A stretch of DNA of 64,000 nt, from the NCBI GenBank assembly GCA_019695035.1, contig JAIBAU010000011.1, forward strand, positions 1-64,000, in the 5' to 3' direction. The stretch is from Caulobacteraceae bacterium. Its GTDB lineage: Bacteria; Pseudomonadota; Alphaproteobacteria; Caulobacterales; Caulobacteraceae. Shown piece after piece: positions 1 to 64,000 of this stretch. Within the stretch, counting starts at the first letter, position 1. Each line of letters starts with the position of its first letter. The translations under genes were made by a program, and so were the position numbers. Below the pieces are notes generated by a model. The model was not told where the DNA came from. It saw nothing but the letters and a program-made list of their open reading frames with translations, and made no database searches.

Positions 1-2
1 GC

Positions 3-215
3 ACGGGCCGCTCCGTGCTCCGCGTCCTGGCCGACCCGAGCCGGCCCTTCGACAGCTGGGACAACCTGGCCATCGTCGTGGCGGGGATCGTCTGCATGGT
101 GGTGAAGAACCGCTGGGTGAACATCGGGGTGATGGCGGCCCTGCTGGTGTGGATGGTGAGCCAGATCAGCGGCTACCAGCTCGATGCGGTGCGGGGCGTG
201 GTGCAGGAGCCGTAG
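3..215 (+). CDS. Small membrane protein, 5'-truncated by window edge
   Basis: The open frame runs off the left edge, and 70 residues are visible. After a short polar stretch there are two closely spaced hydrophobic segments (about residues 24-34 and 38-50) separated by a KNRWVN turn, then SGYQL and a short tail. It is clearly paralogous to the next gene: both share F-D-x-W-D-N-L, x-NRWVN-x-GV and ISGYQL in the same order. A GTG at position 15 could start it, but alignment with the neighbour places the start a few codons further upstream, outside the window. Function is unknown; an inner-membrane location is inferred from the hydrophobic hairpin. Confidence 0.6.
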   Translation, partial: TGRSVLRVLADPSRPFDSWDNLAIVVAGIVCMVVKNRWVNIGVMAALLVWMVSQISGYQLDAVRGVVQEP

Positions 216-333
216 GAGCGGCGGCGGCGCCGTGCCGGGGGAGGCACCGGCCAGGGGCAAGCTCGACTTGGCCACCCACGACGGCGAGGTGCGCGTTCAT
301 GTCTCCTGCGTGTTCCCGGCGCCCATCCGGGCC

Positions 334-543
334 ATGAGCGCCATCCGCCCGGCCGTGCAGGTGATCCTCGGCCAGCGCGAGCGCTTCGACAACTGGGACA
401 ACCTCGCCCTGATCGCGGCGGGGGCGGTGTGCATCGTGTTCAGGAACCGCTGGGTGAACCTGGGGGTGCTGGCGGTGCTGCTGCTGTGGATGATGAGCGC
501 GATCAGCGGGTATCAGCTGGCGCCGGGCGGGGTGCGGCATTGA
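334..543 (+). CDS. Small two-helix membrane protein, tandem paralogue of the preceding gene
   Basis: 69 residues starting MSAIRPAVQVIL. The ATG at 334 is preferred over upstream GTG/ATG options because homology with the preceding gene begins right after it; upstream codons read as low-complexity Gly/Ala sequence. Two hydrophobic stretches (about residues 28-38 and 43-58) flank an FRNRWVNLG turn, followed by the conserved ISGYQL motif. This is a local tandem duplication. I do not recognise the family. The predicted topology is a helical hairpin in the inner membrane with a charged, WDN-containing N-terminal segment. Confidence 0.6.
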   Translation: MSAIRPAVQVILGQRERFDNWDNLALIAAGAVCIVFRNRWVNLGVLAVLLLWMMSAISGYQLAPGGVRH

Positions 544-588
544 GCGTAGGGCCAGCAATCCCCTCCAAAAAAGTGGGGGAACGCGGTT

Positions 589-1461
589 TCAAGCGTCGCT
601 TATCGAAACTTGCGCAGCCAACTCTTCGACCAGCGTCGGCAATTCGGCCTCTTCAATCACCCTGGGAGCAATCGAGGCTGGCGCCTCAGAGAGGAACAGC
701 AAAGCTCGTTCGTAGGCCTCTCGCAACTGCGGTTGAGACGGTGCTCCCACTATGAAGTAGGTTCGGAACTCTTCTTCAGCGGCAGCAAGTCCGACCATGT
801 GCCCGACCCACCGAGCGGCCTTTTGATTGATGCTGTCAGAGTCCGCGAGATCAAACGATAGCGGCTGAAGGCAATGCCAAAGCCCATTCTTCAGAGCATG
901 ATCAAACTCAACCTCGTCCCGTCGAGATCGTATGGTTTTCGGCCCAAGCAGTTCGGCGAGCTTTCGCTCTGCCAAGAGGTCTCGCGCTGGCCGCCAAACG
1001 TCAGCGTCACTTCGACGTTGCATTTGCACCGCATCGAAGCGGGTAACGTAGCGCTCAAAAAGCTGCTCGGTTGCACGATCTAAGTCGTCAGCGATGCCGT
1101 ATGCGGCCTCGCTCCAAAGGTAAGAGCCAGCTGGATCGTCCACGACCTGCTTTCCGATACTGGCAGCGTCGGCCTTGGAACTGAACATGTCTATCTTTCG
1201 CTTTGCCAGCCTTTTGACAGCATTCTCAATTCGCTTGAATTCGGCTGTCAGAGCGCGACCGTTGAGGTCGGGATATAGGCTTGAAAAGCGCCCATACGAT
1301 CGTCTCAAACAGGCGCGGGAGAAACCTGTCTTAGACGAATGAACCAGCACACCCACGTTAATGAGTTCACCGGCCACCGCGTCATGACGGTAGCGCAGGA
1401 CGGCGTATGAATATGGCTGTCTATTGGTCAAGCCAGCACCCGCCGAAGCTCCTGTAGGCAC
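589..1461 (-). CDS. DUF3037 family protein, partner of HipA-like kinase
   Basis: 290 residues. Near the N-terminus the sequence YSYAVLRYRHDAVAGELINV followed by GVLVHS matches the hallmark of DUF3037 proteins. A basic helical region follows (residues ~70-100, KRIENAVKRLAKRKID) and then a mixed alpha/beta remainder without motifs I recognise. It starts with GTG at 1461, 34 bases inside the end of the upstream kinase gene, with AGGAT about seven bases ahead; a TTG overlapping the kinase stop is an alternative start. Function is unknown. DUF3037 genes are often found beside HipA-like kinase genes, so co-action is likely. Base composition is clearly less GC-rich than the flanks, and both genes of the pair use non-ATG starts. 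Confidence 0.7.
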   Translation of the reverse strand: MPTGASAGAGLTNRQPYSYAVLRYRHDAVAGELINVGVLVHSSKTGFSRACLRRSYGRFSSLYPDLNGRALTAEFKRIENAVKRLAKRKIDMFSSKADAASIGKQVVDDPAGSYLWSEAAYGIADDLDRATEQLFERYVTRFDAVQMQRRSDADVWRPARDLLAERKLAELLGPKTIRSRRDEVEFDHALKNGLWHCLQPLSFDLADSDSINQKAARWVGHMVGLAAAEEEFRTYFIVGAPSQPQLREAYERALLFLSEAPASIAPRVIEEAELPTLVEELAAQVSISDA

Positions 1462-2237
1462 TCAGGCATCCTATCACGCACTTGCTTCAACTGAGTTATC
1501 GCCTCTTGAAGGCGAGGCCTTTCGGCCTCCCATTCCATCGGAAGCAGTGCGTCATACTCGCCAAACCGGATATCCGACAACCGTGACCACATCCTTTCGA
1601 CTCCCTCGAAGTCGAGATCTGGTTTCCCGGCCAAACCCCCGTAAAAGACATGCTCGCTCTCGGCACCCCTGACCGCCATCGGCGCCAAGTTTCCCAACTC
1701 CCAAGGTCTGAAGGGTGGGAATAGTTTCATTCGATAGCCGAAGGCGTTCTCGTGATCGATGAGCAGGACGCGGCCGTCGCCTTTCGACTTCATCACGTTT
1801 GGGTTGCCCGGATGTCGATCCGGGTTGGCGACAAAGGCATCAAAAGCGAAGGCCTGAACTGCTATACCTTGGACCTCCGCTGCGACGTAATCGGTCGTAT
1901 TCCACCGACGCCAAGTACTCCCCGCGTCGAGAGAACCGAAGAGCGTATTGGGGGCGTCAGCCAGCCGCGCCTTTATGTCGGTCGGCCCTTCCAGCGCCTC
2001 TAGGAGCTCTGGTGGAATCCGAACGAAGTAAGGCTGAGGCGTAGGGAGATTTAGGTCACCAGCCAACAGCGACCCCAGCATCTCGTTAACGAGGCCCTCT
2101 ACTGGCAAGTGCTGCCCAGGTATTTTTAGGTAGACCTCTCGAACCCCAGTCGCTGTTTCCACAGCCGCTCGCAACGGGCGCGTGCGGCCTTGCTCAGCCT
2201 CGCCAAGAATCCGAACGGCTTCGACAGTCTCGATCAA
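1428..2237 (-). CDS. Short HipA-like Ser/Thr kinase
   Basis: 269 residues, TTG start at 2237 (the first possible start after an in-frame stop). It carries a HipA-type kinase core: a lysine strand VYLKIPG (about residues 35-41), a catalytic-loop-like FVANPDRHPGNPN (about residues 135-147) with Asp and Asn in the expected order, and a metal-binding LIDHENAF segment. It is much shorter than classical HipA (~440 residues) and lacks the N-terminal subdomain that contacts HipB. No HipB-like helix-turn-helix gene lies next to it; instead its 3' end overlaps a DUF3037 gene by 34 bases. Kinase activity is inferred from the motifs and the target is unknown. AT-rich composition relative to neighbours suggests horizontal acquisition. 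Confidence 0.75.
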   Translation of the reverse strand: MIETVEAVRILGEAEQGRTRPLRAAVETATGVREVYLKIPGQHLPVEGLVNEMLGSLLAGDLNLPTPQPYFVRIPPELLEALEGPTDIKARLADAPNTLFGSLDAGSTWRRWNTTDYVAAEVQGIAVQAFAFDAFVANPDRHPGNPNVMKSKGDGRVLLIDHENAFGYRMKLFPPFRPWELGNLAPMAVRGAESEHVFYGGLAGKPDLDFEGVERMWSRLSDIRFGEYDALLPMEWEAERPRLQEAITQLKQVRDRMPECLQELRRVLA

Positions 2238-2298
2238 TTCAGCCCCGGGGAATCAGCGACTGAACGGAACCATAACGCGAAGCTTGCGCAACCAGAAG

Positions 2299-4285
<1,987 letters not shown>

Positions 4286-4294
4286 GGGCGGACA

Positions 4295-4675
4295 CTAGGC
4301 CTGTCGGCCGGTGTTTGGAACCCTCTCCCCGCCGGAGAGGGGCGAGGTCTCCATGGTGTAGTCGCGCTCAACGCGGGCGATGCGGGTGGTGTAGGCGCTG
4401 TACCAGCGGGCCCGGCCGGCGGACTGGGCGGCGTGGTGCTTCAGGTCGGCCTTCCAGGCGGCGATGGAGGCGAGGTCCGCCCAGTAGCTGACGGTGACGC
4501 CCACGGCCTCGCGGGCGCTCTCGACGCCGAGGAAGCCGGGCTGCCGGCGGGCCAGGGCGTCCATCGCCTCGGCCATGGCGGCGTAGGCCTCGGGCTCGAG
4601 GTCGGTTCGCACGGAGGTGAAGATCACCGCCCAGTAGGGCGGCGCGGGGGTGGCGGCGATGCGCGGGTCGGGCAT
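4295..4675 (-). CDS. Antibiotic biosynthesis monooxygenase (ABM) fold protein
   Basis: 126 residues. The ferredoxin-like ABM pattern is visible: YWAVIFTSVRTD as first strand, an Ala-rich helix ending ARRQPGFLGVESARE, the strand GVTVSYWADLASIAAWK and HHAAQSAGRARWYSAYTTRIARVERDY split over the next segment. Relatives are small cytoplasmic dimers described as putative monooxygenases or haem-degradation-like proteins; the substrate here is unknown. The last ~15 residues (ETSPLSGGERVPN...) are encoded by an inverted intergenic repeat (4321-4341), so the original C-terminus may have been extended. The start is MPDPRIAATPAPP at 4675. Confidence 0.7.
   Translation of the reverse strand: MPDPRIAATPAPPYWAVIFTSVRTDLEPEAYAAMAEAMDALARRQPGFLGVESAREAVGVTVSYWADLASIAAWKADLKHHAAQSAGRARWYSAYTTRIARVERDYTMETSPLSGGERVPNTGRQA
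4321..4341 (-). repeat. Hairpin repeat unit (CCCTCTCC / GGAGAGGG)
   Basis: A perfect 8-bp stem with a 5-base loop, CCCTCTCC-N5-GGAGAGGG. It resembles the right-hand hairpin of the larger element at 11565-11701. It overlaps the 3' end of the ABM gene and sits just before the thiC riboswitch. It may also serve as a transcription terminator. Confidence 0.5.
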
Positions 4676-4702
4676 GACCCACGCCCTAGCCGGATTCGGG
4701 CG

Positions 4703-4861
4703 TCAGCGGTGGCGCGGGACCCTGGGCATGACCGGCTCGACCAGCGGGCTGAGGTTGGCGTCCAGCTGGCGCACCAGGGCCGCCACGTCGCCGCGGTCGG
4801 ACCCCGACTTCCACTGCTTTACGGTGCGAACCAGAATTTCGCGGAGCGGCGACAGAGGCAT
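4703..4861 (-). CDS. Small hypothetical protein
   Basis: 52 residues from ATG 4861 (MPLSPLREILVRTVKQWKSG), ending PRVPRHR. The N-terminal part looks helical and basic; the middle DRGDVAALVRQLDANLSPLV is amphipathic. An upstream GTG at 4900 would add 13 residues. It is not recognised and has no membrane segment or Cys. Codon composition is unremarkable, so coding is plausible but unproven. Confidence 0.3.
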   Translation of the reverse strand: MPLSPLREILVRTVKQWKSGSDRGDVAALVRQLDANLSPLVEPVMPRVPRHR

Positions 4862-4963
4862 GGGACGGCTTCCCGATCGTCTGACCAATGCAACTACCAT
4901 CGCACGAGTCGCGTAAACGAACAGTACCGCTTGGCGTGACGGATCGCCGCTGGCGCGTGGGGC

Positions 4964-5806
4964 CTAGAGACGCGCGCTCGAGAAGGTGTCGCAGGCGTCG
5001 GAATCGCCGCTCTCGTAGCCCCGGGTGAACCAGCGGACCCGCTGTTCGGACGAGCCGTGGGTGAAGCTGTCGGGGGCGACCTGGCCCTGGGCGCGGCTCT
5101 GCAGGGTGTCGTCGCCGACCGCCGCGGCGGCGCGCAGCCCCTCCTCGAGGTCGCCGGCCTCGAGCCAGTTGCGCGCTTCGTTGGACTGGCGGGCCCAGAC
5201 GCCGGCGTAGCAGTCGGCCTGCAGCTCCAGCCGCACCGACCAGCTGTTGGCCTCGGCCTCGGAGCCGGCGGCCTGCATGCGCTGCTCGACCTCGGCCGAG
5301 ACGCCGGTCAGCAGTTGGACGTGGTGGCCGACCTCATGGGCGATGACGTAGGCGCGCGCGAAGTCGCCGGGCGCGCCGAACTCCTGGTCCAGCTGCTGGA
5401 AGAAGGACAGGTCCAGGTAAACCTTCTGGTCCTGCGGACAGTAGAAGGGACCCACGGCCGCCTGGCCGACGCCGCAGCCGGTCATGGTGCCGCCGGTGTA
5501 GAGCACGGTGGTGGTGGGGCGGTATTCCATGCCCGCCTTGCGGAACTCGGCGCTCCACACCTGCTCGGTCGAGGCCAGGATGGTGTCGACGAAGCGGCCC
5601 TGCTCGTCGTTGGGCGTGCCGACCTGGCCCTGCTGCGGTTCGCCGGTGACTTCGTTCAGCACGCTCATGGTCTTCTCCGGCTCGATGCCGAAGACCGCGT
5701 AGCCGATGATGGCCAGGATGATGCCGCCGATGCCGATCCCGCCCACGGGGCCCAGACCGCGACGGTCTTCCACGTGTCCGGATCCCTGCCCGTCCTGCCA
5801 GCGCAT
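4964..5806 (-). CDS. Neutral zinc metallopeptidase, YpfJ family
   Basis: 280 residues. The architecture matches the putative neutral zinc metallopeptidase family: the N-terminal MRWQDGQGSGHVEDRRG motif, one membrane anchor (IGGIILAIIGYAVFGI, about residues 26-41), then a large periplasmic domain with the HExxH site AHEVGHHVQ and the downstream ELQADCYAGVWA helix that supplies the third ligand. The C-terminal SFTHGSSEQRVRWFTRGYES is also typical. Zinc-dependent proteolysis is inferred; the substrate is unknown. Confidence 0.9.
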   Translation of the reverse strand: MRWQDGQGSGHVEDRRGLGPVGGIGIGGIILAIIGYAVFGIEPEKTMSVLNEVTGEPQQGQVGTPNDEQGRFVDTILASTEQVWSAEFRKAGMEYRPTTTVLYTGGTMTGCGVGQAAVGPFYCPQDQKVYLDLSFFQQLDQEFGAPGDFARAYVIAHEVGHHVQLLTGVSAEVEQRMQAAGSEAEANSWSVRLELQADCYAGVWARQSNEARNWLEAGDLEEGLRAAAAVGDDTLQSRAQGQVAPDSFTHGSSEQRVRWFTRGYESGDSDACDTFSSARL

Positions 5807-5881
5807 GCCCGCCTCCTGATAGACCCACGTTCACCTTAGCAGCAGGAAACGCGCGAAGGTCAATTCGGCTCACGCCCGGCG

Positions 5882-6265
5882 CTAGCGGGGGCGGGCCTGG
5901 TCCAGATAGGCGTCCATCTGCTGCAGGCGGGCGTCGAGGTCGCGCAGGGCTGCGTCCGAGGCCTGCCGACGGGCGCCCGCGGCCTGGCCGCTGGCCAGGA
6001 CGGCGGCCGCCTCGGGATCGTAGGCCTGGGGCCCCGGCTGGGGCCGCGCGCGGGCGGCCTCGATGCGGCGCAGGGTGGCCTGGGCCTCCGCGTTGTAGGC
6101 CGCGGCGTTGGCGGCCTGGGCGTCGTAGGCGGCGCCGTAGGCCCGAAGCTCGGCCCGCGTGCGCTCGGCGTCCGCCTGGGCCTGATAGCCGCCGGGGTCG
6201 CGCGCCTGGGCCAGGGCCGGACCGGCGGCGGCGAGCAGGGACAGGGCGAACAGCAGGCGGGTCAT
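5882..6265 (-). CDS. Small exported helical protein of unknown function
   Basis: 127 residues with a clear Sec signal peptide (MTRLLFALSLLAAAGPALAQ, cleavage after AQA or ALA). The mature part is Ala/Gln/Arg-rich, predicted almost wholly helical and possibly coiled coil (QAQADAERTRAELRAYGAAYD..., LDARLQQMDAYLDQARPR). No domain is recognised. It lies 41 bases downstream of the RND operon on the same strand and could be co-transcribed, but no functional link is evident. Confidence 0.55.
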   Translation of the reverse strand: MTRLLFALSLLAAAGPALAQARDPGGYQAQADAERTRAELRAYGAAYDAQAANAAAYNAEAQATLRRIEAARARPQPGPQAYDPEAAAVLASGQAAGARRQASDAALRDLDARLQQMDAYLDQARPR

Positions 6266-6306
6266 GGGCGCAAGATGCGCCCTTCCCCACCCGATTGCGA
6301 GCGTGG

Positions 6307-9300
6307 CTATTCCGCCGCGGCGGGCCTGCCGTCCGCCTCGTCCTTGCCCTCGGGCGTGAAGCGGCCCCCGACGCGCTGCACCAGCCAGTTGCGTAGCCGG
6401 TCGACCAGGCCGAACACCACCGGGATGAAGAGCAGCGACAGCAGAGTGGAGGTGATCAGCCCGCCCACCACCGCGATGCCCATCGGCTGGCGGAAGTCGA
6501 CGCCCGCGCCCAGTCCCAGGGCGATGGGAGCCATGCCCACGCCCATGGCGATCGTCGTCATGACGATCGGGCGGGCCCGCTTGTGGGCCGCGTCGAGCAG
6601 CGCCTCGCGACGCGGCATGCCCTTCTTCATGCTCTCGATCGCGTAGTCGACGAGCAGGATCGAGTTCTTCGCCGCGATGCCCATTAGCATGATCATGCCG
6701 ATGAAGGCGGGCATCGACAGCACCTTGCCGCTGAGCAGCAGGAGCGCGAAGGCGCCGCCGAAGGCCAGCGGCAGGGCGAACATGATGGTCACCGGGTGGA
6801 AGAAGCTGCGGAACAGCAGCACCAGGACCACGTACATGAGCAACAGGCCGGTCAGCAGGGCGACGAAGAAGCCCGACACCATCTCCTGAAGGCTCTCGAT
6901 GTCGCCGCTGGGAGCCTGCAGCACGCCGTTGGGGAGGTTCTGCATCGACGGCAGCCGGTTGACCTTCTGGGAGGCGTCGCCCAGGGCGATATTGGTCAGC
7001 TCGGCCTGGATCGTCGCGGCGCGGCGGCGGTCGAGGCGGTTGATCTGGTTGGGACCTGCGCCGAAGCTGATGTCCGCCACCGCCGACAGCGGCACCGACT
7101 GGCCCGTGGCCGTCGGCACCCGCAGGTTGGAGATCACGTCCAGCCGTTCGCGCGCCTCCTCGGCCAGGGACACCCGGATCGGGATCTGCCGGTCGCCGAG
7201 GTTGTACTTCGGCAGCAGCTGGTCGGCGTCTCCCAGGGTGGCCACGCGGGCGGCCTGGGAGATGTCCTGCGACGATACGCCGAGCAGGGCCGCCTGCTCG
7301 GGCTTGGGCCGGATCAGGATCTCGGGCCGTACCAGGGCGGCCGTGGAGAAGACGTTGTTCAGGCCCGAGATGCCGCGCATCTCGTTCTCAACGCGGGCGG
7401 CGGCGGCCTCCAGCGCGGCGGGGTCGTCCCCCACCAGGGTGACGCTCATCAGGTTGCCGCTCTCGGCGCCCAGGCCGATGCGCGCGCCGGGGATGGCGTT
7501 GAGAGCGGGCCGGATGTCCGCCTCGAAGGCCTGCTGGCGCAGCTTGCGCTTGCTCTTGGGCACCAGGTTCACAGTCAGGGTGGCGCGCCGCACCTCGCCT
7601 GCGGAGGAATTGCCACCCGGCCCCGCCGAGGTGGTGGCCGACCCGACCGACGAATAGACCGAGAGCACCTCGGGACGGCGGGCGAGCACGTTCGTAGCCT
7701 GGGCCACGACACGGTCGGTGTCCTGGAGCGTCGAACCCGGCGGCAGCTCGACCTGCAGATAGGTCTGCGCCTGGTCCTCCGGCGGGATGAAGGTGAACGG
7801 CAGGCGCGAGGCGAGGAAGAACGAGAAGAAGAACCAGACGATCGCCAGGCCCACCACCACCAGCTTGTGGTCGAGCGACCAGTTCAGCGCCTTCAGATAG
7901 CCGCCCATCCAGAACGGATCCTTGTGCGCCTTGCCCTGATCGGCCTTGAGGAAATAGGCGCCCATCAGGGGTGTCAGGGTCCGCGCCACCACCAGCGAGA
8001 ACAGCACGCTGACGCAGCAGGCGATCGCGAAGCTCTTGAAGAACTGACCCACCACCCCCGGCATGAAGCCCGTCGGTGCAAACACGGCGACGAGAGTGGC
8101 GGTCGTGGCGACCACAGCCAGGCCGATCTCGTCGGCCGCCTCGATGGCCGCCGGATAGGGCTTCTTGCCGTCGCGTATGTGGCGGACGATGTTCTCGATC
8201 TCGACGATGGCGTCGTCGACCAGGATCCCCACGGTCAAGGACAGCGCCAGCAGGGTCACCACGTTCAGCGACTGCCCCGTCAGGTCCATGATCCAGAACG
8301 TCGGCAGGAGGCTGAGCGGGATCGCCAGCGAGGTGATGACCGTCGCGCGCCAGTCGCGCAGGAACAGCCACACGACAAACACCGCCAGGCCCGAGCCCAG
8401 CAGCAAGGCCTCGACGGATGCGCCGTAGCTCTCCATCAGGTTCCGTGTCGTCGAAGTGACCTTCTGAATCCGGATGTCGGGGCGCTCAGCCACCAGCTGG
8501 GCCACCGCCTTGTCGACCGCCTCGGCGACGTCACGCTCGGACGAACCGCGCGACCGGACCACGCCGAAGCCGACCACCTCCTGGTTCGAGACACGGGTCG
8601 CGCCGAGGTTGCCCGTGAAGCGCGCACGGCCGCGCGGCTCGGACCATTCGTCCGCGACCTCGCCGAGGTCGGCGAGGCGAACCGAGCGACCCCCGGCGAG
8701 CGCGATGCGGGTCTCGCGCAGTTCCTCGATGGACCGCGCGGATCCCACCGTCCGCATGGCCTGCTCCTGACCGCCGATCTCGCCGCGTCCGCCGGGCAGA
8801 TTGATGTTCTCGACCTTCAGGGCCTGGCTGACCTGGGCGGCCGTGACCCCTTGGGAAGCCAGCTTGGCCGGATCGAGCTTGATGCGGATTTCGCGGCTGA
8901 CGCCGCCGTCGCGCTGGACCTGGCCCACGCCCTTGATGGCGAGCAACCGCTTGGCGATGTCGTTGTCGACGAACCAGGACAGCTGCTCCCGGCTCATGGA
9001 GTCTGCGCTGATCACGTAGTTGGCGATCGGCAGGCCCGTGAAGTCGATCCGCTGGACCAGCGGCTCCTGAATATCGGGGGGCAGGTTTGCGCGGCTGCCC
9101 GTCACGGCGTTGCGGACGTCGTTGGTCGCCTTCTCCAGGTCGGTTCCGAGCTGGAACTCGATGGACGTCGTCGAGACCCCTTCGTTGACCGTCGAGTTGA
9201 CGTGACGCACCTGGCCGAGACCGGCGACCGAGTCCTCGATGACGCGTGAAACCTGCGTCTCCATCTCGGTTGGGGCGGCGCCCGGCTGGACGACGGTGAC

Positions 9301-9447
9301 CGCCACGACGGGCAGGTCGACGTCGGGGAAGTTGTTCACGCGCAGACTGTTGAATCCGAACAGGCCGGCGATCACCAGCACCATGAACAGCACTGCCGTG
9401 GGCAGCGGGTTGCGGATCGACCAGGATGAGATGGTCTGCGGGTTCAT
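6307..9447 (-). CDS. RND efflux transporter permease (AcrB/HAE1-type)
   Basis: 1046 residues, full RND length. It begins with the usual cytoplasmic tip and TM1 (SIRNPLPTAVLFMVLVIAG), then LRVNNFPDVDLPVVAVTV and the porter loop GAAPTEMETQVSRVIED. The TM4 proton-relay pair is present in GILVDDAIVEIENIVRH, and the second half contains GIAAKNSILLVDYA, DAAHKRARPIVMTT and RQPMGIAVVGGL. It should form a trimer in the inner membrane, driving proton-coupled export of drugs or solvents. The gene begins 4 bases inside the adaptor gene (ATGA overlap). No outer-membrane channel gene follows, so it presumably uses a TolC-type protein encoded elsewhere. Confidence 0.95.
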   Translation of the reverse strand: MNPQTISSWSIRNPLPTAVLFMVLVIAGLFGFNSLRVNNFPDVDLPVVAVTVVQPGAAPTEMETQVSRVIEDSVAGLGQVRHVNSTVNEGVSTTSIEFQLGTDLEKATNDVRNAVTGSRANLPPDIQEPLVQRIDFTGLPIANYVISADSMSREQLSWFVDNDIAKRLLAIKGVGQVQRDGGVSREIRIKLDPAKLASQGVTAAQVSQALKVENINLPGGRGEIGGQEQAMRTVGSARSIEELRETRIALAGGRSVRLADLGEVADEWSEPRGRARFTGNLGATRVSNQEVVGFGVVRSRGSSERDVAEAVDKAVAQLVAERPDIRIQKVTSTTRNLMESYGASVEALLLGSGLAVFVVWLFLRDWRATVITSLAIPLSLLPTFWIMDLTGQSLNVVTLLALSLTVGILVDDAIVEIENIVRHIRDGKKPYPAAIEAADEIGLAVVATTATLVAVFAPTGFMPGVVGQFFKSFAIACCVSVLFSLVVARTLTPLMGAYFLKADQGKAHKDPFWMGGYLKALNWSLDHKLVVVGLAIVWFFFSFFLASRLPFTFIPPEDQAQTYLQVELPPGSTLQDTDRVVAQATNVLARRPEVLSVYSSVGSATTSAGPGGNSSAGEVRRATLTVNLVPKSKRKLRQQAFEADIRPALNAIPGARIGLGAESGNLMSVTLVGDDPAALEAAAARVENEMRGISGLNNVFSTAALVRPEILIRPKPEQAALLGVSSQDISQAARVATLGDADQLLPKYNLGDRQIPIRVSLAEEARERLDVISNLRVPTATGQSVPLSAVADISFGAGPNQINRLDRRRAATIQAELTNIALGDASQKVNRLPSMQNLPNGVLQAPSGDIESLQEMVSGFFVALLTGLLLMYVVLVLLFRSFFHPVTIMFALPLAFGGAFALLLLSGKVLSMPAFIGMIMLMGIAAKNSILLVDYAIESMKKGMPRREALLDAAHKRARPIVMTTIAMGVGMAPIALGLGAGVDFRQPMGIAVVGGLITSTLLSLLFIPVVFGLVDRLRNWLVQRVGGRFTPEGKDEADGRPAAAE

Positions 9448-10499
9448 CGGGCGGACGCGCCGGTTGTGGCCGGAGCCGGTTCCGCCGACACCTTCACCAG
9501 GGCGTTCTCCGCCAGGAATCCGGCGCCGGAGACCACAACCTTCTGACCCGGGCGCAGACCGGTCACGGCGACGAGACCGCCCTGGCGCAGGCCCGTGGTG
9601 ACCGGCGTGAACCTGACATGGTTGTCGGCGCCGATCACATAGACCCCCGACTGGTTGACCCGGAAAACGACCGCCGACTGAGGCACCACCAGCGCCGGCT
9701 GCGACCCCACGTTGATCGAGGCGCGGGCAAAGTCGCCGGGCCGATAGCCCGAGCCGGGGGGAAGCGTGATGCGGGCCAGTCCAAGTCGGGTCTGGGGATC
9801 AACCTGCGGGGTGATCAGACGCACGCTGCCCGTGGTCGGCGGTTGCTGGTCCCCGGTGACGGCCGCGGTCATGCCCGGCCGGAGCAGGGCAAGCTGCGCC
9901 TGGGGCACCTGGGCGTTCAGTTCGATCTGCCCCTGGCGCACCAGTCGGAACAGCTCGGCCCCGGCGGTCACGATCTGTCCCTTCACGACGCTGCGTGCGG
10001 TGATCTGGCCTGACACGGGCGCGCGGATGTTGGTCTGGTCAAGTCGGGCCCGGGCTTCCGCAAGGCCGGCCTGAGCGGTCGCGGCGTTGGCCACGGCCGT
10101 GTCGAGGGCGGCCTTGGCCAGATATCCCTTGGCGTTCAGTTCGCGGGCCCGCGACAGGGCGGCCGCCGTCTGGTTCACGGTGGCCTGCGCCGAGGCCAGC
10201 TGGGCGCGCAGCAAACGGTCGTTGAGCTTCACCAGCAGCTGGCCCTGACGGACGTACGAGCCTTCGTCCACAAGGACTTGCACCGCCTCATAGCCGCCGG
10301 CCTCAGACCCGACCGGAATCTCCTGCCAGGCCGCGATCGTGCCTGACGCGTCCACCGTCATGGGCAGAGCAGCCATCGACACCGTGGCCGCGGTCACCGC
10401 GCGGGGCTGGGGCTTGGGCTCTTCCTTCTTCTGGCAGGCAGCGATGCTGAGCACCGCAAGCGCGCACAGAGCCAGCCTTGCTCGCCGAAAATCGGGCAT
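9444..10499 (-). CDS. RND periplasmic adaptor lipoprotein (membrane fusion protein)
   Basis: 351 residues. It has a lipoprotein signal with lipobox LSIAAC (Cys at about residue 22). The MFP layout follows: a beta-barrel strand (VTAATVSMAALPMTVDASG), the lipoyl half-motif EIPVGSEAGGYEAVQVLVDEG / GSYVRQGQLLVKLND, a helical hairpin (residues ~90-150), the second lipoyl half RAPVSGQITARSVVKGQIV, then the barrel and a membrane-proximal domain. It links the downstream permease to an outer-membrane channel. It is the first gene of the operon, with a 103-base leader before the divergent-side neighbour. Confidence 0.93.
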   Translation of the reverse strand: MPDFRRARLALCALAVLSIAACQKKEEPKPQPRAVTAATVSMAALPMTVDASGTIAAWQEIPVGSEAGGYEAVQVLVDEGSYVRQGQLLVKLNDRLLRAQLASAQATVNQTAAALSRARELNAKGYLAKAALDTAVANAATAQAGLAEARARLDQTNIRAPVSGQITARSVVKGQIVTAGAELFRLVRQGQIELNAQVPQAQLALLRPGMTAAVTGDQQPPTTGSVRLITPQVDPQTRLGLARITLPPGSGYRPGDFARASINVGSQPALVVPQSAVVFRVNQSGVYVIGADNHVRFTPVTTGLRQGGLVAVTGLRPGQKVVVSGAGFLAENALVKVSAEPAPATTGASAR

Positions 10500-10602
10500 G
10501 CGTTCAGAGTCCCCAGAGGTGATGGCGGGTCAGGTATTGACGTCAGGGGCGGTAATCAACGCGGTCCGCCGCAATTTTGTGCCTTTCGGTCGCAGATCGG
10601 CG

Positions 10603-11559
10603 TCAGAGTGACCCCAGGAACGCGGTCAGCGCAGCGTTGACCTCGTCGGGGCGCTCCTGCTGCAGCCAATGACCCGCCCCGGGGACGACAATCTTGCCGC
10701 GCAGGTCAGGGACCCACTGTTCCAGCTCGGCCTCGCCGGAGCCCGAATAGCCCCGCACGGGATCCTTCTCGCCGACCATGAAGAGCGCCGGGACCGACAC
10801 CTTCTTGTCCTGATGGAAGGCGCCAAGCTCCCAGTTACGGTCGAGGTTACGGTACCAGTTGATCGGGCCCGTGAATCCCTTGGCCGCGAAGGCGTCGACG
10901 TAGACCTTGAGGTCCTCCGCGCTCATCCAGGCCGGCCGCACGGCGCCCTCGCCCATGGCCCCCAGGAAGCTCACGCCCGGCTCCAGGAAGCCCGAGCCGC
11001 GGCGGTCGTCGGGCGTGGCCCCGTCGTAGGACCAGAAGGCAGTCGTCAGACCCTTCTCGATGTCCGCCTCGAACTCGGCCTCCGCATCGGGCTCCTGGAA
11101 GCGGAGCATGTAGAAGTCCTTGCCCATGGCCTTGGCTATGGCCCGGAAGGTGGGGATCGGCGGGCGGCCGGCGCGGCGCGGGTTGAAGGGGACCGACAGG
11201 CAGGCCACGGCGCGGAACATGTCCGGGCGCAACAGGGCGCACGCCCAGGCGACGGGCGCCCCCCAGTCGTGGCCGACAACCACGGCCTGCGCCTCGCCCA
11301 GCGCCTGGACCAGGGCGACGATGTCGCCGACCAGCTGCAGGATGGCGTAGGCCTCGACGCCCTCGGGCGCGTCCGTGCCGCCATAGCCGCGCATGTCCGG
11401 CGCCACGGCGTGGTAGCCGGCCGCGGCGACCGCCTCGACCTGATGGCGCCAGGAGTGACCCAGTTCCGGGAAGCCGTGGCAGAAGACCACCAGCGGCCCG
11501 GAACCGGCCTCGAGGATGTTCTGGGTGATGGTGCCGGTCTTGATCAGGCGCGACTGCAT
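10603..11559 (-). CDS. Alpha/beta hydrolase, epoxide hydrolase-like
   Basis: 318 residues. Motifs of soluble epoxide hydrolases are in order: oxyanion HGFPELGHSWRHQ (the HGxP motif), DMRGYGGTDAPEG, nucleophile elbow VVVGHDWGAPVAW with Asp as nucleophile, cap-domain Tyr candidates (INWYRNLDRNWEL), acid-region GEKDPV and catalytic His in VPGAGHWLQQERPDEV. An Asp nucleophile favours epoxide hydrolase or haloalkane dehalogenase chemistry over esterase activity, and the HGFPE and WYRN motifs favour epoxide hydrolase. The substrate is unknown; the location is cytoplasmic as no signal peptide is present. Confidence 0.85.
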   Translation of the reverse strand: MQSRLIKTGTITQNILEAGSGPLVVFCHGFPELGHSWRHQVEAVAAAGYHAVAPDMRGYGGTDAPEGVEAYAILQLVGDIVALVQALGEAQAVVVGHDWGAPVAWACALLRPDMFRAVACLSVPFNPRRAGRPPIPTFRAIAKAMGKDFYMLRFQEPDAEAEFEADIEKGLTTAFWSYDGATPDDRRGSGFLEPGVSFLGAMGEGAVRPAWMSAEDLKVYVDAFAAKGFTGPINWYRNLDRNWELGAFHQDKKVSVPALFMVGEKDPVRGYSGSGEAELEQWVPDLRGKIVVPGAGHWLQQERPDEVNAALTAFLGSL

Positions 11560-11564
11560 GGTCC

Positions 11565-11701
11565 CTCCCCTTCTCCCCTTGCGGGAGAAGGTGGCGGCGG
11601 AGCTGACCGGATGAGGGGTGTCAGCGCCAGCCTTCGAACGTCGAGCCTACACACCTCACCCGGCTCGCAAGCGAGCCACCCTCTCCCGCCGGGGGAGAGG
11701 G
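11565..11701. repeat. Inverted intergenic repeat with three hairpins
   Basis: The left hairpin (11569-11591) is CCTTCTCCC-N5-GGGAGAAGG. The right hairpin (11679-11701) is CCCTCTCCC-N5-GGGAGAGGG. Between them GGCTCGC-AA-GCGAGCC forms a third stem (11662-11677). The halves face each other: GATGAGGGGTGT on the left and ACACCTCACCC on the right, giving a palindromic bipartite element of a type scattered through related genomes. It fills the space between the epoxide-hydrolase-like gene and fadB and may terminate fadB transcription. No coding content is seen. Confidence 0.65.
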
Positions 11702-11708
11702 TTCGCAA

Positions 11709-13904
11709 TCAGGCGGCCGCCTTCTTGCCGGAGAATTTCCCGTAGAAGGTCTCACCCCTTGCTGCCATGTCGCGCAGCAGTTGGGGTGGGGCGAAGCGGG
11801 CGCCATAGGCTTGCGCCAGGCGATCACACGTCTCCACGAACGGCTTCAGGCCGGTCTGGTCGATGAGGGTGATCGGGCCGCCGGTCCAGGGGGCGAAGCC
11901 CCACCCCAGGATCGCGCCCACATCGGCCTCGCGCGGATCGTCGATGACGCCCTCTTCCCAACAGCGGGCCGCCTCCACCGCCTGGCGGTAAAGCAGACGC
12001 GTCTTGAGTTCGCGCACGAGGGCTTCGTCAGACTCGTTGACCTTGACCGGCGCCAGATCGGACAGGCCCTTCCACAGGGTCTTGGGCTGGCCCTTCTGTT
12101 CGGGGTAGTCGTAGAAGCCCTTGCCGTTCTTGCGGCCGTAGCGACCGCCCTCGACCATCCGCGCGACGATCTCCTGGCCAGGCGAGGCGACGTACTTGTC
12201 GCCCAGATCAGCGGCCGTCTGCTTGGCGATCTTGTAGGACAGGTCCAGCGCGACGTCGTCGTGCATCTCCAGGGGCCCGCGCGGCATCCCGGTCATCCGG
12301 CCGACGTTGTCGATCAGCGCCGGCGCATAGCCTTCCTCGAGCATGGCCATGCCTTCCATGAGGAAGGTGCCGAAGCAGCGCGAGGTGTAGAAGCCGCGCG
12401 AGTCGTTCACGACGATCGGCGTCTTCTTGATCTTCATGACGTAGTCCAGCGACTTGGCCAGCGCCTCGTCCCCGGTCTGCTCACCCATGATGATCTCGAC
12501 CAGCATCATCTTGTCGACGGGCGAGAAGAAGTGGATGCCGATGAAGTTCTTCGGGCGCGCCGAAGCTTCGGCGAGGCCCGAGATCGGCAGGGTCGAGGTG
12601 TTGGAGCCGAACACGGCGTCGTCGGCCAGCTGAGCCTCAGCCTTCCGGGTCACCTCGGCCTTGATGTCGCGGTTCTCGAACACCGCTTCCACGACCAGAT
12701 CGCAGCCCTTCACGTGAGCGTAGTCGGTGGTCGCCAGGCAGAGGCCCAGGGTCTTGTCGAACTTCTCCTGGGTCATCTGGCCGCGCGAAAGGCGCTTGCG
12801 CAGCAGCTCCTCAACGTGAGCCTTGCCCTTGTCGGCGGCTTCCTGGCTGACGTCGATCAGCACCGTCTCGATGCCGGCCATCACCTGCACATAGGCGATA
12901 CCCGCGCCCATCATGCCGGCGCCCAGCACCGCCACCTTCTTCGGATCGGAGGGCGGGACACTGGCGGGGCGCAGGGCCCCCTTGTCGAGCTCCTGCTTGG
13001 AAAGGAACAGAGAGCGGATCATGGCCTGGGCCTGGGGCGTCATGATCGTCTTGATGAAGTAGCGGGTCTCGATGCGCAGTCCGGCGTCGATCGGGACCTG
13101 AATGCCTTCGTAGACCGACTTCATCAGGTTCAGCACGGCCGGGTAGTTGCCGAAGCTCTGCTTGCGCAGCATGGCGTTGCCCATGACGAAGACCTGCATT
13201 CCAGCCGGGTGGTAGGGACCGCCGCCGGGAACCTTGAAGCCCTTGTCGTCCCAGGGTTGCTGGGGCTTGCCGGTCTTCACCCACTCCTTGGCCTTGGCCA
13301 CCACTTCGTCGGCGGGGACAACGGCATGGACCACGCCCGCCCCGAGGGCTTCCTTGGGCCGGAAGGACTTGCCCTCGCTCATGGCCATCAGGGCGGCCTG
13401 GACGCCGATCAGGCGCGGCAGGCGCTGGGTGCCGCCGCCCCCGGGGAAGAGGCCAACCTTGATCTCGGGCAGGCCCAGCTGGATGCGGTTGTCGTCTGCG
13501 ACCACGCGATAGTGGCAGGCCAGGGTGAGTTCCAGACCCCCGCCCAGCGCCAAGCCGTTGATCGCAGCGGCGACAGGCTTGCCGCAGGTCTCCAGCGCGC
13601 GGAAGGCGCCGTTGATGCGCCAGCCCGCGTCGAAGCCGGCCTTAAGCGCCGCCTCGCCTGACTCCTTGCCTCCGGTGAGCGCGCCGGACGCCATGTCGCC
13701 GAGGTCGGCGCCGGCGCAGAAGCCCGACGGCTTGCCCGAGGTGAATACCGCACCCTTGATGGCCGCGTCGGTAGCGATGCGCTCCACGACCTGAGGCAGC
13801 TCCTCCATGACCTTGGAGGTCAAGGTGTTCATGCTGCGTCCGGGCACGTCGAATGTGATGAGGGCGATGCCGTCGGCGTCGACGTCGATCTTGAAGGTTT
13901 CCAT
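11709..13904 (-). CDS. fadB: Fatty-acid oxidation alpha subunit: enoyl-CoA hydratase / 3-hydroxyacyl-CoA dehydrogenase
   Basis: 731 residues. The N-terminal crotonase domain (1-~200) shows the oxyanion-hole segments [16 protein letters not shown] and [18 protein letters not shown] plus [15 protein letters not shown]. The middle dehydrogenase has a Rossmann signature ([19 protein letters not shown], about residues 320-340), and the [18 protein letters not shown] block with its catalytic His; the C-terminal helical domain follows. It catalyses steps 2 and 3 of beta-oxidation. It lies 17 bases behind the thiolase gene and is co-transcribed with it, forming the trifunctional complex. Confidence 0.93.
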
Positions 13905-13921
13905 GGTCAGTCGCTCCAGGA

Positions 13922-15127
13922 TCAGACGCGTTCGATGACGGTGGCGGTGCCCATGCCGCCGCCGATGCAGAGGGTGGCGAGGGCCGTCGACTTGCCGGTG
14001 CGCTCAAGCTCGTCGAGGACGGTGCCCAGGATCATCCCGCCGGTGGCGCCCAGCGGGTGGCCCATGGCGATGGCGCCGCCGCAGACGTTGATCTTGTCAT
14101 GGTCGATATCCAGGGCCTGCATGTAGCGCAGGACCACCGCGGCGAAGGCCTCGTTCAGTTCGTAGAGGTCGATGTCGCCGACCTCCATGCCGAGCTTGCC
14201 GAGCAGCTTGCGGGTGACGGGCTCCGGGCCGGTCAGCATGATCGAGGGCTCGGATCCGATCGAGGCCATCCCCCTGATGCGCGCCCGCGGCTTGAGGCCG
14301 GCCCGCTCGCCGGCTTCCTTGGAGCCGATCAGGATCGCCGAGGCGCCGTCCACGATGCCCGACGAATTGCCCGGCGTATGGACGTGGTTGATCCGCTCGA
14401 CCTCGGGGTAGCGCTGGTTGATGACCGAGTCGAAGGCCATCTCGCCCATGACGGCGAAGGACGGGTTCAGGGCCGCCAGGGTCTGCATGTCGGTGTCGGG
14501 GCGCATAAGCTCGTCGTGATCGAGGATCGTGACGCCGAGCTGGTCCTTGACCGGCACGACCGACTTCTTGAAACGGCCTTCCTTCCAGGATCGCGCCGAG
14601 CGCTTCTGGCTCTCCACCGAATAGGCGTCCACGTCGTCGCGCGAGAAGCCGTACTTCGACGCGATCATGTCGGCCGAGACGCCCTGGGGCACGAAGTAGG
14701 TGGGGAAGGCGGAAGACGGATCGGTGGGCCAGGCGCCTCCGTCCGAACCCATGGGAACGCGGCTCATCGACTCGACGCCGCCGCCGATGGCGAAATCGGC
14801 CTCACCGCTCATCACCTTGGCTGCGGCCATGTTGCAGGCCTCCAGGCCCGAGGCGCAGAACCGGTTGATCTGCACGCCCGCGGTGGTCTGGGCGTAGCCC
14901 GCGGTCAGCACCGCCGTGCGGGCGATGTCGGCGCCCTGTTCACCGATGGGGGCCACGCAGCCCAGAATCACATCGTCGACGAGGCTGGTGTCGAGCTCGT
15001 TGCGATCGCGAAGGGCCGCCAGGGCCTGGGAGGCGAGCGACAGGGCGGTGATCTCGTGCAGGGACCCGTCCTTCTTGCCCTTGCCGCGGGGCGTGCGAAC
15101 GGCGTCGTAGATGTAGGCTTCGGTCAT
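13922..15127 (-). CDS. fadA: Acetyl-CoA acyltransferase (beta-ketothiolase)
   Basis: 401 residues. The thiolase active sites are present: acyl-accepting Cys in [16 protein letters not shown] (about residue 90), His in the [15 protein letters not shown] motif and C-terminal Cys in [13 protein letters not shown]. It cleaves 3-ketoacyl-CoA in the last step of beta-oxidation and partners with the downstream fadB. It could alternatively serve as an acetoacetyl-CoA thiolase, but operon context favours fatty-acid degradation. A LiuR-like palindrome lies 37 bases upstream of the ATG. Confidence 0.93.
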
Positions 15128-15163
15128 GACGGCCTCTGTTTGCTGGCGCCCTCTAAGCTCGCC

Positions 15164-15179
15164 TTTACGTTAACGTCAA
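15164..15179 (-). promoter_or_regulatory. LiuR-type operator upstream of fadA
   Basis: TTTACGTTAACGTCAA is a 16-base near-perfect palindrome (one mismatched pair) matching the known LiuR/MerR-family operator pattern TTTACGT-N2-ACGTAAA. LiuR represses branched-chain amino-acid and acyl-CoA degradation genes in proteobacteria. It is 37 bases ahead of the fadA ATG, a good place to overlap the promoter. No regulator gene of that family is in the window. Confidence 0.6.
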
Positions 15180-15342
15180 GATTACCTAGGGGAAGGATCG
15201 CAGGTTTGTCCCCTGTGACGCTTGGGGTCCAGAGGCTGCGCGATCACCTTGGCTTGAAGGCCGCGGGACGCCTTTCCAATCCTTAACTTGCCGCCCCGGC
15301 TTCCCCGCCACAGGCTCCGCGCCGCATTGTGGGGAGACTGTC

Positions 15343-18150
15343 ATGCGTTGGGTTCGTCCGCTCGCCGTCCTGGCCGCAGTAGCCGCTATCGCTGCTCCTT
15401 TCGCGGCCGTATCCAAGGCGGCTGAACCCGCGCCGCTGAGCCAGCTGGTGGCCCAGGTCAACATTCCCTACGAGCAGTTCACCCTGCCCAACGGCCTGCG
15501 CGTGGTGGTGCACACCGACCGCAAGGCGCCCGTCGTGGCCATCCAGGCCTGGTACAACGTCGGCTCCAAGGACGAGCCCAAGGGCCGCACGGGCTTCGCC
15601 CACCTGTTCGAGCATATCGGCCTCTTCAACGGGACCGAGAACCTGCCCCGGGGCCTGATGGAGCCGCTACGCGCCATGGGCGCGACCGACTGGAACGGAA
15701 CCACCTGGTTCGACCGCACCAACTTCTTCCAGACGGTGCCCACGCCGGCGCTGGAACAGGCGCTCTACATGGAGAGCGACCGCATGGGGCACCTGCTCGG
15801 CGCGCTCAGCCAGGAACGGCTCGACGCCCAGCGCGGCATCGTCCAGAACGAGAAGCGCCAGGGCGACAACCAGCCCTTCGGCCTGGTCGGCTATGCCCAG
15901 CTCGAGGCGTTGTTCCCCGAGGGGCACCCCTATCGCCATGACACCATCGGTTCGATGGCCGACCTGGACGCCGCCAGCCTGGAAGACGTGCGGCAATGGC
16001 ACCGCGACAACTACGGGCCCAACAATGCGGTGCTGGTGCTGGCCGGCGACATCGACGCCGCCACGGCCAAGGCTCTGGTTGCGAAATATTTCGGCGACAT
16101 CCCGCGCGGCCGGCAGAACCGTCCCGCGGAGGCGGGCGTGCCTACCCTTCCCCACCGCGTCGACGCCACCCTGCATGATCGGGTGTCCTTCACGAGGCTC
16201 TACCGGAGCTGGGCCGTTCCGGGGGTGACCGACGCCGAGGCGCCGGCGCTGGACGTCGCCGCAAGCGTGCTCGGCGGTCTGGCCTCCTCGCGCCTCGACA
16301 ACGAGCTGGTGCGCGGCCAGCAGGTCGCCATCGCCGTCACCGGCGGCCTGCAGCAACACCAGCGGATCTCGATCTTCGAACTCAGCGTGGACGTAAAGCC
16401 GGGCGTCGATCCGGCGGCGGTGTCGCAGAAGCTCGACGCGATCATTGCGGACTTCATCGCCCATGGTCCGACGGCAGACGAAGTGCGGCGAGTGGTGACC
16501 TCGCAACTGTCCCAGCAGATTCAGCAGCTTGAACCCACCGGCGGGTTCACCGGCAAGTCGGTCGTGCTGGCCGAGGGCGCGCTCTATGCGAACGACCCCG
16601 GCTTCTACAAGACGGCGTTGGCGCGATACGCCGCCCTGACGCCGGCTGCCGTCCAGGCCGCTGCGGCGAAGTGGCTGGGCCGTCCCGTCTATGCGCTGCG
16701 CGTCGATCCCGGCGAACGCGAGCCGTACCAGGAAGCCGCCGCGGCCCGCCCGGCTCCGCAGCCGGCCGCCCCCCTGCCCGTCAAGCCGCGCGCGCCGATG
16801 CCGCCGATCGGCGACATCGCCAACCTCGACTTCCCCAGTGTCGAGCGCGCCCGCCTGTCGAACGGCGTCGAGGTGATCTACGCGCGGTCCAGTACGGTGC
16901 CGACCACTCGCGTCGCGGTCGAGTTCGACGCCGGCATCGCGGCGGATCCCGCCGATGCCGCCGGAACCCAGGCGCTGCTTCTCAACCTGATGACGGCGGG
17001 CACGACCCACCTGAACGCCGTACAGATCGCCGAGACCCAGGAACGGATCGGCGCCCAAGTCTTCGCCTTCCAGACCATGGACCGCACGCTGGTCACCCTC
17101 GCCACCGTGAGTCCGAACCTGCAGCCGTCGCTCGATCTGTTGGCGGACATCGTCCAGAACCCGGCCCTGGCCCCCTCGGAGATCGAGCGGTTGCGGGCGC
17201 AGCAGATCGCCGGTGTCCAGGCCGAGATGACCAATCCGGCCGGCATCGGGTTCAGGGCCCTGCCGGCTCTCATCTATGGCGACGCCTATCCGTATGGGCG
17301 TCCCTTCAGCGGGACCGGCGACCAGGCGGCCCTGGCCCGCATCACACGCGACGACCTGTTCCGCTTCCACCAGACCTGGATCAGGCCCGACAACGCGCGC
17401 ATCTACGTGGTTTCCAACCTTCCGCTGACCGAGTTGACGCCGATGCTGGACGCCCGCTTCGGGCGCTGGGCGCCGCCCGCGGGCGCCCGGGGCGTGAAGG
17501 ACTTCAACGCGCCGATCGCGCCGGCGACGCCGCGCATCGTGCTGATCGACCGGCCCCAGTCGCCGCAGTCGGTGATCCTCGCCGGCGAGGTGCTGTCAGT
17601 CGGCGGCCGCGACGACCTGCTGGTCATCAACGCCGCCAATGAAGTGCTGGCCAACAATTTCCTCAGCCGAATCAACCAGGACATCCGGGAAGCGCGGGGA
17701 TGGAGCTATGGTCTGCGCGGCTATCTGAACACCTTCGAGTTCCGGACGCCCTACGTCATCAACGCGCCGGTCCAGGCCGATCGCACCGGGGAGTCCATCG
17801 CCGTGCTGCTGGAGCACTACCGCCGTTTCCGCAGCGACAAGGGGGTCACCGACCAGGAGCTGAATCGCACCCGTCTCGGCAACATGAGACAGCTGGCCGG
17901 CAGCTTCGAGACCAGTCAGGGCCTGATCAACACCCTTCGCTCGAACCAGCTCTATGGCCGACCCGACAACTATTGGGAGACGGTCGCGAGCCGGTACGAC
18001 GCCCTGACCGCCGCCCAGCTCGACGCGGCCCACCGCGGCGTGGTCGACCCGGACCGGCTGGTCTGGGTGGTCGTGGGCGACGCCAGCGTGGTCAAGCCGC
18101 AGCTCGACCGCCTCGGCCTGCCGGTGGAGGTCAGGCCGGCGGCGCGCTAG
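15343..18150 (+). CDS. Exported M16 zinc metalloprotease, two-domain (pitrilysin family)
   Basis: 935 residues with an N-terminal signal peptide ([20 protein letters not shown]...). The inverted zinc motif HxxEH is seen in TGFAHLFEHIGLF (about residues 84-96), with the distal Glu in GIVQNEKRQGDNQ. The second half, after a Pro-rich linker (residues ~465-485, AAARPAPQPAAPLPVKP), repeats the fold without the zinc motif and carries the REARGWSYGLRGYL region typical of the inactive half. It is a periplasmic peptidase that probably degrades small peptides. It is monocistronic or paired with the small lipoprotein downstream. Confidence 0.93.
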   Translation: MRWVRPLAVLAAVAAIAAPFAAVSKAAEPAPLSQLVAQVNIPYEQFTLPNGLRVVVHTDRKAPVVAIQAWYNVGSKDEPKGRTGFAHLFEHIGLFNGTENLPRGLMEPLRAMGATDWNGTTWFDRTNFFQTVPTPALEQALYMESDRMGHLLGALSQERLDAQRGIVQNEKRQGDNQPFGLVGYAQLEALFPEGHPYRHDTIGSMADLDAASLEDVRQWHRDNYGPNNAVLVLAGDIDAATAKALVAKYFGDIPRGRQNRPAEAGVPTLPHRVDATLHDRVSFTRLYRSWAVPGVTDAEAPALDVAASVLGGLASSRLDNELVRGQQVAIAVTGGLQQHQRISIFELSVDVKPGVDPAAVSQKLDAIIADFIAHGPTADEVRRVVTSQLSQQIQQLEPTGGFTGKSVVLAEGALYANDPGFYKTALARYAALTPAAVQAAAAKWLGRPVYALRVDPGEREPYQEAAAARPAPQPAAPLPVKPRAPMPPIGDIANLDFPSVERARLSNGVEVIYARSSTVPTTRVAVEFDAGIAADPADAAGTQALLLNLMTAGTTHLNAVQIAETQERIGAQVFAFQTMDRTLVTLATVSPNLQPSLDLLADIVQNPALAPSEIERLRAQQIAGVQAEMTNPAGIGFRALPALIYGDAYPYGRPFSGTGDQAALARITRDDLFRFHQTWIRPDNARIYVVSNLPLTELTPMLDARFGRWAPPAGARGVKDFNAPIAPATPRIVLIDRPQSPQSVILAGEVLSVGGRDDLLVINAANEVLANNFLSRINQDIREARGWSYGLRGYLNTFEFRTPYVINAPVQADRTGESIAVLLEHYRRFRSDKGVTDQELNRTRLGNMRQLAGSFETSQGLINTLRSNQLYGRPDNYWETVASRYDALTAAQLDAAHRGVVDPDRLVWVVVGDASVVKPQLDRLGLPVEVRPAAR

Positions 18151-18208
18151 GTTGGGGCGGCTGTCGGGGGGCAACCGGCCGCGCCGCGGCCCCGTCCCGG
18201 AGTTCCCG

Positions 18209-18322
18209 ATGCGCAAGCTCGTTCTCGCCGCCTTCGTCCTGATCAGCCTGGCCGGATGCGCCGGGACCTATGTCGGAGCGGACATGGGTCCGCGACGGGT
18301 TGTCGAGCCCGCCCGGCCCTGA
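18209..18322 (+). CDS. 37-residue lipoprotein
   Basis: A short ORF at ATG 18209: MRKLVLAAFVLISLAGC then AGTYVGADMGPRRVVEPARP. It has a charged n-region, a hydrophobic core and a lipobox LAGC, so the mature peptide would be about 21 residues attached to lipid. It is similar in style to entericidin-like or other tiny lipoproteins, but no specific family is recognised. It sits 58 bases after the M16 protease stop and 73 bases before the amidohydrolase start, on the same strand. Confidence 0.5.
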   Translation: MRKLVLAAFVLISLAGCAGTYVGADMGPRRVVEPARP

Positions 18323-18395
18323 GCGAATCCTGCGGCGTGGTCCGCCGTCGTTTTCCCGGCTAGGCTTGCACCCCAGGTCCAAGGGGGAGTCGGTC

Positions 18396-20162
18396 ATGGG
18401 CAGGTGGATGACAGGCGCGGCGGCGGCCGTCTTGCTGGCGGCTGCGGGTCTGGGGTTGGCGGGAGCGCGCGCGGACCAGCCGGTCTACGACGTCCTGATC
18501 CATGGCGGGACCATCTATGACGGCACGGGCGGGCGGCCCTTCGTCGGGGATGTCGCCATCGAGGGCGACCGCATCGCCTATGTCGGCCCCGCCGGCCAGG
18601 TGCGCGGCGAGCGTACGGTGGAGGCGGCCGGAAAGGCGGTCTCGCCCGGCTTCATCAACATGCTGAGCTGGGCGACCGACTCGCTGATCGCCGACGGACG
18701 CGGCCAGTCCGACCTGCGCCAGGGCGTGACCCTGGAAGTGTTCGGCGAGGGATGGTCCGGCGGCCCGCTCAACGACGCCATGAAGGCCACGGCGGTGAAG
18801 GAGCAGGGGGACATCCGGTATCCCATCCAGTGGACGACTCTGGCCGAGTACCTGAACTTCCTGGAGCACAAGGGCGTGTCGATGAACGTCGCGTCCTTCG
18901 TCGGCGCCACGACCGTGCGCGTACACGAACTGGGCGAAGGCGACGTTGACCCCGACGCGGCGCAGCTGGCGCGCATGAAGACCCTGGTCCGCCAGGCGAT
19001 GGAGGACGGAGCCGTGGGCCTGGGCTCCTCGATCATCTATGCGCCGGCCAGCTACGCCGAGACTCCCGAACTGATCGCCTTGGCCAGCGAAAGCGCTCGC
19101 TGCGGCGGGATGTACATCAGCCACATGCGGTCCGAGGCGGACCGGCTGCTGCCGGCGGTCGACGAGCTGATCGAGATCGCACGCCAGTCGGGCGGCCCGG
19201 CCGAGATCTACCACCTCAAACAGGCGGGCCGGGACAACTGGGGCAAGCTGCAGGCGGTGATCGACCGGGTCGAGGCGGCGCGCGCCCAGGGTCTTCGGAT
19301 CAGCGCCAACATGTACACCTACACCGCTGGAGCGACGGGCCTCGACGCGGCCATGCCCACCTGGGTCCAGGCAGGCGGCAACGAGGCCTGGATCAACCGC
19401 ATGAAGGATCCGTCGATCCGCGCCCGCGTGATCGCCGAGATGCGCACCGCCGGCGACGGCTGGGAGAACCTCTACCACGCCGCCGGATCCGCCGACCGGG
19501 TGCTGTTCATCGGCTTCAAGAACCCGAAGCTGAAGCCCCTGATCGGCAAGACCCTGGCCGAGGTCGCCGCCATGCGCGGCGTCAGCCCCGAGGACGCTGC
19601 GATCGACCTGGTGATCGAGGACGGCAGCCGCGTGGACACGGTCTACTTCCTGATGGACGAGGCCAATGTGGCCCGCCAGACCACCCTGCCCTGGATGAGC
19701 TTCGGATCCGACGAGGGGGCGACCGCGCCGGAGGGCGTTTTCCTGTTGTCCAGCGCCCACCCGCGCGCCTATGGCAACGTCGCGCGTCTGTTGGCGAGGT
19801 ACGTGCGCGACGAGGGTCGTCTGTCCCTGGCCGAAGCGGTGCGCAAGCTGTCCGGGCAGCCGGCCATGAACCTGGCCCTGCACGACCGCGGCTTCCTGAA
19901 GGTGGGCAATTTCGCCGATGTGGTGGTGTTCGACCCGGCCACGGTGCAGGACCACGCCACGTTCGAGCGGCCGCAACAGTTCGCCACCGGCGTATCCCAG
20001 GTCTTCGTCAACGGCGTGCAGGCGCTGAAGGACGGCGAACCGACCGGAGCACCGTCGGGGCGGGTCGTTCGCGGGCGGGCCTGGACCGGCTGGCCGGACG
20101 GCGGTTGCCGCGTCCGCGCTTCAGACTGGACGTGGGCCTGGCCGAAGCCGCCCGCCGCCTGA
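18396..20162 (+). CDS. Exported amidohydrolase, N-acyl-D-amino-acid deacylase family, lacking the HxH motif
   Basis: 588 residues from ATG 18396, chosen because GGGGGAG lies 6-12 bases upstream and a Sec signal peptide follows (MGRWMTGAAAAVLLAAAGLG...). The composite fold is recognisable from YDVLIHGGTIYDGTGG, VSPGFINMLSWATDS, the EVFGEGWSGG block, metal-ligand His in MYISHMRSEADRL and EIYHLKQAG, and Asp in SFGSDEGA. However, the PGFxDxHxH metal site of D-aminoacylases reads PGFINMLSW, so both first-strand His ligands are absent, and the usual bridging Cys position is Glu (EVFGEG). This marks a divergent subfamily; the substrate is uncertain, possibly D-amino-acid or N-acyl compounds in the periplasm. 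Confidence 0.8.
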   Translation: MGRWMTGAAAAVLLAAAGLGLAGARADQPVYDVLIHGGTIYDGTGGRPFVGDVAIEGDRIAYVGPAGQVRGERTVEAAGKAVSPGFINMLSWATDSLIADGRGQSDLRQGVTLEVFGEGWSGGPLNDAMKATAVKEQGDIRYPIQWTTLAEYLNFLEHKGVSMNVASFVGATTVRVHELGEGDVDPDAAQLARMKTLVRQAMEDGAVGLGSSIIYAPASYAETPELIALASESARCGGMYISHMRSEADRLLPAVDELIEIARQSGGPAEIYHLKQAGRDNWGKLQAVIDRVEAARAQGLRISANMYTYTAGATGLDAAMPTWVQAGGNEAWINRMKDPSIRARVIAEMRTAGDGWENLYHAAGSADRVLFIGFKNPKLKPLIGKTLAEVAAMRGVSPEDAAIDLVIEDGSRVDTVYFLMDEANVARQTTLPWMSFGSDEGATAPEGVFLLSSAHPRAYGNVARLLARYVRDEGRLSLAEAVRKLSGQPAMNLALHDRGFLKVGNFADVVVFDPATVQDHATFERPQQFATGVSQVFVNGVQALKDGEPTGAPSGRVVRGRAWTGWPDGGCRVRASDWTWAWPKPPAA

Positions 20163-20276
20163 ACGATCCACAGGCGACGCTTCGGAATCCGCTGTTCGCC
20201 CCAATCTGGCCGGGAAGGCGCCTTAGCTGGCGGTCGTTTCCGGGCCGGAGGCGGCCCGTCGGTGGAGCGTATTCCC

Positions 20277-20510
20277 ATGGCCTCCCGTGCAAAGAAGCCG
20301 CGCAAGACGGCTGCCAGAACCGTCCAGATCCAGCGCAGCGTGGAACCCCTCGCGTTCGTGGCGGAGCAGCCGCGTTCGTTCGCCTACGTCGAGGATGACG
20401 ACGAGTTCGAGATTCCTCAGATTCCCAGCGAATTCGCCCGCCGGGGCCGCGAGGTGCGCATCAGCCTTTCGCTCAAGCCGGCCTCGTCGTTCGATCTCGT
20501 CGAAGCCTGA
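20277..20510 (+). CDS. Small hypothetical protein, basic N-terminus and acidic middle
   Basis: 77 residues from ATG 20277 (MASRAKKPRKTAARTVQIQR); GTGGAG, 10-15 bases ahead of the ATG, is a plausible ribosome-binding site, and a GTG start at 20262 is the alternative. The N-terminus is strongly basic, the middle acidic (YVEDDDEFEIPQIPSEFARR) and the C-terminus beta-prone (EVRISLSLKPASSFDLVEA). No domain is recognised. It is convergent with the next amidohydrolase, stop to stop 3 bases apart. Confidence 0.45.
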   Translation: MASRAKKPRKTAARTVQIQRSVEPLAFVAEQPRSFAYVEDDDEFEIPQIPSEFARRGREVRISLSLKPASSFDLVEA

Positions 20511-20513
20511 AGC

Positions 20514-22208
20514 CTACCACCCGTCCCTGCGATAGACCGCCTGGCCGCCCACCATGGTCAGCAGGGCGTGAGCCTTGGGAATGTCCGCGGCCGGAGCCGT
20601 CATCAGGTCGACGGAGAAGACCGTGAAGTCCGCCCGGTAACCGGGCCGGATTTGGCCAAGCTCGCTCTCGCGGAAGGAGGCGTAGGCCGGCCAGACGGTG
20701 AACATCTTCAGGGCGGTGGACCGGTCGACCGCCTGGTCGGGGCGCCAGTCGGGTCCCTGGAAACCGTCAAGCGACCGGCGCGCAACGGCGGCGTAGAACT
20801 CGATCAAGGGGTCGCCGCGCTCCACCGGCGCGTCGGTCCCGCCAGGAATGATTGCGCCCGCGTCGATCAGGCGCTTCCACGCGTAGGCGCCGTCAAGCCG
20901 CGCGTCACCCAGCCGAGCCGGAGCAAAATACAGGTCGCCGATGGCGTGGCTGGCCTGCATCGACGGAATGACGCCCAGCCGGGCGAAGCGGGGAATGTCC
21001 TGCAGCCGCAGCACCTGCGCATGCTCGATCCGGAAGCGCGGCTCCTTCACCGGCCTCACGGAGGGCGGCACCGCCCTGAAGGCCGCCTCGTACCATTCCA
21101 GCACCGAGGCGTTGCCCCGATCGCCGATGGCGTGGGTGGTCATCTGCACCCCGGCGCGCAGCGCCTTCTCGTACAAGGGGGTGATCTCTGCCGCCGAGGT
21201 CTGCATCAGGCCGCGGGTCTCCGGACGGTCGGCGTAGGGTTCGAACAGGGCGGCGCCGCGTGAGCCCAGCGCGCCGTCGGCATAGACCTTGATGCAGCGG
21301 GTGATCAGGTAACCGTCGCGGCCGAGGCTCGGACCCTCGGATAGCAGGCGTGGCGCCGCCTCGGGATCGACGGCGTTGTAGACCCGCAGCGGAACTGCCC
21401 GACGCCTGTCCCGCGCCTCGAGGGCCCTGCGCTCGGCCTCGCTGACGCTCATGTTGTGAAGGCCTGTCCAACCGTATGCGGCGTAGACCCGGAAGGCGGC
21501 GTCCAGCGCGCGATCCATCCCGGCCGGATCGTCGTTGGGCACGATCCGGCCGACCAGCTCCTGGGCGGCGTCGATCAGCATGCCCGTGGGTTCGCCCCCG
21601 GAATCCTTGAGGATTTCTCCCCCCGATGGAGGCCGGGTCGCCGCGGTCACCCCGGCTGCCCGAAGGGCGGCGCTGTTGGCCACCAGCGCGTGGCCATCCG
21701 CGCGGCGGAGGATCACAGGCCGGTCTGCGACCACGGCGTCGATGTCCTGCCGCGACGGGAAGCGTCGTTCCGGCCAGTGGGTCTCGATCCAGCCCCGACC
21801 GGTCAGCACGCGTTCTTCAGGATGGGCGGCCGCCCAGGCCCGCACGGCGGCCAGCATGGCTTCCAGCGAGGCCGAGCCCTCAAGGTTGAGCGTGAGCTCC
21901 CGCTGACCGATGCCCAGCAGGTGCGCGTGGGCGTCCGTGAAGCCGGGGAACATCGCCGCGCCCCTCAGGTCGATGCGACGCGTATCGGCCCCGCCCCAGC
22001 TTTCGACGTCGGCCAACCGGCCGGCGGCGACGATGCGATCCCCGGCGACCGCGACGGCCTCGACCCGGGGATTGGTGTCGTCGGCCGTGTAGATCGGGCC
22101 GCCATGGATGATGAGGTCGACCCGCGTCGGGGGAGAGACGGCCGCCGCCTGGGTCGCCAGCAGGGCGGCGCCGGCGGCGCCCCCGAGAAGAAAAAGCCTG
22201 CGGTGCAT
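20514..22208 (-). CDS. Exported YtcJ-like amidohydrolase (amidohydrolase 3 family)
   Basis: 564 residues with a signal peptide (MHRRLFLLGGAAGAALLATQAAA). Metal-binding motifs are intact: PGFTDAHAHLLGIG (HxH), TTHAIGDRGNASVLEWYE, RIEHAQVLRLQDIPRFA and the late Asp in GGTDAPVERGDP. The C-terminal MFTVWPAYASFRESELGQI and GYRADFTVFSVD segments are typical of YtcJ-type enzymes. It is predicted to be a periplasmic metal-dependent hydrolase of amide or ring substrates; the natural substrate is unknown. Unlike the neighbouring D-aminoacylase-like protein it keeps its HxH. Confidence 0.85.
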   Translation of the reverse strand: MHRRLFLLGGAAGAALLATQAAAVSPPTRVDLIIHGGPIYTADDTNPRVEAVAVAGDRIVAAGRLADVESWGGADTRRIDLRGAAMFPGFTDAHAHLLGIGQRELTLNLEGSASLEAMLAAVRAWAAAHPEERVLTGRGWIETHWPERRFPSRQDIDAVVADRPVILRRADGHALVANSAALRAAGVTAATRPPSGGEILKDSGGEPTGMLIDAAQELVGRIVPNDDPAGMDRALDAAFRVYAAYGWTGLHNMSVSEAERRALEARDRRRAVPLRVYNAVDPEAAPRLLSEGPSLGRDGYLITRCIKVYADGALGSRGAALFEPYADRPETRGLMQTSAAEITPLYEKALRAGVQMTTHAIGDRGNASVLEWYEAAFRAVPPSVRPVKEPRFRIEHAQVLRLQDIPRFARLGVIPSMQASHAIGDLYFAPARLGDARLDGAYAWKRLIDAGAIIPGGTDAPVERGDPLIEFYAAVARRSLDGFQGPDWRPDQAVDRSTALKMFTVWPAYASFRESELGQIRPGYRADFTVFSVDLMTAPAADIPKAHALLTMVGGQAVYRRDGW

Positions 22209-22311
22209 GACGCGCTCCCGTTACACCAACGCGAACGCACTCACCCCAGTCGCGCGGGCGCGGTCAAGCCGAAGCTTTCGGGTAATGAGAATTCCGGCGC
22301 CCGACGGCGGC

Positions 22312-23133
22312 CTAGTGCGGGTTCGCCCGCGGGGCGTAGGCTTCGGGCTGCATCCGATCGCGGCGGCGATCCGCCGCCGCATTGCGCGGCTTGATGGAGA
22401 TGGTGAAGGCCAGGAAGCGCTCGTCGCGCGACTTGCCGTAGATCGAGATTTCGCGGTCCACCAGCGCCAGGGACGCCTGGAAGGCGCCCCGACGCCAGCC
22501 CACGCCGACCTGCGCATCGCCGACCGTGGCCACGCGATCGGTTGTCCAGCTCATGCGGCGCAGTTCTCCGTCGCGGGAGCGCAGCAGGTTCAATCCGACG
22601 GCCTGCTGGTCGTCCGACGCAAACAGGATCCAGCGCCCGCGGCGCTCGATGTCGCGGCTCGGTTCGAGGCTGTTGCGCAGCTGGTTCAGTCCGTTCGACC
22701 CTGCGGGCGCGGCCGGTCGCCTCGCTCGGGCAGACTTGGTCAGGCCCAGGCTGATCTCGTTGCGAACGGAGCCGTTATCGCCCCTAGTGCTGGCGAACTG
22801 CACGCGCGGCTCGTATTCGCGCATGGTCTGGCCGGCCTGGCGGAAGCTCGCCTGGGCGAAGGCGTTCACCGCGACGCTGCTGGCCTGGGCGTACTCGATC
22901 GCAGCAGGCGGGCGCGGCGCGGCGATGGCGACGGTCTGGGCCGCCTCCGGCTGGATCGGCACCGCCGAGAAGTCCGGGTTGGTTTCCGGCGCGGTGCGGA
23001 TGGCCTCGTCGAGATCGTCAGGGATGGCGTCGGCCGTGGCGCTGGTCCACGCCATGAACAGGCTCGCGCCGCACAGTCCGCCGAGGACTGCGCTGGCCGC
23101 CAAAGCAGCGATGCCCTTCCCCGAGCGCCGCAT
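22312..23133 (-). CDS. Membrane-anchored or exported protein of unknown function
   Basis: 273 residues from ATG 23133 (MRRSGKGIAALAASAVLGGLCG), with GGGGAG ahead of it; the open frame continues upstream through non-coding-like sequence and is not used. An N-terminal hydrophobic segment (residues ~8-29) is a signal peptide or anchor. A low-complexity linker follows (residues ~30-75), then a C-terminal half with beta-rich text (VRNEISLGLTKSARARRP, GRWILFASDDQQAVGLNLLR, GDAQVGVGWRRGAFQASLAL, FLAFTISIKPR) that resembles a small outer-membrane or beta-barrel-like domain. The family is not recognised. It is divergent from the cytochrome c' gene. Confidence 0.6.
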   Translation of the reverse strand: MRRSGKGIAALAASAVLGGLCGASLFMAWTSATADAIPDDLDEAIRTAPETNPDFSAVPIQPEAAQTVAIAAPRPPAAIEYAQASSVAVNAFAQASFRQAGQTMREYEPRVQFASTRGDNGSVRNEISLGLTKSARARRPAAPAGSNGLNQLRNSLEPSRDIERRGRWILFASDDQQAVGLNLLRSRDGELRRMSWTTDRVATVGDAQVGVGWRRGAFQASLALVDREISIYGKSRDERFLAFTISIKPRNAAADRRRDRMQPEAYAPRANPH

Positions 23134-23158
23134 GCAATCTCCCCTTGCCACCGCCGTT

Positions 23159-23170
23159 AAGGTTAACCTT
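23159..23170. promoter_or_regulatory. Palindrome AAGGTTAACCTT in a divergent promoter region
   Basis: A perfect 12-base palindrome 26 bases upstream of the 273-residue gene. The same arms reappear as a spaced inverted repeat at 37565-37594. Possible operator; the cognate regulator is unknown. Confidence 0.3.
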
Positions 23171-23186
23171 TTGGCAAGGCTTGGAA

Positions 23187-23209
23187 CAGCGAAAAAATTG
23201 CTGTTCTGT
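23187..23209. promoter_or_regulatory. Inverted repeat GAACAGC-N9-GCTGTTC
   Basis: Perfect 7-bp arms with an A-rich 9-base spacer lie between the divergent 273-residue gene and the cytochrome c' gene, about 85 bases before the cytochrome start. The geometry suits a dimeric repressor. Position is approximate to a few bases. Confidence 0.35.
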
Positions 23210-23293
23210 GAGACGAACCGGTTGAACAGACTGGATTCGTTCGCAGGTGCGGCGCCCGGTGGCCCGCATCTTTCGCGCCACGGGGGAATAGTC

Positions 23294-23779
23294 ATGTCGA
23301 ACAAACTGCTCGCCACAGCCGGATTTTGTGCAGTCGCAGCGCTGGCCTTGGCCCAGTGGCCCGCGAACGCCGCCGACAACGCCCCTGATGCGGCCACGCT
23401 CATCCCGGCGCGCCAGTCGGCGCTGATGCTTTCGGCGGTCGCCTTCGGCTCCATGAAGGGCGCAATCGATTCGGGTGGCGACGTATCGGGCCAGGCCTTC
23501 GCCGCCAAGGCCCTGGCGCGATGGGCGCACACCCTGCCCTCGCTTTTCCCGGCCGGAACCGGCAAGGCGTCGGGCGTGCCCACCAAGGCGAAGGACGAAA
23601 TCTGGAGCGACCGCGCCGGGTTCGAGCGCCGCGCCGCAGAATACGCCGCCGCCGCCGATCGGCTGGCGGAACTGGCCCAGGCCAACGACAAGGCGGCCTT
23701 CGCCACCCAGTGGACCGCCGTGCGCCAGGCCTGCTCGAATTGCCACGATGCCTACCGGGACGCGCCCCCGGCGCGGTAG
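23294..23779 (+). CDS. Cytochrome c' (class II c-type cytochrome)
   Basis: 161 residues, ATG 23294 with GGGGGAA upstream. The signal peptide is MSNKLLATAGFCAVAALALA..ANAA. The mature protein is a four-helix bundle pattern with the haem-binding CSNCH near the C-terminus (RQACSNCHDAYRDAP), the position typical of cytochrome c'. It is periplasmic; relatives bind NO or CO and may protect from nitrosative stress. Met/Leu and Arg positions near the haem cannot be judged without modelling. Confidence 0.9.
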   Translation: MSNKLLATAGFCAVAALALAQWPANAADNAPDAATLIPARQSALMLSAVAFGSMKGAIDSGGDVSGQAFAAKALARWAHTLPSLFPAGTGKASGVPTKAKDEIWSDRAGFERRAAEYAAAADRLAELAQANDKAAFATQWTAVRQACSNCHDAYRDAPPAR

Positions 23780-23806
23780 GCGCGGTTTCCAAAGGGCAAA
23801 GAATAA

Positions 23807-23830
23807 GGGCGGCGCCTTGCAGCGCCGCCC
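23807..23830. terminator. Bidirectional hairpin between cytochrome c' and RTX genes
   Basis: GGGCGGCGC-N6-GCGCCGCCC forms a perfect 9-bp stem between two convergent genes. There is no long T-tract on either strand, but the position (28 bases after one stop, 25 before the other) fits a shared terminator. Confidence 0.65.
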
Positions 23831-23854
23831 ATCTGGTTTGAGTGTCTCCCTGGA

Positions 23855-26800
23855 TCAGATCCAGAGGAAGTCGGAGGCGTCGACGGCCGACTCCAGCACG
23901 CCGTCTAGGGTAATGACGGTTCCGTTCGCCAGGGTGATGGTCGCCCAGCCGTTGATGTCGTGGCCAATGACCAGGTCCGAGAACTGGGTCGCGCCTGTCC
24001 CGATCAGACGGATCTTGTCGATACCGTTCTCGAAATCGGTGATGTGATCCGAACCGAGGTTCGAGTTGCCACTCCAGATGAACTGGTCGGTCCCCGCTCC
24101 ACCGCTCAGGGAGTCGCTGCCGGCGTCGCCATACAGCTTGTCGTTCCCCAGACCGCCCGACAGGGTGTCCGTTCCCGCGCCGCCCTGCAGCGTATCGTTG
24201 CCGTCGCCGCCATCCAGGGTGTCGTTGCCGTTAAGGCCGCGCAGGCTGTCGACGCCGCCGCCGCCCTGGAGGTTGTCGTTGCCGTCATAGCCGTCGACGA
24301 TCTCGTTGGCCGCGCTGCCGACGAAGGTGTCGTCGAAGTTGGTCAGGAGATAGCGCTCGATCGACGAGAAGGTGTCGCCCAGGGCGTCGCCGGTGTGCAC
24401 GTTGGTCAGGAGGTTCAGCGAGAGGCCCCCCGTCGCGGTGCGATAGTCGGCGACGTCCGTGCCCGCGCCGCCATTGAAGGCGTCCGCGCCCGCTCCCCCG
24501 ATGAGCAGGTCGTCGCCGTCGCCGCCGTTCAGGGTGTCGTCGCCGGCCGCGCCCGTGAGGGTGTCGTTGCCGATTCCGCCGCTCAGCACGTTGGCGCCGG
24601 ACGAACCCGTCAGCTGGTCGTCGAAGTTGGAGCCCGTGAGGTTCTCGATCGCCGACAGGGTGTCGGTGCCCGCGCCCAGGGTATTCTGGGCGGCGGAGGT
24701 CGCCAGGCTGACCTTCACCAGGCTTCCGGCCGACGAGTAGTCGGCCGTGTCGATGTCGGCCCCGCCGGTCAGCAGGTCGTTGCCGGCGCCGCCGATCAGG
24801 ATGTCGTTCCCCGCATCCCCGCGCAGGTCGTCGTTGCCGTCGCCGCCATTGAGGGTGTCCGCGCCGTTCTGACCGTCGACCCGCTCGTTCTCGGCGTTGC
24901 CCACGAAGGTGTCGCCGAAGTTGGACAGGATGAAGCGTTCGATCGACACGAAGGTGTCGCCCAGCGCGTCGCCGACGCCGAACAGCGCGTTCAGGCGATC
25001 GACACCGACGGCCGAGATGGCCGAACGGTAATCGACCAGGTCGGAGCCGGCTCCGCCGTCCACGGTGTCCGCCCCCGCGCCGCCGATGATCTGGTCGTCG
25101 CCGTCGTTGCCGTTGAGGACGTCGTCGCCGGCGTCGCCGTACAGCAGGTCGTTGTCGGCGCCGCCGTTGATGATGTCGGCGCCGTCGTTGCCGTGGATGT
25201 TGTCCGCCCCGGCGTCGCCCGAGACGGTGTCGTCGCCGGCCTCGCCGACGATGGTGTCGGCGCCGTCGCCGCCGAAGATGACGTCCGTGCCATCGCCGCC
25301 GCGCACGGTGTCGTTGCCGGCGCCGCCGTAGAGGGTGTCGTCGCCGAGCTCGCCGTTGAGGTTGTCGGCGCCCGCGCCCCCATCCAGGTAGTCGCCGCCA
25401 TCGCCGCCCTTGAGCGTGTCGTTGTCGTCGCCGCCATAGAGGAAATCGTCGCCCGCTTCGCCGAGCAGTTGGTCGGCCCCGGCGTCGCCATACTGGGTGT
25501 CGTTGTCGAGACCGCCCCGGATGACGTCGTCACCCGCGCCGCCGTGCTGTTCGTCGTTGCCGGCGTCGCCGTAGAGGGTGTCGTTGCCGTCGCCGCCGTC
25601 TTCCTCGTCGGCGCCCGCCCCGCCGCGCAGGATGTCGACGCCGGCGCCGCCCGACAGGATGTCGTCGCCGTTGTCGCCGCGCACGTCGTCGTTGCCGTCG
25701 CCGCCGTCGACCACGTCGTTGCCTTCGCCGCCCATCAGCAGGTCGTTGCCGAGGTCGCCGAACACCTGGTCGTCGCCATTCTCGCCGCGCGCGTCGTCAT
25801 CGCCGGCGCCGCCGTAGAGCGTGTCGGTCCCGTCGAAGCCGCGCAGGATGTCGTTGCCGTCGCCGCCGTCGAGGTAGTCGTTGCCGAGGTTCCCCTTGAG
25901 CGTGTCGGCGCCGTCGCCGCCGTAGAGGCTGTCGTCGCCCTGGTAGCCGTCGAGGGTGTCGGCCCCGGCGTTGCCGTAGAGTTCGTTGTTGCCGGCGGAG
26001 CCGATGACGTTGTCGTTGAAGGCGGATCCGAAGAAGTTCTCGATCCCGATCAGGGTGTCGAGACCGGCGCCGCCCGTGTTCTGGGCGGTGCCGATCCGCA
26101 TGTCGAGGGTGATGGCGCCGGACGCATCCCCGTAGTGGACGCTGTCGGTTCCATCGCCGCCGTTGAGGATGTCGTTGCCGAGGCCGCCGGCGAGCTGGTC
26201 GTTGCCGTCGCCCCCCAGCAGGCTGTCGTTGCCCGACCCGCCGTCGAGGGAGTCATTGTCCAGCCCGCCGTCCAGCGTATCGGTTCCATTGCCGCCCAGC
26301 AGCGTGTCGTCGCCGTCGCCGCCGTTGAGGGCGTCGTTGTCGTCGCCCCCGATCAGCAGGTCGAGGCCCGCCGCGCCGTTGAGGACGTCGTTGCCGCTGC
26401 GGCCCTCAAGCACGTTGTCGCCGCCGTCGCCGGTGAGGCTGTCCGACTGGCCGCCGCCGATCACGTTCTCAAAGCCGGAGATGGTGTCGGAGCCCGTGCC
26501 GGAGCTGAACGCCGTGCCGAGGGCGAGATTGACCGTCAGCTCGCGCTGGACGCCATCGAACGACAGGGTGTCGATGCCCGAGCCGCCGTCGAGGACGTCG
26601 TTGCCGTCGTTCTGTCCCGACGCGCCGTTCTGGTTGACATAGGTCTCCTGGATGACGTCGTCGCCCGCGCCGCCGGAAACGATGTCGGACCCCGCGCCGC
26701 CCTTGAGGGTGTCGCCGCCGCCGCTGCCGGTGATCTGGTCGTCGCCCGCGCCGCCGTCGACGAACACGCCTTCGATGCTGGTGATGGTGTCGGTCCCGCC

Positions 26801-29800
26801 CCGTCCGTCATCAATCGTGTGCGTCACACCCGAGATGTCGAAATCGGACATGTTCACGACGTTGGCGCTGGTGGCGTTGGCGACGTAGATCCGCAGGCGG
26901 TCCTCGCCCGCGCCGCCGTCGATCTGGTCGCTGCCTGCGCCGCCGCCGAGGATGTCGTTGCCGTCGTTGCCCAACAGGGTGTCGGCGCCGGACCCGTCGA
27001 AGATGATATCGTTGGCGTCGCCCCCGGACACGTAGGCCGACTGCTGATAGCCGCCGTAGAAGACCAGGTGCTCGACGCCGTCGCCATGGACTTCGAGGCC
27101 TGACGAGCCGACCGCGGTCAGGATGTCGCCGCTCAGCACGATGTTGACGTTGTCGACGACGTAGTAATCCCACTTCAGCAGGACGGTGTCGTCGCCAGCG
27201 CCGCCGTGGACCTGGTCCACGCCCGTCGATTCCGAATAGACGCCGCCCACATTGTGGTAGCCGATCATGTTGAACTGATCGTCGCCCTCGTCGCCCCACA
27301 GCTCCGACGAGCCAGAGGCGTCGATGATCAGGTCGTTGCCGAGGCCGCCGTGGATGGCGTTGGCGCCGTCGCCGCCGCTCAGCTGGTCGTCGCCCGTGCC
27401 GCCCGTCACCGTGTCGCCGAACGCCGTGCCGGTGAAGATCACCCGCTCCACCGAGATGATGGTGTCGGTGCCGCCGCGGCCGTCAGAGAAGTTGAATGTG
27501 CCGGACCCGCCGAACGCCGAGGCGTCGAAGGTCACCCCGGCGACCGCTCCGATATCGTCGAAGCGGAAGGAGGCCATGTCGAAGCCCGAGCCGCCGTTCA
27601 GGGTGTCGTTGCCCAGATCGCCGCGCAGATTGTCGAAGTCGGCGCCGCCCAGAAGCATGTCGTTGCCGTCGCCGCCGCGCAGGACGTCGGCGCCTTCGCC
27701 GCCGTCCAGGGTGTCGGCGCCGTCGTTGACGCCGCCGGCCTGGTTCGAGCCATTGGTCTCGCCGCCGATCAGCACGTCGTCGCCGGCGCCGCCGGTGAGG
27801 TTGTCCGCCCCGCCGCCGCCGAACAGGCTGTCGTTGTCGGCCCCGCCGTCCAGGGTGTCGGCGCCCTGGCCGCCCCTGAGGGTGTCGCGGCCCGCCAGTC
27901 CGCGCATGAGGTCGTCGCCGGCGCTGCCGGTGACATTGTCGTTGAAGGCGCTGCCGGTGACCTCGGCCTTCTCGAATCCGTTGACGGTGTCTGTGCCCAG
28001 CGGATTGGTGATGGCGATGTTGCCGGCGTTGGTGAGGGCCGACAGGTTGACGACCGCTCCCGAGGTCAGGCCGGCGTCGGAGAAGTCGAAGACCAGCGTG
28101 TCGACGCCGGCGCCGCCGATCAGGGTGTCCAGCCCGGCGTCGCCCTGGATCCGGTCATTGCCGTCGCCGCCATCGAGGGTGTCGGCGCCGTCCCCGCCAA
28201 TGAGCGTGTCGTTGCCGAGACCGCCGCTGATGTTGTCATCGCCGCCGGAGCCGTCCAGGCGGTTGTCCTGGTCGTTGCCGGTGATGGTGTCCGCCTGGGC
28301 GCCGCCCACGACGTTCTCGATGTTCTGGATGGTGTCGTTCACGCCGCCGACGCTGAAGGCGACGCCCAGCGCAAGGTTGATGGTCCACTCGCGCTCGGAT
28401 TCCATCGCCAGGGTGTCGATGCCCGCTCCGCCGTCCAGCAGGTCGCCGACGCTGATCTCGCCGCTGTTGTGCCGCAGGATGTCGTCGCCGTCGCCGGCGT
28501 GGACGACGTCGACGCCGGTGCCGTCCAGAATGGTGTCGTGGCCGGCGCTGCCGGTGATGGTGTCGTTGCCGCCCTCGGCGTCGATGAACACGCCTTCGAT
28601 CGACGAGATGATGTCGGTGCCGCCGGCGCCGTCGTCGATGGTCTGGGTGGCGCCCGTGACGTTGAACAGCGACAGGTCGAGGACGTTGTTGGTGTTCGAG
28701 TTATCGACCTTGATGTAGTAGCGGTCGTTGCCGGCGCCCCCGTTGACGATGTCGCCAACGCCCGCGCCGCCCCACAGGACGTCGTCGCCGCCGTTGCCGT
28801 TCACCGTGTCGACGCCCGCGCCCGCAATCAGCCCGTCGTCCAGGGTTCCGCCGTTCAGGGTGTCATCGCCTGAGCCGGAGAAGACCACGATCCGCTCGAT
28901 GGAAATGCCGGTCACGCCGAGCGTGCCGTCCGCCGTCGAGGCGCTGAGGGTGCCGTCGGCGTTCAGGATGACCGTCATGCCCGACGAGGTGTAGGAGCCC
29001 CATTTCAGCTCGACCTGGTCGACGCCCGCACCGCCGTTCACGGTGTCGTGGCCGCCCGCGAACGTGTAGTAGACGTAGGGCTGAACGCCCCCGCCCGACG
29101 GGTCGAAGCTGGCGTGGCTGAAGCTCGAGATCGAGATGACGTCGTTGCCGGAACCGCCGTTCAGCGTCGAGTCCCCGGCGAAGTCGATGATGCGGTCCGA
29201 GCCGGCGCCGCCGTCGGCGAAGTTGTTGCCGTCGTTGGTCGTGATCTGGTCGTCGCCCGAGGAGCCGGTCAGGTTGTCGTTGAATTCCGTCCCGGTGATG
29301 ACCGCCCGTTCGATCGAAATCAGGGTGTCGGTGCCGCCAAGGCCGTCGGAGATGTTGACCGTCGCGCCGCCGTTGATGGTCGCGGCGCTGAAGGTGACGC
29401 CCGAGGTGAGCCCGATCTGGTCGAAGCGCCAGGCCGCGAAGTCGAGGCCCGCGCCGCCGTCCAGGCTGTCGTTGCCGTAGTCGCCGCGCAGGTTGTCCGA
29501 GCCGACGCCGCCGGTGAGGGTGTCGTCGCTGTCGCCCCCGCGCAGGACGTCGTTGCCGGTCCCGCCGTCGATCACGTCGGCGCCGTCGCCGTCGCCGTGG
29601 TTGGTGTTGGTGTTGGTGGTGCCGGCGATGGTGTCGTCGCCGTCGCCGCCCTGGATGTTGTCGGCTCCGAGATTGCCCCGGAGGTTGTCGTTGCCGCCGA
29701 GGCCGCGGATCACATCGGCGCCCTTGGTGCCGGTGATGGCGTCGTTGAAGTTGGTGCCGGTGACGTCGCCCTGCTCGAAGCCCGAAACGGTGTCCGGGCC

Positions 29801-31881
29801 GAGGAAGCTGTTGACCGTGAAGGTGCCGGTCGTGTTGGCGAAGTTGAGGTTGATGCCGATGCCGGTGGTCAGGCCGAGGACCGAGAAGTCGTAGACGATG
29901 GTGTCGATGCCATTGCCGCCGGTCAGGGTGTCCGCGCCAAGACCGCCCTCGATGCGGTCATTGCCCTCGCCGCCGTTCAGGTTGTCTCCGCCGTCGCCGC
30001 CGATCAGGACGTCGTCGCCGTCATTGCCGACCAGGGTGTCGTTGGCCGAGCCGCCCTCCAGGCGGTTGTTCTGGGCGTCGCCCGTGATGGTGTCGGCGCC
30101 GGCGCCGCCGATCACGTTCTCGAAATTCGAGATGGTGTCAGTGCCGTTGGACACGCCCGTCACCAGACCGGTGGTCAGGTTGATGGTCATGTTGGTGCTG
30201 ACGCCCGCGAAGGACAGGGTGTCGATCCCCGCGCCGCCATTGAAGTTGTCGTTGCCGTCGGCGCTGAAATTGCCTGGCGTTGGCGCGGTTCCGATGACCA
30301 GGTCGTCGCCGTCGCCGGCGTTGACGATATCCGAGCCCAGGCCGGCGAGGATGGTGTCGTGGCCCGCGCTGCCGGTGATGTTGTCATCGCCGCCGCCGCC
30401 GTTGACGAACACGCCCTCGATGGAGGTGATGGTGTCCGTGCCGCCCAGGCCGTCGCTGACAGTGTGGGTCGAGCCGGAGACATCGAAGGTCGAGAGGTCG
30501 ATGACGTTCGCCCCGCTCGCGCCCGCGACAAAGAACTCGTAGCGGTCATTGCCCGCGCCGCCGTCCATCGTGTCGTCGCCGGCTCCGCCGCTGAGGATGT
30601 CGTTGCCCGCGCCCCCGGACAGGTTGTCGTTGTTGCCGTTGCCGTAGAGTTCGTCGTCGCCCGACCCGCCCGACAGGTTGTCGGCGCCGGCGCCGCCCAT
30701 CGCCTCGACCCGTTCGATCGAGATGCCGGTCACGGTCAGGTTGCCGTCGGCCGTCGAAGCGTTCAGCACGTCGCCCGAGAACGAAACCGTCACGGCCGAG
30801 GTGTTGTAGATGCTCCACCGCACCACCACCGTGTCCAGGCCCGAGCCGCCGTAGACGGTGTCGTGGCTGACGCCGACCGCATAGTAGGGCGCGTGGCCCA
30901 GGGCCAGGTAGGTGTGATCGTTGTCGTACAGGGTGATGCGGTCGTCGCCGGCGTCGCCGAACAAGGTCGAATTGCCGTTGGCGTTGTCAAAAATGACGTC
31001 GTTGCCGCCACCGCCGTGGATGACGTTGCTGCCGTTGAAGCCGGTGATCTGGTCGTCCCGCCGCTGCCGGTCAGGTTGTCGGCGAAGTCGGTGCCGGTGA
31101 TGATCACCCGCTCGATGCTGATCAGGGTGTCGGTGCCGCCGAGGCCATCCGAAATCGTCGCGTTGCCGTTCAGGCCGCCCGTCACCGCGGCGGCGCTGAA
31201 GGTCACGCCGGACGTGGCGCCGATCTGGTCGAAGCGGAACCCGGCGAAGTCGATGCCGGAACCGCCGTTCAGCGTGTCGTTGCCGTAGTCGCCGCGAAGG
31301 TTGTCGTTGTCATTGCCGCCGTTGAGGACGTCGTCGCCGTCGCCGCCACGCAGGACGTCGTTGCCGTCCTCGCCGTTGACCTGGTCGTTGCCGTCCCCGT
31401 CGCCGTGATTGGTGTTCGTGTTCACGCCGCCGGCCATCACGTCGTCGCCGACGCCGCCATACAGGGTGTCGGCGCCCAGGCCGCCCCGCATGTTGTCGCT
31501 GCCGGCGTAGCCGTTCAGGATGTCGGCGAAGCTGGTGCCGACGAGGGTGTCGTTGCCGGCGAAGATGGCGCCGAACAGAGCCGCCTCATCGTTGGCCGCG
31601 ATCGCCGCGACGATGGTCGCCGCACTCACCGACGTGACGTTGAAGACCATCGTGCCGGAACCGGTATTCACGGTGATCGAGGTGATGGTCCCTGCCGTGG
31701 GGAACCCGCTGGCGTCATAGGTCAGGCCGGTCCCATTGAAGACCCAGGTGGGCTGTCCGGCCGGCGTGATGGACCACTGCGTCGAGGTCTGGGTCACAAC
31801 CGTCGCGGTGTCCCAGGGATCGATATCGAAGATATTGAAATTGACGCCGGCGGTCGCTGCGGAAACAGAGAAGGTGGTCAT
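23855..31881 (-). CDS. Giant RTX (hemolysin-type calcium-binding repeat) secreted protein, with a one-base frameshift
   Basis: Reading from ATG 31881 (MTTFSVSAATAGVNFNIFDI) the frame is open to about 31057, where one base is missing; from there the next frame is open to the stop at 23855. Repaired, the protein is about 2,675 residues. N-terminal ~130 residues are non-repetitive. Then come three super-repeats (~600 residues each) of mixed beta cassettes and GGxGxDxLx nonapeptides, an almost uninterrupted nonapeptide tract (~470 residues, 24980-26380) and a C-terminal region with GADQ/TDQFIWSG..LGSDHITDFENG and a final DASDFLWI, the usual type I secretion signal style. No signal peptide. It should be exported by an ABC/HlyD/TolC system (none nearby) and fold with calcium outside the cell. 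Role could be S-layer, adhesin or matrix; no enzymatic domain was seen. Confidence 0.85.
24980..26380 (-). repeat. RTX nonapeptide tract
   Basis: About 1.4 kb encoding a near-continuous series of GGxGxDxLx-type calcium-binding nonapeptides (examples: GGDGNDTLYGDAGNDE, GGAGADNLNGELGDDT), interrupted once by a beta cassette near 26050-26120 (GDASGAITLDMRIGTAQN). The DNA itself is highly repetitive, which also raises the risk of assembly collapse here. Confidence 0.8.
26380..27765 (-). repeat. RTX super-repeat 3 (lacks last cassette)
   Basis: The third copy of the ~1.8-kb module. Cassettes a-d are visible in order: MASFRFDDIGAVAG, VLLKWDYYVVDN, LRIYVANATSANVV with GVFVDGGAGDD, and TLSFDGVQRELTVNL with GFENVIGG. 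The fifth cassette (xVxDFSxxGLT) seen in copies 1 and 2 is absent and the protein runs into the plain nonapeptide tract. Confidence 0.7.
27766..29625 (-). repeat. RTX super-repeat 2
   Basis: Second ~1.86-kb copy. Cassettes in order: FAAWRFDQIGLTSGVTFSAA, VELKWGSYTSSGMTV, YYIKVDNSNTNNVLDLS with GVFIDAEGGND, TLAMESEREWTINLALG with NIENVVGG, and TLVFDFSDAGLTSGAVV with GFEKAEVTGSAFND. The same landmarks lie 1.80-1.86 kb away in copies 1 and 3. Confidence 0.75.
29626..31425 (-). repeat. RTX super-repeat 1 (contains the frameshift)
   Basis: First ~1.8-kb copy, beginning at the NTNTNHGDGDG linker. Cassettes: FAGFRFDQIGATSGVTFSAA, VVVRWSIYNTSAVTV, YEFFVAGASGANVIDLS with GVFVNGGGGDD, TLSFAGVSTNMTINL with NFENVIGG, and TIVYDFSVLGLTTG with GFEQGDVTGTNFND. 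The one-base deletion at ~31057 falls just after the first cassette. Confidence 0.75.
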
Positions 31882-32130
31882 GTCCGGAAGCCCCTTGCGC
31901 CGGTCCTGTCGCGGCGCACTTCCGGCGACTGAAACAGAACGGCGGTCACCTAACAAGCGAAAGTCGCACGAGAAACCACGATTGGTTCAAGTTTCGCGGC
32001 TTGAGAGAATTGCACCCGTGTAACGCTCTCAAAAAGCGCAACGATTTCAGCCTGAACCACAACCATGCATGCGGAGATGCAAACCGGCTCGCGGAAAGGT
32101 TGGTTAAGGAGGGCGATGCGCGCAGCGCGT
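31882..32130. other. Intergenic region, no gene seen
   Basis: About 250 bases between the RTX start and tRNA-Leu. It should hold the RTX promoter on the minus strand. I see no convincing open frame, RNA fold or strong operator in it. It is noticeably less GC-rich than average for the window. Confidence 0.5.
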
Positions 32131-32216
32131 TGGTGCCCCAGGCCGGACTCGAACCAGCACTTCCTTGCAGAAAGCAGATTTTGAGTCTGCCGCGTCTACC
32201 ATTTCGCCACTGGGGC
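32131..32216 (-). tRNA. tRNA-Leu (anticodon CAA)
   Basis: The minus strand reads GCCCCAG acceptor arm, T8, GGCGAAATGG-TAGACGCG D-arm, anticodon stem GCAGA with loop CTCAAAA (anticodon CAA) and TCTGC, a long class II variable arm (TTTCTGCAAGGAAG), GGTTCGAGTCCGGCC T-arm and CTGGGGC-A with encoded CCA. All stems pair. It decodes UUG leucine codons. Confidence 0.95.
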
Positions 32217-32277
32217 ACAGTGCGAGGCGGCGCAATCTAGCGATGGCGCCTCACGGGTCAACGCCGGTTGCGGCCGG

Positions 32278-34353
32278 TCAGGTATGCAGCGAGACGTCGC
32301 CCTCCAGGACAGCCTGCTGAAGCACGGGGGCTTCGCCCGGGCGCCAGAGCGGCACCGTGTGCAGCACCCGATAGGTCAACGGACCGCCGTCTTCGCCGGG
32401 CGCGCGTTCGTAGGGGTGAGGCAGGCCGACGAACTCGCACGTCAGGGTGTCCGCAGTGCAGGTGACGAGACCGTAGCCGTGACCGCCGCTGTCCAGGAAC
32501 TTCAGGTGCGGCGAGCAGTCGGGGTTGTGCAGGGCCTTGGCGCGGGCCACGTCATGCGTGGCCTGCAGCTCGAAGGACGCGCGCACGCCATGCAGGCAGG
32601 TGAAGTCCATCGCCGCGACCGTTGGCGCCCCGTTGGGCGGATCGTAGACCGCGAGCGCGCGCAAGGGGTCGTCCGGCTTCGTCACGCGAGGCAGCACCTC
32701 GCCGCCCCCGACCGACGAGATCGATCCCGTGACGAACTCGAAACCGACGGGCTCGAACGGGTGCGGCGGCAGGCTCGGGGCCAGAACGCCCGCGAAGAAG
32801 GCGTGGCGGTCGCCGGCCACCGTACCGAAGCCGGTGATTCCGCGCTTGCGGACGAAGTCGAGGATTTCGCCCCGCTCGGCCCGGTGACCGGCCCAGTCGG
32901 CGACCATGTACATGCCGTAGCCGCCGTCTGCGGGCCATTCCGGGCGACCGGGAGCCTTGGGCGTATTCTGGGGATCGGCCCGCCAGTCGAGCGCGCCCAT
33001 GGAATTGCCCCAGACCTTCCAGGTTGCCCGGCTTTTTCCGAGGCGATCGAGGAACCAGGCCTTCTGTTCGGCGCCCAGGATGGAAGCCGGCGGCTCGTTC
33101 TTGCGCCAGTTGGGCGCCTCATCGTTTCCGAAGCGGATCTTGTCCGGGGGATTGCCCCCCTCATAGGTGCGCCCGGCGTCGATGATCCGGACGACCTCAT
33201 CGGGGGCGAAAGGATAGCCTTCGACGCCGAAGACGTTGCGGTCGTCGTTGACCGGGTTGGGGCCCATGAACGAGTGGTTGTCGGTCAGCATGAGTTCGAG
33301 GTGCCGCCCGTAGTTGAACGCGCGCCACAGCTTGAGCGACGAGATGGCGGCGAGGTTCGAGGGCTCCTGGCCCAGGCCGTGCTCGTCATAGGTCGTGGGC
33401 AGGACGTTCTCGACAGCCGGTCCGACGAACACGTCCCGGCCGGCGTCCGGAAGGCGCACGCCCCGCGACGGGATGTGCTCGAACCAGGCCTGGTTGGCCG
33501 CGACCTTCAGCTTGGCGCCCGGGCGGGCCTTGCCGCCGAAAACCTGCACCGACTGGTAGCCCTGCCACGAGAATTCGTGGTTGTCCCACATGCAGACGAA
33601 GGGCCAGCGGGCGCGCGCGTCCTGGATGTCGGGGTCGCTCAGCGCCGCCTGGTAGACCAGTCGATAGTCGCCGAGCGAGCCGGGGATGTGGAACTTGCCG
33701 ATGGCCTCTCCGTCGGGATAGCGCACAAAGTCGCGGATACGGCGGCCATACCGCCCGTCGGGCTGGTCCTCGGGGTAGACGGTCACCTCGTAGATGAAAT
33801 CTCCGAGGTGAAGGACGAAGTCGAGCCGCTGGTCCGCCGGACGCCGCTCATCCTCGAAAATCATTCGCCGGTAGGCGTTCTGAGCGCCCTCGTTCGGGCT
33901 CTGGCACGAGACGAAGGTAAAGCGCACCGGCCTGCCGTCGTTTGGAGCCGGAGCCGTCAGCGTCCGGCCGATGCGGGAGCCGGAACCGGTCTGGTCGGTG
34001 AAGCGGTAGAAGTAGACGCTGGACGGCTTCAGGCCGGCGGCCAGCACCCGGCTGGTCCAGTCGCTCTCCGCCTTGGGTTCGGCGCGACTGACCGCGATCA
34101 CCCTCTGGAAGGCTTCATCCTCGGCGATTTCCACGGTCAGCACCGGCGCCGGCTGGCCGGGCGTGGCCGGGCGTCGCGTCCAGAGGATCACGCTGTCCGG
34201 CAGAGGATCCCCCGAGGCCACTCCCTGCGGATAGAGGTCGCGGCGCTCGGTCCACCGCACCCTGGATGGACGGGCCTCGGCGCGACCCCAGGCAAGGCTG
34301 GCCCCCATGGCGGCGGCGGCAGAGAGGAAGGTGCGGCGGTTCGAAGTGGTCAT
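32278..34353 (-). CDS. Tat-exported alkaline phosphatase D (PhoD-like metallophosphoesterase)
   Basis: 691 residues from ATG 34353. The start is chosen for the twin-arginine signal it creates (MTTSNRRTFLSAAAAMGASL, consensus x-RR-x-FL). A PhoD N-domain follows (LYPQGVASGDPLPDSVILWTR), then the metallophosphoesterase core: FTFVSCQSPNEG, LDFVLHLGDFIYEVTVYP, FVCMWDNHEFSWQG, NHSFMGPNPV and the late TGFGTVAGDRHAFFAG and EFVTGSISSVGG motifs. Acts as a periplasmic or secreted phosphodiesterase/phosphomonoesterase, with Fe/Ca expected by family. No pho box was identified upstream. Confidence 0.92.
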   Translation of the reverse strand: MTTSNRRTFLSAAAAMGASLAWGRAEARPSRVRWTERRDLYPQGVASGDPLPDSVILWTRRPATPGQPAPVLTVEIAEDEAFQRVIAVSRAEPKAESDWTSRVLAAGLKPSSVYFYRFTDQTGSGSRIGRTLTAPAPNDGRPVRFTFVSCQSPNEGAQNAYRRMIFEDERRPADQRLDFVLHLGDFIYEVTVYPEDQPDGRYGRRIRDFVRYPDGEAIGKFHIPGSLGDYRLVYQAALSDPDIQDARARWPFVCMWDNHEFSWQGYQSVQVFGGKARPGAKLKVAANQAWFEHIPSRGVRLPDAGRDVFVGPAVENVLPTTYDEHGLGQEPSNLAAISSLKLWRAFNYGRHLELMLTDNHSFMGPNPVNDDRNVFGVEGYPFAPDEVVRIIDAGRTYEGGNPPDKIRFGNDEAPNWRKNEPPASILGAEQKAWFLDRLGKSRATWKVWGNSMGALDWRADPQNTPKAPGRPEWPADGGYGMYMVADWAGHRAERGEILDFVRKRGITGFGTVAGDRHAFFAGVLAPSLPPHPFEPVGFEFVTGSISSVGGGEVLPRVTKPDDPLRALAVYDPPNGAPTVAAMDFTCLHGVRASFELQATHDVARAKALHNPDCSPHLKFLDSGGHGYGLVTCTADTLTCEFVGLPHPYERAPGEDGGPLTYRVLHTVPLWRPGEAPVLQQAVLEGDVSLHT

Positions 34354-34418
34354 GGCGAGGCTCCCAGCCCGGCCAGTAGGCGGGCTGATCCGGCTGCGCG
34401 CCAATGAATCTCTTGTAA

Positions 34419-34434
34419 TGCAACGCGTCTTGCA
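34419..34434. promoter_or_regulatory. Inverted repeat TGCAA-N6-TTGCA in divergent promoter region
   Basis: TGCAACGCGTCTTGCA lies between the phosphatase and AraC-type genes, 31 bases before the regulator's ATG. It may be an operator for the adjacent regulator; no functional proof from sequence. Confidence 0.3.
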
Positions 34435-34464
34435 CGGAATTGACCTGGGGCGGATGCTTCCCTC

Positions 34465-35157
34465 ATGGCTTCAAAGCCCCAGATCCTGCGGAACGTGCGG
34501 GCCGGTCGGGAGTCTATTCCACCGGGCCATGACGCACCGCGCCACCGGCATCTCCGCGCCTACGCCCTCGTTGTCGTGCGGGGCGCCGTCGCCCAGGCGA
34601 GCTACGCGGGGCGGGTGGTGGCCCGGTCCGGCGACGTCCTCCTGCAGCCGACCCTGGACTGCCACGCCAATGCGCTGCAGAGCGCCGGCGTGGACATCCT
34701 TCGCCTGCCGTGGGGCCGCGTAGAGGACCTTGGGGGATGCTACCGCCTCGCTGACCTGGACGAGGTGGTCCGCCTGGCCGAGCGCGACGCCCAGGAGGCG
34801 GGCCTGCGGCTGGCGGCCGAGATCGCCGCGGCCGCGCGCGGACCGTCGGCCAACGACTGGCCCGATCTCCTGGCCGCGGACATCTGCAGTGTCCAGGAGT
34901 TGAGAGCCTGGGCGGAGACCCGCGGGCTCCGGGCCGAAACTGTTTCGCGCGGATTCGCGCGCGCCTTCGGCGTCACCCCCGGTCGTTTCCGGGCCGAGCT
35001 CCAGGCGCGACGGGCATGGCTCAGGATCACCGGCTCGCGGGACCCCCTGGCGCGCATCGCCGCGGACACCGGCTACTGCAATCAGCCGCACATGTCGCGG
35101 GCCGTCAGCCGGCTGACCGGGGCCAGCCCGAACGTCTGGCGGTCACGACCCGCCTAG
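34465..35157 (+). CDS. AraC-family transcriptional regulator
   Basis: 230 residues. The N-terminal part (residues ~15-85) is a small cupin-like sensor (PPGHDAPRHRHLRAYALVV, GDVLLQPTLDCHANALQ). The C-terminal two-HTH AraC domain shows LRAWAETRGLRAETVSRGFARAFGVTPGRF in pieces and the second helix-turn-helix DPLARIAADTGYCNQPHMSRAVSRLTGASPNVWRS. It is divergent from the PhoD-like gene and convergent (4-base overlap) with the following membrane gene. Ligand and targets are unknown. Confidence 0.87.
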   Translation: MASKPQILRNVRAGRESIPPGHDAPRHRHLRAYALVVVRGAVAQASYAGRVVARSGDVLLQPTLDCHANALQSAGVDILRLPWGRVEDLGGCYRLADLDEVVRLAERDAQEAGLRLAAEIAAAARGPSANDWPDLLAADICSVQELRAWAETRGLRAETVSRGFARAFGVTPGRFRAELQARRAWLRITGSRDPLARIAADTGYCNQPHMSRAVSRLTGASPNVWRSRPA

Positions 35158-35681
35158 GCCGCCGCGGGATCGCGGCCTGTCTGCAGAATGCCGCGGGCGC
35201 GGATCCACATCTCGATACGGCTGACGACGAGCAGGCCGCCCGCGAACAGCATGAAGCCGATGTCCGTGACCCCGTGCGGGATACCGAACTGCTGCTCGTG
35301 CCCCTCCAGATAGCCCCGGAAGGCGTACCGCAGGCCGAACAGCACGAAGATGAACACGAGCCCCAAGGGCGAGGCCTGGGCCATCAGGCGGTCGGAGTCG
35401 GGGTCGCGGTGGATGTCGATGGTCTTGCCCCGCCACCAGCCGATGGCCGCGCCCGCCAGCGCGGTCGCGCCCAGCCCGGCAAGGACCATCGGCCCGAAGA
35501 CCGGATGGAACTGCATGCTGACGCCCCAGATTCCGAAGGCCAGCAGGGCCAACAGGATGACAGGGCCGATCCACATCAGGTCTGGATTCAGCGGCCGCGC
35601 CTGGCGATTCCGCAACAGGATGATGACCGCGGCCACGGCGATCCCGATGAGCGGCGTCAGATGCTGGACGTCCGTCTGCAT
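35154..35681 (-). CDS. Integral membrane protein, CcdC/DUF1453-like
   Basis: 175 residues with about five hydrophobic segments: TPLIGIAVAAVIILLRNRQAR at the N-terminus, WIGPVILLALLAFGIWGV, FGPMVLAGLGATALAGAAIGWWRGK, PLGLVFIFVLFGLRYAFRGY and TDIGFMLFAGGLLVVSRIEMWIRAR. The RNRxARP and GWWRGKTIDIHRDPDSDRLMAQASP motifs recall the CcdC/DUF1453 membrane family. Function unknown. It follows the fumarylacetoacetase-like gene by only two bases, so it is translationally close. Confidence 0.6.
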   Translation of the reverse strand: MQTDVQHLTPLIGIAVAAVIILLRNRQARPLNPDLMWIGPVILLALLAFGIWGVSMQFHPVFGPMVLAGLGATALAGAAIGWWRGKTIDIHRDPDSDRLMAQASPLGLVFIFVLFGLRYAFRGYLEGHEQQFGIPHGVTDIGFMLFAGGLLVVSRIEMWIRARGILQTGRDPAAA

Positions 35682-35683
35682 GG

Positions 35684-36697
35684 CTAGGCTCCCCTGAGAG
35701 CCACCGTCTGCTCGATGGCCCCGAAAATGGTGTGATGCCGGTCGTCCAGCATCTCGATGCGCACTGTATCGCCGCCGCGAAGGAATTCGGTTTCAGGCTT
35801 TCCGCGAAGGATGGTCTCGACCGTGCGCACTTCGGCTATGCAACTGTAGCCGAGGCCGCCCTCGCTGACCGGCTTGCCGGGCCCTCCGTCCGTGTCACGG
35901 TTCGACACAGTGCCGGAGCCGATGACCGACCCGGCCGCCAGGTCTCGCGTCCTGGCGGCGTGGGCCACCAGGGTTCCGAAGTCGAAGGTCATGTCCTGAC
36001 CGGCGTCAGCCTGGCCGAACAGCTTGCCGTTCAAGGACACCTGCAGCGGCCCGTGCAGCTTGCCATCTCGCCAACGGCCACCGAGGGCGTCGGGGGTCAC
36101 GGCCACGGGCGACAGGGCGGAATGGGGCTTCGACTGGACGAAGCCGAAACCCTTGGCCAGCTCGGCCGGGATCAGGTTTCGCAGGCTGACGTCATTGACC
36201 AGGCAGACCAGGCGGATGGCCTGCAGCGCCTCCTCGCGCGTCGCGCCCTGCGGCACGTCGCCGACGATCACCGCGACCTCGGCCTCGAGATCGCAGCCCC
36301 ACGCCTCGTCGCCCAGGGGAATGGGATCACGGGGCGCGAGGAATTGGTCGGACGCGCCCTGGTACATCAGGGGATCGGTCCAGAAGCTCTCCGGCATCTC
36401 CGCGCCGCGCGCCTGGCGGACCAGGGCGACGTGGTTCACGTAGGCGGAGCCATCGGCCCACTGGTAGGCGCGCGGCAAGGGCGAGGCCGCCTCGCGCTCG
36501 TGGAAGCGCTCCCGCGGCACGGCGCCGTGTTCAAGGCTCGCCGCCAGGCCGCGCAGCTGGGGCTCCACAGTCTCCCAGTCGTCCAGCGCCGCCTGCAGGG
36601 TGGGCGCGATCAGATCGGCGTCGGTGTACCAGGCGAGGTCATCGGAGACGACGACGAGGTGGCCGTCCCGGCCGGACTTGAGCGATGCGAGTTTCAT
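35684..36697 (-). CDS. Fumarylacetoacetate hydrolase family protein (probable fumarylacetoacetase)
   Basis: 337 residues. The FAH fold signatures are seen: MKLASLKSGRDGHLVVVSDDL N-terminus, the acid ligands in GCDLEAEVAVIVGDVPQG, LVCLVNDVSLRNLIPAELAKGFGFVQSKPHSALSP split across the active site, and IGSGTVSNRD near the end. The last reaction of tyrosine catabolism (fumarylacetoacetate to fumarate and acetoacetate) is inferred from family and from hmgA and hppD 6-9 kb away on the same strand. A related dicarbonyl hydrolase activity cannot be excluded. Confidence 0.85.
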   Translation of the reverse strand: MKLASLKSGRDGHLVVVSDDLAWYTDADLIAPTLQAALDDWETVEPQLRGLAASLEHGAVPRERFHEREAASPLPRAYQWADGSAYVNHVALVRQARGAEMPESFWTDPLMYQGASDQFLAPRDPIPLGDEAWGCDLEAEVAVIVGDVPQGATREEALQAIRLVCLVNDVSLRNLIPAELAKGFGFVQSKPHSALSPVAVTPDALGGRWRDGKLHGPLQVSLNGKLFGQADAGQDMTFDFGTLVAHAARTRDLAAGSVIGSGTVSNRDTDGGPGKPVSEGGLGYSCIAEVRTVETILRGKPETEFLRGGDTVRIEMLDDRHHTIFGAIEQTVALRGA

Positions 36698-36736
36698 AGG
36701 CCTCGCTTAGAGCATTTTTCGGCCGATGGGAGCCCG

Positions 36737-37486
36737 CTACGCGTGGCCTCCCCCGCCGTGACCGCCGCCATGGCCCTTGTGGCCGTCCGGCGCGGGCGTA
36801 AGCAGGGCCTTCTGGGCCGCCATCATTTCCTCGACCGTGTGGGGCCGGTTCCAGAAATCACAGAAGTCGAGCACCGCCTTACGGATGGCGTCGACCTGGT
36901 CGATCGACGGAGCGTCCCCCTTGCCGCAGGCGCAGGGCGCGTGGCCGCAGACCGAGCAACTCGCCCCCGCCGAGGATGAGGCGTTCGCCGCCGTTGAAAC
37001 GGTGATGTTGACCTGGGTCGGACCCGCGCCCGCGGTCGTCGCAGCATCTTGGGGCGTCGCCCCCGCGTGCTCGACCGACGCCGCATGGACCGGTTTGGGG
37101 GCGGGTTTGGACGGCTTGACGGGACCCCTCAGCGCCTCTCCCAGTTCCTTGGTGAGGCGCCCCAACGGTCCGCCGAAGATCGCGACGGGGCCCAGGCGCA
37201 GGGTGATCTCGTCGAACAGCTTCTGCGCCGTGGACATGACATTGGGGCGCGTCGCCGCGGCCGCCGTCCGCGCCTTGTCCAGGATCGCCTTGTGGATCGA
37301 CTTGCAGGCGTCGGCGCGCCGCCGCCAGACCAGCTCCTCGGTCCGACGACGCCCGAAGTAATAGCCCAGGTACAGGATAAGGAAGGCCAGCAGCACGCCC
37401 ACGATCAGGACCCAGGGCGTGGTCAGCGATACCGGCGCGTAGTCGGCGGCCGGAGCCATGCCGTCCTGAAAGTCGCCTGGTTCCAT
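36737..37486 (-). CDS. Membrane-anchored protein with Cys cluster and His-rich tail
   Basis: 249 residues from ATG 37486 (GGGGAGG at -8 supports it). One TM segment (PWVLIVGVLLAFLILYLGYYFG, about residues 24-45) is followed by a basic stretch (RRRTEELVWRRRADACKS) and helices to residue ~115. A Pro/Ala/Ser linker leads to CSVCGHAPCACGKGD (a C-x2-C-x4-C-x-C cluster), a helical DFCDFWNRPHTVEEMMAAQ, and a Gly/His tail HKGHGGGHGGGGHA. Metal binding is plausible from the Cys and His clusters. Family not recognised. Confidence 0.6.
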   Translation of the reverse strand: MEPGDFQDGMAPAADYAPVSLTTPWVLIVGVLLAFLILYLGYYFGRRRTEELVWRRRADACKSIHKAILDKARTAAAATRPNVMSTAQKLFDEITLRLGPVAIFGGPLGRLTKELGEALRGPVKPSKPAPKPVHAASVEHAGATPQDAATTAGAGPTQVNITVSTAANASSSAGASCSVCGHAPCACGKGDAPSIDQVDAIRKAVLDFCDFWNRPHTVEEMMAAQKALLTPAPDGHKGHGGGHGGGGHA

Positions 37487-37564
37487 GGCCGCCTCCCCAC
37501 GCTGCACTCGGCGGAGCGCTCAATCCACGATCATGGCGCCGCTTGCCGCCCCGGCCAACGGGAA

Positions 37565-37594
37565 AAGGTTAACAGACCGCGCCGGGTTAACCTT
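37565..37594. promoter_or_regulatory. Inverted repeat AAGGTTAAC-N12-GTTAACCTT
   Basis: Perfect 9-bp arms with a 12-base GC-rich spacer, between the uridine-kinase-like gene stop and the start of the Cys/His membrane protein gene. It could be a terminator stem or an operator. The arms match the palindrome at 23159-23170. Confidence 0.4.
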
Positions 37595-37599
37595 GCTGC

Positions 37600-38256
37600 T
37601 TAACGCTTCAGAGCCGCGATGCCGGCCATGACCGGCTCGAGCAGGGCGTCCATGATGGACAGGGCCTCGACCTCGTTTGGGGCGATGGCGCAGCTGTCGT
37701 CGCGGATGACGAGATGGGCGCGGTCCCGGCACGGTTCGGTGTGGGCCAGGTGAGAGGGCCGCACGAACTCGATATAGCGGTGAACGACTTCCTCGACCGG
37801 CCGGCCCCTGCTGGCGATATCGCGCAGCACCCGCCGGGCCAGGCGCACGTCCGCCGGCGTCTCGACGAAGATGGTCAGGTCGAACTGGTCGGCGAAGGGC
37901 CCGGCCAGCACGTGGATGCCTTCCACGATGATGTAGGGACGCGGCGCCACGGCCACGGTCTGGTCCAGGCGCGAATGGGTGCGCATGTCATACTTGGGCC
38001 GGTCCACCACCTCGCCCCGGCCCAACCGTCCCAGATGCTGACCCAGCATGGCCAGGTCCTTCGACGCCGGGTCGTCGAAATTGAAGCGGTCCGGATCGAA
38101 CGGCGCGTCCTTGGGCCGGCCGACGTAATAGTCGTCGTCCGAGACGATCAGGCAGTTGGCCTGACCGAGGCGGTTGGCCAGGGCCATCGCAAGCGTGGTC
38201 TTGCCCGAGCCGGATCCGCCGGTGATGGCGATGAGGATGGGCGCCGACTGGGTCAT
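37600..38256 (-). CDS. Uridine kinase-like P-loop kinase
   Basis: 218 residues. Walker A is ITGGSGSGKTTLAMALANRL (N-terminal), followed by the uridine kinase segments VSDDDYYVGRPKDAPFDPDRFNFDDP (in part), the substrate region PKYDMRTHSR, PYIIVEGIHVLAGPF and lid-like IFVETPADVRLARRVLRDI with RGRPVEEVVHRYIEFVRP. It should phosphorylate uridine/cytidine or a related substrate such as pantothenate-like or ribulose compounds; the nucleoside kinase role is the best match. Cytoplasmic. Confidence 0.8.
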   Translation of the reverse strand: MTQSAPILIAITGGSGSGKTTLAMALANRLGQANCLIVSDDDYYVGRPKDAPFDPDRFNFDDPASKDLAMLGQHLGRLGRGEVVDRPKYDMRTHSRLDQTVAVAPRPYIIVEGIHVLAGPFADQFDLTIFVETPADVRLARRVLRDIASRGRPVEEVVHRYIEFVRPSHLAHTEPCRDRAHLVIRDDSCAIAPNEVEALSIMDALLEPVMAGIAALKR

Positions 38257-38312
38257 CGCCGCTGCCTAGCCCGTCTGCCGTCCACCGGGCAAGGCGGCGG
38301 CGCCCGTCGGGA

Positions 38313-38573
38313 TCATCCGGGTTGGCGGACCAATCCGAACGCCTGGGCCTCGCGTTCGCCCAGGCGGGCGGTCACCTCGCACAGGACGTCGCCGCCCGGA
38401 TCCTTGAACCACAAGTAGTTGCGTTCGACCTCGACCTCGTCGCCTCCGGGCGCCAGCGCCTGGTAGGTGTCGCCCCAGGGCGTGACCTGGACCAGCTCGC
38501 GCCAGCTCAGCGTCAGGGCCTGGGCCAGTTCGTCGGCGGCGAGGTCGGTCAGGTCCTGGTCGGTCGCGGGCAT
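38313..38573 (-). CDS. Small conserved-looking hypothetical protein
   Basis: 86 residues, MPATDQDLTDLAADELAQAL start. An N-terminal acidic helix leads into a beta-rich section (LSWRELVQVTPWGDTYQALAPGG, VEVERNYLWFKDPGGDVLCEVTARLGE). No signal peptide or TM. Family not recognised. It lies between the kinase and the TonB-like gene, 31 bases after the latter's end, on the same strand. Confidence 0.55.
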   Translation of the reverse strand: MPATDQDLTDLAADELAQALTLSWRELVQVTPWGDTYQALAPGGDEVEVERNYLWFKDPGGDVLCEVTARLGEREAQAFGLVRQPG

Positions 38574-38604
38574 GCCGCACAGATAGGGCCCCGCCCCGCC
38601 GACG

Positions 38605-40302
38605 TCACCCCAGGCGCCAGTTCACCGGCACCCGCACCTGCGCTCCCTCGACCGAACGGCCGTCGACGGTCGCCTGCATGCGGAAGAATTGCATGATGGC
38701 GATAGTGGCCTCGCCGAAGCCCGCGCCGGCCGGGCTTTCGCTGACCACGACGCAGCGCGTCAGCGTCCCCTCGCGGGTCACCTGGCACTGGACCATGGCC
38801 TGACCGTTCAGTTCCTGGTCTCGCGCCCGGGCCGGATAGTACTGCTCCAGTTCTGCGCCGGTGGGGCGTTGGACCCAGACGGGGTTGGTGATCCGAGCGC
38901 GCGCGTCGGAGCCGCCCTGCACGGGCGCCGGCGGTGCGGGGACGACGATCGGCGGCCCCCCGTACTCCCGCCGCTCCTCCCTCGGCACTGTCTGGATGAC
39001 CAGCGGCGGAGGCGCTCCGGCCGACGGCGGCGCCGGGCGAGGCCGGGGCGGGTCGCCGAAGGTGATGGTTATGCGGATGCTGGTGTCCTCGAGGGGCTCG
39101 CCCTCCCGCGACCAGGGGTCCAGACGGTACAGCTTGGCGACCTGCTGGGCGGCGCGGCCGAAGCCGTAGCCCGCGGGTTGCTCGGACTCGATCTCGCAAG
39201 CGGCGAAGCGGCCTTCCTTGCCCACGGTGCAGGTCATGGTCACGCGCGGCTGCTCGGACATGCGGCCGACCCCGGCCGGATAGGCAGCGTCGATTTCGGC
39301 CGATGTCGGGCGGTGCAGCCAGTTGGGGGTGATCGGCCCGCCGGGCGGCGAAATCTCGTCGTAGAGCAGGAAGTTCTCCAGCGCGTCGAACTGGTAGAAG
39401 GTTTCCGCCACGTCCGTCGCTTCGGCGTCCAGCTGCAGCCGGCGGGTGACCGGGCCGTAGTCCACCTCCGGAATGTTGTCGTCGATGTCGTCGAAGGCGG
39501 CCTGCATCCATTGCCACAGCTGCCTGCGGGTGGCGGGCGAGGCTCGAAGCGCGCCCAGCAGCGCGGCCTCATCGACGCCGGATCCGGCGAAATAGTCGAG
39601 CGCGACGACGCGGATGGCGTGAGCGGCGTAGAGGCTCTCCGTGAACTCGATGTGGCTGCGGTGCTCCGGATCGCACTTGGCCAGGGCCCGTTCGTAGGTG
39701 CCTTGCCGCTTGTAGGTATCGACCACCTCGTCGATGCGGACGCGGATCGCCAGCACGTCGCGGACCTTGTTGCGCGCACCCTCGCCGATCTCGCGCCACA
39801 TGCAGTCCCCGACGTCTGCGTAGGGGGACACGCGCGCCGCCGGAATGGGCGGGTTCGGTGCGGCGGGCCGGCTCGTGGTCGGGGCCGCCTCGGGCTTCGG
39901 CGGCGGCGGCGGGGCGGAGGGCGTCGGCGCGTCGCAACGCTTGCGCGTCACCCCTGAAGCGCCCTCGGTCAGGCTGGAACCATCGGCGGACAGACTGAGA
40001 CGCACCGGGCGCGTCACCACCGCGGCTCCACCGCCGGGGCTGGTTCGCACGACAATCTCGACATCGCGGTCGCCGAGCGCCCTCACCTCGGTGATTGGAC
40101 CGGACGCGTCCGGCAGCGAGAGGTGGTCGGCCCCAACCTCGATCACATCCACGCCCCGGCCGAAGCAGCGGGCTCCGGGCGCGGCCCAGCGGCCGAAGAA
40201 CTGGGCGGGCGGCGCCGCGGGCGCATCGGCGGCCCGGGAGGGCTGGGCGTCGGTCAACGCCGCGGCGGCGATCGCGCCCGCCGCCAAAATCAAAGTCCGC
40301 AC
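38605..40302 (-). CDS. Exported protein with a shared Cys domain and two TonB-C-like domains
   Basis: 565 residues from GTG 40302, chosen for GGTGGGG upstream and the signal peptide that follows (VRTLILAAGAIAAAALTDAQ). Layout: a small beta domain (~30-125), a Pro-rich linker, a Cys-containing helical domain (~165-310, VGDCMWREIGEG..ALAKCDPEHRSHIEF), then two TonB C-terminal-like repeats: CTVGKEGRFAACEIESEQPA..AAQQVAKLYRLDPW and CQVTREGTLTRCVVVSESPAGAGFGEATIAIMQFFRM, separated by a Pro linker. Such TonB_C-like modules occur in periplasmic proteins that are not true energy transducers; no TM anchor is seen beyond the signal. The helical domain recurs in the next gene. Confidence 0.65.
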   Translation of the reverse strand: MRTLILAAGAIAAAALTDAQPSRAADAPAAPPAQFFGRWAAPGARCFGRGVDVIEVGADHLSLPDASGPITEVRALGDRDVEIVVRTSPGGGAAVVTRPVRLSLSADGSSLTEGASGVTRKRCDAPTPSAPPPPPKPEAAPTTSRPAAPNPPIPAARVSPYADVGDCMWREIGEGARNKVRDVLAIRVRIDEVVDTYKRQGTYERALAKCDPEHRSHIEFTESLYAAHAIRVVALDYFAGSGVDEAALLGALRASPATRRQLWQWMQAAFDDIDDNIPEVDYGPVTRRLQLDAEATDVAETFYQFDALENFLLYDEISPPGGPITPNWLHRPTSAEIDAAYPAGVGRMSEQPRVTMTCTVGKEGRFAACEIESEQPAGYGFGRAAQQVAKLYRLDPWSREGEPLEDTSIRITITFGDPPRPRPAPPSAGAPPPLVIQTVPREERREYGGPPIVVPAPPAPVQGGSDARARITNPVWVQRPTGAELEQYYPARARDQELNGQAMVQCQVTREGTLTRCVVVSESPAGAGFGEATIAIMQFFRMQATVDGRSVEGAQVRVPVNWRLG

Positions 40303-40447
40303 GTCCCCACCCCGGTATTGCAACGCCAGATAGAGACGCCCTGCTCGCGCCGCGTGCAAGCGTCAGATGGGCTTACAGTGCGCTCGGGGCGCCCAAATCG
40401 GTGAATGCCTCATCGACTGCGGCGCCGCGAGCACGGTTACCGCCGCC

Positions 40448-41263
40448 TCACCAGGCGTCGATCTGCTGGTAGATCAGGACGTTGTGAATGGCTTCCGCCT
40501 GGAAATAGAGCTGCGCGTAGCGCGCCCTGGGATCGCCGCTCAGCATGTGCAACCGGGTCAGGTAGGGGGTCCAGTCGACCGGGGCCGCGTCCGTAGCATT
40601 GCGCAGCACCGCAATGGTTCGGGTCTCGAGCGCCGCGCGCGTCGCCGGCAGGGCGGCCATGGCCTGGCGCATGGACGTTTCGGAAATCTGGTTCAGCGCC
40701 AGATGGTCCCGCGCCGCGACCCGCATGGCCCAGGCGGGGATGATGGTGTCGGCGACGGATGCATGGGCTGCGTGGTCGGGATCGCACTTGGCCAGCGCGG
40801 CCGCATAGGTGGGCTCCGACTGCATGTTCTGGCGCGTGACCTGCATTGACGCGCCGATGCGCAGGGTCGCCGCCACGACCTGCTGGCCGTGCAGACCGAT
40901 GTTCTCCCACACGCACTGGCCGACACCTATCAGCGCGTCCTCGCGCAACCGGGCGAGGCGCGGCGGCGCGACGGCGCCGAAATCGCGGAGCGCCTCGGCG
41001 ATTCCGAAAACTCGCTGCTCGCCCGCACGCAGGGCCGGGTCGGCCCCGGTCCGCGCGGCTCGCTCCAGGACCCGGGCGCGATCCGCGGGCGACAGGGGAG
41101 CCGGGTTGACGATTTCGCAGTCCGTCAGGGTCGCGCCTGCGCCCACGGTGCAGCGAACCGCGATGGTTGCCGATGGAGCCGGAGTCGCCGTCGGCTGGGC
41201 CTGACTGGCCGTGGCCGCCAGCAGAGCCGTCAGGCTGAGACCTGCCTGGAGGAACCCGCGCAT
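40448..41263 (-). CDS. Exported protein sharing a Cys helical domain with its neighbour
   Basis: 271 residues, signal peptide MRGFLQAGLSLTALLAATASQA. Residues ~30-75 resemble the core of a TonB-C-like domain (VRCTVGAGATLTDCEIVNPA). From ~110 on it parallels the middle of the neighbouring 565-residue protein: VGQCVWENIGLHG, TYAAALAKCDPDHAAHASVAD, LPATRAALETR and QAEAIHNVLIYQQID align with VGDCMWREIGEG, TYERALAKCDPEHRSHIEFTE, SPATRRQLWQW and QFDALENFLLYDEIS. Domain order is permuted between the two. Function unknown; periplasmic by its signal. Confidence 0.6.
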   Translation of the reverse strand: MRGFLQAGLSLTALLAATASQAQPTATPAPSATIAVRCTVGAGATLTDCEIVNPAPLSPADRARVLERAARTGADPALRAGEQRVFGIAEALRDFGAVAPPRLARLREDALIGVGQCVWENIGLHGQQVVAATLRIGASMQVTRQNMQSEPTYAAALAKCDPDHAAHASVADTIIPAWAMRVAARDHLALNQISETSMRQAMAALPATRAALETRTIAVLRNATDAAPVDWTPYLTRLHMLSGDPRARYAQLYFQAEAIHNVLIYQQIDAW

Positions 41264-41330
41264 ACGCCCACTCTCCCGCTCGAACCGGCGCAGGGTGCTG
41301 GACCGTCGCGGCGAGTCAAGCGGCGCGGGC

Positions 41331-41807
41331 TCAGTCGGCGTTGGGCCAGCCGTATCCGGGGACGATGCTGACCAGGGCGGTGGTGTCGATCAGGTCGGTC
41401 ACCCCCGAGCCGCAGCTCGAACGGGCGGCGTTGGCGGCTCCCAGGGCGGCGCGACTGATCACGGTCCACTGGTTCGCCGGCGACAGGCCCTCGAGATCAG
41501 CGGGCTTGACCACCCGGGCGGTCATGCGCCCGCAACCCCGCACCGCCGCCAGCGCCCTCAGCTCGCTATCGGTGCGGCGCACGGACAGCACCAGGTCGCC
41601 CGAATGATACCCGGCCTCGCAGGCGTGTGGCTCGCAGCGGGCGCGGCCGGCCGCCAAGGTCTGGCCCACCGCCCATTGACGCTCGGGCAGCTGGAAGAGG
41701 TAATCCGGGCGCGGCGCGGTGGACTGCGCCGACGCCAGGCCTGCAAATGCGAGCTCGGCCGCCATGATGGCCGCCAGTGCAAAGCTCGCCCCTCGAACCC
41801 CGCTCAT
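41331..41807 (-). CDS. Exported protein of unknown function
   Basis: 158 residues with a signal peptide (MSGVRGASFALAAIMAAELAFAGLASAQ). The mature part holds five Cys (RCEPHAC, RGCGRM, SSCGSG) that may pair in the periplasm, and ends VPGYGWPNAD. It does not share the helical Cys domain of its two downstream neighbours, but is exported like them and lies 67 bases upstream on the same strand, so it may be the first gene of that group. Confidence 0.55.
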   Translation of the reverse strand: MSGVRGASFALAAIMAAELAFAGLASAQSTAPRPDYLFQLPERQWAVGQTLAAGRARCEPHACEAGYHSGDLVLSVRRTDSELRALAAVRGCGRMTARVVKPADLEGLSPANQWTVISRAALGAANAARSSCGSGVTDLIDTTALVSIVPGYGWPNAD

Positions 41808-41924
41808 GTCTTGCTCCTGTCGCGATCCCTGCGGACCGCGCGGCTAGAACGCACGATCGCCGATTCGGCGCCGCGCAGGAGCCAATTTAGTTGCGCAGGG
41901 ATAAGGATCAGTTGTCGACGAGGG

Positions 41925-42368
41925 TTAATCCTCATCCTCCGTGGGGCCGCCCGGAAGGTAGGCGCGATCCAGCCCGTACCAGACGCTGAGCAGAAAGCAG
42001 CCGAGCAGGGCCGCGACGACCTCCCGTCCGGCGTCCACGGCGAGGACGCGATCTAGGCCGAACTTCCAGACGAAGAGCGAAAAGGCCCAGGCCGCGCAGA
42101 GAGAAAGGACCGCCGTCGCCTTCAGGAACTCGATGAGGAAGCGCGCGAGGCGACTCCATCCGGGCCGCACGCGCTGCGGAGCCGCCTCCTTGCCGCTGAA
42201 CAGCGCGAACAGGATCGAGGCGGTCGCCGCCGACACGCCCACGAACACCGCCGAGCGCGGCTCCCAGATCCAGCCGAAGCCGGCCAGGGGCCAGAGCAGG
42301 CCGAGGAACACGGTGAAGACGATCAGGTTGATCGCGAGCCGGCGCAGGAACCGCCCGGCGGGGCTCAA
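41925..42368 (-). CDS. Small integral membrane protein
   Basis: 147 residues with four hydrophobic segments: LAINLIVFTVFLGLLWPLAGFG, AVFVGVSAATASILFALFSG, FLKATAVLSLCAAWAFSLFVW and REVVAALLGCFLLSVWYGLDR; cytosolic charges lie between segments two and three. Its ATG overlaps the hmgA stop by four bases (ATGA), so it is co-translated with homogentisate dioxygenase. Function is not recognised, and a role in tyrosine catabolism is not implied by the sequence alone. Confidence 0.6.
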   Translation of the reverse strand: MSPAGRFLRRLAINLIVFTVFLGLLWPLAGFGWIWEPRSAVFVGVSAATASILFALFSGKEAAPQRVRPGWSRLARFLIEFLKATAVLSLCAAWAFSLFVWKFGLDRVLAVDAGREVVAALLGCFLLSVWYGLDRAYLPGGPTEDED

Positions 42369-43501
42369 CCCTGGGCCTTCCAGCTGTCTACGTAGGCGTG
42401 GTTCTCGACGCTCGCCGCCCCGTCCCCCACGTCGAGGGGATCGCGGGTGTCGATCATGACGGCGTATTCGTCGGTCGCATCCTTGGTCTGCACCAGCATG
42501 TTCTTCAGCGCCTTGGGGTGCGGACCGTGGGTGAAGCCGGACGGGTGGAAGGTCATCATGCCGGCGTCGATGTTGTCCCGGCTGAAGAAGTCGCCGGCGT
42601 GGTAGAACAGCACCTCGTCGAAGTCGTCGTTGTTGTGGAAGAACGGGATCTTGATCGCGCCCGGATCCGTCTCGAAGGGACGGGGCGTAAAGGTGCAGAC
42701 CACGAAACGGTCCGACAGGAAGGTGGTGTGGACCGACGGCGGCAGGTGATAGCGCGCGCTGATCAGGGGCCGGATGTCCTTTACGTTCAGGCGCACCGGG
42801 GCCAGCTCCCCGTGCCAGCCGACGGCGTCCAGCGGGTTGTAGGGATAGGCCACAACGGAAACTTCGCCGCGCTTCTTGATCTGGACCCGGAACAGGCCTT
42901 CCTCGGCCTGGTGCGCCTTGAAGGCGTCATCGAAGCGAGGGGTGTCGAGGATGGCCGGGTCGAAGATCGCGTGCGGCCCAAGCAGACCCTTGTCCGGCAG
43001 GGTGTAGTGCGTGTTGGTCGCCTCGATCATCAGGACCGCCGTGGCCGAGGCGGGGCGCAGGCGCCACATCGTCCCGCGCGGGAGGTAAAGGTAGTCGCCC
43101 TTGCGGTAGACGAGGCGCCCGAAGTCGCAGAGCAGCTCGCCCTCGCCCTCGTGGATGAACAGCAGCTGGTCCCCGTCGGCGTTGCGCGCAAGCTCCGGCA
43201 TCGCGTTGGCCAGCTTCCAGAACCGCACCTCGGTGGACCTGTTGTGCAGCACGACCGGCGCCGTCCAGGGCGAAGCCTGCGCTTCGTTCAGCCCGTTGAG
43301 ATCGAAGGCGCGGGGGCGAAGCGGGCCCTCGAAGCTGACCCAACCCGTGGGGGGATTGCGGTGGTAGAGGAAGGCGGCCGGGCCAAAGAAGCCTTCCTTG
43401 GACATCTCCCGCTCGTAGGCGCCCTCGGGCAGGTCCGCGTGGGCCTGGCGGGAGTAGACGCCCTCGGCGCCCTTCACGGGGATCCAGTTACGCTTCGACA
43501 T
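42365..43501 (-). CDS. hmgA: Homogentisate 1,2-dioxygenase
   Basis: 378 residues. Iron-centre motifs near the C-terminus: NDDFDEVLFYHAGDFFSRD (Glu ligand) and MTFHPSGFTHGPHPKALKN (His ligands). Other family text: FLYHRNPPTGWVSFEGPLRP, EGELLCDFGRLVYRKGDYLYLPRGTMWRL. It opens the homogentisate ring to maleylacetoacetate in tyrosine degradation. It is somewhat shorter than the ~430-residue human/Pseudomonas type but has the same cupin layout. Divergent gene 43568 starts 66 bases away. Confidence 0.92.
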   Translation of the reverse strand: MSKRNWIPVKGAEGVYSRQAHADLPEGAYEREMSKEGFFGPAAFLYHRNPPTGWVSFEGPLRPRAFDLNGLNEAQASPWTAPVVLHNRSTEVRFWKLANAMPELARNADGDQLLFIHEGEGELLCDFGRLVYRKGDYLYLPRGTMWRLRPASATAVLMIEATNTHYTLPDKGLLGPHAIFDPAILDTPRFDDAFKAHQAEEGLFRVQIKKRGEVSVVAYPYNPLDAVGWHGELAPVRLNVKDIRPLISARYHLPPSVHTTFLSDRFVVCTFTPRPFETDPGAIKIPFFHNNDDFDEVLFYHAGDFFSRDNIDAGMMTFHPSGFTHGPHPKALKNMLVQTKDATDEYAVMIDTRDPLDVGDGAASVENHAYVDSWKAQG

Positions 43502-43567
43502 CGTAGAGCTTCCGAAATCAGGAGGCGCCCGAGGCGAGTCTCGCGCGCGGCTTTGGGGGACTTATAG

Positions 43568-43993
43568 ATGCGAAATCTGGTCGTGGGCGCCATCCTCGTA
43601 ATTGCCCTGAGCACGCCCGCGATGGCCCAGACGACGGGGCCGGCGGCGGCGGAAGCGGTGCGCCCAGCGGCCGAACCGCTTGTCGGAGACTGGCTGGTCG
43701 ACCTCACGGGGAAGCCGGGCGACGGGCCATACTATGCCGACATGCACGTCGAGAGCGTGGAGGGTGATCGCATCACCGGGACGTTTTACGGCAGCCGGAT
43801 CGAGCATGGACGGATCAACCGGAGCTGGGGAACCGTGCGTTTCGCCTTCGTCACCCACGATCAGGGCGGGGGGACCTACAACCACTCCGGCGAGTACGTC
43901 GATGGACGGCTGATCCGGGGCGTCAGCCACGCCGTCGATCGCGACTTCGTGATGCCGTGGGTGGCGGTGCGCGGGAAGCTGCCGCCGTCCTGA
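43568..43993 (+). CDS. Exported protein of unknown function
   Basis: 141 residues with a signal peptide (MRNLVVGAILVIALSTPAMAQ). The mature part has an all-beta look: LVGDWLVDLTGKPGDGPYYA, MHVESVEGDRITGTFYGSRIEHG, WGTVRFAFVTHDQGGGTYNHSG, YVDGRLIRGVSHAVDRDFVMPW; resembles lipocalin-like or avidin-like small barrels, but no family is assigned. Divergent from hmgA and convergent with the asparaginase gene. Confidence 0.6.
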   Translation: MRNLVVGAILVIALSTPAMAQTTGPAAAEAVRPAAEPLVGDWLVDLTGKPGDGPYYADMHVESVEGDRITGTFYGSRIEHGRINRSWGTVRFAFVTHDQGGGTYNHSGEYVDGRLIRGVSHAVDRDFVMPWVAVRGKLPPS

Positions 43994-44013
43994 CACAGCG
44001 AGGCTGGCTGGAG

Positions 44014-45093
44014 CTACCTCTCGTCGCTGTAGATCGCCACGCGGGGCGCCTGGGTCGAGGACGCCGAGGCGCGGTACATGCCCGAGGTGTTCAGGGCGAA
44101 CGCGATCGAGCCGTCTTCGGCGAGCGCGATCAGGCCCCCGTCGCCGCCGATGGAGCCGACTTCGGCGATCTTGGCGTCGGCCGCCTGCTGCAAGGTCATG
44201 CGGCCGGAGTGGACCAGGCCACAGACGTCGCGCGCCACCGACAGGCGGATGAAGTACTCGCCCGTTCCGGTCGCCGAAACCGCGCAGCCTCGCCCGGCCC
44301 AGGTCCCCGCCCCGATCACTGGCGCGTCTCCCACACGGCCCCACTGCTTTGCTGTCAGTCCCCCGGTAGAGGTTCCGGCGGCGACGCGCCCTGCCTGATC
44401 CAGGGCCACGACGCCCACCGTGCCGAAACGATGGTCGTCCATGCCCGGCCGGCCCGCGAGGGCGGCCATGGCGCCCGCGGGAGGGGGCGGGGGCGCGCCC
44501 TCCGGCCGTGGGGGAACGGGGAAGTTTTTCTCCTTCAGGGCTTCGACGAGTTGTTGCCAGCGGCGCTCGGTGAAGAAGAAGCCCGGGGAAACCATCTCGA
44601 GGCCAAGCGAGCGGGCGAAGGCCTCGGCCCCTTCCCCGATCATCATGACGTGGGGCGACCGTTCCATCACGGCGCGGGCCAGGGAAATCGGGTGCCTGAC
44701 GGTGGTCACCCCCGCCACGGAGCCCGCACGCATGTCGGTCCCGTCCATGATGGCGGCGTCGAGTTCGTTGCGACCGGCAGCGGTGAAGACCGCCCCGCGG
44801 CCGGCGTTGAACAGGGGATCATCCTCGAGGTCCCGGACCACCGCCTCGATGGCGTCCAGCGAGGAGCCGCCGGCCTTCAGGATGGCCGAGCCCTTGTCGA
44901 CCGCGTGCTGCATGGCGGCCCGGTAGGCGGCGTCCTGCTCGGGCGTCAGGTCGGCGCGCTCGATCACCCCGGCCCCGCCATGAACCGCGATGGCCCAGCG
45001 AGCGGGCGGCGCCGGATCGGCCCGCGCGGCTGCGATCGGACCTAGCAGGGCGGCTGCCGCCGCCAGGATCAGGAGGCGGCGGCGGACCGGCAT
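44014..45093 (-). CDS. Isoaspartyl peptidase / plant-type L-asparaginase (Ntn-hydrolase), exported
   Basis: 359 residues with a signal peptide (MPVRRRLLILAAAAALLGPIAAARA). Type 2 asparaginase motifs: WAIAVHGGAGVIER, DPLFNAGRGAVFTAAGRNELDA, MDGTDMRAGSVAGVTTVRHPI, and the autocleavage Thr in HRFGTVGVVALD preceding the catalytic beta chain; TSTGGLTAKQWGRVGDAPVIGAGTWA (in parts) forms the substrate pocket. It hydrolyses beta-aspartyl dipeptides and asparagine in the periplasm. Its ATG overlaps the hppD stop by one base (TGATG), an unexpected coupling to tyrosine catabolism. Confidence 0.9.
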   Translation of the reverse strand: MPVRRRLLILAAAAALLGPIAAARADPAPPARWAIAVHGGAGVIERADLTPEQDAAYRAAMQHAVDKGSAILKAGGSSLDAIEAVVRDLEDDPLFNAGRGAVFTAAGRNELDAAIMDGTDMRAGSVAGVTTVRHPISLARAVMERSPHVMMIGEGAEAFARSLGLEMVSPGFFFTERRWQQLVEALKEKNFPVPPRPEGAPPPPPAGAMAALAGRPGMDDHRFGTVGVVALDQAGRVAAGTSTGGLTAKQWGRVGDAPVIGAGTWAGRGCAVSATGTGEYFIRLSVARDVCGLVHSGRMTLQQAADAKIAEVGSIGGDGGLIALAEDGSIAFALNTSGMYRASASSTQAPRVAIYSDER

Positions 45094-46130
45094 CAGGCAT
45101 CCACCTTGATCACGCCGCGACGGATCTGATCGAGCTCGATGGAATCGAACAGGGCCTGGAAGTTGCCTTCGCCGAAGGCCTCATTTCCCTTGCGCTGGAT
45201 GATCTCGAAGAAGATCGGGCCGAACAGGTTCTGCGTGAAGATCTGCAGCAGCAGACCCTCCGCCTCCGAACCGTCGATCAGGATGCGGTTCTTGCGCATG
45301 CGCGCGACGTCGTGGCCATGGCCGGGGATGCGCTTGTCGATCAGGTCGAAGTAGGTGTCGATGGTGTCCTGGAATTTGACGCCTCGAGCTTTCAGCAGCT
45401 CGACGGTCTCGAAGATGTCGCGGACGCTCAGGGCAAGGTGCTGGATGCCCTCGCCATTGTAGTCGCGCAGGAACTCCTCGATCTGGGACTGGTCGTCCTT
45501 GGACTCATTGAGCGGAATGCGGATTTTCCGGTCCGGGGCCACCATGGCCTGGCTGACGAGCCCGGTCGCCGAGCCGTTGATGTCGAAGTACTTCTGCTCG
45601 GTGAAATCGAAGACCTTGCCGTAGAAGCCGGACCAGGTGCGCATCTGGCCGCGCCGCACGTTGTGGGTCAGGTGGTCCAGCTCGAGCAGGCCGACCTGGT
45701 TCTCGGACTCCCGTTCGGCGCCCGGCAAAGGAGTCCAGCCCGCCCAGGCCTGGTCCCGCTCGACAAGGTAGAGGGCCGAACCCCCGATGCCCTCGAGCGT
45801 GCGGCCGGTCTCCAGGGCCGTCGGCGCAGGATCAATGGGGATTGCGCCTCGTCTGACGGCCTCGGCGTAGGCGGCCTCGGCGTCGCCCACGCGGAAACCC
45901 ATTCCCGCGGCCGAACCGCCGTGAGCCTTGCGGAAATCAGCGGCGTGGCCGGTCGGCTCGCGATTGAGCAGGAACGAGATGCCGTTCTGCTTGAAGCGGA
46001 CGATGTCGCGCGTCGGATGCCGGGACACGGCGGTGAAGCCGAGGAGTTCGAAGGTAGCCGCCATGCCCTCCGGATCGGGGCTGGTGAATTCGACGAACTC
46101 GAAGCCGTCGGTGAGGATGGCGCCGGTCAT
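45093..46130 (-). CDS. hppD: 4-Hydroxyphenylpyruvate dioxygenase
   Basis: 345 residues from ATG 46130, chosen over an upstream start because AGGAG lies just ahead and the N-terminus matches the family. It has the two VOC-type halves; iron ligands are expected at His in LLELDHLTHNV, His in GEGIQHLALSVRDI and Glu in PIFFEIIQRKGNEAFGEGNF, all present. It turns 4-hydroxyphenylpyruvate into homogentisate, which HmgA then opens. Sets up the pathway hppD, hmgA, fumarylacetoacetase across 10 kb. Confidence 0.95.
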   Translation of the reverse strand: MTGAILTDGFEFVEFTSPDPEGMAATFELLGFTAVSRHPTRDIVRFKQNGISFLLNREPTGHAADFRKAHGGSAAGMGFRVGDAEAAYAEAVRRGAIPIDPAPTALETGRTLEGIGGSALYLVERDQAWAGWTPLPGAERESENQVGLLELDHLTHNVRRGQMRTWSGFYGKVFDFTEQKYFDINGSATGLVSQAMVAPDRKIRIPLNESKDDQSQIEEFLRDYNGEGIQHLALSVRDIFETVELLKARGVKFQDTIDTYFDLIDKRIPGHGHDVARMRKNRILIDGSEAEGLLLQIFTQNLFGPIFFEIIQRKGNEAFGEGNFQALFDSIELDQIRRGVIKVDA

Positions 46131-46314
46131 GGCAGCTCCTTCTAAGGGGATGGCGGAAAACTGGCCGGAACCTAGTGCCGACGGTCGGGTTCGCCAAGGC
46201 CGGTGATCTACGGAGGGGGCCTGCACGCCGGCGGCGCCCCGACCTCGCCAAAGCAGCACAAGACGCGCGCGCTCAAGCCTGCTAACGGGGGCTTTCCGCC
46301 TCGCCAGGTCGCCC

Positions 46315-46959
46315 GTGCTGAAGCAGATTCACTACTGGACCATCGGCCTGCTCGGCCGCGTGATCCGCGCCCTTTACAACTGGACCATGCGCCTGGCCGA
46401 CAGCCGCCATGCCTTGTGGGCCATGTTCGCCGTCTCGTTTGCGGAGAGCTCGTTCTTCCCCGTGCCGCCCGACGTCGTGCTGGCCCCCATGATCCTCAAG
46501 AAGCCGCAGAAGGCCTACTTCTACGCGGCGGTGTGCACCCTGGCCTCGGTGCTGGGCGGGATGCTGGGCTATGCGATCGGCTACTACCTGGAGGATCTCG
46601 GACGCTGGCTGCTCGCCCTGACGGGCCACGCAGAAGGATTGGCCGAGTATCAGAAATGGTATGCCGAATGGGGGGCCTGGGTGATCCTCGCCAAGGGCGT
46701 GACGCCCATTCCCTACAAGCTGGTGACCATCGCCTCGGGCATCGCCCATTACGCCTTCGGCATGTTCATCGTGCTGTCCGTGATCACGCGGGGAGCCCGC
46801 TTCTTCCTGACCGCCATCGTGCTCAAGCGGTTCGGCCCGAAAATGCTCGAGATCATCGAGAAGCGGCTGGTGACGGTCGCCGTCACCCTGGTCGGGCTGA
46901 TCGTGCTGGGCCTTCTGATGGCGCGGTACGGCAACCTCGTCGTCGATCTGTTCCGCTAA
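46315..46959 (+). CDS. YqaA-type VTT/DedA-like membrane protein
   Basis: 214 residues, GTG start at 46315. Hydrophobic segments and the VTT signature are seen: HALWAMFAVSFAESSFFPVPPDVVLAP (in part), an internal re-entrant region LGGMLGYAIGYYLEDLG, WGAWVILAKGVTPIPYKLVTIASG with the conserved Gly-x-x-Pro-x-Pro, and a C-terminal TM VAVTLVGLIVLGLLMARYG. VTT proteins are membrane scramblase/transport family members; the specific function of YqaA types is unsettled. Stop is 44 bases before dsbB. Confidence 0.85.
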   Translation: MLKQIHYWTIGLLGRVIRALYNWTMRLADSRHALWAMFAVSFAESSFFPVPPDVVLAPMILKKPQKAYFYAAVCTLASVLGGMLGYAIGYYLEDLGRWLLALTGHAEGLAEYQKWYAEWGAWVILAKGVTPIPYKLVTIASGIAHYAFGMFIVLSVITRGARFFLTAIVLKRFGPKMLEIIEKRLVTVAVTLVGLIVLGLLMARYGNLVVDLFR

Positions 46960-47003
46960 GCCGCCTCGACGGCGGCCATGGCTCAAGCTAAGTCTCGCAC
47001 CCG

Positions 47004-47537
47004 ATGAACCTGCTGCGCTTCATAGCCCGTTGGTGGACCGCCTTCGCCCTCGTCTTCGCCATTGCGATGCTGGGCGCGGCCCACGCGTTCGAAACCTTTG
47101 GCGGGCTGGCTCCCTGCCCCATGTGCCTCAAGCAACGCGACGCCTACTGGTTCGCGATCGCCATCGCCTTGCCGGCGACGCTGTGGGCGCTGTTGAGCCG
47201 GTCCAAGGGCACGCCCCGGCTGGCCGCCTTCCTGTTGTTCGCGATCTTCGGGGCCGGAGCCGCGGCGGCCGTGTTCCACGCCGGCGGAGAACTGCACTGG
47301 TGGCAGCTGCCGCCGACCTGCGGCGGTTCGCTCGGCGAGGTGACCGCCGACGACCTGATCCGCTCCTGGGCCGGCAACAGCCGCGTGCCGGCCTGCGACG
47401 TGGCCGCCTGGAAGATGTGGGGCCTGTCGATGGCCGGTTGGAACGCTGTCATCTCCACGATCCTTTCCCTCTTCAGTCTCGTCGCATCGATGCGCGTGAA
47501 GTCGGACAAGGGTTGGCACGACAATGTCCTCCGCTGA
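47004..47537 (+). CDS. dsbB: Disulfide bond formation protein DsbB
   Basis: 177 residues with four TM segments. The redox pairs are intact: CPMC in GGLAPCPMCLKQRDAYW (first periplasmic loop) and the second-loop cysteines in PPTCGGSLG and VPACDVAAWKMWGLSMAGWN. Oxidises DsbA and passes electrons to ubiquinone. Placement just before coq7 (14-base overlap) ties the quinone-dependent oxidase to a ubiquinone biosynthesis gene. No dsbA is in the window. Confidence 0.92.
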   Translation: MNLLRFIARWWTAFALVFAIAMLGAAHAFETFGGLAPCPMCLKQRDAYWFAIAIALPATLWALLSRSKGTPRLAAFLLFAIFGAGAAAAVFHAGGELHWWQLPPTCGGSLGEVTADDLIRSWAGNSRVPACDVAAWKMWGLSMAGWNAVISTILSLFSLVASMRVKSDKGWHDNVLR

Positions 47538-48087
47538 CGCAAACCTCCGGCCGGGCTCGGGCGCGCTCAAGCGCCGGCTGCACGAAATCCTGCGCGTGGA
47601 CCACGCGGGCGAACTCGGCGCGGTCTGGATCTACCGGGGCCAGAAGGCGGTGTTCGATGCCGCGCCCGGGCGGGAGAAGATCAGCGATGACCTCGGCGAA
47701 ATGGAGGGCCACGAGCAGGCCCACCTGTCGCGTTTCGACTCGCTGCTGAACGCGCACCGGGTGCGCCCGACCGCCATGGCCCCGCTCTGGCGCCTGGCGG
47801 GCTTCGGCCTGGGGGTCGGCACGGCCCTGATGGGCGAGAAGGCGGCGCACGCCTGCACCGAGGCCGTAGAGACGGTGATCGAGGATCACTACGCGGGCCA
47901 GATCGCGGAGTTGGCTGATCGTGACCCTGAACTCGCCTCCGAGCTGGCCCGGTTCAGGGACGAGGAACTCGCGCACAGGGACAAGGCCGTCGCAGAGGGC
48001 GCGCACGAGGCGCCGGGTTACGACCTGCTGTCCACGGTCATCCGCATCGGGTGTCGGGCCGCCATCAGGATCAGCGAAAAAATCTGA
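47524..48087 (+). CDS. coq7: Demethoxyubiquinone hydroxylase Coq7
   Basis: 187 residues. The di-iron ferritin-like carboxylate set is present: VDHAGELGAVWIYRGQ, EMEGHEQAHLSRFD (ExxH), EAVETVIEDHYAGQI and RDEELAHRDKAVAEGA (second ExxH). Catalyses a late hydroxylation of the ubiquinone ring. It overlaps dsbB by 14 bases and is likely co-translated. Confidence 0.95.
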   Translation: MSSADANLRPGSGALKRRLHEILRVDHAGELGAVWIYRGQKAVFDAAPGREKISDDLGEMEGHEQAHLSRFDSLLNAHRVRPTAMAPLWRLAGFGLGVGTALMGEKAAHACTEAVETVIEDHYAGQIAELADRDPELASELARFRDEELAHRDKAVAEGAHEAPGYDLLSTVIRIGCRAAIRISEKI

Positions 48088-48165
48088 GGCGCTTTGCGTC
48101 CGCAGGGAACGCCTGCCACTGTGTGCGGGTCTTAGAGATTCACTCCCCCGATCCGGAGCCTGCCC

Positions 48166-49578
48166 ATGATCCGCGCCCGTCGCGCGCGCATCGTCGCCAC
48201 CCTCGGTCCCGCCAGCCGGTCGCCCGAAATGGTCAAGGCGCTTGCTGAGGCCGGAGCCGACGTGTTTCGCCTGAACTTCAGCCACGGCGCGCCGGAAGAC
48301 CACCGCGCAGCGCTCGAGGCCGTGCGGGCGGCCGAAGATGCGATCGATCGGCCGCTGGCCGTGCTGGCCGACCTGCAGGGTCCCAAGCTCAGGCTGGGTC
48401 AGTTCGAAGGCGGGAAGGCCGAGATCGAGGCGGGCCAGCCTTTCCGCCTAGAACTCAACGGCGCGACGGGAACCTCGCGCGGCGCTCCCATGTCGCACCC
48501 CGAGATATTCCAGGCCCTCAAGCCCGGCGTCACCATCCTTATCGACGACGGCAAGCTTCGCCTGCGGGTGGAGCGGTGCGGTCCGGATTTCGCCGACACG
48601 ACGGTGATCCAGGGCGGGACCGTCTCGGACCGCAAGGGCGTCAACCTGCCCGGCGTGATCCTGCCGCTGTCGGCGCTCACCGACAAGGATCGCGCAGACC
48701 TGGCCTATGCGCTGGAGCTGGGCGTGGACTGGGTGGCGCTGTCCTTCGTGCAAAAGCCCGAGGACATGGCCGAGCTGCGCATGCTGGTCGGCGGACGCGC
48801 CGCCTGCCTGGCCAAGATCGAGAAGCCACAGGCGCTCGACCGGCTGGACGAGATCCTCGACCTCTGCGACGGCGTCATGGTGGCGCGCGGCGACCTGGGC
48901 GTCGAACTGCCGCCGGAAGACGTGCCGGTCGCCCAGAAGCAGATCATCCGTCAGGCCAAGCTGCGCGGCGCGCCGGTCATCGTCGCGACCCAGATGCTGG
49001 ATTCCATGGTCCACTCGCCGACGCCCACCCGAGCCGAGGCTTCAGACGTGGCCAACACGGTCTATGAGGGCGCCGACGCGATGATGTTATCGGCGGAAAG
49101 CGCCTCGGGCGAGTTCCCGGTCGAGGCGGTGGCCATCATGGACCGCATCATCAGCCGCGTGGAGCAGGATCCCCGCTGGCCCCAGCTGATGGCGGCGGAG
49201 CATGCCGACACGGCCGGGGGCGACCTGAACGCCATCGCCGCCGCCGCCACCCGCGCGGCCGCGGCCTCGGACGCCGCCTGCCTGGTGGCCTTCACGGCCG
49301 GCGGCACCACCGGTCGGCGCCTGTCGCGCGAACGGCCGCTGCAGCAGATCCTCATGCTGACGCCCTCGATCCAGACGGCCCGCAAGCTGGCTCTGGCCTG
49401 GGGTGTGGAGCCGCGGGTGGCGGCTGATCCCGCCAATGTCGAGGAGATGGTCGACGAGGCGATCGACGAAATCCGGAAGCTCGGCATCGCCAAGGCAGGC
49501 GAGGCCATCGTGATCGTCGCCGGGGTGCCCTTCGGAAAGGCCGGCTCAACCAACATGATCCGCATCGCCCACGTCTAA
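48166..49578 (+). CDS. pyk: Pyruvate kinase
   Basis: 470 residues. N-terminal RARIVATLGPASRSPEMVKALAEAGADVFRLNFSHG, the Mg/PEP segment ADLQGPKLRLGQF, SFVQKPEDM with the catalytic-Lys-containing AKIEKPQAL, MVARGDLGVELPPEDVP, ATQMLDSMVHSPTPTRAEASDVANTVYEGAD (in parts) and a C-terminal domain for effector binding. Converts PEP to pyruvate with ATP formation. Followed by a strong terminator. Confidence 0.97.
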   Translation: MIRARRARIVATLGPASRSPEMVKALAEAGADVFRLNFSHGAPEDHRAALEAVRAAEDAIDRPLAVLADLQGPKLRLGQFEGGKAEIEAGQPFRLELNGATGTSRGAPMSHPEIFQALKPGVTILIDDGKLRLRVERCGPDFADTTVIQGGTVSDRKGVNLPGVILPLSALTDKDRADLAYALELGVDWVALSFVQKPEDMAELRMLVGGRAACLAKIEKPQALDRLDEILDLCDGVMVARGDLGVELPPEDVPVAQKQIIRQAKLRGAPVIVATQMLDSMVHSPTPTRAEASDVANTVYEGADAMMLSAESASGEFPVEAVAIMDRIISRVEQDPRWPQLMAAEHADTAGGDLNAIAAAATRAAAASDAACLVAFTAGGTTGRRLSRERPLQQILMLTPSIQTARKLALAWGVEPRVAADPANVEEMVDEAIDEIRKLGIAKAGEAIVIVAGVPFGKAGSTNMIRIAHV

Positions 49579-49602
49579 CGGGCAGCACGGCCAACGAAAA
49601 AA

Positions 49603-49627
49603 GGGCGCGGCCAGCGCCGCGCCCTTT
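49603..49627. terminator. Intrinsic bidirectional terminator after pyk
   Basis: GGGCGCGGC-CAGC-GCCGCGCCC, a perfect 9-bp stem with 4-base loop, flanked by AAAAAA on the left and TTT on the right. It ends pyk on the plus strand and the convergent small-peptide gene on the minus strand. Confidence 0.85.
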
Positions 49628-49652
49628 CAACCGGCCCGTTGATCGGGCTTGC

Positions 49653-49844
49653 TTACTTGCACTTCTGCTCGGTCGGCCCGCCCCGGCAGTGCTTTTCACA
49701 GAACGTCGGCACGACATCGCACCAACCGGCCTGCTCCGAGGCGGTGGTCTGGCCGTTGGTCGAGGCCTGGGTCGAACCGCCGAAAGCGGTCAGCGAGGCG
49801 ATCGCCAGGCCGGCGAGGAGAAACTTGCGCACGGTGTCTTTCAT
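49653..49844 (-). CDS. Small secreted Cys-containing peptide, paralogue of the next gene
   Basis: 63 residues from ATG 49844 (AAAGGAT upstream). Signal peptide MKDTVRKFLLAGLAIASLTAFGGS; mature ~38 residues with TTASEQAGWCDVVPTFCEKHC then a Gly/Pro turn and QKCK, giving four cysteines. The sequence pattern, including signal and QAGWC-x-V-x-P-x-FC, is repeated in the gene 108 bases upstream. Function unknown; possible disulfide-stabilised secreted peptide. Confidence 0.6.
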   Translation of the reverse strand: MKDTVRKFLLAGLAIASLTAFGGSTQASTNGQTTASEQAGWCDVVPTFCEKHCRGGPTEQKCK

Positions 49845-49952
49845 GGATGTATCCTTTGGTTGAAGCAGCCCGCTCGAAGGAGCGCCGTTCGGCATCAGAC
49901 AGGCGGCGAGGGAAAGCCGCGCCGGCGCGGCTTTCCCCAGGCCCGGTAAGTC

Positions 49953-50207
49953 CTAGTCTTCCTTGATCGGGGCGCAGCCGTTCACTTCGACCACGCGGCG
50001 ATCCGCGGTGATCATCACGCCCGGCTTGCAACGGCAGCGGGCCGTATAGTTGTTGTTGCAGCAGAAGCTGGGAAGGACCTCGCACCAGCCGGCCTGATCC
50101 GCAGACGTGGTGTCCTGGGCCGCCGCCGCGTAGGTCGGCGCCGCGAAGGCGGTCATGGAAGCGGCCGCTAGGCCCGCCGCAAAGATCTTGAGCACCGTTT
50201 TACGCAT
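49953..50207 (-). CDS. Small secreted Cys-rich peptide
   Basis: 84 residues from ATG 50207 (GGGGAG upstream). Signal peptide MRKTVLKIFAAGLAAASMTAFAAPTYA; mature part contains TTSADQAGWCEVLPSFCCNN, YTARCRCKPGVM and VNGCAPIKED, so six cysteines. It matches the neighbouring 63-residue peptide over signal and QAGWC-x-V-x-P-x-FC but has a longer C-terminus. Likely a tandem duplication with divergence. Family not recognised; periplasmic or extracellular. Confidence 0.6.
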   Translation of the reverse strand: MRKTVLKIFAAGLAAASMTAFAAPTYAAAAQDTTSADQAGWCEVLPSFCCNNNYTARCRCKPGVMITADRRVVEVNGCAPIKED

Positions 50208-50308
50208 GACGTCTCTCCCCTCCGGGTGGTTTCGAAGCGATGAGTAGACACCCTTACCGACCGCAATGAAATAGGAATATCGATGTTTTCCCACTCGTTG
50301 CGGTGGCG

Positions 50309-50869
50309 TCAGGGTTCGAGCTCGATGTCCCAGTACAGGTAGTCCAGCCAGCTCTGGTGCAGGTAGTGCGGCGGAAATCGCCGGCCGAGATCCTGCAACT
50401 CGTACATGGACGGCCGGCGGGCGTGCTTGCCCGGGTGCATGCCGGCCTCGTGGGGCGTGCGCCCCCCCTTGCGCAGGTTGCAGGGCGCACAGGCGGTGAC
50501 GATGTTCTCCCAGGTCGTGCGCCCGCCCCGCGAGCGCGGGATGATGTGATCGAAGGTGAGTTCCTGCCTCGCGCCGCAGTACTGGCAGGCGAACCCGTCA
50601 CGCAGGAACAGATTGAAGCGGGTGAAGGCGGGCGGCCTGTCCTGGTCGATGAATGCCTTCAGCGAAACGACGCTGGGCAGAACGAACTCGCAGGACGGTG
50701 AACGGATCACCTTGTCGTAGGTCGACACCACGTCGACCCGGTCCTGGAACACAGCCTTGACGACCTCCTGCCAGGGCCAGAGGGACAGCGGATAGTAGGA
50801 CAGTGGCCGGAAGTCTGCGTTGAGAACAAGGGCCGGCCAGCCGGATGGCGGGTGCGTCAGGACCTGCAT
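50309..50869 (-). CDS. HNH endonuclease family protein
   Basis: 186 residues. N-terminal VLNADFRPLSYYPLSLWPWQEVVKAVF is typical of the alphaproteobacterial HNH protein, and the catalytic zinc-finger region is intact: FACQYCGARQELTFDHIIPRSRGG (in parts) and NIVTACAPCNLRKGGRTPHEAGM, with two CxxC zinc pairs around the DH and N motif. The C-terminal PPHYLHQSWLDYLYWDIELEP is also family-like. It is a chromosomal core protein, not linked here to phage or restriction genes; role unknown. Confidence 0.88.
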   Translation of the reverse strand: MQVLTHPPSGWPALVLNADFRPLSYYPLSLWPWQEVVKAVFQDRVDVVSTYDKVIRSPSCEFVLPSVVSLKAFIDQDRPPAFTRFNLFLRDGFACQYCGARQELTFDHIIPRSRGGRTTWENIVTACAPCNLRKGGRTPHEAGMHPGKHARRPSMYELQDLGRRFPPHYLHQSWLDYLYWDIELEP

Positions 50870-51131
50870 CAGGATCCGCCTCCGTCCATTCCGGAGCGGA
50901 CCGACCTGCGGTCACGAACCCGCGCGGCGATTACATCGTCAGGACTGAAGACACGCCTCCTTCCCGTTCGAAGCGCCGAGAATCACACGGCTTCCCGACA
51001 GCTGGACTATAGGCCAGAATTCGCGGTGGTCCACGACGGCCCGGAAGGAAGTCCGAGCCTGTTGCGCGCCGGACTCATCCCCGTTCGAGGACCCGGCAAG
51101 ACGACGGATTGTTCCCGCTGGAGGAAACGGA
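50870..51131. other. Intergenic region, no gene seen
   Basis: 262 bases between the HNH start and the end of the TRIC-like gene. It must hold the HNH promoter on the minus strand. I see no convincing small ORF, RNA fold or repeat. Confidence 0.4.
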
Positions 51132-51797
51132 TCAGGTCGGCGGCCCCGGGGGCGCCTCGTCCTCCGGGGCCATGCCGCTGAACCCCGGAAGCTGCCAGCC
51201 CCAGGCGATGGCGCCGGCCCGCAGCGCAAAGCCAGCCCCGAAGCCAGAGCTCATGGCCACCAGTTCTGGCAGCCCCAGCCATCGCAGAACCACAAATGTC
51301 GCCGCGGCCAGCAGGGCGGCCGACACGGTGATTTCACGGCGCAGCAGGATGGAAGGCTCGCCAGCGAGGACGTCACGCACCACCCCGCCGAAGCAGGCGG
51401 TCAGGGCGCCCATGACGATGCAGACCAGAGGCGGAACGCCGTAGGCGGCCGCCTTCGCCGCCCCGATCACCCCGTAGGCCGCCAGCCCCAGGGCGTCGAG
51501 CCAGAGCAGGGCGTTGAAGCGCCAGGCGCGGGTCCCCATCACCCAGATGGCGCACGCCGCCGCAATGCAGACGGCGACATAGGTCGGCTCGCGCACCCAG
51601 AAGACCGGCGCCCCTATCAGCAGGTCGCGCAGCGTGCCGCCCCCTACCCCGGTCGCGGCGCCGAAGAAGGCGAAGGTGACAAGGTCGTGCTGCTTTCGGG
51701 CCGCCGCCAGAGCGCCCGTCGCCGCAAACACGGCGACGCCGGCGTAGTCGAGGCCGACAAGAAGGGGAGCCAGCGCGATGGGGTCCGGGGCGATCAT
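51132..51797 (-). CDS. TRIC/UPF0126-family membrane protein
   Basis: 221 residues from ATG 51797 (the ATG overlaps the upstream stop by four bases). It has two tandem halves of three TM segments each: GVAVFAATGALAAARKQHDL, FAFFGAATGVGGGTLRDLLIG, AAYGVIGAAKAAAYGVPPL, VMGALTACFGGVVRDVLAGE. The GGGTLRDLLIG and GGVVRDVLAGE motifs (one per half) are the UPF0126/TRIC hallmark. Relatives are cation or glycine-type channels. Downstream of and overlapping the DNA glycosylase gene. Confidence 0.88.
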   Translation of the reverse strand: MIAPDPIALAPLLVGLDYAGVAVFAATGALAAARKQHDLVTFAFFGAATGVGGGTLRDLLIGAPVFWVREPTYVAVCIAAACAIWVMGTRAWRFNALLWLDALGLAAYGVIGAAKAAAYGVPPLVCIVMGALTACFGGVVRDVLAGEPSILLRREITVSAALLAAATFVVLRWLGLPELVAMSSGFGAGFALRAGAIAWGWQLPGFSGMAPEDEAPPGPPT

Positions 51798-52486
51798 TGC
51801 GGCCGAGGTAACGCGCCGCGGCGCACCGCGCCATACCAGGCCCACAGCAGATGCGCGGCGGTCGAGCGATGTGGCGCCCAGGCCGCGGCCCGCGTCGCCG
51901 CCTGCTTCTCGGTCGGGCGTACCTCCAGCCCGTCCAGCCACCGCAGGGCTTCTCGCAGCGCCACGTCGCCGACGGGGAAGAAGTCGGTGCGTCCCTCGCA
52001 GAACATCAGAAAAACCTCGGCCGACCACTGGCCGATCCCGACCAGGGCGGTGAGGGCCGCTAGGGCCGCCTCGTCCTCCAGCGCGTCGAGGTCATCGACG
52101 CCGTGTCGGCGCTCAAGGAACGCCTCGGCGATTCCGATGACGTAGCGCGCCTTGGGTCGGGACAGCCCCAGGGTCAGCAAGGTCTCCTGGCCGGCGGCCA
52201 CCGCATTGCCCGGCGTGATCTCGCCCAGCCCTGCCTTGACCCGCGCCCAGATCGCTGAGGCCGAGGCCGTGGAGACCTGCTGGCCGACAATCATCGACAC
52301 CAGCCCCTCGAAACCGCCCGTCTCGCTGCGCCAGGGAATCGGCCCTACGAGATCGTTCACCCGCGCCAGCGCCGGGTCCATGGCGGCCAGTTCGGCGCGC
52401 CAGACGGTGATCTGGGTTTCAGTTGGATGGGGACGGGACAGGCAGGAACTCCCAAGCGGACGCCAAACGGTGTAGGCGCAAGCCAT
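51794..52486 (-). CDS. DNA-3-methyladenine glycosylase (AlkA-like, HhH-GPD)
   Basis: 230 residues if started at ATG 52486. The HhH-GPD core is visible: GGFEGLVSMIVGQQVSTASASAIW, LTLGLSRPKARYVIGIAEAFLE, the helix-hairpin-helix LTALVGIGQWSAEVFLMFCEG and catalytic Asp in DFFPVGDVALREAL. It removes alkylated purines in base-excision repair. The start is uncertain: ATG 52486 begins almost exactly at the divergent gluQ start, whereas ATG 52381 (195 residues) would free a promoter space but drop WRAELAA-type homology. Confidence 0.82.
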   Translation of the reverse strand: MACAYTVWRPLGSSCLSRPHPTETQITVWRAELAAMDPALARVNDLVGPIPWRSETGGFEGLVSMIVGQQVSTASASAIWARVKAGLGEITPGNAVAAGQETLLTLGLSRPKARYVIGIAEAFLERRHGVDDLDALEDEAALAALTALVGIGQWSAEVFLMFCEGRTDFFPVGDVALREALRWLDGLEVRPTEKQAATRAAAWAPHRSTAAHLLWAWYGAVRRGALPRPQ

Positions 52487-53339
52487 GGCCTTCGTCACCC
52501 GCTTCGCGCCCTCGCCGACCGGATACCTGCACAAGGGCCACGCCTTTTCGGCCCTGACCGCGTGGCGAGCCGCGCGCGAGGCCGAGGGACGGCTCCTGCT
52601 GCGCATTGAGGATATCGACGCGACCCGCTGCAGGCCCGAGTTCGACGCCGCCATCGAAGAGGACCTCACCTGGCTCGGCCTCAACTGGGAGACCCCGGTC
52701 CGCCGCCAGTCCGAACACCTTGCCGACTATCAGGCGGCGCTCGAGCGGCTGCGCGACCTGGGTCTTCTCTACCGCTGCTTCCGCACCCGCAAGGAGGTGC
52801 TGGATGAGATCGGCCGTGCGCCGCACCACCCCGGCGAAGGGCCCGACGGCGCGGTCTTCACCGGGGGTCCGCTGCCGCTCGCCGAGGAACAGGTCCTGCT
52901 CGACCGGGGCAAGCCCTTCGCTTGGCGCCTGTCGCTGGCCGCCGCCCGGCGACGACTGGGCGCCGCTTGGGACCGCCTGCGTTTCACGGAGGTTGGCCAA
53001 GGCGAGGTGCAGGCGCGCCCCGAAAGCGCCGGGGACGTGGTCCTGGCGCGGAAGGATGTCGGCGTCGCCTACCATCTGGCTGTGGTGTTCGACGACGCGT
53101 TGCAGGGTGTGACCCACGTCATCCGCGGGCTGGACCTTTACGAGGCCACCCACATCCAGCGGCTGCTCCAGGCCCTGCTGGACCTGCCGACGCCGCTTTA
53201 CCGCCACCACGCCCTCCTGACCGGACCAGACGGTAGGCGGTTCGCCAAGCGGGATCACTCGCAGACCTTGCGCGAGTTGCGCGATTCAGGCGTGACGGCG
53301 GAGCAGCTGAGGGCCGACCTCGGTTTTGGAGCCCGCTGA
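52485..53339 (+). CDS. gluQ: Glutamyl-Q tRNA(Asp) synthetase
   Basis: 284 residues. Class I synthetase fold without an anticodon-binding domain: N-terminal FAPSPTGYLHKGHAFSALTAW (HIGH-like HKGH) and KMSKS-like RRFAKRDHSQTLREL near the end; LLLRIEDIDATRCRPEF and GVAYHLAVVFDDALQGVTHVIRGLDL (in parts) in between. Glutamylates the queuosine base of tRNA-Asp. The zinc-finger region typical of E. coli YadB is reduced here (see findings). Confidence 0.93.
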   Translation: MAFVTRFAPSPTGYLHKGHAFSALTAWRAAREAEGRLLLRIEDIDATRCRPEFDAAIEEDLTWLGLNWETPVRRQSEHLADYQAALERLRDLGLLYRCFRTRKEVLDEIGRAPHHPGEGPDGAVFTGGPLPLAEEQVLLDRGKPFAWRLSLAAARRRLGAAWDRLRFTEVGQGEVQARPESAGDVVLARKDVGVAYHLAVVFDDALQGVTHVIRGLDLYEATHIQRLLQALLDLPTPLYRHHALLTGPDGRRFAKRDHSQTLRELRDSGVTAEQLRADLGFGAR

Positions 53340-54256
53340 TGTCGCCAACTCCGACCGGCCAGAAGACAGACCTTCGCGCGCTCCTCGTCCTTACCATCGG
53401 CGCGGCCGCCATCGGCTTTGCACCCATCTTCGTGCGCCTGACCGAGACCGGGCCGGGCGCAGCCGGCTTCTGGCGTCTCCTGTTCGCCCTGCCGTGGTTG
53501 CTAATGCTGGCTTTCCGGCCCGGGCGCCAAACGGAAGGAGCCATTCCGTGGCGGTGGACGGGGCTCGCGGGAGTGTTCTTCGCCGCCGACCTGCTCTGCT
53601 GGCACTACGGGGTGCACTACACCTCGGTCACCAACGCCACGGTGCTCACGAACCTGACGCCGGTCGTGGTGACCCTGGCGGCCTGGGTCTTCTTCCGGGA
53701 GCGGCCCCGGGCGCTTTTCCTCGCGGGTCTCGCCCTGGCCCTGGCCGGCGCGATGACCATGGCTTTCTCGAAATCGGGGGCGCAGGGCCTGAACCCACCG
53801 TTGGGAGACCTGCTCTCCATGGTGACGGCCTTCTGGTACGGCGGCTACTTCATCGCCATGGGCCGGGCCCGGCGGGACGCCGACGCCACCCGGGTGATGC
53901 TGGTTTCCACCGCGATCGGAGCGCCGTTGCTGCTTGTCGCCGCACTGGCCCTGCGGGAGGACCTGTGGCCCGACAGCGCGGCGGGCTGGGCCGCCTGCGC
54001 CGCGCTGGGAATTGTCCACGTCGTCGGCCAGGGCGCGATTGCATGGGCGCTTGGCCGCCTGCCGACAGCCCTCGCCTCGGTGGTTGTGTTCGTGCAGCCG
54101 GTCGTGGCGGCCGGCCTGGGATGGCTGTTTTTCCACGAGCCGATCGGAGTCATCCAGGGCCTCGGCGGAGCCATCGCCCTGATCGGCGTGGCTGTGGCGC
54201 AAAGGGCCGCGGCCAGAAGGACCACCTCCGCCGAAACCGGCGCCGCGACGGCCTGA
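53339..54256 (+). CDS. DMT/EamA-family exporter
   Basis: 305 residues, start overlapping the gluQ stop by one base (TGATG). Ten TM segments in two EamA halves are visible, including VLTIGAAAIGFAPIFVRLTE, WLLMLAFRPGRQ, TSVTNATVLTNLTPVVVTLAAW, PRALFLAGLALALAGAMTMAF, LVAALALREDLW and VFVQPVVAAGLGWLFFHEPI. Exports a metabolite or drug; the substrate is unknown. Co-expressed with gluQ. Confidence 0.88.
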   Translation: MSPTPTGQKTDLRALLVLTIGAAAIGFAPIFVRLTETGPGAAGFWRLLFALPWLLMLAFRPGRQTEGAIPWRWTGLAGVFFAADLLCWHYGVHYTSVTNATVLTNLTPVVVTLAAWVFFRERPRALFLAGLALALAGAMTMAFSKSGAQGLNPPLGDLLSMVTAFWYGGYFIAMGRARRDADATRVMLVSTAIGAPLLLVAALALREDLWPDSAAGWAACAALGIVHVVGQGAIAWALGRLPTALASVVVFVQPVVAAGLGWLFFHEPIGVIQGLGGAIALIGVAVAQRAAARRTTSAETGAATA

Positions 54257-54283
54257 ATCCCTGCTCCTGCCCTGCCGGAGGTT

Positions 54284-55251
54284 CTAAGGGATCAGCAAGG
54301 TCGATCCGGTCGTCTCGCTCGCTTCCAGCGCGCGTTGCGCGGCCACCGCTTCGGTCAGCGGAAACCGCTGGTTGATGGTGATCGTCACCTGCCCGGAGCG
54401 GATTACGTCGAACAGGGCCTGCGCGCTCTCGTCGAGGTCTGCGGTGGTGGCGGTGTAGTCGATCAGCGTAGGTCGGCTCAGGTAGAGCGAGCCGTTCCGG
54501 CTGAGCTCCAGGGGATCAAAAGGCGGGACGGCGCCGGAGGCGTTCCCGAAGCTGACCAGCATCCCCCGCCGGCGCAGACTGCGGAGCGAAGCTTCCCAGG
54601 TCGCCCGACCCACCCCGTCGTAGGCGACGTGGACGCCCTCCCCGCCGGTGAGTTCCCGCGCCCGCGCCGCGATGTCTTCGCGCTGGTGGTCGATCACGTG
54701 GTCAGCCCCGAGGGCCGAGGCGACGGCGGCCTTCTGCGCTCCCCCGACCACGGCGATGACCGTCGCTCCAAGCGCCTTGGCCCACTGGGTCAGGATCGAG
54801 CCCACGCCCCCTGCGGCCGCGTACACCAGGGCGACGTCGCCGCGCCCCAGCGGAAAGGTGCGCCGCACCAGGTATTCGGCGGTCATGCCCTTCAGCATGG
54901 CTCCGGCTGCAGTCTCGCTCCCTATCGCGCTCGGAAGCCTCACGGCGCGGCCTTCGGACAGCACCCTGAATTGGGCGTAGCTGCCCGTCCCGCCTGCGTA
55001 GGCGGCCCGATCGCCGACCGCGAAACGGGTGACGCCGGAGCCGACCTTCTCCACCACACCCGCCCCCTCGCCCCGGGTACGAAAGGCAATTCCATCCGGT
55101 ACAGTCCGGAGCGCTGATAGGTCTCGATATAGTTCAGCCCCACCGCCTCCTGCCGGACGAGAATCTCGCCCGGGCCAGGCTCGGGCACAGGCATGTCGAC
55201 CAATTCCAGGACTTCCGGACCTCCTGTGCGGCTGACCCTGATCGCTTTCAT
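54284..55251 (-). pseudogene. Quinone oxidoreductase (MDR family) with one-base frameshift
   Basis: Reading from ATG 55251 (MKAIRVSRTGGPEVLELVDM) the first ~60 residues (through YRMELPFVPG) are in one frame; then VVEKVGSGVTRFAVGDRAAY and the rest are in another, ending at 54284. One base is missing near 55069-55073, at a GC run. Repaired it would be about 322 residues, normal for zeta-crystallin-like quinone oxidoreductases: GxxEGAGVV segment, NADPH-binding ALVYAAAGGVGSILTQWAKALGA, AYDGVG and the usual C-terminus. It lacks zinc ligands, as expected for this class. Recent inactivation or a sequencing error are both possible. Confidence 0.8.
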
Positions 55252-55368
55252 GGGGGACTCCTCGCCAAGCAGCCTCAGATGGGGGTCTGCAGCCCGCCGT
55301 CCAAGCGCGGACCTGGCCGGACCCGGGCCCAATGGGATCGCTCCGCGACTGCGAACCAGACGTGAAAC

Positions 55369-55392
55369 GGGCCCGGGGTCGCCCCCGGGCCC
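55369..55392 (-). terminator. Hairpin downstream of cold-shock gene
   Basis: GGGCCCGGGG-TCGC-CCCCGGGCCC, a perfect 10-bp stem 25 bases after the cold-shock stop on the minus strand, followed by a short GTTTC. A strong intrinsic terminator by stability, though the T tract is short. Confidence 0.7.
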
Positions 55393-55417
55393 GCCCGAAA
55401 CACTGTCTCGCCTTCGC

Positions 55418-55621
55418 CTAGAGCGGCTGCAGGTTCACGGCTGCGGTCTTGCCCCGTTCGTTCTCCAGATCGAAGCTGACCCGCTGGCCCTCATTGAGAC
55501 CCTGGAGTCCGGCGCGTTGAACCGCCGAGATGTGGACGAACACGTCCTTGCCGCCATCCTCGGGCTGGATGAAGCCATAACCTTTGGTGGTGTTGAACCA
55601 TTTGACCGTGCCAGTCGACAT
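55418..55621 (-). CDS. Cold-shock domain protein
   Basis: 67 residues from ATG 55621 ([20 protein letters not shown]). Canonical CSD: RNP1 KGYGFI, RNP2 DVFVHIS, then [21 protein letters not shown]. Nucleic-acid chaperone of CspA type. Start is fixed by the universally conserved N-terminus; upstream in-frame codons do not belong. Confidence 0.95.
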
Positions 55622-55787
55622 TCGGCGTCTCCACGTTAGCCGTTCCCGGACCGCGGGCGACCCCCTTGGTCCATGCAATCCAGTCCGGGAAGCGGCTTAG
55701 GGAGACGGCGCATTGAGGCCGAATTCCGGTCGTCGGCAGCCAGCTGTAGATCGCGGGCGAAACTTTTGCCCGCCCAAATAACGGTGG

Positions 55788-56621
55788 TCAAATCGATTCA
55801 GGGCTAGCGGAAGTTGAATTCTCCGCGCCCGGCGTGGAGGGTTGCGGCGGCGGCGTCTGGTAGCCCTGGGGAGCCGTGCCCGGCAGGAGATCGGTCGGAT
55901 CCGGCTGGTGAGGGCAGAAGTCCGAATGGCCCATGTCCAGGTGCAGGTGGTCTGCGTGGGCGAGGTTGTAGTCGGGCCCCAGAACCGTGCGGAAGACCTC
56001 GCACCCTCCGTCGCGGACGTGGCGCAGGAATTCCGCCGTCGGGTCGTCGCCGTTCCAACCGTCCTTGACCGTGACGCGACGGCCGTCCGCAAGCAGGAAT
56101 TCCCCGATGTCCAGGGCGTTGGCGACCGCGTGTTCACTGGGGCTGGCGGCCCGCCCGCCGTTCTTGGCCCGGCAGGAGTAGGTGCCGTAGCTGACCATGC
56201 CCGTCAGCCGTGAGCCGAGCGTCCCCTGCGCGATCGGCTGGACATACTGCCGGTCCCAGACCACGTAGGCCGCCGCAACGGGGCAACTCATCACGAGATC
56301 CCGGGGGGTCAGGGGCGTGGCCCCGGACTGGATGCGGACGCCGTAGCGCACCCTGCAGAAGGGCTCGGCGCCGTCGATGTCCGGAGCGGGCGCCGCCACG
56401 ACCCCCACGGCCGCGAGCGCCGCGATGCAGGCGTCGCGGTCGGCCGCCAGCTGGTCGAGCTGCATCCCTGTCGCCAGGCCGGGCGGCTGGCTCAGGTCGG
56501 CCGGCCGCCAGGGCAGGTGGCGTGAAGGCACCCAGGCGTTGACCAGGAGGACGGCAATCACGCCCAGGGCGGCAAGAAATCCGAAACGAATGAGCAGCGA
56601 TCGCACGCCCGACGCTCGCAC
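55788..56621 (-). CDS. Extensin-family protein with M15-like metal site
   Basis: 277 residues with one N-terminal TM/signal anchor (LLIRFGFLAALGVIAVLLVNAW). The mature domain has the extensin-like C-terminal family pattern: RDACIAALAAVGV, EPFCRVRYGVRIQSG, SYGTYSCRAKNGG, SEHAVANALDIGEFLLADG and LAHADHLHLDMGH. The S-E-H...D and H-x-D-H-x-H motifs resemble the zinc site of M15-type peptidoglycan peptidases, suggesting a cell-wall hydrolase role. Periplasmic. Confidence 0.88.
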   Translation of the reverse strand: MRASGVRSLLIRFGFLAALGVIAVLLVNAWVPSRHLPWRPADLSQPPGLATGMQLDQLAADRDACIAALAAVGVVAAPAPDIDGAEPFCRVRYGVRIQSGATPLTPRDLVMSCPVAAAYVVWDRQYVQPIAQGTLGSRLTGMVSYGTYSCRAKNGGRAASPSEHAVANALDIGEFLLADGRRVTVKDGWNGDDPTAEFLRHVRDGGCEVFRTVLGPDYNLAHADHLHLDMGHSDFCPHQPDPTDLLPGTAPQGYQTPPPQPSTPGAENSTSASPESI

Positions 56622-56648
56622 GCCGCAGGCCGCGCCTCAAGCCTCGCC

Positions 56649-57767
56649 TCAGACGGGCGCGAACAGGTCGGTCAGCTTCTTTCCCAGGAGCTGACAGGCC
56701 TTTGCTCCGCCGTCGGCGGACGCATCGTTGGAAGCGACAGCGAAGGCCAGGCCACGGTCCGGCAGCACCAGGGCGTTCAGGTACCAGAGGGTGTTGGAAC
56801 CTGCGTGGGCGAGACCTCTCCCCCGCGCCCCGGCGAGGACGCCCCATCCGAGGGCGTATTGCGCCTCTCCGGAGCCCGGCACGGGCGTGATGAGGCGGGT
56901 CACGGTTTCCGGCCTGAGCACCCCTGCGCCATCGTTGAGGAAGAGCTGCAGCCACTTGCCGTAGTCGGCCAGGGTCATGTGGCCGGTTCCTGCGGGCCCC
57001 AGCGCCGGGGGATTGTCAGACTCAGGGCTTTCCGGACTGATCGGGCGGGGTCCGCTGGTCGATCCAAAGAACGCCGGCGCGTGGCCCCAGGGCTGCGCCC
57101 CCTTTGGCGCGCCGAAGCCGGCGCTGGTGATGCCCAGGGGCTCCCACAGCTCGGCCCGGATGACGTCTTCCCACGGCTTGTCGGCGATCCGCTCGATCGC
57201 GGCGCCGGCGAGAATGTAGTCGGCGTTGGCGTAATGAAAGGCGCCGGCCGGTCCCTTAGGCGCCGTGGACAGGGCCTTGGCGATCAACTCGGTGCGCTCC
57301 GTGCGCACCGGCTTCGGCGTAGCCAGCATCGCCCCCCATTCTGGCCCGGTCAGACCTTCGTCGAATAGGCCGGCGCGGTGGCCCAGGATCGCCTCGATGG
57401 TCGTCTGTCTCCACGCCGGGTCCAGGGTCAGGTCGGGGAAGAGCTCCGGGAGGGTCGCCCCCCAGCGGGCGCGCCCCTTCTCCACCAGTCGTCCGTAAAC
57501 CGCCGCCGTCATCGCCTTGGTGTTCGATCCGAGATGCCAACGGTCATCAGGAGTGACCGGGTCGGGTCCGCCAATCCGCCGCAATCCCTTCGCGTCGAGA
57601 AACAGGCGCCGATCCTTGGACACCACCAGCCCGGCCAGCGCCGGCGCACGCGTCTCCCTGAGCACGCCCGCCACCAGGTCGGCTGGCGGAGCCGGATCCG
57701 CCGCGCGCGCGGCCGTCGGCGTCGCCAGACCGGCGGCGAGGCCGTACAGGAGTTGTCTGCGGTCCAT
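56649..57767 (-). CDS. Exported beta-lactamase-related serine hydrolase
   Basis: 372 residues from ATG 57767 (GAGGGG upstream). Signal-like N-terminus MDRRQLLYGLAAGLATPTAA. Class C/PBP-like motifs: SxxK in HLGSNTKAMTAAVY, YxN in FHYANADYILAGAAIE, and a late HAGSN (AHAGSNTLWYLNALV) replacing KTG. The fold is that of EstB-type esterases and D,D-peptidase-like serine hydrolases rather than an antibiotic-resistance enzyme. Substrate unknown; periplasmic. Confidence 0.85.
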   Translation of the reverse strand: MDRRQLLYGLAAGLATPTAARAADPAPPADLVAGVLRETRAPALAGLVVSKDRRLFLDAKGLRRIGGPDPVTPDDRWHLGSNTKAMTAAVYGRLVEKGRARWGATLPELFPDLTLDPAWRQTTIEAILGHRAGLFDEGLTGPEWGAMLATPKPVRTERTELIAKALSTAPKGPAGAFHYANADYILAGAAIERIADKPWEDVIRAELWEPLGITSAGFGAPKGAQPWGHAPAFFGSTSGPRPISPESPESDNPPALGPAGTGHMTLADYGKWLQLFLNDGAGVLRPETVTRLITPVPGSGEAQYALGWGVLAGARGRGLAHAGSNTLWYLNALVLPDRGLAFAVASNDASADGGAKACQLLGKKLTDLFAPV

Positions 57768-57834
57768 GCGGCGTCCCCTCGTCAATCGGTGGACGCTCAG
57801 CCTATGCTGGGTGCGAACCCGGGGGGATGAAATC

Positions 57835-59310
57835 TTGCTCATCTTGAAGGTCGCCAAACGCGGGCTCGCGGCCCTGGGATTCCTCGTGCTCGGCCTGCTG
57901 GCCGTCGTCGTCGCGCGAGGCCTGACCTGGAAGGCTCCGGCGTACGAGCGACCGACGCAACTTGCGGCGCCGACGCCCGTCGACGGTGAGCGGGCGGCGC
58001 AGCGCCTGGCCCGGGCCATCGGCTTCCAGACCGTCTCGAACCAGGACGAGCGCCTGAACCGCTGGGACCAGTGGGACGCGCTCCAGTCCTGGCTGCAGAC
58101 CACCTACCCCGCCGCCCATGCCGCCATGGGGCGGGAGATCGTGGCCGGACACACCCTGGTTTACACCTGGACCGGATCGGACGCCGGCATGCCCCCGATC
58201 GTGTTGATGGCTCACCAGGACGTGGTGCCGATCGTTCCGGAGACCGCGGGCGACTGGACGCATCCGCCTTTCGAAGGCCGCATCGTCGACGGCGTGGTCT
58301 GGGGGCGCGGAGCTCTCGACGACAAGGGATCGCTGGTTTCCCTGTTCGAGGGCGTCGAGGCTCTGGCCGCGAAGGGCTTCAGGCCGCGACGGACCGTCTA
58401 CATCGTCTGCGGTCACGACGAGGAGGCCGGCGGGCGAGGGGCCGCCGCAGCCGCCGCCCTGCTGAAATCACGCGGGGTCCGCCCCGCCTTTGTGCTCGAT
58501 GAAGGCGGCCTCGCCCTAACCGAAGATCCCATCACAGGACAGCCGATCGCCTTCATCGCCACCGCCGAGAAGGCCTACGCCACCCTCAAGGTCGAAGCGC
58601 GCGCTCCGGGGGGTCATTCCTCGGCCCCCCCGGGCGAGACGGCGGTGCACATCCTCGCTCGGGCCATCGACCGCATCGCGTCGGACCCCTTCCCGCTGCT
58701 CTTTGACGGTCCCGGCGCAGAGACGATCAGGGCGCTTTCGGGCAAGGCGTCGCTGCTGCAGCGGATGGTGATCGGCAACGACTGGCTGTTCGGACCGCTC
58801 ATCGCCTCGCAGGCCGCGTCGACGCCGACCGGCGCCGCCCTGCTGCACACCACGATCGCACCGACGATGCTGGAAGGCTCCCCCAAGGAGAACGTGCTGC
58901 CGGAACGGGCGACCGCCCTGATCAACTATCGCATCCATCCACGGGACAGCCGGGCTTCAGTGATGGAGCGCGCGCGGCGCGACGTGAAGGGCCTGAACGT
59001 CACCCTGACGTGGCTGCCCACCGCCAGCGATCCCCACCCGCCCGCGCCCACGGACACGCCTCAGTGGTTCCAGCTGGCCGCGCTGGCCCGGTCCGCCACC
59101 AACGCGCCTGCCGTCCCGGGCCTGACATCGGGCGCCACGGACGGGCGCTCAATGACCATCCTGACCGACAGCGTCTACCGCTTCCTGCCCTTCCTCATCA
59201 CCCCGTCCGAACTGGAGACCATCCACGGGGTGAACGAACGGATTTCAGTCGCGAACGTGAAGCGGGGGTCCGAATTCTACGCGCGTCTGATCGCCACGAT
59301 GGCGGGCTAG
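57835..59310 (+). CDS. M20-family metallopeptidase (PM20D1-like)
   Basis: 491 residues from TTG 57835 (GGGGGGAT 7-8 bases upstream); GTG 57811 is an alternative. One N-terminal anchor (GLAALGFLVLGLLAVVVARGL). Metal-site motifs: VLMAHQDVVPI (His, Asp), WGRGALDDKGSLV (bridging Asp), CGHDEEAGGRG (catalytic and bridging Glu), FVLDEGGLALTEDP, and late ELETIHGVNERISV (His). Its length and layout match carboxypeptidase PM20D1-type enzymes, which act on N-acyl amino acids. Divergent from the serine hydrolase. Confidence 0.9.
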   Translation: MLILKVAKRGLAALGFLVLGLLAVVVARGLTWKAPAYERPTQLAAPTPVDGERAAQRLARAIGFQTVSNQDERLNRWDQWDALQSWLQTTYPAAHAAMGREIVAGHTLVYTWTGSDAGMPPIVLMAHQDVVPIVPETAGDWTHPPFEGRIVDGVVWGRGALDDKGSLVSLFEGVEALAAKGFRPRRTVYIVCGHDEEAGGRGAAAAAALLKSRGVRPAFVLDEGGLALTEDPITGQPIAFIATAEKAYATLKVEARAPGGHSSAPPGETAVHILARAIDRIASDPFPLLFDGPGAETIRALSGKASLLQRMVIGNDWLFGPLIASQAASTPTGAALLHTTIAPTMLEGSPKENVLPERATALINYRIHPRDSRASVMERARRDVKGLNVTLTWLPTASDPHPPAPTDTPQWFQLAALARSATNAPAVPGLTSGATDGRSMTILTDSVYRFLPFLITPSELETIHGVNERISVANVKRGSEFYARLIATMAG

Positions 59311-59314
59311 GACC

Positions 59315-60367
59315 TCAGGACCGCCCCACGGCCTCCGAGAGGTGGCCGAAGCCCTCCGCAGCCAGGCGCGCGCGCAAGCCGTCGCGGATCCGACCGACGA
59401 GGCCCGGCCCCTCGAACACCAGGGCCGAGTAGAGCTGCACGGCCGAGGCGCCGGCGCGAATCTTGGCCCAGGCTTCCTGCGCCGATCCCACGCCGCCCAC
59501 GCCGATCAACGGCAGCCGTCCCTGCGTCGCCGCATAGAAGTCGGCCAGCACCTGAGTTGAAGGCTGGAACAGCGGCTTGCCGGAGAGGCCGCCCGTCTCG
59601 GCGGCCTGGCGCGACCTCAGGCCGCCGGGCCGATCGACGGTGGTGTTGGAGACGACCAGGGCGTCTATCCCCCCGGCCAGGCAAGCCTCGGCGATCTGGG
59701 CGATCTCTCCCTCATCGAGATCGGGCGCAACCTTGAGGAAGACCGGCCTGGGGCCGTGGGCCGCCGTCAGCCCGGCCCGCGCCTCCCTCAGACGCCCCAG
59801 CAGGTCGTCGAGCGCGGCCCGGGTCTGCAACGCCCGAAGGCCGGGCGTATTGGGCGAGGAAATGTTGGCGGTGAAGTAGCTGGCCCAGGGCCAGAGCCGA
59901 CGCAATCCTTCCACGTAGTCGGCGGTTCGGTCCGCGCTGTCCTTGTTGGCGCCGATGTTGGCCCCGACCACGCCTGGCATTCCCCGACGCCGCTTCAGCC
60001 GCTCTTCGAAGGCGTCCAGGCCCTGGTTGTTGAAACCCATACGGTTGATCACCGCCCGATCCTCGGTCAGCCGGAACAAGCGCGGCCGCGGGTTCCCGTC
60101 CTGCGGCCGCGGCGTCACGGAACCGCATTCCACGAACCCGAAGCCGGCGGCGAGCATGGCGTCGGGGACTTCGGCGTTCTTGTCGTAGCCTGCCGCCAGG
60201 CCCACGCAGTTGGGGAAGGTCAGGCCGGCGATGGTCACCGACAGCGTGGGATCGCGCTGGCTGTGGCGCGGACCCAGTCCCAGGCTCATGGCCGCCAGGC
60301 TGACCCCGTGAGCCGTTTCCGGATCGAACAGGCGAAGGGTCCTGGCTCCGAGGTCGTGCAGGGTCAC
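59315..60367 (-). CDS. pyrD: Dihydroorotate dehydrogenase (quinone), class 2
   Basis: 350 residues. The N-terminal membrane-associating helices of class 2 are present (LHDLGARTLRLFDPETAHGVS). Core motifs: FPNCVGLAAGYDKNAEVPD, ECGSVTPRPQDGNPRPRLFR, GFNNQGLD, catalytic-Ser segment FTANISSPNTPGLR, FLKVAPDLDEGEI, LVVSNTTVDRP and PLIGVGGVGSAQEAWAKI. Oxidises dihydroorotate with ubiquinone in pyrimidine synthesis. Its start overlaps the sixA stop by four bases. Confidence 0.95.
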   Translation of the reverse strand: MTLHDLGARTLRLFDPETAHGVSLAAMSLGLGPRHSQRDPTLSVTIAGLTFPNCVGLAAGYDKNAEVPDAMLAAGFGFVECGSVTPRPQDGNPRPRLFRLTEDRAVINRMGFNNQGLDAFEERLKRRRGMPGVVGANIGANKDSADRTADYVEGLRRLWPWASYFTANISSPNTPGLRALQTRAALDDLLGRLREARAGLTAAHGPRPVFLKVAPDLDEGEIAQIAEACLAGGIDALVVSNTTVDRPGGLRSRQAAETGGLSGKPLFQPSTQVLADFYAATQGRLPLIGVGGVGSAQEAWAKIRAGASAVQLYSALVFEGPGLVGRIRDGLRARLAAEGFGHLSEAVGRS

Positions 60368-60876
60368 TCGCCGCCTCCCCCGCCGTGATCGCGGGCGTGC
60401 CAGATGTTCCAGAACCGCGGCCGCATCGCCTCGTCGAACTCGAAAGCCACCGCCGAAGCGGTGGGGAACGACGCCTTCGCCTTGTCCAGCACCGAGGCCG
60501 GCTCGGCGGCCTCGATGATCAGCTCGAGCATGGCCATCGGGACCCCGGGATTGTGACCCACCAGCATGACCGTTTGGGCCGCGCCTTCCACCCGCTCGAT
60601 GGCGTCGCGGATCGCGGCGGACCCCGCGTTGTAAAGCCTGTGATCGAAACGGGCGTCCGCGCCGGGGAAGTTCTCGGCCAGCCCGGCCCAGGTCTGCCTG
60701 GTGCGTTCGGCGCTCGACACCAGCGCAACGTCCGGGACCAGTCCAGCCGCAGCCAGGACGCGCCCCATCAGGCGCGCATCCTCAAGGCCGGCCGGAGTCA
60801 ACGCTCGATCGTGGTCTTCGCCGGAAGCCGCCCTGGTCTCCGCCCTGGCGTGCCGCATCAGGATCAGTCTGCGCAT
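60364..60876 (-). CDS. Phosphohistidine phosphatase SixA-like
   Basis: 170 residues from ATG 60876 (MRRLILMRHARAET). Histidine phosphatase superfamily: catalytic RHA motif (RHG in most), LTPAGLEDARLMG, VSSAERTRQTW and second His in VMLVGHNPGVPMAM. Short SixA form without extra domains. It likely removes phosphate from phosphohistidine in HPt/PTS-type proteins, though small-molecule phosphatase activity is possible. A start at 60906 would add ten residues and overlap the methyltransferase by 20 bases. Confidence 0.85.
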   Translation of the reverse strand: MRRLILMRHARAETRAASGEDHDRALTPAGLEDARLMGRVLAAAGLVPDVALVSSAERTRQTWAGLAENFPGADARFDHRLYNAGSAAIRDAIERVEGAAQTVMLVGHNPGVPMAMLELIIEAAEPASVLDKAKASFPTASAVAFEFDEAMRPRFWNIWHARDHGGGGGE

Positions 60877-60886
60877 GGCCGCCGTT

Positions 60887-61642
60887 CTAGGCGGGTTCGG
60901 CGTCACGCTCTACCGCCCGGCGCGTCGGCGCGGGCGCGGGGTGCAGTATTTCGGGGATAAGGCTCTCCAGCAGGTTGGCCGCGGGCTCGGCGCGCGCAGC
61001 GAACTGGCGCTTGCAGGCCTCCATCAGAATGAGGCCGGCCGCCCCCGGCCAAATGCGCGAGCCCACCTGCTCGAAGTTTTCGGCCCAGTCGGCGAGCTGG
61101 CGCCACGGGGGCACGTACAGCGCCTGCGACCAGGCCGTCGGTTCGAGGTCGGCGGCCCGCACCAGCCGTTCCAGCTGCCCGCGTGTGAACGGCCGGCCGT
61201 GACCGAAGGGGGTCTTCTCCGCGTGGGCCCAGAGCCCGCCCCGCGCCGCGGCGGCGATGATCACCCGCCCCGATCCGGACAGCACCCGGCCGATCTCGGC
61301 CAGCATGGCGGCCGGGCTGTCCGCTTCCTCCAGGCCGTGCACCACCAGCACCCGATCGAACATGGCCGTCGGGAAGGGCAGACCGGCTTCGTCGACGAGG
61401 CATGACCGGCGCCGGCCATGCGCTGGCCAAGGCTCGACCCCCTGCCGCATGGGCATGGCCGCGGTCACCCGCCGCGCGCTGAGAAAGGGCTCCAGGAAGG
61501 GTGTGGCGTATCCCAGGCCCAGCATGTCGACACCGGGCGCATCACCCCAGGTTTCGAACACCTTGCGGGTCAGGGTCTCGCGCACCGCCTCGCCCAGGGG
61601 CTGGGCGTAGAATTCGCGAAGCTCGACCACGTCGCGGCGCAT
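60887..61642 (-). CDS. Class I SAM-dependent methyltransferase
   Basis: 251 residues. SAM-binding elements: VDMLGLGYATPFLEPFL (motif I region), FDRVLVVHGLEEADSPAAML (motif II/III, post-strand acidic) and IGRVLSGSGRVIIAAAARGG. It begins RRDVVELREFYAQPLGEAVRE, typical of the protein commonly next to gloB in alphaproteobacteria. The substrate is unknown; the gene is divergent from gloB and upstream of sixA. Confidence 0.82.
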   Translation of the reverse strand: MRRDVVELREFYAQPLGEAVRETLTRKVFETWGDAPGVDMLGLGYATPFLEPFLSARRVTAAMPMRQGVEPWPAHGRRRSCLVDEAGLPFPTAMFDRVLVVHGLEEADSPAAMLAEIGRVLSGSGRVIIAAAARGGLWAHAEKTPFGHGRPFTRGQLERLVRAADLEPTAWSQALYVPPWRQLADWAENFEQVGSRIWPGAAGLILMEACKRQFAARAEPAANLLESLIPEILHPAPAPTRRAVERDAEPA

Positions 61643-61708
61643 CGTTCCCTCGAAGGCTCCTCCCCCCTATACCGCCTAATTGGCGTGTTGCCTCCAGAGG
61701 ACCCCGCG

Positions 61709-62464
61709 ATGCCGCTCACCGTGCGCCAGTTTCCCTGCCTGTCGGACAACTACGGCTTTCTGCTGCGCGACGAGGCCAGCGGCGCCGTGGCCACGGTAGA
61801 CACCCCTGACGCCGAGCGGATCCTGTCGGAGCTGTCCGACAGCGGCTGGGGCCGGCTGGACTACGTGCTGAACACCCACTGGCATCCTGACCACGCGGGA
61901 GGCAACGCCCGGCTGAAGGCGGAAACCGGCTGCACCGTGCTCGGGCCCGAAGAGGTCCGGCGCATCGAGGCGCCGCTGGATCGCGTCCTGGCCGGCGGCG
62001 AGACGGTCATGCTGGGCGAGACCGCCTTTCGCGTTCTGGCCACCCCGGGCCACACCCTGGGCCACATCGCCTACGTCTCCGATTCGGACGGCATGGCCTT
62101 CGTCGGCGACACCCTGTTCGCCCTCGGCTGCGGACGCCTCTTCGAGGGAACGGCCGAACAGATGTGGGCCAGCCTGCAGACCCTGGCGGCCCTGCCGCCC
62201 CAGACCCGTGTCTACTGCGCCCACGAATACACCGAGAGCAACGCCCGGTTCGCGCTGAGCGTGGATGCCGCGCCGCTGACGGCCGAACGGGCGGAGCAGG
62301 TCTTCGAAGCCCGCCGCCGCGGCGACTGGACCGTGCCCACGACGATCGCCGCCGAACGGGCCGCAAACCCCTTCCTGCGCGCGCCCGCCCTGGCCCTGCC
62401 CGGCGAAACGGACGCGGCGGCCTTCGCACGCCTCAGGGCGGCCAAGGACAGCTTCAAAGGCTAG
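61709..62464 (+). CDS. gloB: Hydroxyacylglutathione hydrolase (glyoxalase II)
   Basis: 251 residues from ATG 61709 (AGAGGA upstream). Metallo-beta-lactamase fold: YVLNTHWHPDHAGGNARLKA (THxHxDH), VLATPGHTLGHIAYVSD, AFVGDTLFALGCGRLFEGT, YCAHEYTESNARFA and the C-terminal HAGH domain with RAANPFLRAP. Hydrolyses S-lactoylglutathione to lactate. Confidence 0.95.
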   Translation: MPLTVRQFPCLSDNYGFLLRDEASGAVATVDTPDAERILSELSDSGWGRLDYVLNTHWHPDHAGGNARLKAETGCTVLGPEEVRRIEAPLDRVLAGGETVMLGETAFRVLATPGHTLGHIAYVSDSDGMAFVGDTLFALGCGRLFEGTAEQMWASLQTLAALPPQTRVYCAHEYTESNARFALSVDAAPLTAERAEQVFEARRRGDWTVPTTIAAERAANPFLRAPALALPGETDAAAFARLRAAKDSFKG

Positions 62465-62466
62465 GG

Positions 62467-63255
62467 TCAGCGCGCCGCGATGGTGCGCATGATGACGCCC
62501 GACGAGGGACGTCCCGCCATGCCAAGGCGCGGCGTGATGATGACTTCGAGCACGCCTTCCCTGAGGCGGGCGGCCGGTCGGGGCCCATAAAGGACCTTCA
62601 CCTTGGTCACTCGGGTCAGCGCCGCACGCCCCCGCTGCATCAGCGACAGCCGGTAGATGGCCTCTGCGGCGATGCCGGCCGCGTCGGCCACCAGATAGGC
62701 GCTCTGCGGGGTGACCTCCTGGCCGCGGACGCCCGCCTCGAAGGTGATGACGCGCCGGGCCGAACGGCTGGCGCGCTGCGAGGACTGGGCCAGGATCTGC
62801 AATACCTGCTGGGGCGACAGGCTGGGCGGATGGAACGGCCGGGCCTGCGACACGAGCGCCGCCGGCATGCCGTCCGGATTCTCCTGGGTGAACAGGGTCA
62901 GCCCGCCCAGGCGCGTGATGCGCAGGACGGGCTGCTCCAGGTCATTCTTGTAGATGATGTCGCCGCGCGGACCCTGGGTCGGGTGCAGCGCCCAGATCTC
63001 GAGGCCGCGGTCGAACTGCAGCAGGGCGGTGTTGCCCGTGCGGTCGAACACGAAGCTCGCGCCCTTCTCCGACAGGTAGCGGCCGACGAGAGGCGCGCGG
63101 CCCTGGGCGCGTCCGTCCTCGGCCACGGATCCGACCATGGCCTCGCGCAGGTTGCGCGGCGGCGCCGACTGGGCGGAGGCGAGGTCGCTCCGCACCAAGG
63201 CGATCGCCACGAGCGCATAGAACAGCGCCGTCCTGACCGAGACCCATGAAAGCAT
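62467..63255 (-). CDS. Exported DUF4908-like protein
   Basis: 262 residues from ATG 63255 (MLSWVSVRTALFYALVAIAL), signal peptide ending SDLASAQ. Mature text: RAPLVGRYLSEKGASFVFDRTG, LLQFDRGLEIWALHPTQGPRGDII (in parts), a helix with SPQQVLQILAQSSQRA and C-terminal strands VTKVKVLYGPRPAARLREG, VLEVIITPRLGMAG. I associate it with the DUF4908 family of Caulobacteraceae from memory; function unknown. Convergent with gloB (2-base gap). Confidence 0.6.
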   Translation of the reverse strand: MLSWVSVRTALFYALVAIALVRSDLASAQSAPPRNLREAMVGSVAEDGRAQGRAPLVGRYLSEKGASFVFDRTGNTALLQFDRGLEIWALHPTQGPRGDIIYKNDLEQPVLRITRLGGLTLFTQENPDGMPAALVSQARPFHPPSLSPQQVLQILAQSSQRASRSARRVITFEAGVRGQEVTPQSAYLVADAAGIAAEAIYRLSLMQRGRAALTRVTKVKVLYGPRPAARLREGVLEVIITPRLGMAGRPSSGVIMRTIAAR

Positions 63256-63305
63256 GGCTGTACGATAGGCTGCCGACAGCGGCGGTTTTGGGGCGTTGGC
63301 GGGGC

Positions 63306-64000
63306 CTAGCCCACCATGTACTGGCCGCCGTTGAGCGAAAGCGTGCAGCCTGTGACGAATCCGGCACGGTCCCCAGAGAGCCATGAGACCATGTCTGCAA
63401 TTTCCTCGCCGCGGCCGAGGCGCCCGACGGGAATGCCGGCGATGATCGAGTCCAGCACCTTCTGGTCCATGGCGCCCACCATCTCGGTGTCGATGTAGCC
63501 GGGCGCGATGCAGTTCACGGTGATGCCCTTGCGGGCGTTCTCGAGCGCCAGGGCCTTGGTGAAGCCGATCATCCCGGCCTTGGCCGCCGAATAGTTCGTC
63601 TGGCCCATCTGGCCCTTCTGGCCATTGATCGAGCTGATGTTGACGATGCGGCCGAAGTTGCGCTCGCGCATCCCCTCGATGACCTGGCGGGTCATGTTGA
63701 AGATGGAGTCCATGTTCACTGAGATGACCTGACGCCACTGGTCCGGCGTCATCTTGTGAAAGAAGCCGTCGCGCGTAATGCCGGCGTTGTTCACCAGCAC
63801 GTCGACCGGGCCGAGCTCGGCCTCGACGGCGGCGACCGCCTTCTGGCAGTCCTCGAAGCTGCCGACGTTGCCCTTCACGACCATGACGCCGAACTCCTTG
63901 GCCGTGGCCTGCGCGGCTTCCTCGTTGCCGGAATAGCCGGCCGCGACCTTCAGCCCGTCGGCCTTGAGGCGTTCGACGATGGCCTTGCCGATGCCGCGCG
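63306..64000 (-). CDS. phbB: Acetoacetyl-CoA reductase (PHB pathway), 5' end outside window
   Basis: The C-terminal ~230 residues are visible, and the frame runs off the right edge. SDR features: RGIGKAIVERLKADGLKVAAGY near the N-terminus (cofactor loop), LVNNAGITRDGFFHKM (NNAG), VNISSINGQKGQMGQTNYSAAKAGMIGFTKALA (in parts) with the YxxxK pair, and NCIAPGYIDTEMV. The INGQKGQ-G-QTNYSAAK segment is the PhaB/PhbB hallmark. It makes 3-hydroxybutyryl-CoA for polyhydroxybutyrate. Confidence 0.93.
   Translation of the reverse strand, partial: RGIGKAIVERLKADGLKVAAGYSGNEEAAQATAKEFGVMVVKGNVGSFEDCQKAVAAVEAELGPVDVLVNNAGITRDGFFHKMTPDQWRQVISVNMDSIFNMTRQVIEGMRERNFGRIVNISSINGQKGQMGQTNYSAAKAGMIGFTKALALENARKGITVNCIAPGYIDTEMVGAMDQKVLDSIIAGIPVGRLGRGEEIADMVSWLSGDRAGFVTGCTLSLNGGQYMVG

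Follow-up and report, generated by a model that had tools for sequence, protein, structure and literature searches.

The stretch of DNA analysed here (the window, 64,000 nucleotides from a Caulobacteraceae bacterium) encodes on its minus strand two adjacent exported proteins, P0001 and P0002, that have in common a Cys-containing domain of ~155 residues (Table 1). A GC content of ~69%, the genes present, and the way sizes are distributed among related genera fit a placement in this alphaproteobacterial family. The original prediction held that the two neighbours are related over this region, and this is borne out by a BLASTP alignment in which 52 of 157 positions are identical (33%, E 2e-22) and by the presence in both copies of the three motifs on which it was based, VGDCMW/VGQCVW, TYERALAKCDPEH/TYAAALAKCDPDH, and ALENFLLYDEI/AIHNVLIYQQI. 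Adjoining P0002 is a third gene, P0003, for which neither Pfam nor NCBIfam gave a family match.

Table 1. Coordinates of the genes and modules of the P0001-P0003 locus in the window.
Feature	Positions	Strand	Basis
P0001, exported multidomain protein, 565 aa from GTG at 40302	38605..40302	-	sequence, Pfam, model
P0001 probable signal peptide (MRTLILAAGAIAAAALTDAQPSRA)	40231..40302	-	sequence and hydropathy
P0001 N-terminal beta-rich domain, residues ~54-142, Cys pair C65/C142	39934..40200	-	low-confidence model
Cys domain of P0001, residues 183-338, C186-x-W188 ... C229	39346..39813	-	BLASTP, alignment, profile
P0001 first TonB_C, residues 345-435	39055..39327	-	Pfam, hhalign, identity comparison
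P0001 Pro-rich linker, predicted disordered	38893..39054	-	model, similarity to the cell's TonB linker
P0001 second TonB_C, residues 490-584	38608..38892	-	Pfam; 66% identity to own-cell TonB CTD
P0002, exported protein, 271 aa: signal peptide, TonB_C hairpin, Cys domain	40448..41263	-	sequence, hhalign, model
P0002 probable signal peptide (MRGFLQAGLSLTALLAATASQA)	41198..41263	-	sequence only
P0002 TonB_C-like beta-hairpin, residues 31-57, C38/C49	41093..41173	-	hhalign; strand pair in model
Cys domain of P0002, residues 114-268, C117-x-W119 ... C160, predicted all-helical	40460..40924	-	BLASTP, alignment, profile, model
P0003, small exported Cys-containing protein adjoining P0002	41331..41807	-	association only

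The preferred initiation codon of P0001 is the GTG at 40302 (MRTLILAAGAIAAAAL...), which was judged a better start than a TTG codon at 40359. The modules of the protein are arranged in the order signal peptide, beta domain, Cys domain, TonB_C, Pro-rich linker, and TonB_C. At the N-terminus, the 19-residue hydropathy maximum is 1.54, as compared to 2.37 for the anchor of the cell's TonB, and this end of P0001 probably has the shape of a signal peptide instead of the strong membrane anchor of TonB. No family match was found for the beta-rich N-terminal domain. Both of the TonB-C-like modules that had been placed after the Cys domain are recovered by Pfam (PF03544, TonB_C, E 1.6e-17) in two stretches, each C-terminal to the Cys domain. 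An AlphaFold model made from a two-row alignment is of low confidence (pLDDT 56.6), and orders the protein as a beta-rich N-domain, helices, TonB_C, a disordered linker, and TonB_C.

In the case of P0002, the TonB-C-like stretch that had been proposed to precede the Cys domain is present in part. A hairpin of 27 residues scores 30.8 by hhalign against a TonB_C profile built from the window genome and one relative, the maximum for shuffled sequences being 19.1 (0/200), and it keeps both TonB_C cysteines while covering about one third of the TonB_C domain. A complete TonB_C was not found in P0002, as residues 31-57 alone align, and Pfam and NCBIfam detect TonB_C in P0001 only. The AlphaFold model of P0002, also from a two-row alignment (pLDDT 66.7), starts with a beta-beta-alpha-beta arrangement that is followed by about nine helices, and the Cys domain is predicted to be all-helical and held by one Cys pair. 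There are eight cysteines in P0001 and four in P0002, with exactly one pair per module, a distribution that fits an oxidising compartment and is consistent with a periplasmic location and disulfide bonds in both proteins.

A match of the Cys region to an already described family was looked for in Pfam, NCBIfam, and PHROGs, and none was seen. Neither the window copies nor eight relatives match Pfam or NCBIfam above cut-off over this domain, PHROGs gave no meaningful match for P0001 or P0002, and a PDB sequence search returned matches that were to TonB C-terminal domains (CTDs) only or were unconvincing, with none to the Cys domain. Likewise, Foldseek with the weak models (such as P0002 at pLDDT 66.7) gave nothing at E<0.001, with TM values of ~0.1-0.2 against the PDB and viral libraries, and a limited literature search found no description of the domain. 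The claim of a new domain is thus supported within the databases searched, and building a profile from the two copies, as had been proposed, did reach further members. Iterated profile searches over whole genomes led from the window copies to standalone proteins and to an alignment of 25 rows, which has the second Cys in every row and the C-x-W in nearly all. A profile of 23 relatives without the window proteins scores P0002 at 26.2 bits and P0001 at 24.1 bits, and the highest of 1000 shuffles at 7.6; this control is strong but not fully independent because these relatives came by iteration from the P0001/P0002 pair. In a direct hhalign comparison, the window pair matches eight standalone proteins with a probability of 94.7 (E 5.8e-8).

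The larger family consists of small exported proteins, most of them standalone and ~180-200 residues long, with an almost invariant C-x-W...C signature. It is defined here by a signal peptide, C-x-W, a second Cys ~40 residues on, and a helical domain, and the Cys domain of P0001 and P0002 belongs to the family so defined. The standalone proteins have the same ~155-residue helical domain, signal peptide, and Cys-Trp-Cys signature as the window copies, but unlike P0001 are mostly without TonB_C. In addition, the window copies carry a VGxCxWxxIG...ALxxCDP pattern that they have in common with a fused protein of another genome (G241, see below). With the 25-row profile, members were found in at least 45 of 388 genomes, and at least 10 of 22 genera, of a sample of the window's taxonomic family, the Caulobacteraceae; in the large samples 9-12 candidates were scored per genome, such that genome counts are lower bounds. 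Among the matches listed for 289 genomes across the class, all but one are from the window genome and no credible member lies outside it, the remaining match (G979/L104) being marginal and without the C-x-W...C signature. Profile searches of genome contigs (two scans) and a viral scan revealed no relative, nor did plasmid and phage searches. As far as was searched, the family appears confined to one bacterial family. Other candidates were discarded, namely the weak first-round matches L016/L019 (a peptidase), L030-L032, and L047-L049, which were considered false once their frames were read, and a 458-aa frame in G134 that overlaps part of the profile only and is probably non-coding.

Two unusual arrangements were seen among the relatives. 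Genome G029 (genus g15; L066:5665-8072 and L069) has three tandem family genes, with one two-domain protein of 383 aa. In another tandem member (L034/L052, G021:C20:196485-196790), the domain match ends about two thirds in and the frame continues with unrelated sequence, in what looks like a frameshift, either real or an assembly error.

TonB is the protein that powers outer-membrane transporters. In P0001, residues 443-584, a stretch of 142 residues made up of linker and CTD, have 61% identity to the protein encoded at C3:9257-9979, which is the cell's TonB, encoded after exbB and exbD in an exbB-exbD-tonB operon. For the CTD alone, the second TonB_C of P0001 is 66% identical to TonB, whereas the first and second TonB_C modules of P0001 are 31% identical to each other, and the first is divergent (31-36% identity to the best TonB_C domains of the cell). 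Much of the Pro-rich linker preceding the CTD is also similar to that of TonB. At these levels of identity, the linker and second module appear to have been copied recently from the end of the cell's TonB. P0001 is like TonB (PF03544 TonB_C, TIGR01352) in its above-cut-off TonB_C modules, of which it has two, and in the Pro-rich spacer before the CTD, but it differs by having two CTDs, an added beta domain and Cys domain, and a location outside the exbB-exbD operon, which is on contig C3 while P0001 is on C31. Linkage of tonB to exbB and exbD is not a universal requirement. Judged by sequence and position, none of the genes close by encodes a recognisable TonB-dependent receptor, which speaks against a receptor-linked role. 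As to the periplasmic complex linked to energy transduction or signalling that had been suggested, P0001 itself is unlikely to transduce energy, because it probably lacks the strong anchor of TonB and lies outside the exb operon; the near-copy of the TonB C-terminus supports a link to TonB-dependent receptors.

Fusions of the Cys domain to TonB_C occur in four genomes from three genera, according to a census of 75 different open frames that encode the Cys domain; several of these are window copies cut at different locus ends. The fused members are P0001, P0005 of G003 (cut by a contig end), L129:7902-9230 of G241, and L130:4730-6103 of G273; a second family-level scan with a fused-type profile found no further genome. 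The G241 protein, from another genus, has a TonB_C module on both sides of the Cys domain (TonB_C-Cys-TonB_C), and in the G273 protein the order is Cys-TonB_C, preceded by a degenerate N-terminus. A tree of 69 domains places P0001 and P0002 as sisters (100/95), grouped with the three fused relatives; this grouping is weak (82/22, 76% of bootstraps), and in none of 500 label shuffles were the fused forms as clustered. The module order of P0001 and P0002 had been described as permuted. Since one relative is a TonB_C-Cys-TonB_C sandwich, and given the grouping in the tree, the difference is more plausibly the outcome of unequal loss and gain following a tandem duplication. The simplest history would be one fusion leading to a sandwich, followed by tandem duplication in the window's lineage, after which P0002 may have lost its C-terminal TonB_C completely and its N-terminal TonB_C for the most part, and P0001 may have had its N-terminal TonB_C replaced by the beta domain; the order of events is that which the present arrangements suggest.

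The reading that we prefer, although tentatively and at somewhat less than even odds, is that P0001 acts in the periplasm as a soluble adaptor or competitor, docking on TonB boxes. P0001 and P0002 would be secreted proteins of the envelope that arose by tandem duplication and have an undescribed all-helical Cys domain at their core, with P0001 presenting a TonB-type CTD on a flexible Pro-rich linker, without the membrane anchor of TonB. With this end, P0001 would engage outer-membrane receptors at their TonB box, or else some other partner of TonB_C, and its Cys domain would bind a client or partner, the effect being to tune receptor access rather than to power it. A point against this reading is that the role would be dispensable in most relatives, as the fusion is found in four genomes only. 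A bolder version, which we consider unlikely, is that an undescribed periplasmic family has captured the receptor-binding end of TonB, generating soluble, anchorless mimics that regulate or redirect TonB-dependent receptors. Going by the title, Howard et al. 2001 (cited in PMC9769762) reportedly found that the TonB periplasmic domain made in the periplasm inhibits FecA and FhuA transport; such mimics, if real, would be a natural version of the laboratory finding that the free periplasmic domain blocks transport. The searches define an exported domain family that is restricted to one lineage and has no entry in the databases examined, and that in P0001 is fused to a near-copy of the end of the host's TonB, apparently without the anchor. 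Provided that this end has kept its binding to TonB boxes, the cell would produce a soluble competitor or adaptor of TonB by which outer-membrane transport could be controlled. Soluble C-terminal fragments of TonB do bind receptors (reviewed in PMC11658791).

TonB_C modules are also found in proteins without a transport role, which counts against docking on receptors. TonB_C could be a general envelope-binding module that contacts peptidoglycan or another periplasmic protein, in a TolA- or SjdR-like manner, and the two proteins would then serve the cell wall or envelope structure, independently of TonB receptors, an explanation that we rate as a serious rival, though rather less likely than not. 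Anabaena SjdR is a TonB_C-bearing cell-wall protein outside the canonical transporter role, as may be the case for P0001, but it is described as exceptionally short, unlike P0001, and the comparison made here is one of the shared TonB_C name (PMC8262864). A TolA-like role has also been proposed for TonB2 (PMC8597729). Consistent with a general module, the first TonB_C of P0001 and the TonB_C of its relatives are far from the cell's TonB, and most family members are without any TonB_C; the second module and linker of P0001, however, closely copy the transport TonB, suggesting that TonB-type binding was retained. SjdR is not known to have a Cys domain.

The genomic neighbourhood bears on two further alternatives to a soluble adaptor or competitor. 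G003 and G143 both retain homogentisate/tyrosine genes, an 86-aa gene, FAH, and a gene of CcdC type. In G003 (L163), the 86-aa gene directly follows hmgA and P0001-P0003 are absent from the syntenic homogentisate locus, so P0003-P0002-P0001 (apparently with udk) are an extra block in the window, and this block (38605-41807) may be a lineage-specific insertion or may have been lost in G003. Its absence there, the patchy distribution, and the partial TonB_C of P0002 would fit a young, fast-evolving insertion of duplicated and decaying fusion pieces without strong function. Two observations speak against this account, which we rate as improbable: the reading frames of P0001 and P0002 are both long and show an ordinary codon usage, and each copy has retained the Cys-Trp-Cys signature together with a single Cys pair in every module, even though the two are only 33% identical. 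It is also quite doubtful that the family is a periplasmic redox or disulfide family, with a functional C-x-W...C pair and with CcdC (DUF1453) or ATP synthase neighbours pointing to respiratory-chain assembly. The near invariance of the signature over 25 members agrees with such a role, as does a single-copy gene for a CcdC/DUF1453-type membrane protein directly upstream of the fused gene in G241 (L129:7363-7887) and G273 (L130:4229-4720) and 2.9 kb from P0001 in the window (35157-35681). Moreover, 12 genomes from three genera, among them the genome of the window, carry standalone members next to the F0 ATP synthase operon. However, there is no CXXC motif, and two cysteines ~40 residues apart are typical of a structural disulfide. 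The window CcdC gene neighbours FAH, as in G003 and G143, and its nearness to P0001 may be accidental, which weakens CcdC as a conserved partner of the fused gene. G241 and G273 have a common neighbourhood that may represent one event, and neighbourhood is not function.

Some smaller features of these loci can be recorded. The F0-adjacent standalone genes (L063:7613-9397 of G000:C1, L064, L065, and L068) lie mostly between the operon and gcvPB, often as tandem pairs, and in the window's own genome a small exported Cys-containing protein without a Pfam match is encoded between two of them (L063:8322-8831). In G143, the CcdC-type gene is followed by another TonB_C-bearing frame (L162:13168-13617). 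Elsewhere in the window, positions 23855-30964 are taken up by an exceptionally long open frame (>2300 aa) that is strongly AT-skewed and may encode a large surface or repeat protein.
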